Source: a bacterium
GTDB taxonomy: Bacteria > Joyebacterota > Joyebacteria > Joyebacterales > Joyebacteraceae
DNA length: 64,000 bases
NCBI GenBank assembly: GCA_025774935.1
Contig: JALGZK010000004.1
Coordinates: 189,654 to 253,653, forward strand
Direction of reading: 5' to 3'
A program made the position numbers and the translations under genes. Numbering within the stretch: the first letter of the stretch is position 1; every line of letters starts with the position of its first letter. The notes beneath the pieces were generated by a model. It was not told where the DNA came from. It saw nothing but the letters and a program-made list of their open reading frames with translations, and searched no databases. Of the stretch, positions 1 to 64,000 are shown one piece after another.

Positions 1-450
1 CCGACGCGGCGCGTGATCGCGGCCCTTCTCGAGACGAGCCCGAGGCTCTTCAGGCTCCGCGGCGTCGAGCGCGTGCACTACGAGGGGGCGAGGTACATCC
101 TCAGGCATCCGGAGTTCTCGCACAGCGCGGCGTTCATCGGGGAGATCTTCGACGACGAGGAAGCGCTGGCGGAGCTCGTGAAGGGGCGCGCCGAGCGCGG
201 AGGTGTCTCCGTGACGATCGGCGAGGAGAACCCTAAGAAGGAGATGAAACGGATGTCGCTCGTGGTCGGGTCGTACCGCATCGGCGGGACGTTCGGCCAG
301 ATGGGCGTAATCGGTCCGACGCGGATGAGGTACGGTAGGCTCGTCGGTCTGGTCGACTACATCTCGGAGATCATGGACGAGCTCTTCTCCGAGGGCGGCC
401 GCAGGACGAGGCGGTCGTCGGACGAGGCCGCTGACGGAGATCGCGGATGA
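1..450 (+). CDS. hrcA: Heat-inducible transcription repressor HrcA, C-terminal part (5' end outside window)
   Basis: The reading frame is open from base 1 and encodes the last 149 residues of HrcA, the repressor that binds CIRCE operators upstream of class I heat-shock genes and whose activity depends on GroEL. The signature near the C-terminus, GVIGPTRMRY followed by LVGLVDYISEIM, is the conserved HrcA dimerisation segment. The N-terminal winged-helix DNA-binding domain lies left of the window. The TGA stop overlaps the grpE ATG (ATGA at 447-450), so the two are translationally coupled in the usual hrcA-grpE-dnaK-dnaJ order. The last 20 or so residues are Arg/Asp-rich and look unstructured. 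The family assignment is firm; full length cannot be judged. Confidence 0.93.
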   Translation, partial: PTRRVIAALLETSPRLFRLRGVERVHYEGARYILRHPEFSHSAAFIGEIFDDEEALAELVKGRAERGGVSVTIGEENPKKEMKRMSLVVGSYRIGGTFGQMGVIGPTRMRYGRLVGLVDYISEIMDELFSEGGRRTRRSSDEAADGDRG

Positions 451-1025
451 GGAAGAGGGAAGGACGCAGGAAGCACGGGTCCGACGCGCTCGAACGCTCG
501 ACCACGCGGCGTCCCGGCCGGGAAGTCGAACGCGGCGGGCAGGACGACGAGGTGAAGGCCGACGACATCGCAATCGAGATCGACGGGCTGCGCGAGGAAC
601 TCACCGAGGTCAACAACAAGTGGCTCAGGGCGCTCGCTGATCTGGACAACTACAAGAAGCGCGTTGACCGCGAGCGCTGCCGCTGGTCTGACGAGTCGCG
701 AGAGACGATCCTCCTCGATCTCCTCGAGGTCGTCGACAACTTCGAGCGCGCGGTCGCCTGCGACGACGCGAGCGCGCCGCCGCCCGACGACCCGTTCCGC
801 GAGGGGGTCGAGATGATCCTCAAACACCTGAAGGACGTCCTCGCGAAGCACGACGTACACGCGCTCGAGGCCTGCGGGACCGAGTTCGACCCGAACGTCC
901 ACGAGGCGGTGAGCCAGGTGGAATCGGAGGAGCACGAACCGAATCAGATTGTGGAAGAGGTTCAGAGAGGCTACATGATGGGAGACAGACTCCTCAGGTG
1001 CTCGCGGGTGATCGTCGCAAAGTAG
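447..1025 (+). CDS. grpE: Nucleotide exchange factor GrpE
   Basis: This 192-residue protein releases ADP from DnaK during the chaperone cycle. Residues 1-40 are charged and probably disordered; about 40-80 form the long coiled-coil helix (IDGLREELTEVNNKWLRALADLDNYKKR), where LADLDNYKKR is the strongly conserved GrpE motif. The C-terminal beta domain has the conserved stretch GTEFDPNVHEAVSQVESEEH and ends GYMMGDRLLRCSRVIVAK. Length is typical. The start codon is fixed by the ATGA overlap with hrcA. It lies 103 nt upstream of dnaK in the same operon and should be heat-induced through HrcA, but any CIRCE element is outside the window. Confidence 0.97.
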   Translation: MRKREGRRKHGSDALERSTTRRPGREVERGGQDDEVKADDIAIEIDGLREELTEVNNKWLRALADLDNYKKRVDRERCRWSDESRETILLDLLEVVDNFERAVACDDASAPPPDDPFREGVEMILKHLKDVLAKHDVHALEACGTEFDPNVHEAVSQVESEEHEPNQIVEEVQRGYMMGDRLLRCSRVIVAK

Positions 1026-1128
1026 GCGACACCGCCCGCTCTCGGGGCCGGCGCGACGAGCGCCCGATACGCCCCTCCTGAGGACGCGAAGGCCCACGCG
1101 TGAGTGAGGGCAGAGAGGAAGTGGGAGA

Positions 1129-3069
1129 ATGAGCAAGGTCATCGGAATCGATCTGGGAACGACCAATTCGTGCGTCGCCGTCATGGAGGGCGGCGAGTCG
1201 ACAGTCATCCCGAGCCCCGAGGGGCAGAGGACGACGCCGTCCGTCGTTGCGTTCACGAAGGCGGGGGAGAGGCTGGTCGGCCAGGTCGCGAAGCGTCAGG
1301 CGGTCACGAACCCGGAGAACACGATCTTCTCGATCAAGCGGTTCATGGGGAGGCGGTACGAGGAAGTGGGCGAGGAGATCGGGCTCGTTCCGTACAAGGT
1401 CATCAAGCACGACAACGGCGAGGTCCGCATCGAGGCTCAGGGCAAGCAGTACGCTCCGCCCGAGATCTCGGCGATGATCCTCCAGGCGATGAAGAAGACG
1501 GCGGAGGAGTACTTGGGTGAGACGGTCACGCAGGCGGTGATCACGGTGCCCGCGTACTTCAACGACGCCCAGCGCCAGGCGACCAAGGACGCCGGCAAGG
1601 TCGCCGGGCTCGAGGTCCTTCGCATCATCAACGAGCCGACGGCGGCGTCGCTCGCCTACGGACTCGAGAAGAAGGGACAGGAGAAGATCGCGGTCTACGA
1701 CTTCGGCGGCGGCACGTTCGACATCTCGATCCTCGAGATCGACGAGGGTCTCGTGAAGGTCCTCGCGACGAACGGCGACACCCATCTGGGCGGCGACAAT
1801 CTCGACCAGCGCGTGATCGACTGGATCGCCGACGAGTTCAAGAGCGAGAACGGGATTGATCTCCGCGTCGACTCGATGGCGCTCCAGCGCCTCAAGGAAG
1901 CGGCGGAGAAGGCGAAGATCGAGCTCTCCTCGGCGCTCGAGACCGACATCAACCTGCCGTTCATCACGGCGGACCAGTCGGGTCCCAAGCATCTCACGAT
2001 GAAGCTCACGAGAGCGAAGCTCGAGTCGCTGGTCGACGACCTGGTCGAACGCACTGTCGGACCGTGCAAGCAGGCGCTGACCGACGCGAAGCTCTCCGCG
2101 GGAGACATCGACGAGGTAGTCCTCGTCGGCGGCACGACCAGGATGCCCGCGGTCCAGGCGAAGGTGAAGTCGATCTTCGGGAAGGACCCGCACAAGGGCG
2201 TGAACCCTGACGAGGTCGTCGCGGTCGGCGCCGCGATCCAGGGAGCGATCCTCGCCGGCGAGTCGGACGTCCAGGACGTATTGCTGCTCGACGTGACACC
2301 GCTCTCGCTCGGCATCGAGACCCTGGGCGGGGTCATGACGAAGCTCATCGAGCGGAACACGACGATCCCGACGAAGAAGAGTCAGATCTTCTCGACGGCG
2401 GCCGACAACCAGCCTGCGGTCTCGATCCACGTGCTCCAGGGCGAGAGGTCGATGGCGTCCCAGAACCGGACGCTCGGCAAGTTCGATCTCGTCGGGATCC
2501 CGCCGGCACCGCGCGGCATGCCGCAGATCGATGTGACGTTCGACATCGACGCGAACGGGATCGTCCACGTCTCGGCGAAGGACCTCGGAACCGGCAAGGA
2601 GCAGAAGATCCGGATCGAGGTCTCGAGCGGCCTCTCCGACACCGAGATCGACAAGATGGTGAAGGAGGCGGACGAGCACAAAGCCGAGGACGAGGCGAAG
2701 AAGAAGGAAGTCGAGCTCCGCAATCAGGCCGACAGCTTGATCTACACGACCGAGAAGGCGGTGAAGGAGCACGGCGAGTCTCTCGACGCGGCTGACCGCT
2801 CCACCATCGAGGCAGCGATCGAGAAGCTCAGGACGTCGCTCAAGGACGGGGACTCCGCGAGCATCGAGAACGACATGCAAGCTCTCGAGCAGGCGTCGCA
2901 CAAACTCGCGGAGAAGATGTACGCCGGCGCGCAGTCGGGCGCGCAGGCCGGACCCGAGGCGCAGACCGCGGGCACGGGTCCTGGTGCGGCACCGGGCGCG
3001 GGCGGCACTCCCGGCAATGGTGACGACGACGTCGTCGACGCCGACTACGAGGTCGTGGACGACGACTAG
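1129..3069 (+). CDS. dnaK: Chaperone DnaK (Hsp70)
   Basis: The 646-residue Hsp70 binds exposed hydrophobic peptides in an ATP-controlled cycle with DnaJ and GrpE in the cytoplasm. The N-terminus [13 protein letters not shown] is the Hsp70 phosphate-1 motif, [14 protein letters not shown] the second signature, and [14 protein letters not shown] the third. The interdomain linker [16 protein letters not shown] and the beta substrate domain follow. The C-terminal tail is Gly/Ala/Gln-rich and ends [15 protein letters not shown], close to the usual bacterial DnaK terminus. Length is normal. It is the third gene of the hrcA-grpE-dnaK-dnaJ operon and is separated from dnaJ by 113 nt that hold a hairpin. 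Confidence 0.99.
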
Positions 3070-3142
3070 AGAAGTACTGACGGAGCGCCGGGCGCAGGGA
3101 CGCGAGCGGCGCTCCATCGACACTCGCACGATGACCGGAACG

Positions 3143-3162
3143 GCAGGGCTTCCCGGCCCTGC
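3143..3162 (+). other. Hairpin between dnaK and dnaJ
   Basis: A perfect 7-bp inverted repeat, GCAGGGC at 3143-3149 and GCCCTGC at 3156-3162, encloses a six-base loop. No T-run follows, so it is unlikely to end transcription fully. Intercistronic hairpins of this kind often adjust dnaK:dnaJ expression by mRNA processing or 3' end protection. That role is inference; the structure is seen directly. Confidence 0.45.
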
Positions 3163-3182
3163 TCGAGCGGAGACCTGGACCC

Positions 3183-4310
3183 ATGTCCGGTGACTACTAC
3201 GACGTGCTCGGCGTAAGCAAGGACGCCTCGCCGGACGAGATCAAGAAGGCGTACCGGGACCTCGCGTTCAAGCACCATCCCGACAAGAACCCCGGTGACG
3301 CCGAGGCCGAGGAGAAGTTCAAGGCCGCGACCGAGGCGTTCGAGGTTCTCTCCGACGCTGACAAGAAGGCGCAGTACGACCAGTTCGGCGCCGCCGGGCT
3401 CGGCGCGGGGCAGCAGGGCTTCGCCCACCCCGGCTTCGACATGAACGACGCGCTCCGGACCTTCATGAACGCGTTCGGGGGCGAGAGCATCTTCGACGAG
3501 CTCTTCGGAGGAGCAGGGGTCCGCGACGGGCGCCCGGCGCGGAGGAAGGGCGCGGACATCCGGATCCGCCTCAAGCTCACGCTCGAGGAGATCGCGGAGG
3601 GCGTGAAGAAGAAGATCAAGGTCTCGCGGATGGTCGCGTGCGGGGAGTGCGGAGGCTCCGGCGCGAAGCCCGGCACGACCCCCACCTCGTGCACCGACTG
3701 CGGTGGCTCGGGCCAGGTCGTCCGACAACAGAGCATGGGGATGTTCGGCGCGTTTCAGAGCGTGTCGCCCTGCCCGCGCTGCGCAGGCACAGGCGAGATC
3801 ATCGAGGATCGCTGCGAGAAGTGTAACGGCAGCGGGCTCACGAAGGGGACGGAGGTCGTCGAGGTCACCGTGCCCTCCGGCGTCTCGAGCGGGAACTACA
3901 TCCCGATCGAGGGCGGCGGGAACGCGGGCGCGAGGGGCGGCCCGAATGGCCACCTCATCGTCGTGATCAACGAGCTTCCGCACAAGCTCTTCGAACGCCG
4001 CGCCGACGACGTTCTCCTGGACCTCCCCGTGTCGCTCGACGTGGCGGCCCTCGGGGGGCAGGTCGAGGTTCCGACTCTGAACGGCAAGGCGCGCCTGAAG
4101 ATCCCTGCGGGAACTCCCTCCGGCAAGGTCCTGCGCATGCGCGGGAAGGGCGTCAAGCACCTCCGCGGGCGCGGGGCGGGCGACGAGCTCGTCAGAGTCG
4201 TCGTGTGGGTACCGAAGCGTCCCTCGTCGGAGGAGAAGGACCTCCTGAAGAAGCTCGGGAAGCTCTCTGCAGGCAAGGTCCCGGGGCCTGCGAAGCCCGG
4301 GGCGCACTAG
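3183..4310 (+). CDS. dnaJ: Chaperone DnaJ (Hsp40)
   Basis: The 375-residue co-chaperone stimulates the DnaK ATPase and delivers unfolded clients. The J domain occupies residues 4-68 with the essential HPD at 32-34. A short Gly/Phe segment follows. Four CxxCxGxG zinc motifs ([32 protein letters not shown]) lie at about residues 152-222, and the C-terminal client-binding beta domains end near residue 350. This is a complete type I DnaJ. It follows dnaK on the same strand and is 22 nt upstream of rsmE. Confidence 0.98.
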
Positions 4311-4332
4311 CGCGGTCCGTCACGGAGGACGC

Positions 4333-5115
4333 GTGCCGACTCACGAACTCGACGATCCCCAAGCGTGGAAGTACGACACGTATCTCGTTCCGCCCGGCTC
4401 CCTCGGAGACCGGGCGGTCGTTGTCGACGGTCCCGAAGGTCACCACGCCGCCGACGTCGCGCGAATCAGACCGGGCGACGTCGTGAGACTCATCGACGGG
4501 GAGGGGGCCGAGGCGCTCGCCCGAGTCGAACACTCGGAGCACGCTAGGGCGACGCTCGAGGTCCTGGAGGCGCGGATCCGTTCGCGTGAAGAGGGGCTCG
4601 AGCTCGTCGTCGCCCAGGCTCTCCTGAAGAGGAAGGGGTTCGAGGAGACGGTGAGGCGGTGTGCGGAGCTCGGCGTCTCGGAGATCGTCCCGGTCGTGAC
4701 CGAGCGGAGCGTGGCCAGGGCCCCGGGAGGGAGCGGGACCGCGCGCGTCGAGCGATGGCGCGCCGTCGCGCTTGCGGCGGTCAAGCAGTCGAGGGGCGTG
4801 TTCGTCCCGAGGGTCGGAGAGATTCGGTCGCTCGACGAGGTTGGGGAACTCCCCGAGGAAGGCGACCTCGCCCTCGTGGCCTGGGAGGAGGAGAGCGGCA
4901 GGGGGCTCGCTCGCGCGCTCCGCTCCCGCAGAGGTGGGGGACAGGTCTTCCTGGTCGTCGGGCCTGAGGGAGGTCTCGCACCGGGAGAGGTCGAATCGCT
5001 TGTTTCGGCCGGTTTCGTGCCGGTCACCGCAGGTCGACGCGTCCTGAAGGCCGACTGGGCTGCGGCGGCGATAGCGGCCATGGTGTCCTTCGAGGTCGGG
5101 GGACTCCTTCCTTAG
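4333..5115 (+). CDS. rsmE: 16S rRNA (uracil-1498-N3)-methyltransferase RsmE
   Basis: This 260-residue SPOUT-class enzyme methylates N3 of U1498 of 16S rRNA in the small subunit. The N-terminal PUA-like part (AVVVDGPEGHHAADVARIRPGDVVRLIDGEG) is followed by the knot domain with the conserved SAM-binding VGPEGGLAPGE at about residues 208-218 and a terminal GRRVLKADWAAAAIAAM segment. The start is GTG, supported by GGAGGAC a few bases upstream. rsmE directly after dnaJ is a common arrangement in many phyla, which strengthens the call. Confidence 0.95.
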   Translation: MPTHELDDPQAWKYDTYLVPPGSLGDRAVVVDGPEGHHAADVARIRPGDVVRLIDGEGAEALARVEHSEHARATLEVLEARIRSREEGLELVVAQALLKRKGFEETVRRCAELGVSEIVPVVTERSVARAPGGSGTARVERWRAVALAAVKQSRGVFVPRVGEIRSLDEVGELPEEGDLALVAWEEESGRGLARALRSRRGGGQVFLVVGPEGGLAPGEVESLVSAGFVPVTAGRRVLKADWAAAAIAAMVSFEVGGLLP

Positions 5116-5129
5116 ATTCCTCCGGAATC
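5115..5129 (+). terminator. Weak terminator-like hairpin after rsmE
   Basis: A 6-bp inverted repeat, GATTCC at 5115-5120 and GGAATC at 5124-5129, has a three-base loop and a short pyrimidine-rich run after it. It sits between the heat-shock operon and the rpsU promoter, the right place for a terminator, but the stem is short. Confidence 0.35.
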
Positions 5130-5143
5130 GTCCTCTAAACCGG

Positions 5144-5172
5144 TTGACAAGCTCTCCGCGTCAGGCTACCAT
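5144..5172 (+). promoter_or_regulatory. Sigma-70-type promoter for the rpsU operon
   Basis: A consensus -35 TTGACA at 5144-5149 is separated by exactly 17 nt from TACCAT at 5167-5172. Transcription would start near 5180, leaving a leader of about 125 nt before rpsU. The site immediately follows the end of rsmE and would make rpsU-yqeY-nif3-mutS2-dnaG-rpoD a unit separate from the heat-shock operon. Confidence 0.7.
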
Positions 5173-5304
5173 AAAAGGTCTGAGCCATGTCCCGCGCGCG
5201 ACGGACGTGTCTTGCGTCGTTGTGCGCCCGATGGACACGTGTATCGTATCCAGGTGATCGAGTTCATGCGATCGAGCCGGCAGCCCGGAGGGGGGTGGAG
5301 CTGA

Positions 5305-5508
5305 ATGCCGGGAGTCCGAGTCAAGGACGGCGAATCCTTCGAACGCGCCTTGCGCCGCTTCAAGAAGCGGTGCGAGAAGGCGGGCATCCTTTCCGATCTT
5401 CGCAAGCACCAGCACTTCGAGAAGCCGAGCGAGCGCAAGAAGCGCAAGAGGAGCGCCGCGAGGCGGAAGCTTAGGAAGCTCAAGATCAAGCAGCAGAAGC
5501 GCAGGTAA
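5305..5508 (+). CDS. rpsU: 30S ribosomal protein S21
   Basis: The 67-residue basic protein ([20 protein letters not shown], then a Lys/Arg-rich tail ending KQQKRR) is S21, which binds the 30S platform next to the anti-Shine-Dalgarno region and helps start selection. A GGAGGGGGGTGGAG purine tract precedes the ATG. Length matches the family. rpsU leads dnaG and rpoD in many bacteria as the macromolecular-synthesis operon; here three other genes are inserted between them. Confidence 0.96.
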
Positions 5509-5533
5509 CCGAGGCCCGTTTCCAGGAACTGAC

Positions 5534-5992
5534 GTGAGCATCATGGAGCGCCTGGCGCGCGATATGGTGCAGGCCACGAAGGCACGGGACAGCGAACGTC
5601 TCGGAGTCATCAGATACGTGCGTTCGGAGGCCAAGAACCGGGAGATCGAACTCGGTCGCGAACTCAAGGACGAGGACGCGATCGAGGTCCTCGCGCGTGT
5701 CGCGCGGAAGCACCGCGAGGCGATCGAGCAGTTCTCCGAGGGTGGTCGGGACGAACTCGTCGAGCGTGAGAAGAGACAGCTCGCGGTCGTCGAGACGTAC
5801 CTCCCGGAGAAGCTGTCCGAGCAGGAGCTCGCGGAGATCGTCGACGCCGCTGTCGCGGAGGCCGGCGCGGACGGCCCCCGCGGCATGGGTCTCGTGATGA
5901 AGATCGTCATGCCCAAGGTCAAGGGCAGGGCGGACGGGAAGGTCGTGAAGGACCTGGTTCAGAAGAGGCTCTCGGGGTCGGAGGAAGAGTAG
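5534..5992 (+). CDS. yqeY: GatB/YqeY domain protein
   Basis: The 152-residue product consists of the YqeY domain, the helical module also found at the C-terminus of GatB and implicated in tRNA contact. Typical features are the N-terminal helix MERLARDMVQATKARDSERL, the segment AIEQFSEGGRDELVEREKRQ and the motif GMGLVMKIVMPKVKGRADGK near the end. Start is GTG at 5534, with an ATG three codons downstream as an alternative. It sits 25 nt after rpsU, a very common pairing. The cellular function of free-standing YqeY is not settled. Confidence 0.93.
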   Translation: MSIMERLARDMVQATKARDSERLGVIRYVRSEAKNREIELGRELKDEDAIEVLARVARKHREAIEQFSEGGRDELVEREKRQLAVVETYLPEKLSEQELAEIVDAAVAEAGADGPRGMGLVMKIVMPKVKGRADGKVVKDLVQKRLSGSEEE

Positions 5993-6052
5993 TCCGGGCA
6001 GCGCCCGTCACCCCCTGCCATGGGATCCCAACGACTGCGGCTGGAGGAACCG

Positions 6053-7015
6053 ATGAAGCTCAGGAAGCTCTACGACGCATGCGTCACGCACGGCATCTCT
6101 GTCGATCCCAGGGGCAAGGCGAAGGTCAAGAAGTACCTCGCGAAGCAGAAGAAGGCGTACGACGACCTCAAGGAGGACGCCAGAAACCGCTTCGACATGG
6201 AGCGCCTGAACAACCCCTACTCCGACACGCGCATCCTCTTCGGCGATCCTGACACCGACATAAAGGGAGTCCTGGTCGGCGTCGACATGGAGGTCGGCGA
6301 GATCGTCCTCGCGGACCGCCTCCGCGAGAAGGGCGAGCCGATCGACCTCATCTGGGCCCACCATCCCGAGGGCACTGGACTCACGGGCCTGGGCGGCGTC
6401 ATGTCGATGCAGGCCGACATTCTGAGCGGCTTCGGCGTACCCATCAACGCCGCGGAAGGCCTCATGGAGCCCCGGATCAAGGAGGTCGAACGGCGTCTCC
6501 TTCCCACGAACGCAATGCGCGCGGTCGACGCGGCACGCCTCCTGGGCATCCCGATGATCTGCACGCACACCCCTGCCGATAACTGCGTGGCCGACCACCT
6601 CCAGAAGCTGTTCAACCGGAAGAAGCCCGACACCGTGGGCGACGTCCTCAACGCGCTCCGGAAGATCCCGGAGTACGATGAGGCAGAGCTTCACGGCATG
6701 GGGCTGAAGGTCGTCGCCGGGAGCGAGAAGCGAAGCGCCGGTAGGGTCTTCGTCGACATGACCGGCGGGACGAGCGGCTCGGAGAAGGCCTTCGAGAAGC
6801 TCGCGCAGACGTCTGACATCGGCACGATCGTCGCGATGCACATCCCCGAGAAGCACAGGGAAGAAGCGGAGAAGAACCACATCAGCGTGGTCATCGCCGG
6901 ACACATGGCGAGCGACACGCTCGGGATGAACCTCCTCCTCGACGCGGTCGACAAGGCGGCGAAGAAGAAGCTCAAGGTCATCAACTGTTCCGGGTTCAGG
7001 CGGTACAAGCACTAG
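6053..7015 (+). CDS. NIF3-like dinuclear metal-centre protein
   Basis: The 320-residue protein belongs to the Nif3/YbgI family of di-metal proteins; biochemical function is debated (GTP cyclohydrolase I type 2-like or phosphoesterase proposals). The N-terminal metal motif is seen as WAHHPEG with H103 and H104, and the C-terminal motif as GHMASDTLGMN, with Asp where Glu is more usual. The ATG at 6053 is chosen because GGAGGAAC lies just upstream; an in-frame start at 6020 has no such site. An N-terminal region of about 60 residues rich in Lys and Tyr precedes the core. It lies between yqeY and mutS2 on the same strand. Confidence 0.85.
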   Translation: MKLRKLYDACVTHGISVDPRGKAKVKKYLAKQKKAYDDLKEDARNRFDMERLNNPYSDTRILFGDPDTDIKGVLVGVDMEVGEIVLADRLREKGEPIDLIWAHHPEGTGLTGLGGVMSMQADILSGFGVPINAAEGLMEPRIKEVERRLLPTNAMRAVDAARLLGIPMICTHTPADNCVADHLQKLFNRKKPDTVGDVLNALRKIPEYDEAELHGMGLKVVAGSEKRSAGRVFVDMTGGTSGSEKAFEKLAQTSDIGTIVAMHIPEKHREEAEKNHISVVIAGHMASDTLGMNLLLDAVDKAAKKKLKVINCSGFRRYKH

Positions 7016-7057
7016 GGCGACGCGCCCTCCTCTGCGATCACACAAACAGTCCAGCAA

Positions 7058-9454
7058 GTGAGCATGAACAGACACGCGCTCGGCGTCCTCGAGTTCGACA
7101 AGGTCGTGCAGATGCTCGTCGAGCGGACCTCGTTTCCGCCCGGCGCCGAACAGGCCGGTCGTCTCGCTCCGACGGTGCACGTTCCGACGATCAAGGAGGA
7201 GCTGGAGCTCGTCACAGAGGCCCGGGGGGTGCTCGACGAGGGCGGGACGCTCCCGCCGCGTGATCCGCGTGACGTCCGCCCGGCGGTCGGGCGCGCGACC
7301 GTCGAAGGTGCGGCGCTCACCTGCGAGGAGCTCGTCGACGTCGCCCGCACGCTCGCCTCGATCGCGGACGCCCGGTCCGTCTGCTCGGCGCGCCGCGACG
7401 AACGGCCGAGGCTCTGGAGGCTCGCGGACGGGCTCACGCCGCACGACGACATAGCCGACGCGATCGGCGGGGCGATCGACGAGGTCGCCGGCGAGGTAAG
7501 GGACTCGGCGAGCAGAGAGCTCGCAAAGATCAGGCGCGCGATCGGGACGACGAGATCCCGGATCGACGAGAAGCTCCGCTCGATACTCCAGAAGGAGCTC
7601 AAGGGCGACTCGATCCAGGAGCACGCCGTCCACATCAGGAACGGGCGCCACGTCCTGCCCGTCAAGCAGTCGGCGCGGGGGAAGTTCAAGGGGATCGTCC
7701 ACGATCAGTCGTCGAGTGGCGCGACGGTCTTCATCGAGCCCCTCGCAACCGTGTCGCTCAACAACGAGCTCTCGGACCTCGCGGCGGGGGAGAAGAAGGA
7801 GGTCGCCCGGATCCTGAGGGCGCTCACGGCGAGGGTTGGCGAGTGCGCCGGGGACATCGAGACGTCGCTCGCGATCCTTGCGAGGCTCGACGTAGTCAGG
7901 GCAGCGGCGAGGCTCTCGAAGGACCTGGACGCCGTCGAGCCGAAGCTGAACGACCAGGGCCGGCTCGGCATCCGGCACGGGCGACATCCGGTGCTCGTGG
8001 AGGCCGTCGGCGGGGCCGGCGGAGAGGTCGTCCCCCTCGACCTCGGGCTCGGGGACGGCGCGACGACGCTTGTGATTTCGGGGCCGAACGCGGGCGGGAA
8101 GACGGTCGCGCTCAAGACGATAGGCCTCCTGACGCTCATGGCGCAGTCGGGGCTGCACGTTCCCGCGGCACCGGACTCGGAGCTCGCGGTCTTCAGGGAC
8201 GTGTTCGCGGACATCGGGGACGAGCAGTCGATCGAGCAGAGTCTCTCGACCTTCTCCTCGCATCTGAAGGTCATAGGCGAGATCCTCGAGGAGGCCACAG
8301 CCGACACCCTCGTTCTCATCGACGAGATGGGCGCCGGGACCGACCCCGACGAGGGAGCGAGCCTCGCGATCGCGATCCTCGAGGACCTCACGGACCGCAG
8401 GGCGCCCACGATCGCGACGACGCACCTGGGCTCGGTCAAGAGCCACGTGCATAATCACGGCGGAATGCTGAACGGGTCGATGGCGTTCGACCCGGACACG
8501 CTAGAACCGAGCTTCCGCTTCGTTCCGGGGATCCCGGGCGCGAGCCACGCGCTCCAGATCGCCGACTCGCTGGGTCTTCCCGACCCGGTTCTCTCGAGGG
8601 CCCGTGAGCTCAGGCACGAGGACGCGGCGAAGGTCGACGACCTCCTCGCCGATCTCGCGGAGCGGGAACGCCGGCTCGAGACGCAGCTCGCGGAGACCGT
8701 CCGCGAGCACGAGAAGGCGAAGGTCCTCGCGGGCGAGTACGAAGAGAAGCTCGCGGGCGTCAGGGACGAGCGGAAGAAGATCAAGACCGAGGCCCTCGCG
8801 GAGGCGAGGGAGGTCCTCAGGCGGGCGCAGTCTCTCGTCGAGGACACGGTGAAGGAGCTCCGCGCGAAGGAGGCGGCGCGCCAGACCATCAAGGAGGCGC
8901 GCGAGAAGCTCCGCAGGAGGAGGGACGAGGTCGCGCGCGACCTCGAGCGGATGGAGCGCGCCGAGCAGGAAGAGCGCGACGAAGGCGTGAGGCCCCGGGA
9001 GCTCGCGGTAGGGATGAAGGTGCGCATCGCGGGCATGGGGCGAACGGGCGAGCTTGTCGAACTCCCGGACGGCCGAGGCAAGGTTCGGGTGAGAATAAAG
9101 AACGCAACGGTCGAGGTGAGCGGGGACGACCTCAGGGAGGCGGGCGAGGGCGCGGATGCTCCCGAGAGCAGGCGGAAGAGGGTGTCGTACACGGTCGACG
9201 TCGACGACGCTCCCGCCAGCGAGCTTCACCTGCTGGGGATGAGAACCGACGAAGTGGAGAACGCGATCGAGAAGTTCGTCGGCGCGGCACTCCTCCAGGG
9301 CCTCAGGACCGTTCGCATCGTTCACGGAAAGGGGACGGGCGCCTTGCGCGGCAAGACGCACGAGGTGCTTCGCGGCCTTTCGTCCGTCAGGTCATTCAGA
9401 CTCGGCGGCTGGGGAGAGGGCGACACGGGGGTAACGATCGTCGAGCTCGAGTAG
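7058..9454 (+). CDS. mutS2: Endonuclease MutS2
   Basis: This 798-residue MutS paralogue acts against recombination intermediates and, in some bacteria, splits collided ribosomes. It lacks the MutS mismatch-reading domain. The clamp and lever helices precede an ABC-type ATPase with Walker A GPNAGGKTV near residues 342-350 and Walker B VLIDEMGAGTDPDEG near 417-431. A long charged coiled coil (about 510-650) leads to the C-terminal Smr nuclease domain with ELHLLGMRTDEVENAIEKF and HGKGTGALR. The first Smr motif is LHLLG rather than the usual LDLRG. Start is GTG at 7058; a second possible start is ATG at 7064. Confidence 0.95.
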   Translation: MSMNRHALGVLEFDKVVQMLVERTSFPPGAEQAGRLAPTVHVPTIKEELELVTEARGVLDEGGTLPPRDPRDVRPAVGRATVEGAALTCEELVDVARTLASIADARSVCSARRDERPRLWRLADGLTPHDDIADAIGGAIDEVAGEVRDSASRELAKIRRAIGTTRSRIDEKLRSILQKELKGDSIQEHAVHIRNGRHVLPVKQSARGKFKGIVHDQSSSGATVFIEPLATVSLNNELSDLAAGEKKEVARILRALTARVGECAGDIETSLAILARLDVVRAAARLSKDLDAVEPKLNDQGRLGIRHGRHPVLVEAVGGAGGEVVPLDLGLGDGATTLVISGPNAGGKTVALKTIGLLTLMAQSGLHVPAAPDSELAVFRDVFADIGDEQSIEQSLSTFSSHLKVIGEILEEATADTLVLIDEMGAGTDPDEGASLAIAILEDLTDRRAPTIATTHLGSVKSHVHNHGGMLNGSMAFDPDTLEPSFRFVPGIPGASHALQIADSLGLPDPVLSRARELRHEDAAKVDDLLADLAERERRLETQLAETVREHEKAKVLAGEYEEKLAGVRDERKKIKTEALAEAREVLRRAQSLVEDTVKELRAKEAARQTIKEAREKLRRRRDEVARDLERMERAEQEERDEGVRPRELAVGMKVRIAGMGRTGELVELPDGRGKVRVRIKNATVEVSGDDLREAGEGADAPESRRKRVSYTVDVDDAPASELHLLGMRTDEVENAIEKFVGAALLQGLRTVRIVHGKGTGALRGKTHEVLRGLSSVRSFRLGGWGEGDTGVTIVELE

Positions 9455-9539
9455 CTCACGGGAGCCTGCTGTTCCGTCACACGGTTCCGGCTGGTCGCGA
9501 CCCTTCGAGAGACACCCGCCTCCGGGAAAGGATGCAGCG

Positions 9540-11339
9540 TTGGCGAAGCTGATCCCTCAGGAGCTCATCGACGACGTTCGGTCGGCGAACGACATCGTCG
9601 ATGTGATATCCGAGCGCATTCCCGTCAAGAAGGCGGGGAGGAACTACCGCGCGCTCTGTCCCTTCCACAACGAGAAGACCCCCTCGTTCAACATTAATCC
9701 CGAGCGCCAGATCTACCATTGCTTCGGCTGCGGCGCGGGCGGGAACGTTATCTCCTTTGTCATGGAGTATGACAAGGTCGGCTTTCTCGACGCCGTGCGG
9801 GAGCTCGCCTCGCGCGCTGGCATCCGTCTCCCCGAACGCAGCGGTCGCTACCGCGACGAGGCGGAGGATCCGATCTACGAGACCAACACGCGCGCCGTCC
9901 GTTACTTCCAACGCGCGCTCGCGAGCGAGCGCGGCGCGGAGGCCCGCGAGTACTGCCGCGCGCGCGGCCTCGGCGACGACGTCGTCGAGGCGTTCCGCCT
10001 CGGCTACGCCCCTCCGGGATGGGACGGGCTCATAAAGGCCGCGGGGGCCGACGGCGTCCGGCCGCAGGCCCTCCTCGAGGCGGGACTCGTGATCGAGCGC
10101 GACGACGGCGGCCACTACGACCGGTTCCGCGACCGCCTCATCTTCCCGCTTCTCCTCTCGAACGGTCGCGTGGTCGGCTTCGGCGGCCGGGCGCTCGGCG
10201 ACCAGGAGCCGAAGTACCTGAACTCGCCCGAGACACGGGTCTACCGGAAGAGCTACTACCTCTACGGACTGGCCCAGTCGCGGCTCGCGCTGCGCTCGAC
10301 GCGCGAGGCGATCCTCGTCGAGGGGTACACCGACCTGTTGAGCCTCCACCACGCAGGCTTCACGAACACGGTCGCGTCGGCGGGCACCGCCTTCACGCGC
10401 GAGCAGGCGAAGACACTCTCGCGGTATGCCGACAAGGTCTTCCTCGTGTACGACGGCGACTCCGCAGGCATCCAGGCGGCGACGCGCGCGGCCGAGGAGC
10501 TCGTGCGACTCGGGCTCAAGGTGCGGATCGTCGGGCTACCTGAAGACGCCGACCCCGATTCCTTCGTGAGGGACCGAGGAGCCGACGCGCTCAGGGAGGA
10601 GCTCGAGAGGTCGCTCGACTTCATCGACTTCTTCGTCGCCGCGAACCCGGTCGAGCTGTCGGAGGAACGCGAAGCCGCCGCGCGCAGGCTGATCGAGACG
10701 GTCGTGCAGCTCGAGGATCCGCTCAAGGCCGACCTCATGCTCGAGAAGATCGCCGAGGCACTCTCGGTGAGCCGCGGTGCCGTGGCCCGCGTGTACGCGG
10801 CGAGGATGGACGAGATCAGGAGGCGCGGGCGTCGGGCGAGGCCCGAAGCGGAGGGAGGAGAGAAGGCCGCTCCAGACGCGGAGGGGAGCGAGGCGATCAG
10901 GAGCGCGACGCTCACGGCAGAGCGCGGGCTCGTGGCGATCCTGCTCAGGGGTGGCGACCGCGCGCGGTCGGTGGCCGACGCGCTGACGCCTTCCGACTTC
11001 GCCAACCCTGCGCTCAGGGTGATCGCGGGGAAGGTGCTCGAGGCCGGAGCGCCCGACGGGCCGGTCGATGTCTCGGCCCTCGTCGGGGAGACCGAGGACA
11101 GGGCCGTGAGGGCCCTCCTGACGGAGCTTTCGATGGAGCCGGAGGGCGGCGATGATGGCGGACGCCTTTGCGGCGACTATATTAGGACTGTCAGAAGGTC
11201 GAAGATCGAGGCTGAGATCCGGGCGGTAGAACGCCTCATACGCTCCGCCGAGCTGACCGACGATCAGGACGCACTGCTCGAGAAGGTCGCTCTGAGGCAG
11301 GAGCTCGCGAGGCAGCTGGCGGAGCTGTCAACGGATTAG
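9540..11339 (+). CDS. dnaG: DNA primase DnaG
   Basis: The 599-residue primase makes RNA primers at the replication fork. The CHC2 zinc finger ligands are C40, H43, C61 and C64. The TOPRIM domain shows the catalytic glutamate E261 in [15 protein letters not shown] and the acidic pair D305/D307 in VYDGDSAG. The last 180 residues are the helicase-binding domain. Start is TTG, with GGGAAAGGA upstream. It precedes rpoD by 38 nt, the classical dnaG-rpoD pairing. Confidence 0.97.
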
Positions 11340-11377
11340 CAGGTCTTCGTTCATTCTCCAGGAGGCGAGGACGGCGC

Positions 11378-13135
11378 ATGGCGAAACGCTCAGCGGAGAA
11401 GATCGTCGAGGCAATCAAGCGGAAGGCCGGGAAGGCGGGCTCTCTCACGTACGAGGAGCTCGACGCGTACTTCGGGGACGACATCGACATCGAACTCGTC
11501 GACGACATCTACTGCGAGCTGTCGTCGATGGGCGTCGAGGTCGTCGACAAGAAGACGCGGGAGGCGCGGCGGAAGAAGGAGGCGAAGAAGAGGGCGAAGA
11601 CGCAGCCGCGGCTCAGGTTCGACGATCCCGTCAGGATGTACCTCCGGGAGATGGGGCAGGTCAAGCTCCTCGATCGCGAAGGCGAGGTCGAGATCTGCAA
11701 GCGGATCGAGGCCGCCGAGACGATGGCCTACGAGGCGATCTTCGAGTCGCTCACGACCACGAAGAGGCTCACCGTGCTCGCCGACCGTCTCAAGGGCGAG
11801 AAGATCCGGCTGGACCGGGCCGTCCGCGTCGATCGGAAGCGGAAGAGCGCGACGAGCAAGGAGGAGCGCCGGCGCGTCGTTCTCCGCATAGAGAAGATCG
11901 TCAGGCTCGACGAGGAGCGGCGGGTCCTCCAGGCGAAGCTGAAGAAGGCGAAGCCGCAGCACGCGACGCAGACGGCGAAGGCGGTCGCGCGGAGGGAGAA
12001 GACGCTCAGGACGGAACAGAAGAAGCTCTGTCTTCATCCGCGCCAGGTTTCGAGGATGGCGTCGCGGGTCGACGAGCTCATCGAGAAGCTCGACCGGCAC
12101 GACGAGGAGATCTCGGAGTTCCAGCGTGAGATCGATAGCCTGAACAGGCAGATCGAGCGTGAGGAGACGAGGAGGAAGAAGGAACGCGCCGCCGCGAGGG
12201 GCGGGAATAAGACGGCGACCGCGACGGCGAAGCGCACCACGACGAGGAAGACCCCGGCCGCCCTCAAGAAGGAGGTTGTGGCCGTCACGAACGAGATCCG
12301 GAACAAGAAGAGGGCGATCAGGCGAGTCGAGCGCGAGTGCGGGATCTGCGCGGCGGACCTCAGGGACGTCGCGTCGAGGATCAATACGGGCGATCGCGAG
12401 GCGACGAAGGCCAAGACCGAGATGGTCGAGGCGAACGTCCGACTCGTGATCTCGATCGCGAAGCGTTACACGCACCGAGGGCTCGACTTCCTCGACCTGA
12501 TCCAGGAGGGGAACACGGGGCTCATGCGCGCCGTCGAGAAGTTCGACTACACGCGTGGATACAAGTTCTCGACGTACGCCACTTGGTGGATCCGTCAGGC
12601 CATCACGCGCGCAATCGCCGACCAGGCGCGGACGATCCGCGTGCCGGTGCACATGATCGAGGCGATCAACAAGGTCGTCCGGACGACCCGCCAGCTGGTC
12701 CAGGAGGAAGGACGCGACCCTTCGGTCGACGAGATCGCGACCAAACTCGATCTCACCGAGGACAAGGTGAAGGGAATCCTGAAGGCGGCCCAGCAGCCGA
12801 TCTCGCTCGACCGCCCGATCGGCGAGGACGAGGACTCGAGCCTCGGCGACTTCGTCGAGGACACGAAGGTCGTGTCGCCTTCCGACTACGCGTCCTTCAA
12901 GCTGCTTCAGGGCGAGATCAACGAGGTTCTCTCGGAGCTCGATCCCAGAGAGGAGCGCATCATCCGGCTGAGGTTCGGGCTCGACAAGGACAAGGCCCCG
13001 ATGACGCTCGAGGAGGTGGGCGCCATCTTCGGCGTCACCAGGGAGCGGGTCCGGCAGATCGAGAAGAAGGCGATCGGCAAACTCCGTCACTACAAGAGAC
13101 GCAGCCGGCTGCGCGGCTACATCGACCTGCCGTGA
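11378..13135 (+). CDS. rpoD: RNA polymerase primary sigma factor RpoD
   Basis: The 585-residue housekeeping sigma factor has region 1.1 at the N-terminus, region 1.2 ([21 protein letters not shown], from about residue 84), and region 2 with [20 protein letters not shown] and [20 protein letters not shown], which melts the -10 element. Region 4 ([21 protein letters not shown]-terminal) reads TTGACA. The strong TTGACA/TAnnnT promoters seen in the window fit this protein. Between regions 1.2 and 2 lies a non-conserved region of about 200 residues, very rich in Lys, Arg and Thr (for example [20 protein letters not shown]). Confidence 0.98.
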
Positions 13136-13164
13136 CGGTCGACGGCGCCGACGGGGTGGCTGAG

Positions 13165-13194
13165 TTGACACCCGAAGAGAGCGCGTGCTACACT
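13165..13194 (+). promoter_or_regulatory. Promoter of the tRNA pair
   Basis: TTGACA at 13165-13170 and TACACT at 13189-13194 are separated by 18 nt. The predicted start falls a few bases before the first tRNA at 13207, as expected for a tRNA operon. Confidence 0.7.
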
Positions 13195-13206
13195 CCGCCG
13201 CGAACC

Positions 13207-13281
13207 GGGCCCATAGCTCAGCGGTAGAGCAGCGGACTCATAATCCGTTGGTCCTTGGTTCGAATCCGAGTGGGCCCACCA
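13207..13281 (+). tRNA. tRNA with CAT anticodon (Ile2 or elongator Met)
   Basis: A full cloverleaf is visible: acceptor GGGCCCA (13207-13213) pairs with TGGGCCC (13271-13277), discriminator A, and encoded CCA. The anticodon stem-loop is at 13232-13248 with loop CTCATAA, anticodon CAT at 13239-13241. The T loop TTCGAAT is intact. The C4-G69 and C5-G68 acceptor pairs and discriminator A resemble the tRNA-Ile2 identity that TilS reads for lysidine formation, so Ile2 is favoured over elongator Met. The identity cannot be proven by eye. Confidence 0.96.
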
Positions 13282-13295
13282 GCACGGACAGCGGA

Positions 13296-13372
13296 GGGCG
13301 ATTAGCTCAGTTGGTTAGAGCGCCGGTCTCACATACCGGAGGTCACTGGTTCGAATCCAGTATCGCCCACCA
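13296..13372 (+). tRNA. tRNA-Val (CAC)
   Basis: Acceptor GGGCGAT (13296-13302) pairs with ATCGCCC (13362-13368), followed by A and encoded CCA. The D arm is AGCTCAGTTGGTTAGAGC. The anticodon stem CCGGT/ACCGG encloses CTCACAT, giving anticodon CAC at 13330-13332, which reads GTG valine codons. It lies 14 nt after the preceding tRNA in the same transcript. Confidence 0.97.
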
Positions 13373-13529
13373 CGGTCCGCGGAGCGACGCGACCCCGAGT
13401 GGAGAACGGCAGTGTGCGCTGATGGTCCGACGACAGGCTCCTGGCATGGCTGAACGGAAGCACCGTCTACGCGGAAGGACGCCAGCGACGTCCGCGCCGC
13501 GCGGCGAGGAGAGATCGCTCCAGTCGTCG

Positions 13530-13562
13530 GAGGTGTACCCTTGCCGGGTACACCTCTTGTTT
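13530..13562 (+). terminator. Intrinsic terminator of the tRNA operon
   Basis: A perfect 11-bp stem, GAGGTGTACCC at 13530-13540 and GGGTACACCTC at 13546-13556, has a TTGCC loop and is followed by TTGTTT. It is the clearest rho-independent terminator in the window and closes the tRNA unit. The 157 nt between the Val tRNA and this stem hold no gene that I can support. Confidence 0.85.
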
Positions 13563-13621
13563 GAGGGAGCGGGGACGACCGGGCGCCTGAACCGGTGACG
13601 CGACTCGCGAAGGGAGAGCCA

Positions 13622-14341
13622 GTGCTCGAACAGCTCGAACTCCTGCTCAACCTCCAACAGATAGACCTCGAGCTCGGGGAGCTCATCGCGGAGGGCGAAC
13701 TCCTGCCGGTACGGATCCGGGAGCTCGAGGACGAGAAGGAGAGCGCGAAGTCGGAGGTTCGCGCCAGCGAGGCCAGGCTCGAGGATACTCGGAAGTCGAG
13801 GCAGAAGCTCGAGAGGGACCTGGAGGATCAGACCGCGCGGCTCGCGGATCTCGAGTCCAAGCGGCTGATGATCAAGACGAACGAAGAGTACGCGGCGCTG
13901 ACGCACGAGATCGACTTCACCAAGCAGGAAATCTCGAAGACCGAGGACGCCGCGCTCGAGCTGATGGAGGGTGAGGCCGGAATCAAGCGGGACCTCGCGG
14001 CCGCGCAGGAAGCGGTCGCGGCGAGGGCGGGCGAGATCGACGCGAAGATCGCCGAGCTCACGTCCGAGCTCGGACGGCTGAACGACGCGATCGCGATCAA
14101 GCGGGACGAGCGCCTGCGCGTCTCGAAGCACATCGACGGCTCGACGCTCCTTCGCTACGACCGGATCCTCTCGAGCAAGGGCGACTTCGCGGTGGCGCGC
14201 ATTGCCGACGGGGCCTGCGAGGGATGCTACGTCAGGCTCCCGCCCCAGATGGTCATCGAGGTCCGAAAGGCCGACCGCTTCATCGAGTGCGAGAGCTGCG
14301 GCAGGATCCTCTGCTGGAGGCCGGAGCGCGACGATGGGTAG
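13622..14341 (+). CDS. Zinc-ribbon coiled-coil protein (C4-type, CdsZ-like)
   Basis: The 239-residue protein is mostly coiled coil (LLNLQQIDLELGELIAEGEL through about residue 185), followed by a C4 zinc ribbon whose ligands are C199, C202, C223 and C226. This is the zf-RING_7 architecture of widespread bacterial proteins usually annotated as zinc-ribbon proteins and encoded near rnhA and rnpB; one member has been linked to chlamydial development. The GTG at 13622 is preferred because AGGGAGAG lies upstream; an in-frame GTG at 13595 is the alternative. Its end overlaps the start of the RNase H gene by 8 nt. Confidence 0.85.
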   Translation: MLEQLELLLNLQQIDLELGELIAEGELLPVRIRELEDEKESAKSEVRASEARLEDTRKSRQKLERDLEDQTARLADLESKRLMIKTNEEYAALTHEIDFTKQEISKTEDAALELMEGEAGIKRDLAAAQEAVAARAGEIDAKIAELTSELGRLNDAIAIKRDERLRVSKHIDGSTLLRYDRILSSKGDFAVARIADGACEGCYVRLPPQMVIEVRKADRFIECESCGRILCWRPERDDG

Positions 14342-14960
14342 GAAGGAAGAGGCCTTCGTCCGCGCGCTCCTGGGCGGCCTGACCTTCGGCGAGGCGGCTC
14401 GCGAGGCAACCCTTCCCGAGGAGCGGGCGCGCCGCTTCCTCGAGAGCGTCGCGGGGTTTGCCGGGACGGTCGGGTCGGTCTTCGAGTTCGGGACGCCGGG
14501 TTCGGGCAGAGGCGAGGAAGGCGCCGTCAGCGAGGTCGTCATCCACACCGACGGGGCCTCTCTCGGGAACCCGGGTCCCTCCGGCGCCGGCGGCGTCATC
14601 ACGACGCCCACGGGCGAGGTCGTTGAGGAGTTCCACGAGCATCTCGGCCACACGACGAACAACGTCGCGGAGTACGAGGCAGTCAGGATCGGAATCGCCC
14701 GGGCGATCGAGCGCGGAGCGCGCCGGGTGCTCGTCAGGCTGGACAGCGAGCTCGTCGCGAAGCAGCTCTCCGGCCAGTACAAGGTGAAGGACAAGAAGCT
14801 CGTCGACGCCTACCTCCGCGTGGGGGAGTTGCTCTCCCGGCTCGACGAGGTGCAGTTCCAAACGATTCCGAGGGAAGAGAATGCCCGGGCCGACGCGCTC
14901 GCCAAGATGGGCGCGCGCCGCGGTCCGGAGAAGACTCGGAGACCGTCGCCCGCCGCGTGA
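14334..14960 (+). CDS. RNase H family protein with N-terminal extension
   Basis: The 208-residue protein contains an RNase HI fold from about residue 68. The catalytic carboxylates are visible: D73 in HTDGASLGNPGPSGAGGVI, E113 in NNVAEYEAV, the Asp of VRLDSELVAKQLSG and the Asp of ARADALAKMG. It belongs to the reverse-transcriptase-like/RNase HI class that degrades RNA in RNA-DNA hybrids and lacks the basic protrusion. Residues 1-66 form an extra segment with a possible short helix-turn-helix (LTFGEAAREATLPEERARRF) and a Gly-rich linker. The ATG overlaps the end of the upstream zinc-ribbon gene, so the two are probably coupled. Confidence 0.88.
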   Translation: MGRKEEAFVRALLGGLTFGEAAREATLPEERARRFLESVAGFAGTVGSVFEFGTPGSGRGEEGAVSEVVIHTDGASLGNPGPSGAGGVITTPTGEVVEEFHEHLGHTTNNVAEYEAVRIGIARAIERGARRVLVRLDSELVAKQLSGQYKVKDKKLVDAYLRVGELLSRLDEVQFQTIPREENARADALAKMGARRGPEKTRRPSPAA

Positions 14961-14992
14961 GCGGGCGAAGGCGTCCGAGCGTCGGGCGGGGG

Positions 14993-15368
14993 CTGGAGTA
15001 GACCAGGCGGCCGCGGTTCGGCGCAAGCCGTTCCGAGGAAAGTCCGAGCTCCACAGGGCAGGGTGCTGGGTAACACCCAGTGGGAGCGATCCTAAGGAAA
15101 GTGCCGCAGAAAGGGAGACCGCCTAAGGAGCCCGGCGACGGGTTCCCGGCAAGGGTGAAAAGGTGAGGTAAGAGCTCACCAGTGCTCCCGGCGACGGGGG
15201 CAGCTTGGTAAACCCCACCCGGAGCGAGACCAAGTAGGAGAGGAGAAGCGGCCCGCTTCGCTATGACTCTCGGGTAGGTCGCTTGAGGCGCGAGGTAACT
15301 CGCGTCCCAGATGAATGGCCGCCACGGGGGACTCCCCCGGACAGAACTCGGCTTACGGTCTGCTCCAG
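14993..15368 (+). ncRNA. rnpB: RNase P RNA (M1 RNA, type A-like)
   Basis: This is the catalytic RNA that trims tRNA 5' leaders. Conserved core segments are readable in order: GAGGAAAGTCCGAGCTCCAC, AGGGAGACCGCC, GGTAAACCCCACCCGGAGCG, AGATGAATGGCCGCC and CAGAACTCGGCTTACGG. Helix P1 is formed by 14993-15004 and 15357-15368, which pair over 12 bp with one G-T pair, and this defines the ends. The gene sits between the RNase H gene and recJ, and the apparent upstream extension of the recJ frame runs into it. Confidence 0.96.
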
Positions 15369-15482
15369 ATCCCGCCCGACGACACGCTCGGGGAACGAGG
15401 CCGCGGGTCCGCCCGCGGCCGCGCAGCCCGGGGCCCGCGACCGACGCCGCGGGGCCGGACCGATCGAACGAGGAGGCAGGTG

Positions 15483-17189
15483 TTGAAGCACAGGTGGGAA
15501 GTGCCGGACGCGGAGGCGACGGAGCGAGCGGCAGCGCTCGCCCGGGAACTCGGAGTTCCCCGGGCCTTCGCCCAGATCCTCGTCGGGCACGGCGTGAGCT
15601 CCGCGGACGAAGCGCGGGCCTTCCTCGAACCGGACAGGGAGACGCTCCACGACCCGCTGCTCCTGCCCGACATCGAGCCCGCCCTCGAGCGCATCCGCGC
15701 CGCGGTCTCCGCCGGCGAGAAGATCTTCGTCTGCGGCGACTACGACGTCGACGGCATCACCTCCATCGTTCTCGTGAAGCGGTGCCTCGAGGCGGTCGGC
15801 CTCGACGTCGGCTTCTACATCCCGAACAGGCTCCTCGAGGGATACGGCCTGTCCGAGACCGGCATCCTGGAGGCGCAGGAGTTCGGCGCTGGTCTGATCG
15901 TAACGGTCGACAGCGGCGTGACCGGTCACGAGCAGATCGAAGTCGCCCGGAAGCTGGGGATCGACGTCATCATCACCGACCACCACGAGCCTCAGAACAC
16001 GCTCCCCGACGCGGTAGCGGTCGTCGATCCGAAACGCGCGGACTCGCGGTATCCGTTCAAGGACCTCGCCGGTGTCGGCGTGGCCTACAAGGTCATGCAG
16101 GCGCTCGCGCGCGAGTACCGCGACGTAGCGTACAGCGTCGAGGAGAACCTCGACATGGTCGCGGTCGGTACCGTCGCGGACATCGTCCCGCTCGTCTCCG
16201 AGAACCGCGTTCTGACGTCGCACGGTCTCGAGCGACTCCGCACCACGACGAACCCCGGGCTCCGCGCGCTCATGGAGGTGGCGGGCGTCGAGCCCGCCTC
16301 GGCCAGGGCGACTCACATCGGGTTCGCGCTGGGACCGCGGCTGAACGCCGCCGGGCGCCTGGGCGACGCGCGGATAGGCGTCGAGCTCCTCACCACCAGC
16401 GACGAACGCAAGGCCGCCGAGATCGCGAAGAAGCTCGACCAGGAGAACCGGAAGCGTCGGGAGCTCGAGGCAGCGGTTCTCGACGACGCAACGAAACAGC
16501 TCGAGACGGCGCCCGACACGGCGAGCCGCATGTCGCTCGTCCTGTGGTCGGACAGCTGGCACCCCGGCGTCATCGGGATCGTGGCCTCCCGCATCGCCAA
16601 GCAGTACAACAGGCCGACGGTCCTCCTGTCGGTCGTCGATGGGATGTCGAAGGGCTCCGGGAGGAGCATCCACGGGTTCGACCTGCACGCCGCGCTGGCG
16701 GAGTGCCGCGACTGCCTGACGAGCTTCGGCGGACACAGGCACGCCGCGGGCGTCTCGCTTCCCGAGGGGCGCCTCGAGGAGTTCCGCGACTGCGTCGAGA
16801 CGGCGGTGTCGAAGGGCCTCACGCCAGAGGAACTCGTCCCGGTCGTCGAGATCGACGCGGAGGTCGCTCTCGAGGAGTGCAGCTTCGATCTGGTGAACCT
16901 CATGAAGCAGATGCGGCCGTTTGGAGCCGGCAATCCCGAGCCCGTCTTCGGCACCAGGGGCCTCAAGCTGATGTCGGCGAAGGTCGTCGGGAACGGACAC
17001 CTGAAGATGACGGTCTCGCAGGGGGGAACGGAACTCGACGCGATCGGGTTCGGCATGGCCGGCTCGCTCGACGAGCTCAGGGCGAGCGGCGGGATGATCG
17101 CCGCGGCGTACGTCCTCGAGGAGAACACCTGGCACGGCAGGACCGAGCTCCAGCTGAGGCTCAAGGACGTGCATCCCGAGGGCTACTAG
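15483..17189 (+). CDS. recJ: Single-stranded-DNA exonuclease RecJ
   Basis: The 568-residue DHH-family 5'-3' exonuclease works in recombinational and mismatch repair. The first metal motif is CGDYDVDGITS, and the name-giving motif is TDHHEPQ with D166, H167, H168. The DHHA1 domain carries the conserved SGRSIHGFDL and FGGHRHAAGVSL. The C-terminal OB-like domain includes RPFGAGNPEPVF. The TTG at 15483 is chosen because AGGAGG lies six bases upstream; GTG at 15480 is nearly equivalent. The open frame further upstream overlaps rnpB and should not be counted as protein. Confidence 0.95.
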   Translation: MKHRWEVPDAEATERAAALARELGVPRAFAQILVGHGVSSADEARAFLEPDRETLHDPLLLPDIEPALERIRAAVSAGEKIFVCGDYDVDGITSIVLVKRCLEAVGLDVGFYIPNRLLEGYGLSETGILEAQEFGAGLIVTVDSGVTGHEQIEVARKLGIDVIITDHHEPQNTLPDAVAVVDPKRADSRYPFKDLAGVGVAYKVMQALAREYRDVAYSVEENLDMVAVGTVADIVPLVSENRVLTSHGLERLRTTTNPGLRALMEVAGVEPASARATHIGFALGPRLNAAGRLGDARIGVELLTTSDERKAAEIAKKLDQENRKRRELEAAVLDDATKQLETAPDTASRMSLVLWSDSWHPGVIGIVASRIAKQYNRPTVLLSVVDGMSKGSGRSIHGFDLHAALAECRDCLTSFGGHRHAAGVSLPEGRLEEFRDCVETAVSKGLTPEELVPVVEIDAEVALEECSFDLVNLMKQMRPFGAGNPEPVFGTRGLKLMSAKVVGNGHLKMTVSQGGTELDAIGFGMAGSLDELRASGGMIAAAYVLEENTWHGRTELQLRLKDVHPEGY

Positions 17190-17288
17190 CCGGGGCCGCT
17201 CGCCGTCCTCCGCCGCGCCCCCTTCCGGCCGCCCTCCGGAGCTTCTCCCGAAGCTCCAACCGCACCTTGCACACGGAGTTCTCTCGCA

Positions 17289-19415
17289 ATGACCGGCACG
17301 GAGTTCTCGCAGAAACTGCTCCGGATCGACCCCAAGCTGGCGCCCGACCTCATCGCCCGGGCGTACGACCTCTCCGCGCGCGTCCACGAAGGGCAGCTCC
17401 GCAAGTCCGGTGACCCATTCATCACGCACAGCGAGGAGGCGGCCACGATCCTCGCGCATCTCCAGCTCGACACGGCGACGGTCGCCGCGGGCCTCCTGCA
17501 CGACGCCATCGAGGAGGGCGACATCGAGGTCGCAGACCTCTCCGCCAAGTTCGGCGCGGAGGTCGCCGAGCTCGTCAACGGCGTCACCAAGATCACGGGC
17601 CTCAAGTTCGAGAGTCGCGAGCGGGAGCAGGCCGAGAACTTCCGGAAGATGCTCCTCTCCGTGGTGAAGGACGTCCGCGTCATCCTCATCAAGCTCGCCG
17701 ACCGTCTGCACAACATGCGGACGATCGAGCACCTCACCGACGAGCAGATCGAGCGGATCTCGCTCGAGACCAGGGACATCTACGCGCCCCTCGCGGGGAG
17801 GTTCGGGATGGCGCTGATCCAGCGAGAGCTCGAGGACCTGGCCTTCCGCTGGCTGGAGCCGGAAGCGTACGAGAACCTCGTCACCAGAATCGACGAGACG
17901 AGACAGGCGCGGGACAAGTACATCGAGGAGATCATCCGGCCGATAAGGGAGAAGCTGGACACCGAGAGCATCTCCGCTCAGATCGCCGGCCGCGTCAAGC
18001 ACTACTCGAGCATCCACCGGAAGATGGTCACTCGCAGCAAGCGCCTGGAGGAGATCTACGACCTGCTGGCGATCCGGATCATCACTTCGACGCTCGACTC
18101 GTGCTACCGGTCGCTCGGGATCATACACACGCTCTTCAAGCCGGTTCACGAGCGGTTCAAGGACTACATCGCCACTCCGAAGACCAACGGTTATCAGGCG
18201 CTCCACACGACCGTCTTCGGGCCGCGGGGACAGATGGTCGAGATCCAGATCCGGACGCGTGAGATGCACGAGCAGGCGGAGATGGGCATCGCCGCTCACT
18301 GGATGTATAAGGAGGGGAAGCCGGGCGACGAAGAGCTCGGGAGCTGGCTGGCGTGGGTGCGCCAGCTCCTCGAGGGGCACGTCGACGTCACCGAGGCGGA
18401 CGAGTTCCTCGAGTCCCTGAAGGTCGACCTCTACCGTGACGAGATCTTCGTCTTCACGCCGGATGGGGACCTCAAGCGACTGCCGCGAGGCTCCACGCCG
18501 ATCGACTTCGCCTATGCGATCCACACCGACGTCGGCAACCACTGCGCCGGCGCCCGCGTGAACGAACGGCTCGTGTCCCTCAAGCACGTTCTGAGGAGCG
18601 GGGACGCCGTCGAGATCGTCACGTCGGACTCCGCGCACCCCAGCCGCGACTGGCTCACCATGGTCGCAACGTCAAAGGCCCGGAGCAAGATTCGCCACTA
18701 CCTGCGCCAGCAGGCCGACGACGAGAGCGTGGTCCTCGGCCGCCGCATCATCGACCGCGAGCTGAAGCGCGCGGGCGGGAAGGGCGACGTCTCGCTCGAC
18801 GACGTGGCGCAGAGCTTCGGTCTCGACGGGGCGCGAGAGCTCGCCTCTGCGGTAGGTCGCGGCGTCGTGGGCGTCGTCGAGCTCACGAGGCGGCTCCGCC
18901 CCGCGCCGTCGCGCGGAGCGAGGATCGTCGAGCGCATCACGAGGAAGGTGCGACGTCCCGAGACGGGCGTGCGCATCGAGGGCGTCGGCGATCTCATGCT
19001 GAGCTTCGCGAAGTGCTGCCAGCCCGTGCCGGGAGACCAGATCGTCGGTATCATCACGAGGGGCCGCGGTATCTCGGTCCACCGCGTTGACTGCCCGAAC
19101 ACGTTCGGACCCGCGATCGACGCCGAGCACAGGATGACCGTCGATTGGGAGGTCGCCGAGGGGCAGACGTTCCCCGCGGAGCTCATCGTGACGGGCGAGC
19201 GGACCCCGAGCTTCCTCGCGGATGTGTCGAAGGCGATCGTGGACGAGGACGTGGATGTCGTCGGCGCCGCGATGCGGACCGAGGAAGGACTCGTGGTCGC
19301 GGACTTCAGGGTGGCCGTCGGGAACCTGCACCGCCTGCGCAAGCTCATCCGGACGATCGGGCGCCTGAAGGGGGTGCGGAGCGTCGAGCGGAGGCGCACG
19401 GCGAGCGACTCCTGA
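17289..19415 (+). CDS. rsh: Bifunctional (p)ppGpp synthetase/hydrolase (RelA/SpoT, Rsh)
   Basis: The 708-residue enzyme makes and breaks the alarmone (p)ppGpp. The N-terminal HD hydrolase domain has GLLHDAIEEGD near residue 70 and RLHNMRTIEHL. The synthetase domain includes YSSIHRKM and TPKTNGYQALHTTVFGP near residue 296. TGS (IFVFTPDGDLKRLPRGSTPI, from about 384) and C-terminal ACT (from about 630) regulatory domains are present. An intact HD motif and synthetase motif indicate a bifunctional Rsh. A zinc-finger-like CCQP stretch lies between TGS and ACT. It starts 99 nt after recJ. Confidence 0.96.
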   Translation: MTGTEFSQKLLRIDPKLAPDLIARAYDLSARVHEGQLRKSGDPFITHSEEAATILAHLQLDTATVAAGLLHDAIEEGDIEVADLSAKFGAEVAELVNGVTKITGLKFESREREQAENFRKMLLSVVKDVRVILIKLADRLHNMRTIEHLTDEQIERISLETRDIYAPLAGRFGMALIQRELEDLAFRWLEPEAYENLVTRIDETRQARDKYIEEIIRPIREKLDTESISAQIAGRVKHYSSIHRKMVTRSKRLEEIYDLLAIRIITSTLDSCYRSLGIIHTLFKPVHERFKDYIATPKTNGYQALHTTVFGPRGQMVEIQIRTREMHEQAEMGIAAHWMYKEGKPGDEELGSWLAWVRQLLEGHVDVTEADEFLESLKVDLYRDEIFVFTPDGDLKRLPRGSTPIDFAYAIHTDVGNHCAGARVNERLVSLKHVLRSGDAVEIVTSDSAHPSRDWLTMVATSKARSKIRHYLRQQADDESVVLGRRIIDRELKRAGGKGDVSLDDVAQSFGLDGARELASAVGRGVVGVVELTRRLRPAPSRGARIVERITRKVRRPETGVRIEGVGDLMLSFAKCCQPVPGDQIVGIITRGRGISVHRVDCPNTFGPAIDAEHRMTVDWEVAEGQTFPAELIVTGERTPSFLADVSKAIVDEDVDVVGAAMRTEEGLVVADFRVAVGNLHRLRKLIRTIGRLKGVRSVERRRTASDS

Positions 19416-19514
19416 CCGCCCGGCAGGGAGGTGGCCGCCGGCATGTCGGGAGGCGGGTCGGGAGCCGCCCACGGACGGGCCGCGGCTGCGCGTTGCGGGA
19501 GAGGAACGGGAAGC

Positions 19515-19979
19515 GTGAGGGCTCTCCTTCAGAGAGTATCGCGCGGGAGCGTGACCGTCGACGGACGCACGGTCGGTGAGATCTCGACCGGGCTCGTCGT
19601 CCTCCTGGGAATCGCCGAGGGCGACGGCGAGGAGGAGGCGCGCTGGCTCGTGAGGAAGATGGTCGAGCTCCGGATCTTCGAGGACGAAGAAGGCAGGATG
19701 AACCTCTCGCTCGCTGACGTTCAGGGGGAGGTCCTGCTCGTCTCGCAGTTCACGCTCCTGGCGGACACGCGGAAGGGCAGGCGTCCGAGCTTCACGCGCG
19801 CCGCCCCGCCGGACGTAGGGGAGGCGCTCTACCGCAGGACCGCAGATCTCCTTCGTGAGGAAGGGATCGAGGTCGCGACGGGAGAGTTCGGGGCGCGAAT
19901 GCTCGTCGAGATCCGGAACGAGGGGCCGGTGACGATACTCCTCGACTCGAACGACCGGAGCCGGTCGCGGTCGGCATGA
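19515..19979 (+). CDS. dtd: D-aminoacyl-tRNA deacylase
   Basis: The 154-residue enzyme removes D-amino acids (and glycine mischarged on tRNA-Ala) from tRNA. Family motifs are the N-terminus VRALLQRVSRGSVTVDG, the active-site SQFTLLADTRKGRRPSFTRA, and NEGPVTILLDS, which corresponds to the NxGPxT chiral-proofreading motif. The GTG at 19515 gives the family's standard N-terminus and length; the open frame upstream is not conserved. Its stop overlaps the next ATG (ATGA at 19976), suggesting coupling with the Maf protein. Placement after relA/spoT is a common gene order. Confidence 0.95.
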   Translation: MRALLQRVSRGSVTVDGRTVGEISTGLVVLLGIAEGDGEEEARWLVRKMVELRIFEDEEGRMNLSLADVQGEVLLVSQFTLLADTRKGRRPSFTRAAPPDVGEALYRRTADLLREEGIEVATGEFGARMLVEIRNEGPVTILLDSNDRSRSRSA

Positions 19980-20647
19980 GCCGACGGAGGAGAACGGTGG
20001 TCTGCACGCTTCTGAACGGTCTCATCGACGAGACGCCGGTGATCCTCGGGTCCCGGTCGCCCAGGCGGGCGCGGATCCTCGAAGGTCTCGACGTCGAGTT
20101 CACGATCGACCGGCCGTCGGTCGAGGAACTCGCTGTCGAGGGCGAGACGCCGGAGGACCACGTGGCGAGGCTGTCGCGCGAGAAGGCGCTCGATGTCTCC
20201 GGACGCCACGAGCGCGGCACGCTGATCGCGGCAGACACGATCGTCCTCCTCGACGGCAGGGTGCTCGGGAAGCCTGCTGACCCAGGCGACGCCATCCGGA
20301 TGCTCACCGCGCTTCGGGGGCGCTGGCACGAAGTGCTCACGGGCGTGACGGTCGTGCGCTGCTCCGACGGCGGGAACGCGACCGGGGTGGAGCGGACGCG
20401 CGTGCTCTTCCGCCGGCTCACCGACGCGGAGATCGTCGGCTACGTGGGGTGTGGCGAACCTCTCGACAAGGCGGGTGCCTACGCGATCCAGGACTGCGGC
20501 GCGGCCGTCGTCGAGCGCGTCGAGGGGTGCTTCTACAACGTGGTCGGCCTGCCCGTGGCGCGGCTCTGCCGCGCGCTCGAGGAACTTCGGGCGGGACACG
20601 CGGGAGGCTCGCCGGAGCGGACAGATCCGGGCGGGAGGACACGATGA
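19976..20647 (+). CDS. maf: Maf-like nucleotide pyrophosphatase
   Basis: The 223-residue protein is a Maf/YhdE house-cleaning enzyme that hydrolyses nucleoside triphosphates such as dTTP, UTP or modified pyrimidine nucleotides. The N-terminal substrate loop appears as ILGSRSPRRARIL, the Asp of ADTIVLLDGRVLGKP fits the catalytic/metal site, and GCFYNVVGLPVARL is the conserved C-terminal motif. About 18 residues precede the usual start, so an internal start at the GTG of VILGS is possible, but the ATGA overlap with dtd favours the given start. Its end overlaps mtnA by the same arrangement. Confidence 0.92.
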   Translation: MSRRRRTVVCTLLNGLIDETPVILGSRSPRRARILEGLDVEFTIDRPSVEELAVEGETPEDHVARLSREKALDVSGRHERGTLIAADTIVLLDGRVLGKPADPGDAIRMLTALRGRWHEVLTGVTVVRCSDGGNATGVERTRVLFRRLTDAEIVGYVGCGEPLDKAGAYAIQDCGAAVVERVEGCFYNVVGLPVARLCRALEELRAGHAGGSPERTDPGGRTR

Positions 20648-21729
20648 ACCTGAAGACTCCCCTCATGACGATCGAGTGGCTCGGTGATCGCGTGAGGCTC
20701 ATCGATCAGACGAGACTCCCGCGTGAGCTCGTGCGGAAGGAGACGTCCGACTTCCGCGAGATCGCGGAGAGCATCAGGCGCCTCGAGGTCAGGGGCGCTC
20801 CGGCGATCGGCGTGGCGGGAGCGATGGGTATCGCGCTGGCGGCCCTCGAGAGCGATGCCTCCGATCGTGAGGGGTTCGGTCGAGACGTGCGCGGGGCGGC
20901 GGAGCTCCTGGCCGCGACGCGCCCGACCGCGGTGAACCTCGCGTGGGCCGTCGACAGGATGCTCGAGGCGCTCGACGACGCGCTCGGCGAGAGGACGGGC
21001 GGCGACGGTCGCGCGCGCATCGACGCGGCGAAGGCGCGGCTCGTCGACGAAGCGCTTGCGATCTTCGAGGAGGACCGCGAGCTCTCGCGGAGGATCGGCG
21101 AGCACGGCGCGGCGCTCATCGAGGACGGGGACGTCGTGCTCACCCACTGCAACGCCGGAGGGCTCGCGACGGCCGAACGGGGCACAGCCCTCGCCGTCGT
21201 CTACGCCGCCGTTGAACAGGGGAAGAGCGTGAGGGTCTTCGCGGACGAGACGCGTCCGCTCCTTCAGGGTGCGCGGCTCACCGCCTGGGAGCTCGCGGAG
21301 CGCGGCATCGACGTCACCGTCATCTGCGACAGCGCTGCGGCATCCGCCATGGCGAAGGGCTGGATCGACAAGGTCATCGTCGGCGCAGACCGCATCGCGG
21401 GCAACGGCGACGTCGCGAACAAGATCGGGACGTTTCCGCTGGCGCTCGCCGCGCGCCAGCACGGCGTGCCGTTCTACGTGGCAGCGCCCTACTCGACCCT
21501 CGACCTCGGCCTCGGGAGCGGCGCGCAGATACCGATCGAGGAGAGGGACCCCGAGGAAGTGACCACGGTTCAGGGAGTCCGGACCGCTCCGGAGGGCGCC
21601 AGGGCCTGGAATCCCGCTTTCGACGTGACTCCCGCTTATCTTGTGACCGCGATCATCACCGACGCGGGGGTCTTCCGGCCGCCGTACGTCGAGTCGCTCG
21701 GCGCTGGCAAGGACCACGACGGGCCTTGA
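20644..21729 (+). CDS. mtnA: S-methyl-5-thioribose-1-phosphate isomerase
   Basis: The 361-residue enzyme converts methylthioribose-1-phosphate to methylthioribulose-1-phosphate in methionine salvage. It shows RGAPAIGVAGAMG near residue 50, the catalytic Cys169 in LTHCNAGGLAT, and the catalytic Asp in GADRIAGNGDVANKIGT, which distinguish MtnA from the eIF2B-alpha relatives. The ATG is fixed by overlap with the maf stop (ATGA at 20644-20647). No other methionine-salvage gene is in the window, so the rest of the pathway must be elsewhere or the enzyme may serve a truncated salvage shunt. The rplM promoter overlaps its last codons. Confidence 0.94.
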   Translation: MNLKTPLMTIEWLGDRVRLIDQTRLPRELVRKETSDFREIAESIRRLEVRGAPAIGVAGAMGIALAALESDASDREGFGRDVRGAAELLAATRPTAVNLAWAVDRMLEALDDALGERTGGDGRARIDAAKARLVDEALAIFEEDRELSRRIGEHGAALIEDGDVVLTHCNAGGLATAERGTALAVVYAAVEQGKSVRVFADETRPLLQGARLTAWELAERGIDVTVICDSAAASAMAKGWIDKVIVGADRIAGNGDVANKIGTFPLALAARQHGVPFYVAAPYSTLDLGLGSGAQIPIEERDPEEVTTVQGVRTAPEGARAWNPAFDVTPAYLVTAIITDAGVFRPPYVESLGAGKDHDGP

Positions 21730-21754
21730 CAGCCCATAGGCCCGTTGCTAAACT
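21726..21754 (+). promoter_or_regulatory. Promoter of the rplM-rpsI-rpsB operon
   Basis: TTGACA at 21726-21731, overlapping the mtnA stop codon, is separated by 17 nt from TAAACT at 21749-21754. The transcript would carry a leader of about 135 nt before rplM. No ribosomal-protein autoregulatory structure could be identified by eye in that leader. Confidence 0.72.
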
Positions 21755-21898
21755 AACTAGTTCTGACCGCACGAGTTGCGGGCCGCGGAGCGGGTCGCGC
21801 CGGAGAGGCGTACGCCCCGGGCCCGGTACGGTATGGTCCGTCGCGATTCAGCGCGCCGGAGCGCGAGGCGGTCGGTTACGTGCAAAGCGGAGGAGAGG

Positions 21899-22327
21899 AT
21901 GTCGACACACGTCACCAAACCGTCGGAGATCGAGAGGCGGCACTACCTCGTGGACGCCGACGGGAAGATCCTGGGAAGACTCGCGTCGCAGGTGGCGCAG
22001 CTCCTGCGGGGGAAGGGGAAGGTCAACTACTCCCCCCACCTCGACACCGGGGATCACGTCATCATCGTGAACGCGGCGAAGATCGAGCTCACGGGGAAGA
22101 AGCTGGAGTCAAAAACCTACTTCAGCCACAGCGGCCACCCAGGCGGGGCGAAGTACGTGAAGATGAGCAAGCTCATGGAGACGAGGCCGCAGGAAGTGGT
22201 CAGGCGCGCCGTCAAGGGGATGCTTCCCAAGGGCCCGCTCGGAAGGAAGATGCTGAAGAAGCTCAGGGTCTACGCCGGTCCCGAGCATCCGCACCAGGCG
22301 CAGCGGCCGGAGCCGTTCGAGGTCTGA
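21899..22327 (+). CDS. rplM: 50S ribosomal protein L13
   Basis: The 142-residue protein binds 23S rRNA domains early in 50S assembly. Family landmarks are RRHYLVDADGKILGRLASQV, the segment SGHPGG, and GMLPKGPLGRKMLKKLRVYAG followed by HPHQAQRPE. The ATG at 21899 has GGAGGAGAGG immediately upstream; longer in-frame extensions are not conserved. It is followed by rpsI after 55 nt, the nearly universal L13-S9 pair. Confidence 0.98.
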   Translation: MSTHVTKPSEIERRHYLVDADGKILGRLASQVAQLLRGKGKVNYSPHLDTGDHVIIVNAAKIELTGKKLESKTYFSHSGHPGGAKYVKMSKLMETRPQEVVRRAVKGMLPKGPLGRKMLKKLRVYAGPEHPHQAQRPEPFEV

Positions 22328-22382
22328 GTGGACCGCCGCCCCGATCGGGGGCGCCGTATGAAGACGAGAAGAGGAGTTCCGG

Positions 22383-22772
22383 ATGGCAACAGATTTTCAC
22401 GCAGTCGGTAGGCGGAAGGAGTCGATTGCGAGGGTGAGGCTCGTGCCGGGCACCGGTCAGCGGACCGTGAACGGCAAGGCGATCGACGACTACTTCCCTC
22501 GTGCGACGATGATCGACATGATCCTCAAGCCGCTCGAGATCACCTCGACTTCCGACAGGTACGACGTGCACGCGAACGTGGCGGGCGGGGGCGTCACCGG
22601 CCAGGCCGGTGCCGTGCGTCTGGGGATCGCTCGCGCGCTCGTCAAGGTGGACGAGAGCTACAGGAAGCCTCTCAAGCAGGTCGGCCTCATGACCAGGGAT
22701 CCGCGGATGAAGGAGCGGAAGAAGTACGGTCAGAAGGGCGCGCGGAAGAGGTTCCAGTTCTCGAAGAGGTAG
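22383..22772 (+). CDS. rpsI: 30S ribosomal protein S9
   Basis: The 129-residue protein has the conserved start [21 protein letters not shown] and the C-terminal [14 protein letters not shown] tail, whose last residues reach the P-site tRNA anticodon on the ribosome. GGAGTTCCGG precedes the ATG. Length is standard. The 164 nt between it and rpsB contain no clear terminator. Confidence 0.98.
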
Positions 22773-22936
22773 CAGTACCTAATCCCGGGCGACGCGGGTT
22801 CACCGCGGTCGTCGCGGGAAATCCACACGCGGTTGGATCGGTGCCGGGGGTCCGTCGAGAACCCTCCCGGGTGAGGCGGCCGGCGCCGGGACGAAGACCG
22901 CGGAGGCAGAACCGTTTGAAGGAGGTAGGATCCGGC

Positions 22937-23728
22937 ATGGCCAACCCCGACATGAACGCGCTGCTCGAGGCAGGTGTCCACTTCGGACACCAGACCCACC
23001 GTTGGAATCCCAAGATGCGGCCCTTCATCTTCATGAAGCGCAATGGGATCCACATCATCGATCTCGCCAAGACGCTCACCTGCATGGAGAAGGCCAGGGA
23101 GGCCATCACCGACGCCGTCAAGCGCGGTGACAAGGTCCTCTTCGTATGCACGAAGCGCCAGGGCCAGTCGATCGTCAGAGAAGAGGCAACCCGCTGCGGC
23201 ATGAGCTTCGTCACCGAGCGCTGGCTCGGCGGAACCCTCACGAACCTGAGGACCATCCGGCAGAGCGTGAGAAGGCTCGAGGAGATCGAGCACATGGCGG
23301 AGGACGGGACGTACGACCTGCTCTCCAAGAAGGAAGTCCTCCACCACGAGAGGGAGAAGGCGAAGCTCCTCCGCGTCCTCGACGGCATCCGCACGATGGA
23401 CCGGAAGCCCGGGCTCGTCTTCATCGTCGACACGCGCAAGGAGAAGATCGCGCTCAACGAGGCAAACAAGCTCGACATCCCCATCGTCGGTGTCTGTGAC
23501 ACAAACTCCGATCCGGAGCTCGTTCAGTTCCCGATTCCCGGGAACGACGACGCGCTCAGGTCGATCAGGCTTTTCGCCGCGTTCGCGGCAGACACCGTGC
23601 TGGACGGCAAGGCGCGCGAGCTCGAGGGGCGCGACGCCGTCGAGCCGGAGGCGACCGGGGCGCCGGAAGCCGCCGCGCCGGAGGCCGAGGCACCCGAGGC
23701 CACAGCGCCGGAGTCGGTGGAAGCCTGA
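22937..23728 (+). CDS. rpsB: 30S ribosomal protein S2
   Basis: The 263-residue protein starts MANPDMNALLEAGVHFGHQT, the S2 signature, and contains ERWLGGTLTNLRTI and PIVGVCDTNSDPELVQFPIP. It sits on the 30S platform and helps recruit S1. The ATG follows AAGGAGGTAGG at about 8 nt. The last 35 residues form a low-complexity tail rich in Ala, Pro and Glu (EATGAPEAAAPEAEAPEATA), longer than in E. coli. tsf follows 67 nt later, the conserved rpsB-tsf order. Confidence 0.98.
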   Translation: MANPDMNALLEAGVHFGHQTHRWNPKMRPFIFMKRNGIHIIDLAKTLTCMEKAREAITDAVKRGDKVLFVCTKRQGQSIVREEATRCGMSFVTERWLGGTLTNLRTIRQSVRRLEEIEHMAEDGTYDLLSKKEVLHHEREKAKLLRVLDGIRTMDRKPGLVFIVDTRKEKIALNEANKLDIPIVGVCDTNSDPELVQFPIPGNDDALRSIRLFAAFAADTVLDGKARELEGRDAVEPEATGAPEAAAPEAEAPEATAPESVEA

Positions 23729-23795
23729 CCGACGACGAGCAGCGGGCCCGTTCACACCGAATCGATTCCGACAGACCGAAGGCATGGAGAGACGC

Positions 23796-24434
23796 ATGGA
23801 GATCAGTGCAGCACAGGTCAAGGAGCTGAGGGAGAAGACCGGAGCCGGCATCATGGACTGCAAGGCCGCCCTCGCCGAGACGAGCGGCGACGTTGAAGGA
23901 GCGGTCGACTACCTGAGGAAGTCGGGCATCCTGAAGGCGGCGAAGAAGGCGAGCCGGGCGACGGGCGAGGGGCTCATCGCGTCGTACGTCCACGCGGGAG
24001 CGAAGCTCGCGGTCCTCGTCGAGATCAACTGCGAGACCGACTTCGTCGCGCGGACCGACCAGTTCCAGGCGTTCGCTAAGGACATCGCGATGCACATCGC
24101 GGCACAGAACCCGCTCGTGGTGAGCAGGGAGGAGCTGGCCGCTGACGTGCTCGAGAGGGAGAAGCAGATCTACCGGGAGCAGGCCGCCGCGTCGGGGAAG
24201 CCGGAGAAGATCATGGACAAGATCGTCGACGGCCGCATCGAGAAGTACTACTCCGAGGTCTGCCTGCTCGAGCAGCCGTTCGTCAAGGACACCGACGTCA
24301 CCGTCGAGGACCTGGTCAAGCAGACGATCGCGAGTCTGGGAGAGAACATCCGCGTCCGACGCTTCGTGAGAATGAAGCTCGGCGATACGATCCCGGTCGA
24401 GGAGAAGCCTGCCTCTGATGGCTGCTGCGCGTAG
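23796..24434 (+). CDS. tsf: Elongation factor Ts (short form)
   Basis: The 212-residue protein recycles EF-Tu-GDP. It has the N-terminal UBA-like domain (AAQVKELREKTGAGIMDCKA, LAETSGDVEGAVDYLRKSG) and the core motif VEINCETDFVAR that contacts EF-Tu. It lacks the second half of the core found in the 283-residue E. coli protein, matching the short Thermus-like type. ATG 23796 has GGAGAG four bases upstream; ATG 23784 is an alternative. The gene overlaps pyrH by 17 nt. It ends GCCA, with two adjacent cysteines. Confidence 0.96.
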   Translation: MEISAAQVKELREKTGAGIMDCKAALAETSGDVEGAVDYLRKSGILKAAKKASRATGEGLIASYVHAGAKLAVLVEINCETDFVARTDQFQAFAKDIAMHIAAQNPLVVSREELAADVLEREKQIYREQAAASGKPEKIMDKIVDGRIEKYYSEVCLLEQPFVKDTDVTVEDLVKQTIASLGENIRVRRFVRMKLGDTIPVEEKPASDGCCA

Positions 24435-25134
24435 ACGTGTCGTCCTGAAGGTGAGCGGTGAAGCGCTCTCGGGCGACGGAGGTGCGCCGATCTCCCGCGA
24501 GGCCGCAGGTCTCCTGGCGGGGGAGATCAAGGCCGCGGCCGACACCGGGACCGAGATCGGAGTGGTCATCGGCGGCGGCAACATCCTCCGCGGAGTGACC
24601 GTCGCGCGGGGAGGGAGCGAGAGGCTCACCGCCGACTTCATGGGGATGCTCGCGACCGTCCTGAACGGTCTCGCCCTCCGGAGCGCGCTTTCGGAAGCGG
24701 GCCAGGACGCGGTCGTGATGAGTGCGATGCCGACCGGCCGCGCGGCCGAGCTGTACGACCACGAGCAGGCCGACCGACACCTGGCGGCCGGGAAGGTCGT
24801 GATCTTCACGGCCGGCACCGGGAACCCGTTCTTCAGCACCGACACGGCGGCGGCGCTCCGCGCGGCCGAGCTGGGCGCGGACGCGCTGCTCAAGGCCACC
24901 AAGGTCGACGGCGTCTACGACGCCGATCCTCTGGAACACCCAGAAGCCAAGCGCTACGACGAGCTCACCTATCTCGAGGCCATCGAGAAGCGGCTCGGAG
25001 TGATGGACCTCACGGCGATATCGCTGGCCCGCGAACAGGGCCTCCCGATCGTCGTCTTCGCCCTCACCGGTACCGGGAACATCGCCCGGGCGGCTCGGGG
25101 CGAGTCGATTGGAACCTGTGTCAAGGGAGGGTAG
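24418..25134 (+). CDS. pyrH: Uridylate kinase
   Basis: The 238-residue hexameric kinase phosphorylates UMP to UDP. Motifs of the amino-acid-kinase fold are VLKVSGEALSGDGG at the N-terminus, GVVIGGGNILRG, and TGNPFFSTDTAAALRAAELGADALLKATKVDGVYDADP. Length is typical. Its start lies inside the end of tsf, so the two are probably translationally coupled. The stop TAG at 25132-25134 abuts frr. Confidence 0.98.
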   Translation: MAAARRRVVLKVSGEALSGDGGAPISREAAGLLAGEIKAAADTGTEIGVVIGGGNILRGVTVARGGSERLTADFMGMLATVLNGLALRSALSEAGQDAVVMSAMPTGRAAELYDHEQADRHLAAGKVVIFTAGTGNPFFSTDTAAALRAAELGADALLKATKVDGVYDADPLEHPEAKRYDELTYLEAIEKRLGVMDLTAISLAREQGLPIVVFALTGTGNIARAARGESIGTCVKGG

Positions 25135-25136
25135 TG

Positions 25137-25694
25137 ATGGACGAGCTCTTCCGCGATGCCGAAGAGAGAATGGCGAAGGCAGTCGAGTCGGTGAAACGTG
25201 AGTTCGCCAGGATCAGAACGGGGAAGGCGACGGTCTCGCTCCTCGACGGCGTCAGGGTCGAGTACTACGGGAACGCCGTACCGCTCAGGCAGGTTGCCAA
25301 CATCAGCGTCCCCGAGGCGAGACTCCTGGTGGTTCAGCCGTGGGACAAGAAGGTCATCGGCGACATCGAGAAGGCGATCCTGGCGGCCGACCTGGGCCTC
25401 AATCCCTCGAGTGACGGGCACCTCATCCGTGTGCCGATCCCTCCGCTGACCGAGGAGCGCCGGAAGGAGATGGTCCGGTACGTGCACAAGCTCGCGGAGG
25501 AGGGCCGCATCGCGGTCAGGAACATCAGGCGGGACGTGAACGAGACACTCAAGAAGAAGCAGAAGGACGGGGAGATCTCCGAGGACGAGTTCCACCGCGC
25601 TCACGACAAGACCGTCCAGGACATGACGGACGAGAGGGTCCGCGAGGTCGACCAGATCCTCAAGGCGAAGGAAGAAGAACTGATGGAGGTCTAG
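25137..25694 (+). CDS. frr: Ribosome recycling factor
   Basis: The 185-residue factor splits post-termination ribosomes together with EF-G. The sequence FARIRTGKATVSLLDGVRVEYYG and the loop IRVPIPPLTEERRKEMVRYV are diagnostic; the triple-helix arms follow. ATG 25137 is chosen with GGAGGG upstream; the overlapping GTG at 25134 would add one residue. It continues the rpsB-tsf-pyrH-frr cluster. Confidence 0.98.
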   Translation: MDELFRDAEERMAKAVESVKREFARIRTGKATVSLLDGVRVEYYGNAVPLRQVANISVPEARLLVVQPWDKKVIGDIEKAILAADLGLNPSSDGHLIRVPIPPLTEERRKEMVRYVHKLAEEGRIAVRNIRRDVNETLKKKQKDGEISEDEFHRAHDKTVQDMTDERVREVDQILKAKEEELMEV

Positions 25695-25740
25695 CCGGAG
25701 GGCTAGGCGTGACGGTCAGCCGTACCAGGGAGGTAGTAAA

Positions 25741-25911
25741 GTGGCCTACGTGATTTCAGACGAGTGCACCGCATGCGGCGTGTGCCAGAGCTCGTGCCCC
25801 GTCGAGGCGATCGCTGAGGGCGACCCGAAGTACATCATCGACCCCGACGCCTGCACCGACTGCGGTCTGTGCGCGGAGGAGTGCCCGTTCGACGCCATCA
25901 GCCAGGGCTAG
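25741..25911 (+). CDS. 2[4Fe-4S] ferredoxin
   Basis: This 56-residue protein is a complete bacterial-type ferredoxin for low-potential electron transfer. The first cluster motif is C9-x2-C12-x2-C15-x3-C19-P and the second C38-x2-C41-x2-C44-x3-C48-P, each site followed by (V/F)-(E/D)-A-I. Start is GTG at 25741 with GGGAGGTAG upstream. The gene is inserted between frr and uppS, genes that are otherwise contiguous in many bacteria, and is followed at once by a terminator. Its partner is not in the window; low-potential electrons for the isoprenoid pathway or a fermentative oxidoreductase are both possible. Confidence 0.95.
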   Translation: MAYVISDECTACGVCQSSCPVEAIAEGDPKYIIDPDACTDCGLCAEECPFDAISQG

Positions 25912-25942
25912 CCGGCGGCGCCGGGCAGGGAATCACCCGGAC

Positions 25943-25978
25943 GAGGACGGCTGGCGAGCGCCCGCCGTCCTCCTCTTT
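25943..25978 (+). terminator. Intrinsic terminator after the ferredoxin gene
   Basis: GAGGACGGC at 25943-25951 pairs with GCCGTCCTC at 25964-25972, with further GGC/GCC pairing inside, followed by CTCTTT. It would end the rplM-to-ferredoxin transcript and separate it from uppS. The T-run is short. Confidence 0.6.
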
Positions 25979-26007
25979 CCGGGGACCGAGCTTCGAGGGA
26001 GACGGCG

Positions 26008-26781
26008 ATGGCGCGTAAAACGGAGAAGGACCTCGCACGGGCCCTGACCCGCGTCCCGGAGTCGCTTCCGGGACACGTTGCCATCATCATGGATGGGAAC
26101 GGGCGCTGGGCGCGGCGTCGCGGGCTTCCGAGGATTGCCGGGCACGCCGCCGGGCGCGGCGTCGTCCGCGACATCGTCATCGCGAGCTCCGAGCTCGGGC
26201 TCAAGGAGCTCACGCTCTACACGTTCTCGATGGAGAACTGGCGGAGGCCCCGCACGGAGGTCTCCGCCTTGATGCATCTGCTCGACCAGACGCTCAAGGA
26301 GCAGGTCGAGGAGATGGACCTGAACAACGTGACGCTCCGAGCGCTGGGACGACTCGAGCTGCTTCCTAAGTACGCCCGATCCCGAGTCGACAAGTCGATC
26401 GAGCGGCTCTCCCGGAATGACGGCCTCAAGCTGAACATCGCCCTCTCCTACGGAGGGCGGACCGAGATCCTGGACGCCGTGCGCCAGATCGCCTCGCGGA
26501 TCGAGGCGGGAGAGATACGCGCCGCCGACATCGACGAGGACCTCCTCAGGAGCTTCTTCTACCTGCCCGACCTGTCTGATCCCGACCTTCTCATCAGGAC
26601 CAGCGGAGAGCTCAGGATCAGCAACTTCCTCATCTGGCAGATCGCGTACTCGGAGATTCACGTGACAGACGTGCTGTGGCCGGACTTCCGGCGAAAGCAT
26701 CTCTACGAGGCGATCGACGCCTACCGGAAGCGCGACCGGAGGTTCGGCGGCGTCGCCGCGCCTGCGAGCGGAGGGCGGTAG
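26008..26781 (+). CDS. uppS: Isoprenyl transferase (undecaprenyl diphosphate synthase)
   Basis: The 257-residue cis-prenyltransferase adds isopentenyl units to farnesyl diphosphate to make the C55 lipid carrier for cell-wall and O-antigen precursors. The active-site motif is IMDGNGRWARRRGLPRIAGH with catalytic D29; TLYTFSMENWRRP and LLIRTSGELRISNFLIWQIAYSE are also conserved. The start is ATG 26008. It begins 36 nt after the terminator stem and heads the uppS-cdsA-dxr-rseP run. Confidence 0.97.
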   Translation: MARKTEKDLARALTRVPESLPGHVAIIMDGNGRWARRRGLPRIAGHAAGRGVVRDIVIASSELGLKELTLYTFSMENWRRPRTEVSALMHLLDQTLKEQVEEMDLNNVTLRALGRLELLPKYARSRVDKSIERLSRNDGLKLNIALSYGGRTEILDAVRQIASRIEAGEIRAADIDEDLLRSFFYLPDLSDPDLLIRTSGELRISNFLIWQIAYSEIHVTDVLWPDFRRKHLYEAIDAYRKRDRRFGGVAAPASGGR

Positions 26782-26784
26782 GGC

Positions 26785-27618
26785 ATGGCCCGCACACCCA
26801 GACAGCTCGGGATGCGTCTCCTGACGGCGGCGTTCGGAGTGCCGGCGGCCATCGTCTGCTCGCTGGTGGGCGGGATCCCGTTTCTGCTCGCGGTCAACCT
26901 GGTCATCGGTGTCGGTCTCTTCGAGTTCTACCGCATGATGGAGGCGAAGGGGATCCGTCCGTTCAAGACTGTCGGAGTCCTCGCTGGACTCGTCGTCGCC
27001 TGGTACGTCTACTTCCAGGGCGGCGTCTTCTCGAGCCTCTTCATCACGATCGTCCTCCTCGCGGTCATGGTGCTCGAGCTCTTCAGGAGGGACGGGGATC
27101 TCGCGGTCTTCCACATCTCGACGACCCTGTTCGGGATCTTCTACATCGCGTGGCTCGGAAGCCACATCATCCTGCTCAGGAAGCTCGGCGAGGAGTACGT
27201 GGGGGGTGACTTCGGCGGGCACTTCGTCATCCTCGCGTTCGCCATCGCGTGGCTCGCGGACACGGGCGCGTATTTCTTCGGGAACGCGTTCGGGAAACGC
27301 AAGCTCATGCCGCGCGTGAGCCCAGGCAAGTCCGTCGAGGGCGCGATCGGGGGCGTCTTCCTCGGGCTCGTGGCCGCCTTCGTCATGAAGCTCACGTTCC
27401 TTCCCATGCTGTCGTACCTCGACGCGTGCGTCCTTGGTCTCGTGGGCGGGGTGGCGGCGGCCCTGGGGGACCTCGTCGAGTCCCTGATGAAGCGAGACGT
27501 GAAGATAAAGGACACTTCGCGGGCGCTGCCGGGCCACGGCGGGATGCTCGACAGATTCGACAGCGTGCTCTTCGTAGCGCCGCTGGTCTACTACTACCTC
27601 CGGTTCCTCGTCGTGTAA
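26785..27618 (+). CDS. cdsA: Phosphatidate cytidylyltransferase
   Basis: The 277-residue integral membrane enzyme converts phosphatidic acid plus CTP to CDP-diacylglycerol. Several hydrophobic segments are visible, including residues near 15-40 and 60-110. The family motifs are RVSPGKSVEGAIGG and, near the C-terminus, DTSRALPGHGGMLDRFDS. The length matches CdsA. It begins 3 nt after uppS, in the typical uppS-cdsA-dxr-rseP order. Confidence 0.97.
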   Translation: MARTPRQLGMRLLTAAFGVPAAIVCSLVGGIPFLLAVNLVIGVGLFEFYRMMEAKGIRPFKTVGVLAGLVVAWYVYFQGGVFSSLFITIVLLAVMVLELFRRDGDLAVFHISTTLFGIFYIAWLGSHIILLRKLGEEYVGGDFGGHFVILAFAIAWLADTGAYFFGNAFGKRKLMPRVSPGKSVEGAIGGVFLGLVAAFVMKLTFLPMLSYLDACVLGLVGGVAAALGDLVESLMKRDVKIKDTSRALPGHGGMLDRFDSVLFVAPLVYYYLRFLVV

Positions 27619-27630
27619 GGAAGGACGCCG

Positions 27631-28830
27631 ATGGGAGGCAGAGTGACTTCGTCCGGAGACCCGCCCCCGACCAGGAAGAGGGTCGCGGTTCTCGGCTCGA
27701 CAGGGTCGATCGGGAGGAACGCCCTGGCGGTCGCGGCCGCTCATCCGGACGTCTTCGAGATCGTGAGCCTCTCCGCACACCGGAACGTCGAGCTGCTCGC
27801 AGAGCAGGCGGCGCGCTTCGGCGTCCGGAGGGTCGCGGTGGGGGAGGCGACGCCCAGGCGTCCGTTCCCCGACGGCGTCGCGATCGGTCGCGGCCGTCTG
27901 GCGCTCGAGAGGCTAGCCTCAGATCCGGGCGTCGATCTGGTGGTTAACGCTCTCGTCGGCGCGGCCGGACTCGCGCCGACCATGGCCGCGCTCCGCGCCG
28001 GCCGGACCCTCGCGCTCGCGAACAAGGAGTCGCTCGTCATGGCGGGCGAGCTGGTCGGCCGCGCGGCGGAGGCGGGCGGAGCCTCGCTCGTGCCGATCGA
28101 CAGCGAGCACAGCTCGCTCTTCCGCTGTCTCAGGGGGATTCCGCGCACCGAGGTGGCCGGCGTCGTCCTCACGGCGTCCGGCGGTCCCCTCAGGGACATC
28201 CCGGCTTCGGAGATCGCGGACGCCGGCGTCGACGCCGTGCTCGACCACCCGACGTGGGACATGGGGACCAAGGTCACGGTCGACTCGGCGACGCTCGTCA
28301 ACAAGGCGATGGAGGTGGTCGAGGCCAGGTGGCTCTTCGGCCTCCCGTTCGAGCGAATCGACGTCGTGCTCCACCGGGAGTCGATCGTCCACTCGCTCGT
28401 CCGGCTCGTCGACGGCTCCTTCCTCGCGCACCTCGGCATGCCGGACATGAAGGTCCCGATCCAGTACGCGATGTTCTACCCCGACCCGCCCGGAGGGCGT
28501 TTCGATGACTGCCCGCCCGGCGCGCTCGGGACGCTGCACTTCGAGCCGGTCGACTTCGACCGGTACCCGTGCTACGGTCTCGTCCTTGACGCGGCGAGGC
28601 GGGGCGGAACCAGTCCCGTGATCGCAGCGACGGCGGACGAGGTCGCCGTGGCCGCGTTCGTCGACGGCAGGATCCGTTTTGGAGAGATCGCCGACGTGAT
28701 CGCCGGGACGCTGTCCGCGGTCGCTCCGGGCGACGCCCCGGACGTCGACGCCGTTCTCGGAGCTGAGGAAGAGGCGCGCGAGGCCGCCGGACATGTCGTC
28801 GGAAGGCTCGCTGCCGCGCCCTCTCAATAG
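27631..28830 (+). CDS. dxr: 1-deoxy-D-xylulose 5-phosphate reductoisomerase
   Basis: The 399-residue NADPH enzyme makes 2-C-methyl-D-erythritol 4-phosphate, the committed step of the non-mevalonate isoprenoid pathway. Visible are the nucleotide-binding GSTGSIGRNAL, ANKESLVMAGELVG, and the metal/substrate motif VPIDSEHSSLFRCL. The flexible loop near HPTWDMGTKVTVDSATLVNKAMEV is conserved. ATG at 27631 is preceded by AAGGAAGG; a second ATG is not needed. It follows cdsA after 12 nt and supplies the same lipid-carrier pathway as uppS. Confidence 0.97.
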   Translation: MGGRVTSSGDPPPTRKRVAVLGSTGSIGRNALAVAAAHPDVFEIVSLSAHRNVELLAEQAARFGVRRVAVGEATPRRPFPDGVAIGRGRLALERLASDPGVDLVVNALVGAAGLAPTMAALRAGRTLALANKESLVMAGELVGRAAEAGGASLVPIDSEHSSLFRCLRGIPRTEVAGVVLTASGGPLRDIPASEIADAGVDAVLDHPTWDMGTKVTVDSATLVNKAMEVVEARWLFGLPFERIDVVLHRESIVHSLVRLVDGSFLAHLGMPDMKVPIQYAMFYPDPPGGRFDDCPPGALGTLHFEPVDFDRYPCYGLVLDAARRGGTSPVIAATADEVAVAAFVDGRIRFGEIADVIAGTLSAVAPGDAPDVDAVLGAEEEAREAAGHVVGRLAAAPSQ

Positions 28831-28870
28831 AGTCACCCCGCCGGGCGCACGCCCGGCAGAGCGAGGTGTC

Positions 28871-30187
28871 ATGTTCGTCTTCTACATCTACGCCGGCGTC
28901 CTGCTCGGCATCCTGATCATCGTCCACGAGGTGGGCCACTTCATCGCGGCTCGCGCGGCCGGCGTGACCGTAGAGCGATTCTCGATCGGGTTCGGTCCGA
29001 GGATCGCGAAGTTCACCCGGGGAGAGACTGAGTACGCGATCTCGCTCATCCCGCTCGGCGGCTACGTCAAGATGGCCGGAATGGACCCGTCCGAGGGGGA
29101 GGGAGACGCCGCTCCCGGGCCGCGCACCTTCCTGGGCAAGCGGATCGGAGTCCGGGCGCTCATCGTCTCCGCGGGGCCGGTGACGAACTTCGTCTGGGCC
29201 TTCATCGTGTACACCGGGGTCCTCTGGGCGTCAGGGCTGCCGACCCTCGGCGAGCCACTCGTCGGCGAGGTCGCGCCGGGGAGCGTCGCCGACTCGGCGG
29301 GGCTCCGGCTCGGGGACAGGATCGTCTCCGTCGACGGCGTCGAGGTCGCCAACTGGGCGGAGGTCGTCGAGCAGGCGGGGGAGGGCGAGGCGGACCGGTA
29401 CGATCTCGTCGTGCGGCGACACGACGGGACCGAGGTTCCGGTCGTGCTCGAGGCCGTACCGGACTCGGCGGGCGGCGCCCCCCGGCTCGACCTGACTGCG
29501 TTCGTGCCACCGGTGGTCGGCGACGTGTTGCGCGGCGGGCCGGCGGACCTCGCGGGGATCCGTTCCGGCGACCGAGTTCTGTCCGTCGACGGCATCTCGG
29601 TCGAGACGTGGAACGGTCTCGGTGACATCATCCGCATGCGCGCCGACACCGAGGTCGAGATCGTCTGGCAGCGCGACGGCGAGACGATGCGGGCGGTCGT
29701 GACTCCGGTTGAGTCCGAGGAGCCTGTCGGGACGACCGGCGTCCAGCGCGTCGGCCAGATCGGGGTCATGCGCACGTGGGACGTGCGCGACCTCGGCCTC
29801 GGCGAATCGATCGTCACCGGATTCAGGATCACTGTCAGCAACGTCGTCCTGATCGCGCAGTTCTTCTGGGGGCTCGTCCGCGGGCAGATCGCGACCGAGA
29901 TGCTCGGCGGGCCCATCCGCGTGGTGCAGCTGGCGAGCGAGAGCGCACGCTGGGGCGCGAGCTACTTCTTCAGCTTCATGGCGTTCCTCAGCCTGAACCT
30001 ATTCCTCATCAACCTCTTCCCGCTGCCGATCCTCGACGGCGGGCACCTCGTCCTCCTCGGCCTCGAGAAGGTCAGAGGGCGCAGACTCACCGACCGTCAG
30101 CTGATGGTCTGGCAGCAGATCGGGCTCATCTTCTTCGTGGGGCTCATGATCGTGATGATCGTGGTGGACACGCTCCGGGCCCGGTAG
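28871..30187 (+). CDS. rseP: RIP metalloprotease RseP (site-2 protease)
   Basis: The 438-residue inner-membrane protease cleaves transmembrane anchors such as anti-sigma factors. The zinc motif HEVGH is at residues 19-23 in the first helix; the third ligand Asp is D389 in NLFPLPILDGGHLVLLG. Two PDZ domains lie between (GEVAPGSVADSAGLRLGDRI and DVLRGGPADLAGIRSGDRVL). The short ATG start at 28871 has GCGAGGTG upstream and gives the canonical N-terminus; an upstream in-frame start would overlap dxr. The gene ends the conserved cluster and converges on the lipoprotein gene 26 nt later. Confidence 0.97.
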   Translation: MFVFYIYAGVLLGILIIVHEVGHFIAARAAGVTVERFSIGFGPRIAKFTRGETEYAISLIPLGGYVKMAGMDPSEGEGDAAPGPRTFLGKRIGVRALIVSAGPVTNFVWAFIVYTGVLWASGLPTLGEPLVGEVAPGSVADSAGLRLGDRIVSVDGVEVANWAEVVEQAGEGEADRYDLVVRRHDGTEVPVVLEAVPDSAGGAPRLDLTAFVPPVVGDVLRGGPADLAGIRSGDRVLSVDGISVETWNGLGDIIRMRADTEVEIVWQRDGETMRAVVTPVESEEPVGTTGVQRVGQIGVMRTWDVRDLGLGESIVTGFRITVSNVVLIAQFFWGLVRGQIATEMLGGPIRVVQLASESARWGASYFFSFMAFLSLNLFLINLFPLPILDGGHLVLLGLEKVRGRRLTDRQLMVWQQIGLIFFVGLMIVMIVVDTLRAR

Positions 30188-30213
30188 GCGCGGCAGCGCC
30201 GGGGGAAGGCGGG

Positions 30214-30651
30214 TCAGCGCGTGGAGTCCGGCTCGGCTTGGATCTCGGCCGTCCTCGCTTCGACAGCCTCCATGATCCCTCTCCAGCGGTCGGCGTCCGG
30301 CCTGACCGCGTCGGCGAACGCCTCTATCTCGGCTCTCGAGTAGGCGAACGCCCCAAGCTCCAATGCTCTCTCCCAGGCCTCGTCACCTCTGTGCCCCTCA
30401 TCGAGCGCGGCAGACAGCGCCGCGAGGGTCTCGACGAAACCCTCCTCGGAGATCCGGGCGTCACCGCGCTGCCGTCCCGGCTCGTCCGGAGCCTCCGCGT
30501 CCTGCCCGCAGCCGCACGCGAGAAGGGCGATCGCGGCCAGCGCGAGAGCGCACAGGATGAGCTCGCCCCGCGCCGTGGTACGACGCCCGTTCGGGCACGG
30601 TGCCTGCTGCTGAAGAAGGGGTGTCGGGCAACGTCTTACGAAGAGGACCAT
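30214..30651 (-). CDS. Putative small lipoprotein of unknown function
   Basis: The 145-residue product is not recognised. After about 30 basic residues it has a hydrophobic stretch (LILCALALAAIALL) ending in the lipobox L43-L44-A45-C46, so lipidation at C46 and export to the periplasmic face of a membrane are likely. The mature part is acidic and predicted helical (FVETLAALSAALDEGHRGDE). A strong GGAGGAACG ribosome site immediately before the ATG supports that this minus-strand frame is real, as does a TTGACT -35 element upstream. The unusually long n-region before the hydrophobic segment is odd. Confidence 0.65.
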   Translation of the reverse strand: MVLFVRRCPTPLLQQQAPCPNGRRTTARGELILCALALAAIALLACGCGQDAEAPDEPGRQRGDARISEEGFVETLAALSAALDEGHRGDEAWERALELGAFAYSRAEIEAFADAVRPDADRWRGIMEAVEARTAEIQAEPDSTR

Positions 30652-30713
30652 CGTTCCTCCGGAGGGGAAGCGTTGGGTCGTTCGACGTCTATCATCGTCG
30701 CAGACTCCCGCGA

Positions 30714-30757
30714 AGTCAACCGGCGCGGTTGACAGCCCCGGAGGGCAGGCCTAGAAT
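30714..30757 (+). promoter_or_regulatory. Back-to-back divergent promoters over a 7-bp palindrome
   Basis: On the + strand, TTGACA (30729-30734) and TAGAAT (30752-30757) are 17 nt apart and face the large protease/barrel gene. On the - strand, TTGACT (30719-30714) faces the lipoprotein gene, with a weaker -10 near 30696-30691. The two -35 elements are arms of a perfect inverted repeat, GTCAACC (30715-30721), GGCGC, GGTTGAC (30727-30733). Joint control by one dimeric regulator is possible but is inference; the repeat may simply be two -35 boxes facing apart. Confidence 0.65.
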
Positions 30758-30808
30758 CTTAGGAAGAGGCCCGTAGAGCGAGGCAAGGCCACCTACGGAG
30801 CGGCAGGG

Positions 30809-33800
30809 ATGAAGATAAACCGCGTCACTTCCATCATGCTTACGGTGCTGGTCGCCTGTCTCCTGGCGTCGGGAACGGCCGACGCCCAGACGTTCGGGCG
30901 CAACAAGGTCCAGTACCGGAGCTTCGACTGGCGCATCATCCACACGGCCCACTTCGACGTCTACTTCTACGAGGGCTCCGAAGACCTCGCCGACGCCGTC
31001 AGCCGGATCGTCGAGGACGCCAACACCGAGTTCGAGCGCGTCCTGGGACACGAGCTGACGACAGTCATCCCCGTCATCATCTACGCGTCCCACAACGACT
31101 TCAGCTCCACGAACATCTCAGCGTCTCACATCGAGGAGACGGTCGGCGGTTTCACGGAGCTCTACAAGAACCGGGTCGTGATCCCGTTCACGGGCTCGTA
31201 CGACGACCTGAGGCACGTGCTGTACCACGAGCTTACGCACGTCTTCCTGTTCGACATCGTGTACGGAGGCCTCGTCGATTCAGTCATCCGGCAGGCGTAC
31301 ACCAACCCGGTCCCGCTCTGGTTCGTGGAGGGCATCGCGGAGTACATGTCCATGGGCTGGGACCCCGAGGCCGAGATGATCCTGAGGGACCTCGCGGTCT
31401 CGGACCTCGTCGTTCCTCTCGAGTATCTGTACGGCGGATACCTCGTCTACAAGCAGGGGCAGGCGGTCGTCAACTTCATCGCCGAACGCTACGGCGAGGA
31501 GAAGATCAGGGAGATCGTTAGAGCCATCGCGAAGACGCACAACCTCGAGCAGGCGCTCCAGGAGACGATTGGCCTGTCGACGTCCCAGCTCTCCGAGGAA
31601 TTCGAGGACGCCGTGCAGGAGAGGTACTGGCCCGAGATCACGGAGAGGGAGGACCGCGAGGACGTGGTCGACCTCATCACCGACCACAGGAAGGACGGCT
31701 CGTACTTCAACTTCGGCCCGTCGATCTCTCCGGACGGGAAGTCAGTCATCTTCGTGTCGGACAGGACCGGGTACGCCGGCGTGTACGTTGCGTCGACGCT
31801 CGACGGCGCGATCCTCGGGAAGTACGTGAGCGGCGAGAGCACCGACGAGTTCGAGGCGCTGCACATCCTGCGGACGGGATTCGGGTGGTCCCCGGACGGC
31901 AGCGAGATCGCCTTCGTCGCGAAGGCGGGCGAACGCGACGCCCTCCACTTCATCGACACCGAGGAACGCAAGGTCGTGAGGAGCTTCAGGTTCGAGCTCG
32001 ACGGCGCCTTCACGCCCGCCTGGTCCCCGGACGGGGAACGGATCGTGTTCGTCGGCACGAGGCACGGCGCGTCCGACCTATACATGACCGACAGAAACGG
32101 GGCGGAGCCCAGGAAGCTCACCGACGACTACTACGACGAGCGGGATCCCGAGTGGTCGCCCGACGGCACGCGCATCGTCTTCTCCTCGGACCGGTCGTCG
32201 CCGGAGGAGCTCGGGTTCAAGCGCGACTACGATCTGTACACTCTCGATCCGGAGTCCCTCGAGGTCGTGCGCATAGTGGCGACGCCCGGACGCGAGGGTC
32301 ATCCGACGTGGTCCCCCGATGGGTCCTACGTCGCATACACCTCGGACGTGCACGGCTCGCCCGGCATCTACATCGCGAGCGTCGCCGACTCGATGAGCGT
32401 TCTGACGACGACCCTCGTCGGAGGGGCGAAGGCTCCGAGCTGGGCGCGCGATGCCGACTGGGCGGCGTTCCAGGTCTACGGAGAAGGCGGCTGGGACATC
32501 GCCGTTGCCAAGAACCCGATGGAGCGCTTCAGCGAGGTCATCGCCGAGAACGGGTGGTTCCCGAGCGTCGGCGCTCCGCTGGACGTCGTGCTGAACGGCA
32601 TCGTGGCGGTGGTAGAAGCTGAGGGCGGGGAAGTCACGGACGAGAAGATGGAGGTGGCCGTCGAGCGGCTCGGCGAAATGGGAATCGGCGAAGGCGGTGC
32701 GGAGGGCGAAAGCTCGGCGCTAGCGGCGGCCGGCGTCGCGGCCGGTGCCGCGTACGCGGCGTCGGGACCCGATCCGGCGCCGGGACTGTCGCCGGAGCCA
32801 GACGAGGGCGCGGTCGGAACGCCCGCGGCCGCGGAATCGGCCGCCGGTCCTCCCGATGCCGAGACTCCGGACGGTCCCGCAGACGCGGTCTCCGCGAGCG
32901 GTCCGGAAGACGAGCCTGACGCCTACGCCAGCGAGCACGGTGACTCCGGCGAGGTCGCATCCGACGCGACCGAAGGCGAGCCGGAGGACGGTCCGGCGAG
33001 CGCCGACGCCACGGACGAAGGAGCCGCGACCGGGGCTGCCGCCGGCGCGGCTGCGGCTGGCGCTTCGGCCGTGCCGCCGCCCGAGAGCGAGACCGTCACG
33101 AAGGCGAGGGACGCCTTCCTCAAGGCGACGGGGAACGACGTGTTCGAGCCGGAGGAGGAGCCGGACCGCGACGAACACATCGTCGAGCGCTACAGGCCCA
33201 GGTTCGCCCCCGACTGGATCACCGGCGGGCTCAGCTACTCGTCCGCGTACGGGTTCGCCGCGTCCGCGGAGATCTCGATCAGCGACGTGCTCGGCAACCA
33301 CAGGTTCTACATCGTCACCGACATCTTCGCGAGCATCGAGGCCAGCAACTTCTACGTCGAGTACTCGAACCTCTCTAATCGATGGAACTGGTCGGTGGGC
33401 GTCTTCCACTTCAAGGAGAGCTACTACTCCGACCGGACGCAGCTCGGGGAGTACCTCGGGAAGAAGCGCTACTTCACCGAGCGCAACTACGGGGTCACGA
33501 GCTCCGTCAGGTACCCGTTCAGCAAATTCACCCGGATGGAGATCGGTCTCTCCGTCATGTCGGTCGACCGGCAGTACGCGGCCGCGAACCCGGAGGGCAT
33601 CGTCGAGCTGACGGACGAGAAGCTCAAGCGCCAGCTCCTCGTTCCGAGCGTCCGGCTAGTCAACGACACGACGACGTGGGGGTCGGTCGGGCCGGTCGCG
33701 GGGCGCCGCTTCTCCATCGCCGTCTCGAAGGGCTGGGACCCGGGCGGGAGCTTCGACTACCTGACGGGGACCCTCGACTTCCGGGAGTACATGAGGCTCG

Positions 33801-34243
33801 GCAAGAGGCATACCCTCGCCGTCCGGCTTCTCGGGGCCAGAAGCTCCTCCCGAGACGCGCAGTACTTCTATCTCGGCGGCATCAACGGCCTGCGCGGTTA
33901 CGACGACTTCTTCTTCCACGGACACAACCTCGGGTTCGTCAGCCTCGAGCTCCGGATGCCGTTCATCGACCGCCTCGACATCGCGGCACCCCTGCCGCTG
34001 TCGCTCTGGGGACTCCGCGGCGTGGTCTTCCTCGACGCGGGCGCGGCCTGGGATGGGAACAACTTCCGCGGCCTCGTGTCCGGTCCGGCCGGTCGGACGC
34101 TCGGTGACATCCGGGCCGCCTACGGCTTCGGGCTGAGAATGAGGTTCTCCTATTTCGTCCTCCGGTTCGACTGGGCGTGGCCGACCGACGGCCGGACGAG
34201 CGGACCGATGAGGACGCACTTCGCTCTCGGAGGCGAGTTCTAG
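30809..34243 (+). CDS. Exported zinc metallopeptidase / TolB-like propeller / outer-membrane barrel fusion
   Basis: The 1144-residue protein has a signal peptide (MKINRVTSIMLTVLVACLLA, cleavage near ADA-QT at 26). Residues about 30-280 form a gluzincin-like domain with HELTH at 140-144 and a downstream WFVEGIAEY carrying E174/E178 as third-ligand candidates. About 290-560 contain at least five PD40/WD40-like repeats (PSISPDGKSVIFVS, FGWSPDGSEIAFV, PAWSPDGERIVFV, PEWSPDGTRIVFS, PTWSPDGSYVAYT). About 630-765 are low-complexity Ala/Glu/Asp/Pro. The C-terminal 350 residues look like a BamA/Omp85-type surface-antigen barrel (GGINGLRGYDDFFFHGHN) ending in Phe (ALGGEF), the usual outer-membrane assembly signal. 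Similar peptidase-propeller proteins exist; substrate unknown. Confidence 0.85.
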   Translation: MKINRVTSIMLTVLVACLLASGTADAQTFGRNKVQYRSFDWRIIHTAHFDVYFYEGSEDLADAVSRIVEDANTEFERVLGHELTTVIPVIIYASHNDFSSTNISASHIEETVGGFTELYKNRVVIPFTGSYDDLRHVLYHELTHVFLFDIVYGGLVDSVIRQAYTNPVPLWFVEGIAEYMSMGWDPEAEMILRDLAVSDLVVPLEYLYGGYLVYKQGQAVVNFIAERYGEEKIREIVRAIAKTHNLEQALQETIGLSTSQLSEEFEDAVQERYWPEITEREDREDVVDLITDHRKDGSYFNFGPSISPDGKSVIFVSDRTGYAGVYVASTLDGAILGKYVSGESTDEFEALHILRTGFGWSPDGSEIAFVAKAGERDALHFIDTEERKVVRSFRFELDGAFTPAWSPDGERIVFVGTRHGASDLYMTDRNGAEPRKLTDDYYDERDPEWSPDGTRIVFSSDRSSPEELGFKRDYDLYTLDPESLEVVRIVATPGREGHPTWSPDGSYVAYTSDVHGSPGIYIASVADSMSVLTTTLVGGAKAPSWARDADWAAFQVYGEGGWDIAVAKNPMERFSEVIAENGWFPSVGAPLDVVLNGIVAVVEAEGGEVTDEKMEVAVERLGEMGIGEGGAEGESSALAAAGVAAGAAYAASGPDPAPGLSPEPDEGAVGTPAAAESAAGPPDAETPDGPADAVSASGPEDEPDAYASEHGDSGEVASDATEGEPEDGPASADATDEGAATGAAAGAAAAGASAVPPPESETVTKARDAFLKATGNDVFEPEEEPDRDEHIVERYRPRFAPDWITGGLSYSSAYGFAASAEISISDVLGNHRFYIVTDIFASIEASNFYVEYSNLSNRWNWSVGVFHFKESYYSDRTQLGEYLGKKRYFTERNYGVTSSVRYPFSKFTRMEIGLSVMSVDRQYAAANPEGIVELTDEKLKRQLLVPSVRLVNDTTTWGSVGPVAGRRFSIAVSKGWDPGGSFDYLTGTLDFREYMRLGKRHTLAVRLLGARSSSRDAQYFYLGGINGLRGYDDFFFHGHNLGFVSLELRMPFIDRLDIAAPLPLSLWGLRGVVFLDAGAAWDGNNFRGLVSGPAGRTLGDIRAAYGFGLRMRFSYFVLRFDWAWPTDGRTSGPMRTHFALGGEF

Positions 34244-34284
34244 GATTCGCGCCGCCGGTCTCTCCACGCGCGGCGTCGGGAGGT

Positions 34285-36498
34285 GTGAGGCTGGGAGCCG
34301 ACTTCGTCAGCGATCTCAATCCGGTCCAGCAGGCTGCGGTCCGTCACGGCGACGGGCCGCTCCTTGTGCTGGCCGGGGCCGGCAGCGGCAAGACCCGCGT
34401 CCTAACGTACCGCGTCGCCTACCTCATCAGGGAGCGCCACGTCAGCCCCCGGCGGATCCTCGCAGTCACGTTCACCAACAAAGCCGCAGGCGAGATGAAG
34501 AAGAGGGTCGCCGCCCTCGTGGGGGGCGACGCCGGCCAGGCGTGGATCGGCACCTTCCACTCGATGTGCGCCAGGATCCTCCGGCGCGAGGCCCGGTGGG
34601 GTTGGTGGACCTCAGCGTTCTCCATCTTCGACGACTCGGACCAGACCGACCTTGTGAAGAAGTCGATGGAGAAGGCGGGCGTTGCCGCGTCGGCCTTCTC
34701 GGCCAGAGCGGTGCTGGGCGCCATCTCGCGCGCGAAGGACAGGCTTCTGACGGCCGAGATGTACGCCGCCGAGGGCGGAGGCTACTTCGAAGAGTGCGTG
34801 GCCAAGGTCTACGCCGAGTACGAGAAGGGGCTCAGGGTCAACAACGCTCTCGACTTCGACGACCTCATCAAAGAGACGGTCCAGGTCTTCCGCGCGAACC
34901 CGCCACTCCTCGAAGCCTACGCGGGGCGCTTCCTGCACGTCCTCGTCGACGAGTACCAGGACACGAGCCACGCGCAGTACGCACTCGTGAACTTGCTCTC
35001 GGGCCGCCACCGGAACATCTGCGTCGTCGGTGACGACGATCAGTCGATCTACGGGTGGCGCGGCGCCGACATCACGAACATCCTCGACTTCGAGCACGAC
35101 CACCCGGACGCCACCGTCCTCACGCTCGACCAGAACTACCGGTCGACGAAGCGCATCCTCGACGCCGCGCACGACGTCGTCTCGCGGAACGCCAGACGGA
35201 AGGAGAAGAAGCTCTGGACCGAGCGCGAGGAGGGCTCGTCCGTCGCCCTCTCGCGCGTCGTGAACGAGTACGATGAGGCGGACGCGATCCGCGACGCGGT
35301 GCTCGCCCGCGTGACCCGCGAGGGCCGCAACTACCACGACTTCGCCGTCCTCTACAGGACCCATGCTCAGTCCCGCGTCATCGAGGACAGCCTCAGACGC
35401 GGCGGGATCCCGTACGACATCGTCGGCGGCGTCCGGTTCTACGAGCGCGCTGAGGTCAAGGACGTGCTCGCCTACCTGCGCGTGATCGCGAACCCCGCTG
35501 ACGCGGTGAGTCTCGAGCGGATCCTCAACGTTCCCCCGAGGAAGATCGGCGACAAGAGTGCCGCGCGTCTCGCTGAGGCTGCGGCGGCGAGGGGCGTCCC
35601 GCTCCTCGACGCGCTCGGGGTAGCCGATGAGATCGAGGGTCTTCCGGCCGCGGCTGCCGACTCGGCACGGAAGCTCGCGGGCATGTTCGACCGTCTGCGG
35701 AAGAAGTCCGAGGCGGCTCCGGTCGACGAGCTACTGAAGGACCTCCTCGAGGAGACGGGCTACTCGGCCTGGCTCGACGGGCAGAAGACCGAGGGTTCGG
35801 CCCAGAGGCTCGCGAACGTCGAGGAGCTCGTGTCGGCAGCGACCGAGTTCGTCGACGCGAGCGGAGAGGAGAGCCTCGGCGCGTTCCTCGAGCAGGTCTC
35901 TCTCGTGGCGAACATCGACAGATGGGAGGACCGCGCCAACGCCGTCTCTCTCATGACGCTCCACAACGCGAAGGGGCTCGAGTTCACGGTGGTCGTGATC
36001 CCAGGCCTGGAGGACGGCCTCCTGCCGCACGAGTCGGCCTTCGCCGACGACGACGAGCTGGAGGAGGAACGCCGTCTCTTCTACGTCGGGATGACGCGGG
36101 CGCAGGACGAGCTGTGTCTCCTCTGCGCGGACACGAGGCGGAGGAGCGGGCTCACCGAGATGCGGGTGCCGTCGCGGTTTCTTGACGAGATCGACGCGTC
36201 CCACCTCTCCGTAGAGGAAACGAGAGCGCCGACCTCGTGGGAGCGCGCCCCCTCCGCGCGGACGCCGGGACGGCGTCGCGCGCGCCGGACGGACGTCTTC
36301 CCCGACTACGAAGACTACTCCCAGGAGCAGCAGGAGCTCTCGCCCGGCGCCCGCGTGCGTCATCCGAGCTGGGGAGAGGGCGAGGTTCTCGAGGTGTCCG
36401 GAGTCGGCGAGGACACCATCGTCCGCGTCCGCTTCGGCGATGGAACAGAAAAGCGCATCATGGTAAGGTACGGCAAGCTGACCCTCTCGGGCTCCTGA
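34285..36498 (+). CDS. pcrA: ATP-dependent DNA helicase, UvrD/PcrA family
   Basis: The roughly 737-residue superfamily 1A 3'-5' helicase acts in nucleotide excision and mismatch repair and strips RecA. Motif I is LAGAGSGKTRVLTYR with K36, followed by VTFTNKAAGEMKKRV, the DEYQDT box, DDDQSIYGWRGAD, TLDQNYRSTKRIL, LMTLHNAKGLEF and EEERRLFYVGMTRA. The last 60 residues form the Tudor-like RNA-polymerase-binding module of PcrA (VRHPSWGEGEVLEVSGVGED). The start is uncertain: GTG 34285 gives the usual N-terminus but its GGGAGG is only one base away; ATG 34177 would overlap the upstream gene by 67 nt. Confidence 0.93.
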   Translation: MRLGADFVSDLNPVQQAAVRHGDGPLLVLAGAGSGKTRVLTYRVAYLIRERHVSPRRILAVTFTNKAAGEMKKRVAALVGGDAGQAWIGTFHSMCARILRREARWGWWTSAFSIFDDSDQTDLVKKSMEKAGVAASAFSARAVLGAISRAKDRLLTAEMYAAEGGGYFEECVAKVYAEYEKGLRVNNALDFDDLIKETVQVFRANPPLLEAYAGRFLHVLVDEYQDTSHAQYALVNLLSGRHRNICVVGDDDQSIYGWRGADITNILDFEHDHPDATVLTLDQNYRSTKRILDAAHDVVSRNARRKEKKLWTEREEGSSVALSRVVNEYDEADAIRDAVLARVTREGRNYHDFAVLYRTHAQSRVIEDSLRRGGIPYDIVGGVRFYERAEVKDVLAYLRVIANPADAVSLERILNVPPRKIGDKSAARLAEAAAARGVPLLDALGVADEIEGLPAAAADSARKLAGMFDRLRKKSEAAPVDELLKDLLEETGYSAWLDGQKTEGSAQRLANVEELVSAATEFVDASGEESLGAFLEQVSLVANIDRWEDRANAVSLMTLHNAKGLEFTVVVIPGLEDGLLPHESAFADDDELEEERRLFYVGMTRAQDELCLLCADTRRRSGLTEMRVPSRFLDEIDASHLSVEETRAPTSWERAPSARTPGRRRARRTDVFPDYEDYSQEQQELSPGARVRHPSWGEGEVLEVSGVGEDTIVRVRFGDGTEKRIMVRYGKLTLSGS

Positions 36499-36521
36499 TC
36501 GCGGAACTCATGGAGGCGGTC

Positions 36522-36815
36522 TTGGCGGTCACGAAGGAAGACGTGCGGCACGTCGCCTCGCTGGCGAGGCTCGCGTTCTCCGATGCGGAGATCGAGGAGC
36601 TCGCCGCTGAGATGAGCGAGATCCTGGGCTTCTTCGAGTCGCTCGCCCGTGTCGACACGGCGGGTGTCGAGCCCGCGTTCCGCGCGCTCAGGCGCGAGAA
36701 CGTCGTGAGGGACGACGACGTCGGGGAGATGCTCAGCCCCGACGACGCGCTCGCCAACGCCCCCGACCGGGAGGGGAACTACTTCAGGGTCCCGGGGATC
36801 CTGCCCAAGGAGTAG
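36522..36815 (+). CDS. gatC: Asp-tRNA(Asn)/Glu-tRNA(Gln) amidotransferase subunit C
   Basis: The 97-residue subunit wraps around GatA and holds the GatCAB complex together. The family pattern VTKEDVRHVASLARLAFSDA, then MSEILGFFESLARVDTAGVEP and the C-terminal REGNYFRVPGILP, is complete. TTG 36522 is chosen with GGAGG five bases upstream; ATG 36510 is an in-frame alternative adding four residues. It is followed by gatA and gatB, so the cell most likely makes Gln-tRNA and/or Asn-tRNA by transamidation. Confidence 0.95.
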   Translation: MAVTKEDVRHVASLARLAFSDAEIEELAAEMSEILGFFESLARVDTAGVEPAFRALRRENVVRDDDVGEMLSPDDALANAPDREGNYFRVPGILPKE

Positions 36816-36881
36816 CGCGTCCGGCGCTCCCGCGGCCGGGCCGATGGGGCAGGCACCCGGTCCCACGCCGGGGTTCTCCGA

Positions 36882-38345
36882 GTGGAGCTCTACGAACTTA
36901 CATTCTCTGAAGCGAGGCGGGGACTCGAAGCTCGCGAGTTCTCGTCGAGCGAGCTCGTGTCTTCCGTGCTCGACAGGATCGAGGCGGTCGAGCCGAAGAC
37001 GCGTGCCCTCCTCTACGTCCACGACCGCGGCGAGCTGCTCGACGAAGCGTCGGCCATCGACGCAGCGCGGTCGAGCGGGGACCCGCTCGGCCCGATCGCG
37101 GGCGTCCCCGTGGTGATCAAGGACAACATCGCGACCAAGGGAATACCGACGACCGCCGCGTCTCGCATACTCTCGCGGTTCGCTCCGCCGTACGACGCGA
37201 CGGCGGTCGAGCGGCTCAGGGCGGCCGGCGGAGTGATCGTCGGGAAGGCGAACATGGACGAGTTCGCGATGGGGTCCTCGAACGAGAACTCGGCCTTCGT
37301 GGCGGCGCGGAATCCGTGGGACCTCGCCCGCGTCCCCGGCGGGTCGAGCGGCGGATCCGCCGCAGCCGTCGCGGCCGGAGAGGCCGTGCTGTCGCTCGGT
37401 TCCGACACTGGGGGCTCAGTGAGGCAGCCGTCGGGATTCTGCGGCGTGGTCGGTGTGAAGCCGACCTACGGCCGCGTTTCTCGCTACGGCCTCATCGCCT
37501 TCGCGTCCTCGCTCGACCAGATCGGGCCGGTGTCCCGAGACGTCGAGGGAGCCGCGGCCCTCCTCGGCGCGGTGGCGGGGGAGGACCCTCGCGACTCGAC
37601 GACCGGCGTGGAGCCCGTGCCCGACTACCTGTCGGAGCTCGAGGGCGGCTGTTCCGGGTTCACGCTCGGCGTTCCCGAGGAGTACTTCTCCGAGGGCCTC
37701 TCGCCCGACGTGGAGTCCGCCGTCCGCGGCGCGATCGACGTCCTCGCGGCGGCCGGAGCGAACGTGAGATCGATCTCGCTCCCTCACGCCGAACACGGGA
37801 TCTCGGCCTACTACGTCGTGGCGGATGCCGAGGCCTCGTCGAACTTGGCGCGTTACGACGGGATCAAGTACGACCAGCGCGCCTGCGGGCACCGCGATCT
37901 CTTCGACACCTACTGCGCGACGCGGAGCGAGGGGTTCGGACGGGAAGTCAAGCGGCGCATAATGCTGGGCACGTACGCCCTGAGCGCGGGCTATCGCGAC
38001 GAGTGGTATCTCAAGGCTCAGAAGGTCCGGGCGCTCATCGCTGCCGACTTCGCGCGCGCGTTCGACGAGGTCGACGCTGTGGTCGGTCCGACGTCTCCCA
38101 CTCGGGCGTTCGAGGTCGGCGCGCGTATCGACGACCCCATCCAGATGTACCTCGCAGACGTCTACACGACTCACGCAAACCTCGCCGGGATCGCCGCGAT
38201 CTCCGTTCCTTGCGACCCGGGCGACGGCGGGCTGCCGGTCGGGTTTCAGATCATGGTCGACAAGTTCCAGGAGTCCGCGATGTTCAGGATCGCTCGGGCG
38301 TACGAGCGCGCGGCCGGGCTCGGCCGTGGCGTGCCGGAGCTCTGA
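36882..38345 (+). CDS. gatA: Asp-tRNA(Asn)/Glu-tRNA(Gln) amidotransferase subunit A
   Basis: The 487-residue amidase-signature subunit releases ammonia from glutamine for GatB. The Ser-cisSer-Lys triad is visible: K80 in VVIKDNIATKG, the serines in VPGGSSGGSAAAVAAG, and the nucleophile S179 in SDTGGSVRQPSGFCG. KPTYGRVSRYGLIAFASSLDQIGP is the standard GatA segment. Start is GTG at 36882; no strong ribosome site is seen, although a CTCCGAGTG context is present. It is 66 nt after gatC and 25 nt before gatB. Confidence 0.97.
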   Translation: MELYELTFSEARRGLEAREFSSSELVSSVLDRIEAVEPKTRALLYVHDRGELLDEASAIDAARSSGDPLGPIAGVPVVIKDNIATKGIPTTAASRILSRFAPPYDATAVERLRAAGGVIVGKANMDEFAMGSSNENSAFVAARNPWDLARVPGGSSGGSAAAVAAGEAVLSLGSDTGGSVRQPSGFCGVVGVKPTYGRVSRYGLIAFASSLDQIGPVSRDVEGAAALLGAVAGEDPRDSTTGVEPVPDYLSELEGGCSGFTLGVPEEYFSEGLSPDVESAVRGAIDVLAAAGANVRSISLPHAEHGISAYYVVADAEASSNLARYDGIKYDQRACGHRDLFDTYCATRSEGFGREVKRRIMLGTYALSAGYRDEWYLKAQKVRALIAADFARAFDEVDAVVGPTSPTRAFEVGARIDDPIQMYLADVYTTHANLAGIAAISVPCDPGDGGLPVGFQIMVDKFQESAMFRIARAYERAAGLGRGVPEL

Positions 38346-38370
38346 CGGGTGCTGGGCTCAGGAGGATCGG

Positions 38371-39942
38371 GTGGGCTACATCCCGGCGATAGGCTTCGAG
38401 GTTCACGCGCAGCTCTCGACGCGATCGAAGATCTTCTGCGATTCGGCCAACGAGTCCGGGGGAGAGCCGAACACGCGCGTCTGTTCGGTCTGTCTCGGCA
38501 TGCCGGGCGTGCTTCCCGTTCTGAACCGCGAGGCCGTCAGGCTCGGGATGCGCGTCGCGCTCGCGCTCGGGGCGTCGATCGCCGAGCGCACGGGGTTCGC
38601 TCGCAAGAACTACTTCTATCCCGATCTCCCGAAGGGTTATCAGATAACGCAGCACGAGCACCCGCTCGCCCGCGGCGGGTACCTCGACATCGACGTCGAG
38701 GGGACGGCGCGTCGCGTAGGCATCCGCCAGATCCACCTCGAGGAGGACGCGGGCAAGAGCCTCCACGGACCCGCCGGGGGAACCGGCGCGAGCCTCGTCG
38801 ACATGAACCGGTGCGGCGTGCCCCTGGTCGAGATCGTGACGCTCCCGGACATCCAGTCGGTCGACGAGGCCGACGCCTTCCTGACGGAGCTCCGGAGAAT
38901 CCTCGTCTTCATCGGCGTGACCTCCGGGGACATGCACGAGGGAAGCCTCCGGTTCGACACCAACGTCTCCGTCCGCTCGCTCGAGGCCGAGCCGCTGGGA
39001 ACGGCGACGGAGATCAAGAACCTGAACTCGTTCCGCGCCGTCCGGAAGGCGCTCGAGCACGAGATAGCGCGCCAGACGGCTCTCCTCCGGAGCGGTGGCG
39101 AGGTCCGGCACGAGACGCTGCTGTGGGACGACGTAGCGCGACGTGTTGCGCCGATGCGGTCGAAGGAGGTCGCATCGGACTACCGTTACTTCCCGGAGCC
39201 GGATCTCGGCGACATCGCCATCGAGAGCGAGTGGATCGAGGAGGTCCGGGGGGCGATGCCGGAGCTCCCCGCCGCAGTGCGCGCGCGCCTCGTCGACCGC
39301 TACGGCCTGCCCGCGTACGACGCCGCCGTCCTCACCTCCGACCCCGACACGGCCCTCTACTTCGAGCTGACGGTCTTGGAGCTACTGCACCTTCTCGTCC
39401 CCGGCGCTGCGACCGCCGCGCTCCCTTCGGAGCCGTTCGACGTGGCCGTCGGCGACCGGCAGAGCCCGGGCGAGGCACGGCTCCCGGAGGGTGCTGAAGA
39501 CGTGTCCGACACGGCGCGAAAGGTGAGCAGCTGGGTCATGACGGTCGTCGGGGGATACGTGAACGCGAAGGGCATCGACGTGGCCACACTCGGCCGGGAG
39601 CGCGTGCCGCCAGCGAGGCTGGCTGCGATCCTCATGGAGGAGCGGCGCGGGGCCATCAGCGAGTCCGGCGCGAAGAAGGTGTTCGAGGCCGCCGCCGAGT
39701 CCGAGGAGGAGATCGGGTTCCTGATCGAGAGGCTGAACCTCACGCAGGTCTCCGGAGAAGAGGACATCGAGAGCGTGGTGCGGGAGGTGATCGCGGGGTT
39801 TCCCGAAGAGGTGGCGCGCTACCGGGCGGGCGAGCGGAAGCTCTTCGGGTACCTCATGGGGCAGATCATGCGTGCCACCCACGACAGGGCGAACCCGCGC
39901 GTGGCGTCGGAGATCCTCGGCCGCCTGCTGCGCATGGACTGA
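38371..39942 (+). CDS. gatB: Asp-tRNA(Asn)/Glu-tRNA(Gln) amidotransferase subunit B
   Basis: The 523-residue subunit binds misacylated Glu-tRNA(Gln) or Asp-tRNA(Asn), activates the side chain with ATP and accepts ammonia from GatA. Motifs are IGFEVHAQLSTRSKIFC, CSVCLGMPGVLPVLN with zinc-binding cysteines, KNYFYPDLPKGYQITQ, and EIKNLNSFRAVRKALEHEI. The C-terminal YqeY-type tail domain is present (from about residue 375). GTG 38371 is supported by GGAGGA at 38361-38366; a longer frame would overlap gatA. Confidence 0.97.
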   Translation: MGYIPAIGFEVHAQLSTRSKIFCDSANESGGEPNTRVCSVCLGMPGVLPVLNREAVRLGMRVALALGASIAERTGFARKNYFYPDLPKGYQITQHEHPLARGGYLDIDVEGTARRVGIRQIHLEEDAGKSLHGPAGGTGASLVDMNRCGVPLVEIVTLPDIQSVDEADAFLTELRRILVFIGVTSGDMHEGSLRFDTNVSVRSLEAEPLGTATEIKNLNSFRAVRKALEHEIARQTALLRSGGEVRHETLLWDDVARRVAPMRSKEVASDYRYFPEPDLGDIAIESEWIEEVRGAMPELPAAVRARLVDRYGLPAYDAAVLTSDPDTALYFELTVLELLHLLVPGAATAALPSEPFDVAVGDRQSPGEARLPEGAEDVSDTARKVSSWVMTVVGGYVNAKGIDVATLGRERVPPARLAAILMEERRGAISESGAKKVFEAAAESEEEIGFLIERLNLTQVSGEEDIESVVREVIAGFPEEVARYRAGERKLFGYLMGQIMRATHDRANPRVASEILGRLLRMD

Positions 39943-39968
39943 CCACCACGATTCCTTCACGCCCGCGA

Positions 39969-39997
39969 TTGACCCGGCCCTGCTGCCCGACTAGGAT
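39969..39997 (+). promoter_or_regulatory. Promoter upstream of the 40.07-kb gene
   Basis: TTGACC at 39969-39974 and TAGGAT at 39992-39997 are separated by 17 nt, about 70 nt upstream of the next start codon. Confidence 0.6.
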
Positions 39998-40069
39998 GGT
40001 CTGAACGGAGAGACCGACTTCAGGGTCGGCGCGAGGATCGACACTGCGACCGAGACGCGGAGGATCCAG

Positions 40070-40783
40070 GTGAACACCGTACCCCAGACCCCCGACGATC
40101 CATACGTGCTCCCGGAGCACACGAAGGAGCTCTGTCAGCTCCGGTGGCTCGATGACGCGCTGTCCCCGCTGAGCTTCTTCGAGGAAGCCTGGCGATTCGG
40201 GATGCGGCGGGTTCGCGGCCTCCGAAGGCGGTCGAGGGTGCTCGCCAGGAAGCTGGGGCTGGCTGCGGCGGCGGAGTCCCGTCCGGCCCTCACAGGGAGC
40301 GAGGTCGCCGCGCGCACGGAGTCGTGGGCGCCCGGGAACATCATGGCAGCGGCGGAGACGGGTGCCGGGGATGCGGACCCCTCGTCCGCACCGGCGGGGC
40401 GGGACGTGAGCGACGCCGGGGAAGGTGACGGCGGAGACGGTAGACCGCCCCAGCAGCAGTCGCGCGGCGCGAAGCTGCGCGAGGGAGACCTCGTGCAGGT
40501 CAAATCCCCGGAGGAGATCAGGGCGACGCTCGACGAGAGCAGGAAGCACGAGGGGCTCAAGTTCCTGCCTCCCATGCGGGAACACTGCGGCAAGGTCTAC
40601 CGGGTCCAGAAGCGGGTCCGGTATATTCTTGACGAGCACGACCATCGTATGCGCAAGGTCAAGAACGTCGTCCTCCTGGACGGCGTCATATGCAAGGGGA
40701 AGGGGATCTACGGCCGCGAGGACTGCGACCGGAGCTGCTTCTTCTTCTGGAAGGACGCGTGGCTCCGGAAGCTGGAGGGCTAG
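40070..40783 (+). CDS. Conserved-looking protein with C-terminal Cys/His-rich domain, function unknown
   Basis: The 237-residue protein is not assigned to a named family. Residues 1-60 are basic, with an Arg-rich helix (FGMRRVRGLRRRSRVLARKL). Residues 60-130 are low-complexity. From about 135 a compact domain begins: GDLVQVKSPEEIRATLDESR, then GLKFLPPMREHCGKVYRVQK, VVLLDGVICKGKGIYG and REDCDRSCFFFWKDAWLRKL. The ordered Cys, His and aromatic residues suggest a folded, perhaps metal-binding domain; I recall this pattern from uncharacterised proteins near sugar and polysaccharide genes but cannot verify it. Start GTG has GGAGGATCC upstream, and a good promoter precedes it. No signal peptide. Confidence 0.72.
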   Translation: MNTVPQTPDDPYVLPEHTKELCQLRWLDDALSPLSFFEEAWRFGMRRVRGLRRRSRVLARKLGLAAAAESRPALTGSEVAARTESWAPGNIMAAAETGAGDADPSSAPAGRDVSDAGEGDGGDGRPPQQQSRGAKLREGDLVQVKSPEEIRATLDESRKHEGLKFLPPMREHCGKVYRVQKRVRYILDEHDHRMRKVKNVVLLDGVICKGKGIYGREDCDRSCFFFWKDAWLRKLEG

Positions 40784-40891
40784 CGGAGCGACGGAGCGAC
40801 CTCGGACGATCTGACCGCGGACGACCGGACCTCGAATCACCGGACCCTGCACTGCGCCGTCGGGAGGGGCTGAACCGCATCGCCTCACCGC

Positions 40892-40912
40892 CACCAGACC
40901 GCCGGTCTGGTG
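40892..40912 (+). other. 9-bp hairpin just upstream of a promoter
   Basis: CACCAGACC (40892-40900) and GGTCTGGTG (40904-40912) form a perfect inverted repeat with a GCC loop. It ends 11 nt before the -35 box of the next gene. It may end the upstream transcript (no T-run) or serve as an operator. Upstream of it, 40784-40891 carries several loosely repeated GGACGA/CGGACC-like words but no gene. Confidence 0.45.
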
Positions 40913-40923
40913 ACCCACAATCA

Positions 40924-40954
40924 TTGACGAATCCACGTCTCTGTGTCGTATAAT
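40924..40954 (+). promoter_or_regulatory. Promoter of the CTD-bearing secreted-protein gene
   Basis: TTGACG at 40924-40929 and a perfect TATAAT at 40949-40954 are 19 nt apart, slightly longer than optimal. Transcription would start near 40961, which excludes the ATG at 40953 and supports the start at 41010. Confidence 0.6.
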
Positions 40955-41009
40955 GATGGCCGGCGCGACGACCTCGGAGCCGGCGGGCGCCGGCATGGAG
41001 GATGCGGAC

Positions 41010-42086
41010 ATGACCAGGAAGCTGGGAGAGAAGCGAACGCGCAGACCGAGGATCGGATTGGCGACGGCTCTCGTCGTCGGGGCCTTCATGATCGCGATGT
41101 TGGCTACGGGCGCGGCGCAGGCGAGGCCGGCGGAGCTTCCCGGACCGGCCGACGTCGAGGGAGACCTCGGGACCTATGCGCCGGTCAGCCTCAAGGCGGA
41201 TCTCCCGTTCGTCGACGCGCCGAGCGCGGACTCGCGCCCGGGAAGGCTCAGGTCGCTCCACGCCGACCAGCGCGCGGATCGGCTACTCCTTCGGATCGGG
41301 CTCGCCGAGACGGGTTCGCATCGCGAGAACCTCTCGCTCTTCCGGGACGGACGGATGCGCGTCTACGTTCTCCTCGACTACGCTGACGGCGGAGCGACCG
41401 GGATGCCGGATGGGCTCAAGGGTGACGCTCCGCTCCGGTGGGACGCCGCGGTGCGACTCGGCCACGACGGCGACGCGCTGGAGGCGAGTGGGTTCCTGTG
41501 CGGCCGCAGCGAACCTGCGCGCGGCTTCGTGCGAGGGGTCGTGACGGTGACCGGCTCGAGGGCGATCGAGTGCTCTCTGAATCTGCCGGCCGCATTCAGG
41601 GCCGCGACGATCGCCGCTGCCGACGCGCACTGGTCGGAGTACGAGCGGATCGCTGCCGACATGGCCGGCCGCGACGCGACGCCGGTCGCGTACCACGTCG
41701 TCTCGGTGGTCGACGGCGAGCCCGTCGACGCGATCTCGGCGACGAATGAGCCGCAGAGCGGGAGGCGGGTCGGCGCCACTGGCGAGACCAGGAACGCCCG
41801 TTCGGAGAGCGTCCTCAGGCAGAACGCGCCGAACCCATTCAACCCGAAGACGACGTTGTCGTTCGTCGTCGCGGGAGGAGCTGCGACCCGTGCGGTCCTC
41901 GAGGTGTACGACCTCGCGGGCAGGCTCGTTATCACGCTCGTCGACCTGGAACTCGAGCCGGGCGATCACTCCGTCGTGTGGCGGGGTTGCGATCGGGAAG
42001 GTCGTCGAGTCGCCTCAGGTGTCTACTTCGCGAGACTGTCGGTCGACGGGGAGACGGACACGCGCAGGATGATCATGCTCAAGTGA
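41010..42086 (+). CDS. Secreted protein with FlgD-like / type IX-like C-terminal sorting domain
   Basis: The 358-residue protein has a basic n-region and a signal peptide (LATALVVGAFMIAMLATGAAQA, cleavage near 38). The middle section (about 45-255) is not recognised; it contains FRDGRMRVYVLLDYADGG and a tract of beta-rich sequence. Residues from about 270 read NAPNPFNPKTTLSFVVAGG, VLEVYDLAGRLVITL, VVWRGCDREGRRVASGVYFA and end RRMIMLK. That is the FlgD-like Ig/sorting domain attached to many extracellular proteins of FCB bacteria. ATG 41010 has GGAGG eight bases upstream. Confidence 0.8.
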   Translation: MTRKLGEKRTRRPRIGLATALVVGAFMIAMLATGAAQARPAELPGPADVEGDLGTYAPVSLKADLPFVDAPSADSRPGRLRSLHADQRADRLLLRIGLAETGSHRENLSLFRDGRMRVYVLLDYADGGATGMPDGLKGDAPLRWDAAVRLGHDGDALEASGFLCGRSEPARGFVRGVVTVTGSRAIECSLNLPAAFRAATIAAADAHWSEYERIAADMAGRDATPVAYHVVSVVDGEPVDAISATNEPQSGRRVGATGETRNARSESVLRQNAPNPFNPKTTLSFVVAGGAATRAVLEVYDLAGRLVITLVDLELEPGDHSVVWRGCDREGRRVASGVYFARLSVDGETDTRRMIMLK

Positions 42087-42176
42087 CGCGCGGGCACGCG
42101 GACGCCGGTTCGCGGGGCACGCGGGCGACGGAGGGCGCGTGTCGTCGGAAGGCGGCACGCGTCCGCTCGTTTCACG

Positions 42177-42205
42177 TTGACTGCGATTTCGGCGACCCGT
42201 AGACT
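42177..42205 (+). promoter_or_regulatory. Promoter of the DUF1844/OMP gene pair
   Basis: TTGACT at 42177-42182 and TAGACT at 42200-42205 are separated by 17 nt, ending 57 nt before the start codon at 42263. Confidence 0.62.
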
Positions 42206-42262
42206 GCACGAGATTCCGTGGAGCGCCGGCACGGTGTGACCGGGCGCAGTAGTGGAGGGAGC

Positions 42263-42688
42263 ATGGCCGAGCGTCACGGCGACGAAACAGCCGGAGTAGA
42301 TGCGCACTTCTTCCGCCTCGTGGCGACCTTTGAGGCCGCGGCGATGCAACAGCTAGGGAAGATCGCGAATCCTCTGACGGGCGAGGTCGAGATCCACCTC
42401 GACGCCGCGAGGGAAGCGATCGACATGCTCGACATGATGCGGCGGAAGACCGAGGGCAACCTCGACGGAGATGAGCAACGCCTGCTGGAGCACGTCCTCT
42501 ATCAGCTCCGCATGAACTTCCTCGACGTCTCGAGGGAGGAGCGGTCGGGAACGGCGGAAGATGCGGCGCCCGGTGGCGACGTGCCGTCCGGCGACCAAGG
42601 CCCGGCACAGGACACCGAGTCGAGCGATGAAGCCGCGTCCGACGAAGAACCTCCGTCGGGCGACGAAGCTGAACTCGAGGGATCATGA
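42263..42688 (+). CDS. DUF1844 family protein
   Basis: The 141-residue protein matches the small helical DUF1844 family: FFRLVATFEAAAMQQLGKIA, then NPLTGEVEIHLDAAREAIDML, MMRRKTEGNLDGDEQRLLEH and VLYQLRMNFLDVSRE. No biochemical function is established. After residue 95 the chain is an acidic, probably disordered tail (SGDQGPAQDTESSDEAASDE). ATG 42263 is supported by GGAGGGAGC. The stop overlaps the next ATG (ATGA at 42685), so it is co-translated with the outer-membrane protein that follows. Confidence 0.85.
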   Translation: MAERHGDETAGVDAHFFRLVATFEAAAMQQLGKIANPLTGEVEIHLDAAREAIDMLDMMRRKTEGNLDGDEQRLLEHVLYQLRMNFLDVSREERSGTAEDAAPGGDVPSGDQGPAQDTESSDEAASDEEPPSGDEAELEGS

Positions 42689-43980
42689 CGACTCGACGGG
42701 GGACACGGGGACGCAGCGCCGCGACGGTCGGCGCCCTCGCGGTTGCGACGCTCCTCCTCACTCTTGGCTCCGAGGCGGCGGCGCTCGCGCTGCCGTGCGA
42801 GTGCTCCGCGTTCGGGACCTCGGGCCTGATCCTCCTCAGCTCCGCGAAGCCGCAGACGCGAGGAGTTCTGGCTCTCTCGCTCGCCGCACACCACTACGAG
42901 TCGTACGACCTGTCCGACTGCCTCGGAACGTCGAAGCCCGGCGTCTACACGAGCCTGCACCTCGCCGGGAACTACGGCATGACCGACTGGCTTGAGTTCT
43001 CGTTCGACGTGCCAGCCAGGCGCGCGTCATGGGACGGGACGACCCAGGGCTCGAGGACGATAACGGGTCTGGACAACCCCGTGGCCGCCGTGAAGATAGG
43101 CGCACCGGTGTCGTCGGCCTGGCACTTGGGTCTCGAGACCCGGTTCGGCCTCCCGCTCGGGGGGGAGCTCTACCTGGACGACACCTGTGACGATCGTACC
43201 CGCATCACCGGCGGCAAGAAGACCGACTGGGAGATCATCGCCCTGGCGACGGGCGACTTCAGCGATCGGTTTCCGCTCCGCGTTCACGCAAACGTCGGGT
43301 GGGCCTTTCACACGAACGAGACCGATGGGCGCCGGTACTTCCCCGACTACTACCCGCCTGCCAACGCCGGCGGCAGCCGCTACACCAACGACCTTCTGAT
43401 CCTCCGTGGCGCGCTCGAGTTCCCCGGACGCGACGTGGCTCTCTTCACGGAGTTCCGAGGGGACATCTTCCTCAACAGCGACCACATCGCGCTCAAGGAG
43501 AGCCCGCTCTCGCTCACGCCCGGCGTGAGGTTCCGGTTCGGGGGATGGTCGGCGACGGCTGGGTTCACCGTCGCGCTGTCCGGGGACGACTCCAGCACGC
43601 CCGACTTCGATCCGCACCAGGCCTACCCGGACTGGGAGGTCACCGTGTCGCTCGCGTACTCCTGGCCGATCATGGCGGCCGACACGGACGAGGATGGCAT
43701 CCCCGATCACAGCGACGCGTGCGTCCGTCAAGCGGAGGACTTCGACGGCTTCCAGGACGAGGACGGCTGCCCTGATCCCGACAACGACGGAGACGGCGTG
43801 CCCGACGACGACGATGGAGAGCCGCTCCTCGCCGAGGACCTCGATGGGTTCGAGGACGGCGACGGAGTTCCCGATCTCGACAACGACGGAGATGGCATCG
43901 TCGACGAACGCGACATGTGCCCGAACGAGAGAGAGGACCTCGACGGCTTCGAGGATCAGGACGGATGCCCGGACAGGTAG
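42685..43980 (+). CDS. Outer-membrane protein with C-terminal TSP3-type calcium repeats
   Basis: The 431-residue protein has a signal peptide (about 1-33) and a region of about 300 residues with alternating beta-strand character and many aromatic-capped strands ([35 protein letters not shown]-like), consistent with a beta-barrel; this part resembles transporter/porin-type outer-membrane proteins. Residues 333-431 consist of thrombospondin type 3 repeats ([41 protein letters not shown]). In many relatives such repeats link to an OmpA peptidoglycan-binding domain; here the chain stops at CPDR with no OmpA domain. The last 16 nt overlap the NUDIX gene. Confidence 0.8.
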
Positions 43981-44393
43981 ACCACGCAGCTTTCCATCCC
44001 AGGAATCCCGTTCCCACGGTCGACATCATCATCGAATTCGAGGGTGGGATTGTCCTCATCGAACGAGCGAATCCGCCTGCGGGCTGGGCACTACCTGGGG
44101 GGTTCATCGACTACGGCGAGTCGGCAGAGCACGCGGCCGTCCGGGAGGCGAGGGAGGAGACTGGCCTCGAGCTGGACGGGCTCTCGCAGTTCCACGTGTA
44201 CTCGGACCCGCGGAGAGACTGCCGGATGCACACCATCACGACTGTCTTCTCGGCGCGGGGGAGCGGGCGCCTCGAGGGAGGTGATGACGCGAAGCTCGCG
44301 CGGGTGTTCGCGGTCGGCGAACTCCCCGACGAGATGGCGTTCGATCACCGTCGGATCATCGACGACTACCTTCGGGAACGGGACGATCGCTAG
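43965..44393 (+). CDS. NUDIX hydrolase
   Basis: The 142-residue protein has the full Nudix box, [20 protein letters not shown] followed by ETGLEL, which binds Mg2+ and hydrolyses nucleoside diphosphates linked to another moiety. The N-terminal strand [28 protein letters not shown] is typical of ADP-ribose/8-oxo-dGTP-type enzymes; the exact substrate cannot be read. ATG 43965 lies inside the end of the upstream gene. Its stop overlaps by 4 nt the end of mazG on the opposite strand, so the two genes converge. Both act on unwanted nucleotides. Confidence 0.9.
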
Positions 44394-45190
44394 AGCTCGC
44401 CCTCCCGTTCCTTCTCTTTCGCTTCTTCCCACACGCTGTCCATCGCCTCGAGCCCGACGTCCCTCAGGTCCTGGCCCTCGAAGCGCTCCTCAATGAGCCC
44501 GAAGCGCTTCCGGAATCTGATGTTCGTCTTCCGGAGTGCGGCCTCCGGATCGACCGCGAGGAATCGCGCGATGTTGACGACCGCGAACAGGAGATCGCCG
44601 AGTTCGGCCTCGAGCCGGTCCGGCGCGTCGCTGCCGATCTCCTCGCGAAGCTCGGTCGTCTCCTCCTCGATCTTGTCGAGGACGTCCGCTGGGCCCTGCC
44701 AGTCGAACCCCACCGCCGCTGCCTTCTCCTGAATTCGTCGGGCCGTGAGCAGCGCGGACAGCTCGCGCGGGAGCCCGTCCAAGATGGAGCGCCGACCTGC
44801 GTGCGAATCCTCGGTGAGCTTCGTCGTCTCCCAGTGGCTCCGAACCTCGTCCGGCGTGGAGGCCTGCATGTCGCCGAAGACGTGAGGGTGCCTTCGCCTG
44901 AGCTTCGCGTCGATCCCCTGCGTGATCTGAGCGATGTCGAAGCGACCGTCCTCCTCCGCGATCCTCGCGATGAAGACGAGTATGAAGAGGAGATCTCCGA
45001 GCTCGTCGCGAAGACGGACGTCGTCGTCGGCGTCGAGCGCCTCGAGCACTTCGTGGAACTCTTCGACGAGATGCGGTCTGATCGTCTCCACGGTCTGAGC
45101 GCGATCCCAGGCGCACCCGTCTCGGGATCTGAGGTGCCGCGTCAGCTCGATTAGCTCCGCGAAGGCTTCACCGGGTCCGTTCGCCGCCAC
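44390..45190 (-). CDS. mazG: Nucleoside triphosphate pyrophosphohydrolase MazG
   Basis: The 266-residue enzyme hydrolyses non-canonical and canonical NTPs to NMP and PPi. Two MazG domains in tandem are visible, the first with [17 protein letters not shown] and [20 protein letters not shown], the second with [18 protein letters not shown] and [17 protein letters not shown], each containing the ExxE and ELGD metal-binding elements. GTG at 45190 is chosen because GAGGAGGGGCGA immediately precedes it and because the predicted promoter lies inside the longer open frame. The gene points left and converges with the NUDIX gene. Confidence 0.93.
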
Positions 45191-45274
45191 TCGCCCCTCC
45201 TCTGCTTCAGTCTGTTGCTGCGGACAGCACTTATCGTGACCGCGAGGGGCCGGCAGTACCGGCCGACATCCACA

Positions 45275-45303
45275 ATAATAGCCACCCAAGCAGTATAAGG
45301 CAA
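45275..45303 (-). promoter_or_regulatory. Promoter of mazG (minus strand)
   Basis: Read on the minus strand, TTGCCT (45303-45298) and TATTAT (45280-45275) are 17 nt apart. The predicted start near 45268 leaves a leader of about 78 nt before the mazG GTG. Confidence 0.6.
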
Positions 45304-45482
45304 TGTCCTCTCAGCTGTTACGATACACGACCGGAGCGGCCGAATCAATCGCAAGTCGTGCGTTCAGGCCCGAAAGGAGCCCGATCTTGAGAGCTCTGGT
45401 GATTGCGGGGCCAGCGGGACGCCATAATCAATCGCGGGATAGTCGGTTACGAGGCGAGAGGGGAGCCCCGAGCCTTCACGCA

Positions 45483-45499
45483 CTGGCACGGGGCTTGCA
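45483..45499 (+). promoter_or_regulatory. Sigma-54 (RpoN) promoter, perfect -24/-12 match
   Basis: The sequence CTGGCACGGGGCTTGCA matches the RpoN consensus YTGGCACGNNNNTTGCW at every fixed position (TGGCACG at 45484-45490, TTGCA at 45495-45499). It lies in the intergenic region between mazG and alr and points towards alr, whose start is about 250 nt downstream. A directly repeated decamer, AATCAATCGC, occurs upstream at 45343-45352 and 45427-45436 and could be an enhancer-protein site; that is inference. Confidence 0.7.
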
Positions 45500-45719
45500 T
45501 TGTGGCCTGCGTCGTGCGGCGCCTGGGGCGCTTCCGGGGGAAACGGGCAAGCCCAGGAGGTCCGCTCAGAGGGCCTTCTCCGCCTGGGTCGGGGGAGGCC
45601 TGGACGCTCATGCTCTTTGAAAGCCTGTTGAAGTCGTGTTCCGAGGGGCGGCGCGGCCCTTCGGGCCGAAAGTGCTTGCGGGGGTGAGTGTGCTGTGATA
45701 GTAGGTAGTGCACTCAGAC
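45500..45719 (+). other. Intergenic/leader region between sigma-54 site and alr
   Basis: These 220 bases encode no protein I can support. They hold a hairpin CGGCCCTTCGGGCCG near 45656-45670 and a second possible stem between GAGTG and CACTC near 45685-45715. They could be an alr 5' leader or an independent small RNA. Together with 45304-45482, which contains only the decamer repeat, this is the emptiest stretch of the left two-thirds of the window. Confidence 0.4.
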
Positions 45720-45737
45720 AGCGCCGGAGACGGCGCT
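45720..45737 (+). other. Perfect 7-bp hairpin with GAGA tetraloop before alr
   Basis: AGCGCCG (45720-45726) and CGGCGCT (45731-45737) enclose GAGA, a GNRA-class stable tetraloop. It ends 19 nt before the chosen alr start, close to the ribosome-binding region, so it may modulate translation. No T-run follows. Confidence 0.5.
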
Positions 45738-45756
45738 CTTGCCTGTGGAGCCGGGA

Positions 45757-46956
45757 TTGAAGTTCTCCACCTGGGTCGAGATAGATCTCGACGCTCTCAC
45801 ACACAATATCGAAGAGGTGCGATCCCGCATCGGCGGCGCACTCAGGGTCATGCTCGTCGTGAAGGCCGACGCGTACGGTCACGGCGCGGTCGAGGTGGCC
45901 AGGGCGGCCGTAGAAGGCGGCGTCGACATGCTGGGCGTCGCGACGCTCCACGAGGGGATCGAGCTCAGGCAGGCGGGAGTCGATGCTCCCATCCTGATCC
46001 TGAGCCCTCCGATGGAGAACGAGACGGCCGGCGTGGTCGAATACGACCTCTCCTGTACGATCCCGAGCCTCTCGATCGCCAGGGCCCTGTCCCGGGCCTC
46101 CGCCGCGACGGGGAAGACGGCCACCGTCCACGTCGAGGTGGACACCGGCATGGGACGGAGCGGCGTCCTCCTGGACGAGGCGATGCCCTTTGTCGCGGCG
46201 GTCGCGAAGCTCCCAGGGCTGGCTCTGGAGGGGATCTTCACCCACTTCCCGTCGTCCGACGAGGATTTGGAGTTCACGCGCGGGCAGGTGGACCGGTTCC
46301 GGGAGCTTCTAAGTCGACTGGAACGCAAGGGTGTCGACGCCCCGCTTCGCCACGCCGCGAACAGCGGGGCCGTCCTCGGCGTTCCGTCCTCACTGGAAAC
46401 GCCACTGAACATGGTCCGCCCCGGAATCGTGGTCTACGGGCTGAGGCCCCACGCGCCGATGGCCGACGACATGGATCTCCGGCCCGTGATGGGATTCAAG
46501 TCCAGCATCGCCCAGGTGCGTGACCTTCCCGAGGGGCACCCCGTAAGTTACGGCCGCACGTACACGACGCCCCGTCCCATGCGCGTCGCGGTAGTGCCCG
46601 TGGGGTACGGTCACGGATACAGCTGGCGGCTCTCGAATGCGGGGGAGGTTCTCATTAGAGGGCGGCGCGCGCCGATCATCGGGAGAGTGACGATGGACGT
46701 CACTATGGTAGACGTGGACGCGCTCCCCGAGGTCGAGGTCGGCGACGAGGTTGTGCTCTTCGGGAAACAGGGCGACGAGGAAATCACCGTCGACGAAGTG
46801 GCCGGACGGGTCGGCACCATCAACTACGAGGTGATCTGCGGCATAGGGAAGAGGGTGACGAGGGTCTACGTGAGGCGGGGGGAGACGATCGGGCTTCGGA
46901 CGCTGACCGAGCGCAGGGTCGTCGGAAGGCGGAAGTGGCGCGACCGGAGCGAGTGA
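45757..46956 (+). CDS. alr: Alanine racemase
   Basis: The roughly 399-residue PLP enzyme makes D-alanine for peptidoglycan. The PLP lysine is K36 in VVKADAYGHGAVEV; the catalytic tyrosine is near residue 284 in VGYGHGYSWRLSN. The segment RVTMDVTMVDVDAL is the usual Alr motif before the C-terminal beta domain. The start is uncertain: TTG 45757 has GGAG six bases upstream and begins KFSTWVEIDLDAL, matching the family; GTG 45745 or TTG 45739 are alternatives. The gene is preceded by a sigma-54 site and hairpins. Confidence 0.95.
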   Translation: MKFSTWVEIDLDALTHNIEEVRSRIGGALRVMLVVKADAYGHGAVEVARAAVEGGVDMLGVATLHEGIELRQAGVDAPILILSPPMENETAGVVEYDLSCTIPSLSIARALSRASAATGKTATVHVEVDTGMGRSGVLLDEAMPFVAAVAKLPGLALEGIFTHFPSSDEDLEFTRGQVDRFRELLSRLERKGVDAPLRHAANSGAVLGVPSSLETPLNMVRPGIVVYGLRPHAPMADDMDLRPVMGFKSSIAQVRDLPEGHPVSYGRTYTTPRPMRVAVVPVGYGHGYSWRLSNAGEVLIRGRRAPIIGRVTMDVTMVDVDALPEVEVGDEVVLFGKQGDEEITVDEVAGRVGTINYEVICGIGKRVTRVYVRRGETIGLRTLTERRVVGRRKWRDRSE

Positions 46957-47404
46957 GATGCGTCGAATGGCATTCATGACAACTGTCGGATGCCGGCGGA
47001 AGTGACCTCGCATCGACCTCGCGCAGCGCCGCTAACTTGACAAAGGCTCTCGCCTTGGAATGACGCTAAAGGCCCATGTAGCGGTGCAAAAGAAGGTTGA
47101 CAGATTTTGAAGCGCTGTGCTAGATTGCCCCAACGCTCGTCAGGAGCGGGGAGAAGTGACGATACGGAAGCGACAAACAGTGGGGGTTCCAGCGTTTGGA
47201 GGCCGCGACGCAGCGGCGTATCCAGCGTCGATTGGAGGTGAATCTAGAGGAGGTTCGACAGTTTAGAAGGAAGGGACGATTCGCCACGCAAAGGGTGGCG
47301 AGGGTTCTCCGTCTACGGCAAGTCAGTGCCGTGGGGCGGGGTCCGCGCGCGCGGGGCAGTCAGCGCGGGCGCGGGTTGAACACGGATCTCTAGGAGGTTG
47401 TCGG
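46957..47404 (+). other. 448-nt intergenic region and long leader of the giant surface-protein gene
   Basis: No supported gene. A lone TTGACA (47037-47042) lacks a good -10. The better promoter at 47097-47126 would give a transcript with a leader of about 270 nt. Within the leader, purine-rich GGAGGTGAATC and GAGGAGGTTCG words occur near 47235-47260, resembling ribosome sites, before the real one (CTAGGAGG, ending six bases before the ATG at 47405). No known riboswitch class was recognised. Confidence 0.5.
47097..47126 (+). promoter_or_regulatory. Promoter of the giant TSP3-repeat protein gene
   Basis: TTGACA at 47097-47102 and TAGATT at 47121-47126 are separated by 18 nt. A TGTGC sequence directly precedes the -10. 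The strength of the match suits an abundant surface protein. Confidence 0.65.
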
Positions 47405-50400
47405 ATGGCAAGAGATAACCGCGGCGACAGAGGCGCGATGCTGGTGTTCGCTTCTCTTCTGGTCGTGTTCGCGCTGGTTATCTGGGCCGTTCCTGTCGGC
47501 GCGTACTACTACGACACGGACGGTGACGGTCTGGAAGACTTCTTCGAGTCGAAGCACGGCATTCACGGCACCGTGAATGACGAGGGTGCAGACTGGGATG
47601 GTGACGGTCTGACCGACCTCGAAGAGGACGCGAACGGTAACGGCATCGTCGACATCGGGGAGACGGACCCGTACAACTACGATACCGACGGTGATGGCAT
47701 TAGCGACGGTATCGAGGGTCTTGAGGACAGCCCCGAGGATGCGGACACCCTCATCAACGCGCTCGACTGGGACTCCGACGGTGACTTTATTCCGGACACC
47801 GTCGAAGAGCAGATTCAGCCCGGTGATACCGAGCGTGACGGCGTCTACGAGGGCGTTGGCTCGAACGAGACCAACTGGCTCGCTGCCGACACGGACGGTG
47901 AGGGTCTCATCGACGGTTGGGAGGCCATGTGGGGCGCAGACCCGCAGATCCCGAACACCGACGATGACGGCTGGACCGACTGGGAGGAAGTCCAGTACGG
48001 CACCGACCCGAACGACGATGACACCGACAATGACGGTCGCTTCGACGGCGTCGGCAACGAGGACGAAGACGACGCGGACGGCGACGGCCAGATCAACGCC
48101 GTCGACTTCGACAGCGACAACGACGGTCTCATCGACGGCGATGAGGACATGAACGAGGACGGCGTCGTCGACGGCGGAGAGACGGATCCCGAGCTGTACG
48201 ACACCGACTCGGACGGCTACAGCGACGGCTACGAGATCTACGAGGCGTTGACCGACCCGCTCGACGGCGGGGTGGACGCCGACGGTGACGGATGGATGGA
48301 CGGCGAGGAGACGGTCATCTACAAGACCGATCCGAACGACGCCGACACCGACGGCGACAACATCACCGACACGATCGAGAACCCGCAGAACGACCCGGGG
48401 CTCGACACGGACGGCGATGACCTGATCGACGCGCTCGATCTCGACAGCGACAACGACGGTATCGACGACTCGGAGGAAGTCGCGTCTGGCGGAGACGGTT
48501 ACGTGACCGATCCGCTTCTCGTCGACACGGACGGCGACGGCCTGCCTGACGGAGCCGAGGTCTTCATCTTCGGGACCGACCCGACGGATGCGAACGACCC
48601 CTCGGACGGCGACGGCATCGAGCCCGGCGACGAGATCTACAGCTACGACACCAACTTCGACATGTCCGATACCGATGAGGACGGGGTGGACGAGGGGACG
48701 AGTGGCCAGACCGACCGGGTGAACCTCAACTCCGACGGAATCCGTTCAAGGCCGTACGACGACTCGAGCGTGAACGCGCTCGATGCGGACGCCGATGGTG
48801 ACGGTATCTGGGACGGAGACGAGGCCGGCTACGGCACGAACTTCACGGTCTGGGACACGGATGGTGACGGCCTCGACGATGGCGAAGAGGTCTACATCTG
48901 GGGTACCGATCCCACGGACCCGGACCACGATGACGACGGCCTCGAGGATGGTGACGAGGTCGCTCTCGGAACGGATCCTCTCGACGCGAACACGGACGAC
49001 GACTTCGTCGACGACGGCGTCGAGGTGAACTCCTGGGGTTCGGACCCACTCGATCCCGACACCGACGGTGACGGCATCCTGGACGGCGAGACCATCAACG
49101 GCACGTACGTCGATGGTGACGGCGCCACGCAGAACTGGTCCTTCACCGAGAACGACGTGGACCAGGAGCTCGGCGGCGACGGCCTCGCGAACGTGGTCGA
49201 CCCCGACTCCGACTGGAGAGAGTGGGAAGGCCCTCCGGGGGTCATCTACGTCGACTTCCACGACCGCGTCGAGATTGCGTACGAGGCTTACGTCACGGCC
49301 GCGGTCGCCCGGGGAGAGCGCTTCGTGATCGGACCGCTGAATCCCGGCGTTCCGGACACGGACGGCGACGGCGTCGCTGACGGTCAGGAGGTCGCGACCG
49401 GCTTCGACCCGCTCGACGCTCGGAGCTTCGGGACGATCGGCTACACGCCCTTCGACACCGATGGCGACCAGCTGTACGACCTGGAGGAGGCCGTGCTCGA
49501 GGGCACGACGCCTCCGACGATGCACCTGGTCGTCGACTTCGACGGCGACGGTCTCTGGGATGGCGACGAGCTCCACCCGAGCTGGTGGGACGAGGACGGC
49601 ATCCCCCAGACGTGGCCCACCAACCCGCTCATGGCCCACTCCGAGCAGGAGTACGGGTACCCGTGGCCGTATCACGACGGGATGAATGACGGGCAGGAGG
49701 TCGCTGCCGCACCGCCGAACGACACCAACCCGCACACCGTCGACACCGACGGCGACGGTCTCTGGGACGACGACGAGATCGGTTGGGGCTACAACCCGAC
49801 AGATCCCGACACGGACAGCGACCAGCTCTATGACGGGTTTGAGGATGCCGACGGCGACGGCGTTGTCGACGCGGGCGAGACCGACCCGCTCGACGGCGAC
49901 ACCGAGGACGACGGCATCTACGACGGTCCCGAGTGGATCTTCAACACCGACCCGCTCGACTTCGACACGGACGGTGACGGTCTCGGTGACGGACTCGAGG
50001 TCGGCTACGACGCCGGCAACATCGGTCCTGACACGGACGGTCTCACGTTCGGACCGGGCGACCAGGACACGGCGACGATGACGGACCCGCGTCTGGTCGA
50101 CAGCGACTTCGACGGGCTCGACGACGACGTCGAGGACGTGAACATGAACGGTGCTCTCGATCCGGGTGAGACGGATGCTCAGGATCGCGACACCGACGAC
50201 GATCACCTGCCCGACTACTACGAGGTTCCGGGCTGCGACCCGCTCATCCCTCCTGCTGACTACTACGCGGTGGGCTGGGTCGACAACTCGGCCGACGCGA
50301 CCGACCCCGAGCTGACCGATACCGACGGGGATGGTCTCGAGGACGACCTCGAGTTCGAGCAGATGGCCGACCCGTTGGTCATGGACTCCGACGGTGACTT

Positions 50401-53400
50401 GATCATCGACGGTGACGAGTACTACTCGTGGGAGACCGATCCGACGAATCCCGACACCGACAGTGACGGGTGTATGGAGTCGGACGCGGTGGTCCTCGAT
50501 CCGGATGACCTCACCGATCCTCTCGTGATCGAGAACGTCCGGACCGATGCAGACGGTGACGGCGCCCACAACGCGATGGACGTCGACAGCGACAACGACT
50601 GGACCTGGGACGGTGACGACGACGAGGACTGCGCCGGTGCCAACGACGCCGACGGCGACGGGGTCCCGGACATCCTGGATAACGACAGCGACAACGACAA
50701 CCTGTCCGACCGTCAGGAGATGGGTCTGAACACCTGGCACGTCTTCGCCGACAACGACCGTGACTGGGACGAGGATGGACTCCTCGACGGCGACGAGTAC
50801 TACCAGGTGCTCCACCAGCCCCACACCGGCGAGATCGGATTCAGGGCGTCGTCTCCGACGCTGTTCGACACGGACCGCGACACCTTCCACGACGGTTTCG
50901 AGCAGGGCATGGTCGGCCCGATTCCGATCGATCCGGTGTTCGGGGGCACGAACCCCGACCCGGCCCACTGGGACTTCGACGGCACGTCGAACTCGAACGT
51001 CTTCCTCTACGACTCCGACTACGACGGCCTCTGGGATCCCGACGAGGACGTGAATGCCGACGGTAACGACCTCGACATCACGGGCAACGTCGAGACCGAC
51101 CCCGAGGACGACGACACGGACGACGAGGGTCTCATCGACGGTTACGAGGTCTTGACGGCCGGTACCGACCCGCTCGTCTGCGACACCGACGTCGACGACC
51201 TCTCGGACGGCCTCGAGCACGGCCTCCTCGGCGCGATGGGGAGCGACACGTCGATCGCCAATCCGTGCCTCTCGAACCGGTACGACACGGTGGAGGACGG
51301 CGCCTACACGACCGACCCGCTGGACAACGACACCGATGGTGACACCCTGTGGGACGGTGCGGACGAGGACGTCGACTGGGACGGTTTCCGCGATGGGAAC
51401 GACCCGCACGACACGGACTCCGACTGGGGCTTCGGCGGCGAGACGGACCCGAACGTTGCGGACACCGACCGGGGTGGAGTGACGGACGATCTCGATGTGG
51501 ATCCGCTCCTCTACACGACGGGCGACTGGGACATCGACATCGATGACGACGATGCCGACGTCGTCGGGAACGTCCTGACGATCGGAACGCCGGGCGTGGG
51601 TATCGACCCCGGCTCGAACGACACCGGTCAGTTCGTGTTCTGGCACACCGACGGGGCGAACAACCCCGATCCTGGCGACGGTCCTTCGGCTGCGGCCGGC
51701 CCGATCGACGGGATCTACGTCGTGGCGACGTCGTTCCACTGGGTCGACGAGCTCAGCGGCGTGACCTACAGCGTGCCCGACACGAGCATGCTCCACTGGT
51801 TCCACTACAGCGAGCTCGGCTACGACCAGAGCTGGTTCGACGGTGTGGCCGTCGGCACGTCACGGACGGTCACCGTGACCGCGAACGTCCCCGAGGGTGC
51901 GATGCCCGGAATCTACATGGGCTACATCCAGGTGGAGACGACGCGCGCCATCGAGCAGGAGCTGCCGGACGACTGGGTTGAGGTCTGGGTCTACGTCTCG
52001 GCTGCGAAGGATCTCGACATCTGCGACGACGACGACGATCCGATCGGAGTCGGCCTGGCTTCCGACCCGCCGAACTTCGACGAGCCTGCCGCGATCGGCG
52101 AGATGCACCTCGTGGGTGCCCCGATGTGGCCCGGCGACATCGCCGGCATGTACAGGCTCGCGAACCCGAACACGAACCCCGACGGCGTGTGGCCGTGGCC
52201 TGGCGGAGCGCCCGACGGGATCAATGACTACAACTTCTTCCCGGCGATGCCGTGGATCGGGAGAGACTGGGATCTGAACACGTTCGATGCCCAGGGCAAC
52301 GTGAACCTGACCTACGACATCCGGGCGGAGTACTACTTCTCGAGCGGCCCGATGAACCCGACGGGCGTCATCGACTTCATGAACCCGCTGGCAAACGGGT
52401 TCGAGTTGGCGGAGGTCGACTCGTTCTGGCTCTACGTCGACACGACGACGCTGGTACGCGGGTTCTACGAGGGTACGGTGAGGGTGTTCGAGGACATCCC
52501 GCACTCGCCGTTCCCGCCGAACGGCACGTGGGATCCTGACGAGGTCTATGACGACTTCATCCTCAAGTTCCAGCTCATCCTGCCTGACCTCGACATCGAC
52601 GACGACTACGCGAACATGTCCGGGAACCACCTCATCATCGACGTCTTCCCGGGCGATGTTCAGGTCATGGTCGGTGAGATCGAGTACTGGTGTGCCAGCG
52701 CGGTCAACCCCGGGTCCAACGTCGACGCTGTCGACGGTCCGGGAGACGAGGACTTCCTGGACCTCCAGTTCTACGATACGGTCGACGATGAGCTGATCCA
52801 CATCCCGCAGGACGGCACCGTGCCGCCGGTGGTCTTCGATCTCTGGAACCCGACGGCGACGCAGTCCATCGAGGCCACGATCGACGGCCTCATGGGCGAC
52901 GGTCTGCCCGAGGGCGAGGCGAAGAGGCTCAGGCTCCAGATTCCGGAGGTTCCCGCGAATCTGCCGGCCGGCACCTACCGCCCGCTCAACGTGGCAGGCT
53001 GGATCCCCGGCGACGGCACTGTCAACATCACCGCCAGGGGTGTCTCCACGGGTCTCGGAGACGTCACCATCCTTCAGCAGGACTACAGCCCGAACGACGG
53101 TTCCGAGGCCGGCATGGGACCGGGTGTCGTTTACGACCCGGACATCGATGCGGTCGCGGAGCTGATGGACTACTTCCACCTGACGGTCAACGTCATGGCC
53201 GTGATCTCGGTCGAGTGGGACGACGCCGGTTGGGCGGAAGACGGTCTCCCGGGCACGGTTGTCTGTGCTGAGGCGACGGTGAACAACACCGGGAACTTCG
53301 AGGTCAACGACGTGCACTTCGAGTCCTCGGCTCTCATCGGCGAGACCTACGGCGGGATCATCCCGGCCGTGGCGGTCGGCTTCGACCCCTCGGGTCTGTC

Positions 53401-54529
53401 GATTCCGTACAACGAGTCCGATGACGTCAACATCTGCGTGGTCATCCCCGAGGATATGCGGGCCGATGACTACACGGGCTCCATCTCGCTCTTCGCGGAC
53501 GGGAACACGCTCTTCGACGAGCTGCCGTTCACGATCACGGTCCTGCCGGTTCCGGCGATGGAGATCTCGGACAATGCGTACAACGTCGTCGGCAACGTGA
53601 TGACGCTGGCGCCCGAGCCCGGCTGGATGAGGTCTGACTCCGGCCTCTTCGAGATCGTGAACCTCGGCAACGACGACCTGGGCGACATCATGGCTCTCGA
53701 TGTCGCAGGGCTGCCTGATGGCCTCGACGTTACGGTCGAGGTGCCTGAGACCATCGACTACGACGAGTCCGACACTGGCCTCGTGACGGTCGAGTGGACC
53801 GACGGCGCAGTCATTGCCGGTACGCACACGGCGTACGTGGTTGTCACCGCCGAGGAAGGGACTCTCGAGGACTCGTTCACCCTCGACATCATCATCGCGG
53901 AGATTCCGGCCGCGGAGTTCGAGGACGAGGAGATCGAGTTCGAAGGCATGGCGGGTGAGATGCTCGAGTCGGGCTTCACGGTGAACAACATCGGGAACAC
54001 CGACATCACCGAGGGTCTCGCGTTCGTCGTGACCGATCTCGAGGGCGAGACCGGCTCGTACATTTCGAGCGACAACATCGTGATCGATCCTCCCACCGCG
54101 GTCATTCCGTACGCCGACTACTACGACTTCGACATCGCCGTCAGCGTGCCCGCGGAGCTGCTCGCCCAGATGTACGAGGGTGAGATCAGCGTCTTCATCG
54201 GCAACGAGGAGTGGGACACGATCCCGATCACGGTGATGCTCGCGATGGGCGACGGTGAGATCGTGATGTACCCGAACCCCTACCGCGACGCGGTGCATGA
54301 CGGGGGCGTGACGATCGCTGTCGGAACTGAGTCCGACAACGTCACGGTCAACGTCTACGACATGTACGGCGCGAAGGTGGCGGAGATCGGAAGCAGCGGC
54401 GGGCGCCACACGGAGCTCGTCTGGGATCTCACGAACGACGACGGCAAGAGCGTGACGAGTGGCATGTACGTCGTCACGGTTGACACCGGCGACAAGGTCA
54501 CAACGCGGAAGATCATGGTCATCAGGTAA
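47405..54529 (+). CDS. Giant exported TSP3 calcium-repeat protein with C-terminal sorting domain
   Basis: The 2374-residue protein starts with a hydrophobic export signal (MLVFASLLVVFALVIWAVPV, residues 12-31). Residues about 35-1360 are several dozen thrombospondin type 3-like repeats (DTDGDGLEDFFE, DWDGDGLTDLEED, DADGDGWMDGEE), dense in Asp and expected to bind many Ca2+ ions and form an elongated stalk. About 1370-2280 are beta-rich, Ig/choice-of-anchor-like modules with repeated VEVPETIDYDESDTGLVTVE-type strands. From about 2280, MYPNPYRDAVHDGGVTIAVG through VNVYDMYGAKVAEI and SGMYVVTVDTGDKVTTRKI is a FlgD/type IX-like sorting domain. Very low in Lys and Arg. It probably is an adhesin or S-layer-like protein. 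A PorV-like gene follows. Confidence 0.88.
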   Translation: MARDNRGDRGAMLVFASLLVVFALVIWAVPVGAYYYDTDGDGLEDFFESKHGIHGTVNDEGADWDGDGLTDLEEDANGNGIVDIGETDPYNYDTDGDGISDGIEGLEDSPEDADTLINALDWDSDGDFIPDTVEEQIQPGDTERDGVYEGVGSNETNWLAADTDGEGLIDGWEAMWGADPQIPNTDDDGWTDWEEVQYGTDPNDDDTDNDGRFDGVGNEDEDDADGDGQINAVDFDSDNDGLIDGDEDMNEDGVVDGGETDPELYDTDSDGYSDGYEIYEALTDPLDGGVDADGDGWMDGEETVIYKTDPNDADTDGDNITDTIENPQNDPGLDTDGDDLIDALDLDSDNDGIDDSEEVASGGDGYVTDPLLVDTDGDGLPDGAEVFIFGTDPTDANDPSDGDGIEPGDEIYSYDTNFDMSDTDEDGVDEGTSGQTDRVNLNSDGIRSRPYDDSSVNALDADADGDGIWDGDEAGYGTNFTVWDTDGDGLDDGEEVYIWGTDPTDPDHDDDGLEDGDEVALGTDPLDANTDDDFVDDGVEVNSWGSDPLDPDTDGDGILDGETINGTYVDGDGATQNWSFTENDVDQELGGDGLANVVDPDSDWREWEGPPGVIYVDFHDRVEIAYEAYVTAAVARGERFVIGPLNPGVPDTDGDGVADGQEVATGFDPLDARSFGTIGYTPFDTDGDQLYDLEEAVLEGTTPPTMHLVVDFDGDGLWDGDELHPSWWDEDGIPQTWPTNPLMAHSEQEYGYPWPYHDGMNDGQEVAAAPPNDTNPHTVDTDGDGLWDDDEIGWGYNPTDPDTDSDQLYDGFEDADGDGVVDAGETDPLDGDTEDDGIYDGPEWIFNTDPLDFDTDGDGLGDGLEVGYDAGNIGPDTDGLTFGPGDQDTATMTDPRLVDSDFDGLDDDVEDVNMNGALDPGETDAQDRDTDDDHLPDYYEVPGCDPLIPPADYYAVGWVDNSADATDPELTDTDGDGLEDDLEFEQMADPLVMDSDGDLIIDGDEYYSWETDPTNPDTDSDGCMESDAVVLDPDDLTDPLVIENVRTDADGDGAHNAMDVDSDNDWTWDGDDDEDCAGANDADGDGVPDILDNDSDNDNLSDRQEMGLNTWHVFADNDRDWDEDGLLDGDEYYQVLHQPHTGEIGFRASSPTLFDTDRDTFHDGFEQGMVGPIPIDPVFGGTNPDPAHWDFDGTSNSNVFLYDSDYDGLWDPDEDVNADGNDLDITGNVETDPEDDDTDDEGLIDGYEVLTAGTDPLVCDTDVDDLSDGLEHGLLGAMGSDTSIANPCLSNRYDTVEDGAYTTDPLDNDTDGDTLWDGADEDVDWDGFRDGNDPHDTDSDWGFGGETDPNVADTDRGGVTDDLDVDPLLYTTGDWDIDIDDDDADVVGNVLTIGTPGVGIDPGSNDTGQFVFWHTDGANNPDPGDGPSAAAGPIDGIYVVATSFHWVDELSGVTYSVPDTSMLHWFHYSELGYDQSWFDGVAVGTSRTVTVTANVPEGAMPGIYMGYIQVETTRAIEQELPDDWVEVWVYVSAAKDLDICDDDDDPIGVGLASDPPNFDEPAAIGEMHLVGAPMWPGDIAGMYRLANPNTNPDGVWPWPGGAPDGINDYNFFPAMPWIGRDWDLNTFDAQGNVNLTYDIRAEYYFSSGPMNPTGVIDFMNPLANGFELAEVDSFWLYVDTTTLVRGFYEGTVRVFEDIPHSPFPPNGTWDPDEVYDDFILKFQLILPDLDIDDDYANMSGNHLIIDVFPGDVQVMVGEIEYWCASAVNPGSNVDAVDGPGDEDFLDLQFYDTVDDELIHIPQDGTVPPVVFDLWNPTATQSIEATIDGLMGDGLPEGEAKRLRLQIPEVPANLPAGTYRPLNVAGWIPGDGTVNITARGVSTGLGDVTILQQDYSPNDGSEAGMGPGVVYDPDIDAVAELMDYFHLTVNVMAVISVEWDDAGWAEDGLPGTVVCAEATVNNTGNFEVNDVHFESSALIGETYGGIIPAVAVGFDPSGLSIPYNESDDVNICVVIPEDMRADDYTGSISLFADGNTLFDELPFTITVLPVPAMEISDNAYNVVGNVMTLAPEPGWMRSDSGLFEIVNLGNDDLGDIMALDVAGLPDGLDVTVEVPETIDYDESDTGLVTVEWTDGAVIAGTHTAYVVVTAEEGTLEDSFTLDIIIAEIPAAEFEDEEIEFEGMAGEMLESGFTVNNIGNTDITEGLAFVVTDLEGETGSYISSDNIVIDPPTAVIPYADYYDFDIAVSVPAELLAQMYEGEISVFIGNEEWDTIPITVMLAMGDGEIVMYPNPYRDAVHDGGVTIAVGTESDNVTVNVYDMYGAKVAEIGSSGGRHTELVWDLTNDDGKSVTSGMYVVTVDTGDKVTTRKIMVIR

Positions 54530-54544
54530 ACACCTGACTTGCGA

Positions 54545-54572
54545 GGTGCGGGGGCTAAGGGGCCCCCGCACC
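54545..54572 (+). other. 11-bp hairpin between giant gene and PorV-like gene
   Basis: GGTGCGGGGGC (54545-54555) pairs perfectly with GCCCCCGCACC (54562-54572) around a six-base loop TAAGGG. No T-run follows, so it probably attenuates or protects a 3' end rather than stopping all transcription. Confidence 0.6.
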
Positions 54573-54595
54573 CCGGGAAGCAAGGAGGTCGGAAC

Positions 54596-55525
54596 ATGAT
54601 GAGAAAGGTCGGTCTTCCCCTCGTACTGGTCGCCGCGATGCTCGTGACGGGCGTTGCTAGCGCCACTGACGGTACGGCGGGAAGCACCTACTTGGACGTC
54701 TTTGGAATCGGGGTGGGGGCGCGGCCGAGCGGCATCGGCGCGTACCACGCGGCCCCCGGTGACCTCTGGAGTCTGACCTACAACCCCGCCGGTCTCGCGA
54801 ACATCCAGCGCGTCGAGCTGGGCGTGAGTGCGATCGAATGGTTCAAAGACACGTCCTACACGTATCTCGGCGTGGGATTCCCCCGCGGCGAAGGCGGGCT
54901 GGCCCTCGGGCTTGCCTACTTCGACCTGGGGAGCGTTCCCGCGTTCGATGACCAGGGGTCCAACCTGAACGCCACGGCCGATGCCTACAACTTCGGCTTC
55001 ATCGGCGGCTACGGGTTCGACGTCCCGAACGTCTGCGATCTGTCCGCCGGCATCACCGGCCAGGTGATCCAGGGCAGCTTCGACGACCGGTCGGGCACGG
55101 CGCTCGGCGTCAACATCGGCGTCCAGTACGGCCTCAGCGAGAATCACTTCCAGCTGAGCGCTGTCGTCAAGAACCTCGGCACGAGCTTCAAGTTCGCCGA
55201 GGAGGAAGAGGACCAGACGCTCACGTGGGCGTTCGGTGCCGCGTACCAGACGCTGCCTGAGGACATCCAGAACGTGGACATCCTGGTCGCCGGCGACCTG
55301 CTTCTCCCGAAGAACCGCGACATGGCGTTCGCGCTCGGTGGCGAGGTCTGGATCTACAAGATGCTGGCGCTCCGCGCCGGCTATCAGACCGGCAGCGAGT
55401 TCGGGAACTTCGCCTACGGCGCCGGATTCCGCTACAGCGACTTCGTGCTCGACTACACGTACACCGACTACAAGGACCTCGAGTCGACGCACAGGCTCTC
55501 GCTGGGCATGATGTTCGGCGGCTAG
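54596..55525 (+). CDS. PorV/PorQ-like outer-membrane protein
   Basis: The 309-residue protein has a signal peptide (MMRKVGLPLVLVAAMLVTGVASA). The mature N-terminus has the hallmark of the PorV/PorQ and UPF0164 group: FGIGVGARPSGIGAYHAAPG followed by LWSLTYNPAGLANIQR, then regular beta-strands (YTYLGVGFPRGEGGLALGLAYF) to a C-terminal RLSLGMMFGG. PorV is a FadL-like 14-strand barrel that receives CTD proteins in type IX secretion. A strong AAGGAGGT six bases upstream fixes the ATG. Its position right after the giant CTD protein suggests the pair acts together. Other T9SS components are not in the window. Confidence 0.82.
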   Translation: MMRKVGLPLVLVAAMLVTGVASATDGTAGSTYLDVFGIGVGARPSGIGAYHAAPGDLWSLTYNPAGLANIQRVELGVSAIEWFKDTSYTYLGVGFPRGEGGLALGLAYFDLGSVPAFDDQGSNLNATADAYNFGFIGGYGFDVPNVCDLSAGITGQVIQGSFDDRSGTALGVNIGVQYGLSENHFQLSAVVKNLGTSFKFAEEEEDQTLTWAFGAAYQTLPEDIQNVDILVAGDLLLPKNRDMAFALGGEVWIYKMLALRAGYQTGSEFGNFAYGAGFRYSDFVLDYTYTDYKDLESTHRLSLGMMFGG

Positions 55526-55549
55526 ATCTGCGAGAAGTGTTCGAGCGAC

Positions 55550-55577
55550 GAGGGGCGCCGTGCAAGCGGCGCCCCTC
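55550..55577 (+). terminator. Terminator-like hairpin after the PorV-like gene
   Basis: GAGGGGCGCCG (55550-55560) pairs perfectly over 11 bp with CGGCGCCCCTC (55567-55577), loop TGCAAG. There is no T-run, but its position 24 nt after the stop and 43 nt before the next promoter suggests transcription ends here. Confidence 0.6.
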
Positions 55578-55619
55578 GGTGCGTTCGGGCCCCACCCACC
55601 CACCCTCCCTGTTTGGTGC

Positions 55620-55648
55620 TTGAGGGCCGAAACGCCCTGTGCTAGTAT
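55620..55648 (+). promoter_or_regulatory. Promoter of the nucleoside salvage operon
   Basis: TTGAGG at 55620-55625 and TAGTAT at 55643-55648 have a 17-nt spacer, about 68 nt upstream of cdd. No operator for a DeoR/CytR-type regulator was recognised. Confidence 0.6.
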
Positions 55649-55715
55649 CCAGGCCTGCTCAGACAGGACCGGTCGGTGCGAGCCGGTGACGCACGGGAGA
55701 GGATGCGAACGCGCG

Positions 55716-56108
55716 ATGACGGACGACCAACTCATTCAGGAAGCCAGGACGGCGATCGGGAACGCGTACGCTCCCTATTCGGGGTTCTCGGTCGGGGCCG
55801 CGCTCCTTGCGAGCGACGGGCGCGTCTTCACCGGCGTCAACGTCGAGAACGCGTCGGTCGGGCTCTCGGTCTGCGCGGAGCGGAACGCGATCGCGAAGGC
55901 CGTCTCGGAGGGCGCGAGGGAGTTCGAGAAGATGGCGATCGTGACGAACTCCGACGAGCCGACTATGCCGTGCGGCGTCTGCAGGCAGGTGATCTGGGAG
56001 TTCTCGCAGGACCTCCCCATCCTGATCGAGGCGTCGGGCGGGTCGCGGGTCGCCACGACGATCGCCGAGCTGTTCCCGCATCCGTTCACCACGTACCGCC
56101 AGCCTTAG
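55716..56108 (+). CDS. cdd: Cytidine deaminase
   Basis: The 130-residue tetrameric zinc enzyme deaminates cytidine and deoxycytidine to (deoxy)uridine. The catalytic motif is CAERNAIAKAV (one zinc ligand Cys and the proton-shuttling Glu), and the other zinc ligands are in MPCGVCRQVIWEF (P-C-x2-C). The start region YAPYSGFSVGAALLASDGRV is standard. The ATG lies after GGGAGAGG with a longish spacer. The gene starts a four-gene run, cdd-rpiB-deoC-deoA, for pyrimidine nucleoside breakdown. Confidence 0.97.
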   Translation: MTDDQLIQEARTAIGNAYAPYSGFSVGAALLASDGRVFTGVNVENASVGLSVCAERNAIAKAVSEGAREFEKMAIVTNSDEPTMPCGVCRQVIWEFSQDLPILIEASGGSRVATTIAELFPHPFTTYRQP

Positions 56109-56136
56109 AACCTCCCTGAGACAGCGGAGGATCCTC

Positions 56137-56679
56137 GTGGACGTCGATCGCGACAAGATCGAGAGGGTAGTGCGGGAGGTCCTGAGCGACGTCGAGGCGG
56201 GTCACCAGCCGGACCTCGACGCCGACTCCTCCGGTGACCTCGTCGCCATCGGCGCCGACCACGGGGGCTACCGTCTCAAGGAGACGCTCAAGCAGTATCT
56301 CACCGAGGAGTTGGGCTACCGGGTCCTCGACGTCGGCACCACGAGCGAGGCGTCGTGCGACTATCCGGACTTCGCGGTCCGGGTGGCGAGAGCGGTCGCC
56401 AGCGGCGAGGCCTGGCGCGGCATCATGATCGACGGCGCCGGCATTGGTTCGTCCATGGCGGCGAACAAGGTCCCGGGCGTCCTCGCCGCGTGCTGCCACG
56501 ACGTCAGGACGGTCGTGAACAGCCGGGAGCACAACGCCGCGAACGTCCTCACCCTGGGGTCGGGTGTCGTCGGCAGGGGGCTCGCGCGGCAGATGGTGCG
56601 CGTGTGGCTCTCGACCGAGTTCGGGGGCGGTCGACACGAGCGGCGCGTTTCGAAGATCCTCACTCTGGAGAAGGAATGA
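56137..56679 (+). CDS. rpiB: RpiB/LacA/LacB-family sugar-phosphate isomerase with N-terminal targeting-like helix
   Basis: The 180-residue protein matches ribose-5-phosphate isomerase B, which interconverts ribose-5-P and ribulose-5-[19 protein letters not shown] from about 38, [33 protein letters not shown], and [14 protein letters not shown]. The position of the usual catalytic Cys (CGTGIG) is D99 (DGAGIG), so the base may differ. Residues 1-22 are an extra amphipathic helix ([16 protein letters not shown]) and residues 21-33 a linker, absent from ordinary RpiB. A similar helix begins the next protein, DeoC, which resembles microcompartment encapsulation peptides. Start GTG; the stop overlaps the deoC ATG (ATGA at 56676). 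Confidence 0.9.
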
Positions 56680-57581
56680 ACAGGGACGAACTTATCGCGC
56701 GTGTGACCCGCGAGGTCATCTCACGCCTCGAGGCCGACCGGGCGCGCGCGTCGGCGGTGACCGGGGCCGCGACGGCCGTCGGGGCCGCACCGGTCGCCGG
56801 GACCGCGGCTCCCGGTACCTGCGAGCCTTGCGTGGCCTGCGGTCTCTGCGTTCAGCGCCGTCCCGCCGATGTCGACTCGATCATCACGTCGGGGGCCTCG
56901 AGGATCAGCGCCGCGTCCGGCGTGGCCCCCGTCGACGGACCTCTGGCATCGATGATCGACCACACGCTCCTGAAGCCGCAGGCGACCAGGGACGAGGTCG
57001 TGCGGCTGTGCGAGGAGGCGAAGCGGCACGGGTTCGCCTCGGTGTGCATCAACCCGACGTACGTCTCACTGTCGGCTCAGCTCCTTCGTCTCTCCAACGT
57101 CAAGGTCTGCACGGTCGTCGGGTTCCCGCTCGGGGCGAACAGGCCGGACGTCAAGGCCTTCGAGACCGAGCACGCCATCGCAGACGGCGCCCAGGAGATC
57201 GACATGGTCGCCAACATCGGGGCCATGAAGTCGGGCGACCGCGAGCTCGTGGAGCGTGACGTCCGGGCGGTCGTCGACGCGTGCCGGAACATCGTCGTGT
57301 CCAAGGTCATCATCGAGGCGGCTCTCCTGAACGACGACGAGAAGGTGGCCATCTGCCGGATCGTGAAGGCCGCCGGAGCCGACTTCGTCAAGACCTCCAC
57401 CGGCTTCGGTCCGGGGGGCGCCACTCCGCACGACGTGGCCCTCATGAGGGCCGCCGTAGGAGAGGAGATGGGCGTCAAGGCCGCGGGAGGAATACGCGAC
57501 CTCGAGACTGCGCGGGAGATGATCGCGGCGGGCGCCACGAGGATCGGTGCGAGCGCGAGCGTGAAGATCGTCGGGGGATAG
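56676..57581 (+). CDS. deoC: Deoxyribose-phosphate aldolase with N-terminal targeting-like helix and Cys cluster
   Basis: The 301-residue protein contains a complete DeoC TIM barrel from about residue 88 ([18 protein letters not shown]). It splits 2-deoxyribose-5-P into acetaldehyde and glyceraldehyde-3-P. The Schiff-base lysine is K210 in [12 protein letters not shown], the second lysine K239 in FVKTSTGF, and the acid is in EIDMVANIG. Ahead of the barrel are a helix, [20 protein letters not shown], an Ala/Gly/Pro linker (about 23-48) and a four-cysteine run C49-x2-C52-x2-C55-x2-C58. Ordinary DeoC has none of these. The helix resembles that of RpiB upstream. Translation is coupled to rpiB. 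Confidence 0.95.
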
Positions 57582-57689
57582 GGCCGTCGAGCGGCGGGTC
57601 GGTCTGCCGAGGGCAGCTCGAGCCGTGGCGGCGGCACCCGACGCACGAGCCGGCGGCCCGCGCCGGTTCGTTGGATTAGGGGAACTCGA

Positions 57690-58994
<1,305 letters not shown>

Positions 58995-59040
58995 CGGCGT
59001 CGGTCATTCGAGCGTGGTCGGCGGTTCGAGCCTGAGAAGA

Positions 59041-59062
59041 AGCGCGCCCTAGCGGGCGCGCT
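59041..59062. terminator. Bidirectional terminator between deoA and PBP gene
   Basis: AGCGCGCCC (59041-59049) pairs with GGGCGCGCT (59054-59062) over 9 bp with loop TAGC. It is flanked by GAAGAA on the left and CTCTCT on the right, and lies between two convergent genes, so it can serve both. Confidence 0.6.
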
Positions 59063-59067
59063 CTCTG

Positions 59068-61140
59068 CTATATGTCCGAATCCGGAGGCCGGCGGCGAGC
59101 GCCCCGCGTGTGCTCCCTGCAGTGCCAGACGGGGCCGGCACCCTCCACGAAGACCTCCTCGATGATCTCCGGGCAGCTCTCGCTCGCGATCTCGCCGGTG
59201 TCGGCGCAGATGTTCTTTACCACCACGCCCGGCGGCATCCTGAACGACTCCTTCGGCACGTCGACGTGGGCGTGCTTCATGAACTCCGTCCAGACGGGTA
59301 GCGCCACCCTCGCACCGGTCATCTTCTCACCGAGCGACGCGCGATCGTCGTACCCGCCCCACACGCCGCAGATGGTGTTGGGAGTGAAACCGATGAACCA
59401 GGCGTCCGTGCACTCGTTCGTCGTTCCGGTCTTGCCGGCGGCCGGGTGGCTGAACCCCCAGGCTCGCGCCGCCCAGCCCGTTCCGCCGTCGATGACGCTC
59501 GTCATCATGTTCGTCACCACGTACGCGGTCTGCGGCGACAGCACCTCCCGGCTCGTTCCCACGTGTCGCTCGAGGACGCGGCCGCTCCGGTCTTCGATCC
59601 GCTCGACCGCGTAGGGTTCCAGCTGGATTCCCTCGTTGGCAAGGACGCCGTACGCCTTCACCATGTCGATGAGCTTCACCTCGCCGCTGCCGAGCGCGAG
59701 GGAGTAGACCGGCGCCAGCGGCGTCGTGATGCCCATCCGGGCAGCGTACTGCCGAACGATCGCGGGGCCGACGAGTATCCCGAGCTTCACCGCGGGGATG
59801 TTGATCGACCGCTTGAGCGCGTCCCTGAGTCTGATCTCGCCGTTGAACTCGCGCGTGTAGTTCTCGGGCATCCAGTCCGTCGGCTCCTCGACCGGCGGGT
59901 CCGTGCCCTCGAGCACGAGCGGCGGTCCGGCGCCGGGGATGACCAATGGCGCGTCCATGATCGTGTCGGCTGGGGAGAAGCCGTTGTCGATCGCGGCAGT
60001 GTAGACGAACGGCTTGAACCCGGAGCCCGGCTGGCGGGGCGCCTGCGTCGCCCGGTTGAACGAGCTGTCGCGGAAGTCCCGTCCGCCGACCATCGCCACG
60101 ATCCCTCCGGTTCCGACGTCCACGGCGAGGAGCGCACCCTGGACGTACGGGATGTGACGCATCGTGTCCGCGTCGTACTCGTCGCCGCGCTTCAGCGGGT
60201 AGTCGTAGTCGACCTCGAGGCTTCGGAATCGCTCCTCGAGCTTCTCCTCGGCGATGGCCTGGAGGTTGGCGTTGAGGGTCGTGTGGATCCTGAGTCCCCC
60301 CGAGTAGAGCGCCTCCGCACCGTACCTCGCGATGACGTCGCGGCGGACGTGCTCCACGAAGTACGCGCCGAGCCGGACCTCGTCTTCGCGCGGCCTCACG
60401 ACGAGCTCGACCGTGTCCGCCCAGGCCGCCTGCTCCGCGGTGATCGAACCGTGGTCGACCATCATCGAGAGGACTAAGTTGCGCCGCTGGAGGGCGCGCT
60501 CGGGGTGCCTCCGCGGGGAGTAGCCGGCTGGGTTCTTCGGCAGACCGGCGAGGAGAGCGGCCTCGGGCAGCTCCAGGTCGGAGGCGTCCTTGCCGAAGAG
60601 GTCCTTCGCCGCCGCCTCGACGCCGTAGGCTCCGTCGCCGAAGTAGATCTGATTCAGATACAGCTCGAGGATCCGGTCCTTCGAGTACACCTGCTCGATG
60701 CGGAGGGCGAGGAGCGCCTCCTTGAGCTTCCTGGCGAGCGTCACCTCGGGCGTCAGGAAGAGGCTGCGCGCCAGCTGCTGCGTGATCGTGCTCGCTCCCT
60801 GGACGACCCGCCCGGCCCGGACGTTCCGGAAGGACGCCCTGACGATGGCGAGCGCGTCGACTCCCCAGTGCCCCCGGAACTCGCGGTCCTCGGTCGCGAT
60901 GATGGCGTCCACGAGGTGCGGGGAGACGTCGTCAAGACCGACGATGACGCGGTTCTCCTTGAAGAACTCGTGGAGGACCTCGCCGTGCTTGTCGTAGACG
61001 ATCGTCCCGATCGTAGGCTCGATCGTCTCCAGGAGAGACGGGGAGGGGAGGTCGCGCTGGAGCCACACTATGATGCCCACCGTGGCCACCGTGACCACGG
61101 CGAGGCAGGCTCCGAAGGTGATGAACCATTTCCTCAGCAT
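59068..61140 (-). CDS. mrcA: Penicillin-binding protein 1A (bifunctional transglycosylase/transpeptidase)
   Basis: The 690-residue class A PBP polymerises and cross-links peptidoglycan. A transmembrane helix lies at residues 6-26. The glycosyltransferase domain has catalytic E84 in ATEDREFRGHWGVD and QGASTITQQLARSLF. The transpeptidase domain has S373-G-F-K376, S445-I-N447 and K570-T-G-T. ATG 61140 is chosen because GAGGAGGAACG is immediately upstream. The C-terminus is Arg-rich after a short Cys-containing tail (NICADTGEIASESCP). The gene is divergent from tyrS. Confidence 0.96.
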   Translation of the reverse strand: MLRKWFITFGACLAVVTVATVGIIVWLQRDLPSPSLLETIEPTIGTIVYDKHGEVLHEFFKENRVIVGLDDVSPHLVDAIIATEDREFRGHWGVDALAIVRASFRNVRAGRVVQGASTITQQLARSLFLTPEVTLARKLKEALLALRIEQVYSKDRILELYLNQIYFGDGAYGVEAAAKDLFGKDASDLELPEAALLAGLPKNPAGYSPRRHPERALQRRNLVLSMMVDHGSITAEQAAWADTVELVVRPREDEVRLGAYFVEHVRRDVIARYGAEALYSGGLRIHTTLNANLQAIAEEKLEERFRSLEVDYDYPLKRGDEYDADTMRHIPYVQGALLAVDVGTGGIVAMVGGRDFRDSSFNRATQAPRQPGSGFKPFVYTAAIDNGFSPADTIMDAPLVIPGAGPPLVLEGTDPPVEEPTDWMPENYTREFNGEIRLRDALKRSINIPAVKLGILVGPAIVRQYAARMGITTPLAPVYSLALGSGEVKLIDMVKAYGVLANEGIQLEPYAVERIEDRSGRVLERHVGTSREVLSPQTAYVVTNMMTSVIDGGTGWAARAWGFSHPAAGKTGTTNECTDAWFIGFTPNTICGVWGGYDDRASLGEKMTGARVALPVWTEFMKHAHVDVPKESFRMPPGVVVKNICADTGEIASESCPEIIEEVFVEGAGPVWHCREHTRGARRRPPDSDI

Positions 61141-61190
61141 CGTTCCTCCTCGGGGGTGCGCGCTCGTGCGCACATGGAGAAGCGCCCGCT

Positions 61191-61219
61191 ACGCTAGCCC
61201 AGGGTGCACCGGAAGTCAA
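61191..61219 (-). promoter_or_regulatory. Promoter of the PBP gene (minus strand)
   Basis: On the minus strand TTGACT (61219-61214) and TAGCGT (61196-61191) are 17 nt apart, about 50 nt upstream of the ATG. Confidence 0.55.
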
Positions 61220-61265
61220 GCCGGAAGCCGCTCCCCGGGACCCCCGCGGCGCCGCCGTTTTTCGC

Positions 61266-61294
61266 TTGCGCCGGCGTCCGCTGGTTGGTATGTA
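61266..61294 (+). promoter_or_regulatory. Possible promoter of tyrS
   Basis: TTGCGC (61266-61271) and TATGTA (61289-61294) have a 17-nt spacer; an overlapping TAATAT begins at 61293. The leader to the tyrS start is about 120 nt. No T-box motif was recognised. Confidence 0.4.
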
Positions 61295-61414
61295 ATATGC
61301 AGCGAAACGGCCTCCTCGGCAAAGCGTGTGACGCCGGGGAGGCGTGTTCTCTTCGCGAAGGGGCATCCCGGCCCTCCTGGTCGGGCCCCCACAGCGCACC
61401 GTAGGAGGAGCAGG

Positions 61415-62671
61415 GTGGCGACGCCGAAGGAACAGTTCGAGATCCTGACCGAAGGCACGGTCGAGGTCATCAAGGAGGAGGAGCTCGAGGAGAAGCTCGT
61501 CCGGGCCGAGCGCGAGGGCAGACCCTTGGTGGTCAAGCAGGGCTTCGATCCGAGCGCCCCCGACCTGCACCTCGGCCACGCGATCGGCCTCCGGAAGCTC
61601 CGTCAGTTCCAGGACCTCGGACACAAGGTCGTCGTGATCATCGGCGACTACACGGGGATGGTCGGCGATCCCTCCGAGCGGTCTGAGACGCGCCCTCGCC
61701 TCACGCACGAGGAGGTGATGGCGAACGCCCGCACGTACCAGATCCAGCTCAGCAAGATCGTCGATCCCGATCCCGCGAAGCTCGAGGTCGTGATGAACGG
61801 CGGCTGGTTCAGCGAGATGACGTTCGCCGACGTCATGAACCTGGCCGGCAAGTACACGGTGGCGAGGATCCTCGAGCGCGACGACTTCACCAATCGCTGG
61901 CAGAACGAGCTCCCGATCAGCATCCACGAGCTGTTCTATCCCCTCATGCAGGGGTACGACTCCGTCGAGATCAAGGCGGACGTCGAGCTCGGCGCGACCG
62001 AGCAGAAGTTCAACTGCCTCGTCGCGCGCGAGATCCAGAAGGCGTACGGCGTCGCCCCGGAAGTCGTGATGCTCCTGCCCGTCCTCGAGGGGACAGACGG
62101 CGTCAAGCGCATGAGCAAGAGCACGGGGAACTACATCGGGATCGACGAGCCGCCCCGCGAGATCTACGGCAAGACCATGTCGATCCCCGACGAGATGATC
62201 GCGCGGTACTTCGAGCTCGCGGCGTGGCTTCCGGAGAGCGAGGTCGTCGCGATCCGAAAGGAACTCGCCGCGCCCGAGACGAACCCGCGCGACGTCAAAC
62301 GCAGGCTCGCAAGAGCGCTCGTCTCGCTCTACCACGACGACGATGCAGCGGCCACCGCGGAGGAGGAGTTCGACCGTATCTTCGCGAAGGGCGGGCTGCC
62401 GGACGAGATTCCCGAGCCTGCCCTCACGATCGGAGGACAGGCGGACATCGCGAGCGTGTGGATCGTCGCGCTCGTGAAGTCCGCGGGACTCGCGTCGTCG
62501 AACGGCGAGGCGAGACGGCTCATCAAACAGGGCGGCGTTCGGATCGACGGGGAAGTGGTCAGGGACGCCGACGCGACGGTCTCGCTCGACGAGCCGAGGC
62601 TCCTCCAGGCAGGGAAGAGGCGGTTCGTGCGGGTCCTCCCGGACAACGTGACGCTCGGCGAGGGGGAGTGA
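61415..62671 (+). CDS. tyrS: Tyrosyl-tRNA synthetase
   Basis: The 418-residue class I synthetase attaches tyrosine to tRNA-Tyr. The HIGH-type motif is HLGHAIGLRKL, the KMSKS-type loop RMSKSTGNYIGI, and the C-terminal S4 RNA-binding domain has SSNGEARRLIKQGGVRIDGE. The arrangement with GATEQKFNCLVAREIQK is that of the TyrZ-like branch. GTG 61415 is chosen because TAGGAGGAG lies just upstream; the open frame extends much further 5' but that part is not synthetase sequence. It is 85 nt from the rRNA promoter region. Confidence 0.95.
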   Translation: MATPKEQFEILTEGTVEVIKEEELEEKLVRAEREGRPLVVKQGFDPSAPDLHLGHAIGLRKLRQFQDLGHKVVVIIGDYTGMVGDPSERSETRPRLTHEEVMANARTYQIQLSKIVDPDPAKLEVVMNGGWFSEMTFADVMNLAGKYTVARILERDDFTNRWQNELPISIHELFYPLMQGYDSVEIKADVELGATEQKFNCLVAREIQKAYGVAPEVVMLLPVLEGTDGVKRMSKSTGNYIGIDEPPREIYGKTMSIPDEMIARYFELAAWLPESEVVAIRKELAAPETNPRDVKRRLARALVSLYHDDDAAATAEEEFDRIFAKGGLPDEIPEPALTIGGQADIASVWIVALVKSAGLASSNGEARRLIKQGGVRIDGEVVRDADATVSLDEPRLLQAGKRRFVRVLPDNVTLGEGE

Positions 62672-62702
62672 GCGCCTGCTCGCAGGGCGCGGCTCGACGC
62701 CG

Positions 62703-62724
62703 GCGCTCTCGCGGGCGAGAGTGC
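62703..62724 (+). terminator. Hairpin between tyrS and the rRNA promoter
   Basis: GCGCTCTCG (62703-62711) pairs with CGAGAGTGC (62716-62724) over 9 bp with one G-T pair and a CGGG loop. A-rich sequence follows rather than T, so it is a weak terminator candidate for tyrS. Confidence 0.45.
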
Positions 62725-62784
62725 GAAAAAAGTAGCGAAAAGGGCCAGAAACTGCTTGACACCCCCTAGGCCCTCGACTAAGCT
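62724..62784 (+). promoter_or_regulatory. rRNA operon promoter with UP-like A-tracts
   Basis: TTGACA at 62756-62761 and TAAGCT at 62779-62784 have a 17-nt spacer. Upstream at 62725-62752 are A-runs (GAAAAAAGTAGCGAAAAGG), the typical place for an UP element that binds the RNA polymerase alpha subunits. Confidence 0.7.
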
Positions 62785-62836
62785 AGTACAGCTGTCGCCC
62801 AACTCGGTGGCAACGTCACCGAGCGTGGGTACCAAT

Positions 62837-62848
62837 AGCTCTTTGACA
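62837..62848 (+). promoter_or_regulatory. boxA-like antitermination signal in the rRNA leader
   Basis: AGCTCTTTGACA closely resembles the rRNA boxA element (TGCTCTTTAACA) bound by NusB-S10. It lies about 140 nt before the 16S start, in the leader. Confidence 0.6.
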
Positions 62849-62949
62849 GCTGAATAGCGTGCTGTACCAGTAGCTCGACGGGGCCCCTCTCTGCTCCGCG
62901 TTTCGGCGCGGGCCGAGCAGGGGTGGTCGTGCAAATCCTTTGACAGACT

Positions 62950-62972
62950 GCCGCCGCACGGTGTGCGGTGGC
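62950..62972 (+). other. Leader stem before 16S rRNA
   Basis: GCCGCCGCAC (62950-62959) pairs with GTGCGGTGGC (62963-62972) over 10 bp with one G-T pair and a GGT loop. It lies just upstream of the mature 16S start. The main RNase III processing stem cannot be confirmed without the 16S 3' flank. Confidence 0.4.
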
Positions 62973-62987
62973 ATCAAGGATCAGATT

Positions 62988-64000
<1,013 letters not shown>

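Follow-up and report, generated by a model that had tools for sequence, protein, structure and literature searches.

The locus analysed here raises the question of why RpiB and DeoC, encoded side by side in a nucleoside-salvage cluster, both begin with an amphipathic helix resembling the encapsulation peptides (EPs) of bacterial microcompartments (BMCs). The window (the whole 64,000-nucleotide stretch that was analysed) lies on contig C14 of a genome of the Candidatus Eisenbacteria lineage, and matches to the shell families PF00936 and PF03319 are found nowhere on this contig; all those in the genome are on contig C1.

The cdd-rpiB-deoC-deoA cluster and its extensions

The cluster comprises four genes on the forward (+) strand, the order of which is conserved among relatives. 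The first, cdd (55716..56108), encodes a cytidine deaminase, the translation of which starts MTDDQLIQEARTAIGNAYAPYSGFSVGAALL. It is followed by rpiB (56137..56679, GTG start), a BMC-type, N-terminally extended paralogue of 180 residues, and by deoC (56676..57581), a deoxyribose-phosphate aldolase of 301 residues with an N-terminal extension of ~89 residues, the ATG of which overlaps the rpiB stop codon as ATGA. The last gene, deoA (57690..58994), encodes a pyrimidine-nucleoside/thymidine phosphorylase (PRK05820, 4e-158; TIGR02644, 2e-154). The earlier coordinates of RpiB and DeoC were correct to within one base. Elsewhere in the window, a 2374-aa ORF (47405-54529) is composed mostly of D-x-D-G-D-G repeats and ends with a C-terminal sorting-like region; from its sequence, it is likely a secreted calcium-binding repeat protein.

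Family models cover RpiB from residue 36 only (PF02502, 5e-54, residues 36-174) and DeoC from residue 90-93 only (TIGR00126, 6e-85, residues 90-298; PF01791). Solved DERA structures also align to DeoC from residue 90 onward, and together with the family models they delineate its TIM-barrel core (56943..57578). Ahead of these cores, RpiB possesses an EP-like helix (56146..56193) and a cysteine-free linker (56194..56238), while DeoC possesses an EP-like helix (56679..56732) and a linker harboring a cluster of four cysteines (residues 49-58, 56820..56849; see below). In the AlphaFold2 model of DeoC, residues 3-29 form a helix that leads through a low-confidence linker into the barrel; the mean pLDDT is 93 for residues 1-10, 91 for residues 11-20, and 72 for residues 21-30. 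The RpiB helix (residues 5-20) is predicted at low confidence, with a pLDDT near 55 and a shallow alignment of 12 sequences. Both proteins fit the EP pattern, in which a terminal amphipathic helix of ~18 residues is attached to the cargo through a flexible linker, RpiB at that low confidence. Ungapped BLOSUM62 comparison of the RpiB and DeoC helix segments yields a score of 40, against 17.8 +/- 3.9 for shuffled segments (p<=0.0005). The earlier note had drawn attention to the similarity of these amphipathic helices and their linkers, and both the scores and the limits of the family cores confirm it.

A shell locus on another contig and the distribution of the helices

The BMC locus is found at ~272.7-279.4 kb of C1, in the order PduL, BMC-H, BMC-H, BMC-P, AldDH, PduS/RnfC-like, BMC-T, BMC-P, BMC-P, and class II aldolase. 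The shell set therefore includes two BMC-H, one double-domain BMC-T, and three BMC-P; the shell genes, PduL, and acylating AldDH that had been predicted to lie elsewhere in the genome are all present there. The BMC-T is PduT-like: it has tandem BMC domains and a pore cysteine in an ICPGK motif that aligns with PDB 3pac, its best PDB matches being the PduT structures 3nwg, 3pac, and 3n79. This pore cysteine is presumably the PduT cysteine that coordinates a 4Fe-4S cluster. Coordination of such a cluster by a PduT cysteine has been reported (Axen 2014, PMC4207490).

Three enzymes of the C1 locus also carry terminal helices: PduL has an EP-like N-terminus, VDDVERIAREVIRRLEGD, AldDH an N-terminal helix segment, TFETIVGRVVGELQSR, and the class II aldolase a C-terminal one, EDIIRAVVAEVEKAMGKG. 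The matches of this aldolase do not single out one substrate. In the same ungapped comparison with shuffles, the DeoC segment scores best with that of PduL (47 against 17.7). Weaker scores are obtained for the AldDH-DeoC pair (25 against 14.9, p 0.013) and the aldolase-RpiB pair (34 against 17.6, p 0.0035), and some pairs, such as PduL-AldDH, do not reach significance.

A profile was built from 45 EPs of DeoC, RpiB, and AldDH encoded in the BMC loci of other phyla, excluding all sequences of the family studied here, and was searched against 980 ORFs from the window and part of C1. The five cargo proteins rank high, with RpiB first, PduL second, DeoC fourth, AldDH sixth, and the class II aldolase eighth (hypergeometric probability about 7.5e-12), their single E-values being weak, from 0.014 to 4.1 (RpiB 0.014, DeoC 0.54). 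This broader profile was chosen after, and because, a profile made from PduL EPs only had missed RpiB (E 4.8) and DeoC (E 9.5), neither of them significant, and retrieved PduL itself (2e-10). When the foreign EPs are used by enzyme, those of DeoC rank DeoC second and RpiB fifth with weak E-values, those of AldDH place RpiB first (E 0.0027), and those of RpiB pick out none of the five proteins. A whole-genome search with the family's own EP alignment returned DeoC, RpiB, and PduL alone below E 0.01; being circular, it was discarded as evidence of targeting.

Twenty genomes of the phylum, belonging to one family and eight genera, were compared. PF00936 matches occur in 16 of them, and a tagged DeoC is encoded beside a tagged RpiB in 15 genomes from 6 genera, including that of the window. 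In these 15 genomes, the helix residues are conserved while the linker lengths drift. A second RpiB copy, devoid of the helix, is found in 17/20 genomes (on contig C21 of genome G000, for example). The presence of the helices in shell-less relatives had been named as a result that would argue against encapsulation, and the outcome is divided. Genome G019 (97% complete) has no PF00936 match and no second RpiB, and its locus is reduced to cdd-deoC-deoA, with a helix-less deoC starting 15 bases after cdd and no rpiB between them. In contrast, G003 (96% complete, 510 contigs) encodes both tagged enzymes, yet neither PF00936 nor AldDH is matched anywhere in its assembly; here, an assembly gap and a loss are indistinguishable. 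With this one exception, the helices are present on the BMC-associated copies and absent from their non-shell counterparts. DeoC went unmatched in two BMC-positive genomes, G011 and G016 (100% complete), and is therefore dispensable for the BMC of this family.

Beyond the phylum, a genome collection scanned with the DeoC alignment gave 80 loci, of which 64 belong to genomes with PF00936. Such a match accompanies 62/65 extended DeoCs versus 2/15 unextended ones (Fisher 2e-10, the 80 loci counted by hand), a p-value that overstates independence since the search favored loci resembling its extended query, the unextended 15 are almost all Bacillus-like, and the loci are not phylogenetically independent. 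In 27 BMC genomes, the flanking DNA examined around the extended DeoC contains no shell gene; for at least 17 of these, none is found within 3-8 kb, with at least 3 kb covered on each side, so that surveys anchored on shell genes would miss them. In SPU-type loci of other phyla, an extended DeoC, often with an extended RpiB, sits beside the shell genes.

Several loci of this survey have features of their own. A deltaproteobacterial locus (L079:8001-9539) places both aldolases in one BMC: besides DeoC, RpiB, AldDH, PduS, and shell genes, it encodes a class II aldolase whose C-terminus bears an EP-like helix. In the BMC-type RpiBs of the loci L091, L102, L126, and L140, an 'xTPLAxxxAxER' motif marks an N-terminal segment that replaces the simple EP. 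A full BMC locus is found in CP070760.1, labelled Candidatus Heimdallarchaeota archaeon (L113:181-10046), with PduL, AldDH, PduS, BMC-T, RpiB, BMC-P, DeoC, and an ORF read as a probable acetate kinase; a second Heimdallarchaeota genome, CP070665.1 (L154), combines a single PF00936 match with a DeoC gene. Among the papers searched, none names both 'Heimdallarchaeota' and 'bacterial microcompartment'.

Proposed encapsulation and its alternatives

The reading favored from these sequence comparisons, with a probability of about 0.88, is that RpiB and DeoC are EP-tagged cargo of a metabolosome whose shell and core enzymes are encoded elsewhere in the genome. The helix-less second RpiB, the helix-less DeoC of G019, and the cross-phylum EP ranks serve as controls that support targeting. 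The interpretation of the helices as EPs, put forward in the earlier note, is thus supported by the C1 shell locus, the helix-less counterparts, and the EP profile.

Two other explanations were considered. EP-like helices are generic amphipathic helices, and those of RpiB and DeoC might be oligomerisation or solubility extensions that hold the two enzymes together in the cytosol, independently of any shell. The weak E-values of the single peptides and the helices of G003, in which no shell was detected, would fit such a role, which is nevertheless improbable: the second RpiB copy lacks the helix, as does the syntenic DeoC of shell-less G019, the proteins of the shell locus bear similar helices, the DeoC extension tracks BMC presence across phyla, and many other phyla encode an extended DeoC inside shell loci. 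The tags might also be relics of enzymes that left the BMC locus and are now mainly cytosolic, within a nucleoside-salvage operon. The position of the genes in a salvage cluster, the existence of BMC genomes devoid of DeoC, and again G003 point in this direction; against it stand the helix residues, which 15 genomes from 6 genera have kept while the linker lengths drifted, and the at least 17 extended DeoC loci of BMC genomes with no shell gene nearby, which suggest a stable arrangement. A relic origin is accordingly considered very unlikely.

If RpiB and DeoC are indeed cargo, their N-terminal amphipathic helices would bring them into the shell encoded on C1. There, DeoC would give glyceraldehyde-3-phosphate and acetaldehyde, the latter being converted into acetyl-CoA and acetyl-phosphate via AldDH and PduL. 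Electrons could leave through PduS and the PduT-like shell protein, such pairs having been proposed as an electron exit (PMC4207490), and the class II aldolase would supply this lumen with a second sugar phosphate that gives rise to an aldehyde. The earlier suggestion of a route from pyrimidine nucleosides to an encapsulated DeoC has a gap, because a search across the genome found no DeoB-type phosphopentomutase; DeoB was thus rejected as the enzyme that would connect deoA with DeoC. The genome encodes two proteins of the PGM/PMM family.

A cysteine cluster between the tag and the aldolase

The Cx2Cx2Cx2C cluster of the DeoC linker is kept in four genera of the family (g1, g2, g3, and g7), apart from a cysteine missing in genome G007, and is absent from g4 and g5. 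Across many phyla, four cysteines within 19 residues are found in 43/63 extended DeoCs, when clusters of four would be expected in ~1% of extensions at the cysteine frequency of the barrel itself. Their spacing varies by lineage (Cx2Cx3Cx3C, Cx3Cx4Cx3C, Cx2Cx2Cx2C, and others). In the loci of the family, a CxxCGxC motif also precedes the C-terminal helix of the class II aldolase in 14/14 tails. The EP-plus-linker segments of the other cargo contain no cysteine in RpiB (30 family entries, some genomes being counted twice), none in AldDH (15 entries), and seven in PduL (15 entries), some of these seven being at residues that may lie ahead of the true start. In one Chloroflexi genome, both aldolases have such a motif, CVSCGLC in DeoC (L083) and CVACGLC in the class II enzyme (L178). 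Two other Chloroflexi class II aldolases, L175 and L176, have CEQCGVC and CAQCGVC tails that are followed by no EP-like helix, and the motif can therefore occur without an EP.

Judged from sequence, the cluster most likely forms, on both aldolases, a small element that holds a metal (Fe-S or Zn) or a disulfide. Chances are even that this module, placed between EP and enzyme on two unrelated aldolase folds, is a conserved and so far undescribed metal or redox element of sugar-phosphate metabolosomes. Some carboxysome assembly proteins use cysteines as a disulfide switch, and the cluster might tentatively be viewed as such a redox switch, responding to an oxidising lumen, rather than as a metal site. 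Disulfides would tolerate the wide variation in spacing among lineages, and neither Fer4 nor any other Pfam Fe-S model matches the DeoC extension of the window. The frequent grouping of four cysteines within 19 residues and the recurrence of CxxCGxC argue instead for a metal, as does the DeoC of genome G017, the only one in the family with the full ferredoxin-type CxxCxxCxxxCP motif, which resembles that of [4Fe-4S] ferredoxins.

The claim that the cluster is new extends to the papers searched: the word 'cysteine' is absent from the main texts of Sutter 2021 (PMC8217296) and of the 2025 EP-condensation paper, and the cysteine passages of Axen 2014 (PMC4207490) concern AldDH and PduT. EP linkers have been reported as poorly conserved and disordered (PMC12339742), a picture from which a recurrent cysteine cluster in the linkers of two aldolases departs. 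If the module is indeed such a metal or redox element, it would couple the assembly or activity of the aldolases to the lumen's redox state.

Place among known BMC types

The pairing of DeoC (PF01791) with RpiB (PF02502) is shared with SPU BMC subtypes 1-7 (Axen 2014, PMC4207490; Sutter 2021, PMC8217296), as are AldDH, the extended DeoC, and the inferred acetaldehyde chemistry. The SPU pair belongs to the BMC locus, whereas here it is encoded on C14, apart from the shell genes and among those of nucleoside salvage, and a class II aldolase occupies the main locus on C1. The SPU assignment made in the earlier note therefore holds in part: DeoC, RpiB, and AldDH do occur in a shell-bearing genome, but the C1 locus itself is not SPU. 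Similarly, the cluster had been termed a satellite cargo locus, and it does lack shell genes; satellite loci, however, include by definition shell proteins, with or without enzymes (Sutter 2021, PMC8217296), and the C14 cluster is therefore better described as a shell-less "cargo-only locus".

In content, the C1 locus is closest to the SPU-like locus of Latescibacteria (Axen 2014), with which it shares AldDH, PduL, PduS, and a class II aldolase. The latescibacterial locus also holds an RpiB-like gene and an acetate kinase, whereas here rpiB lies on another contig, beside the gene of a tagged DeoC. Latescibacterota and Eisenbacteria have been reported to share a common deep root (PMC11323493). 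Genomes with HO-type BMCs, in which an EP-bearing PF01791 aldolase is unlinked (Sutter 2021, PMC8217296), are a precedent for an EP-tagged DeoC located away from the shell locus; there, the aldolase alone is mentioned, with no cysteine cluster, whereas here both RpiB and DeoC are tagged and sit beside cdd and deoA. The PF00596 aldolase is shared with the class II aldolase BMCs PVM, ACI, and GRM5, a C-terminal EP being stated for that of ACI (Sutter 2021, PMC8217296). Unlike in these types, CxxCGxC precedes the aldolase C-terminal helix (14/14), and an unlinked DeoC/RpiB pair is present. What is new is the arrangement, in which a salvage cluster devoid of shell genes encodes the two signature enzymes of SPU and the unlinked main locus has another aldolase, and the cysteine cluster shared by the two aldolases.

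BMC surveys begin at shell genes and their neighbours, and cargo encoded elsewhere is therefore missed. Here, such cargo can be read from its tag. Since extended DeoCs recur at a distance from shell genes in many lineages, the metabolic scope of known BMCs has probably been under-counted.
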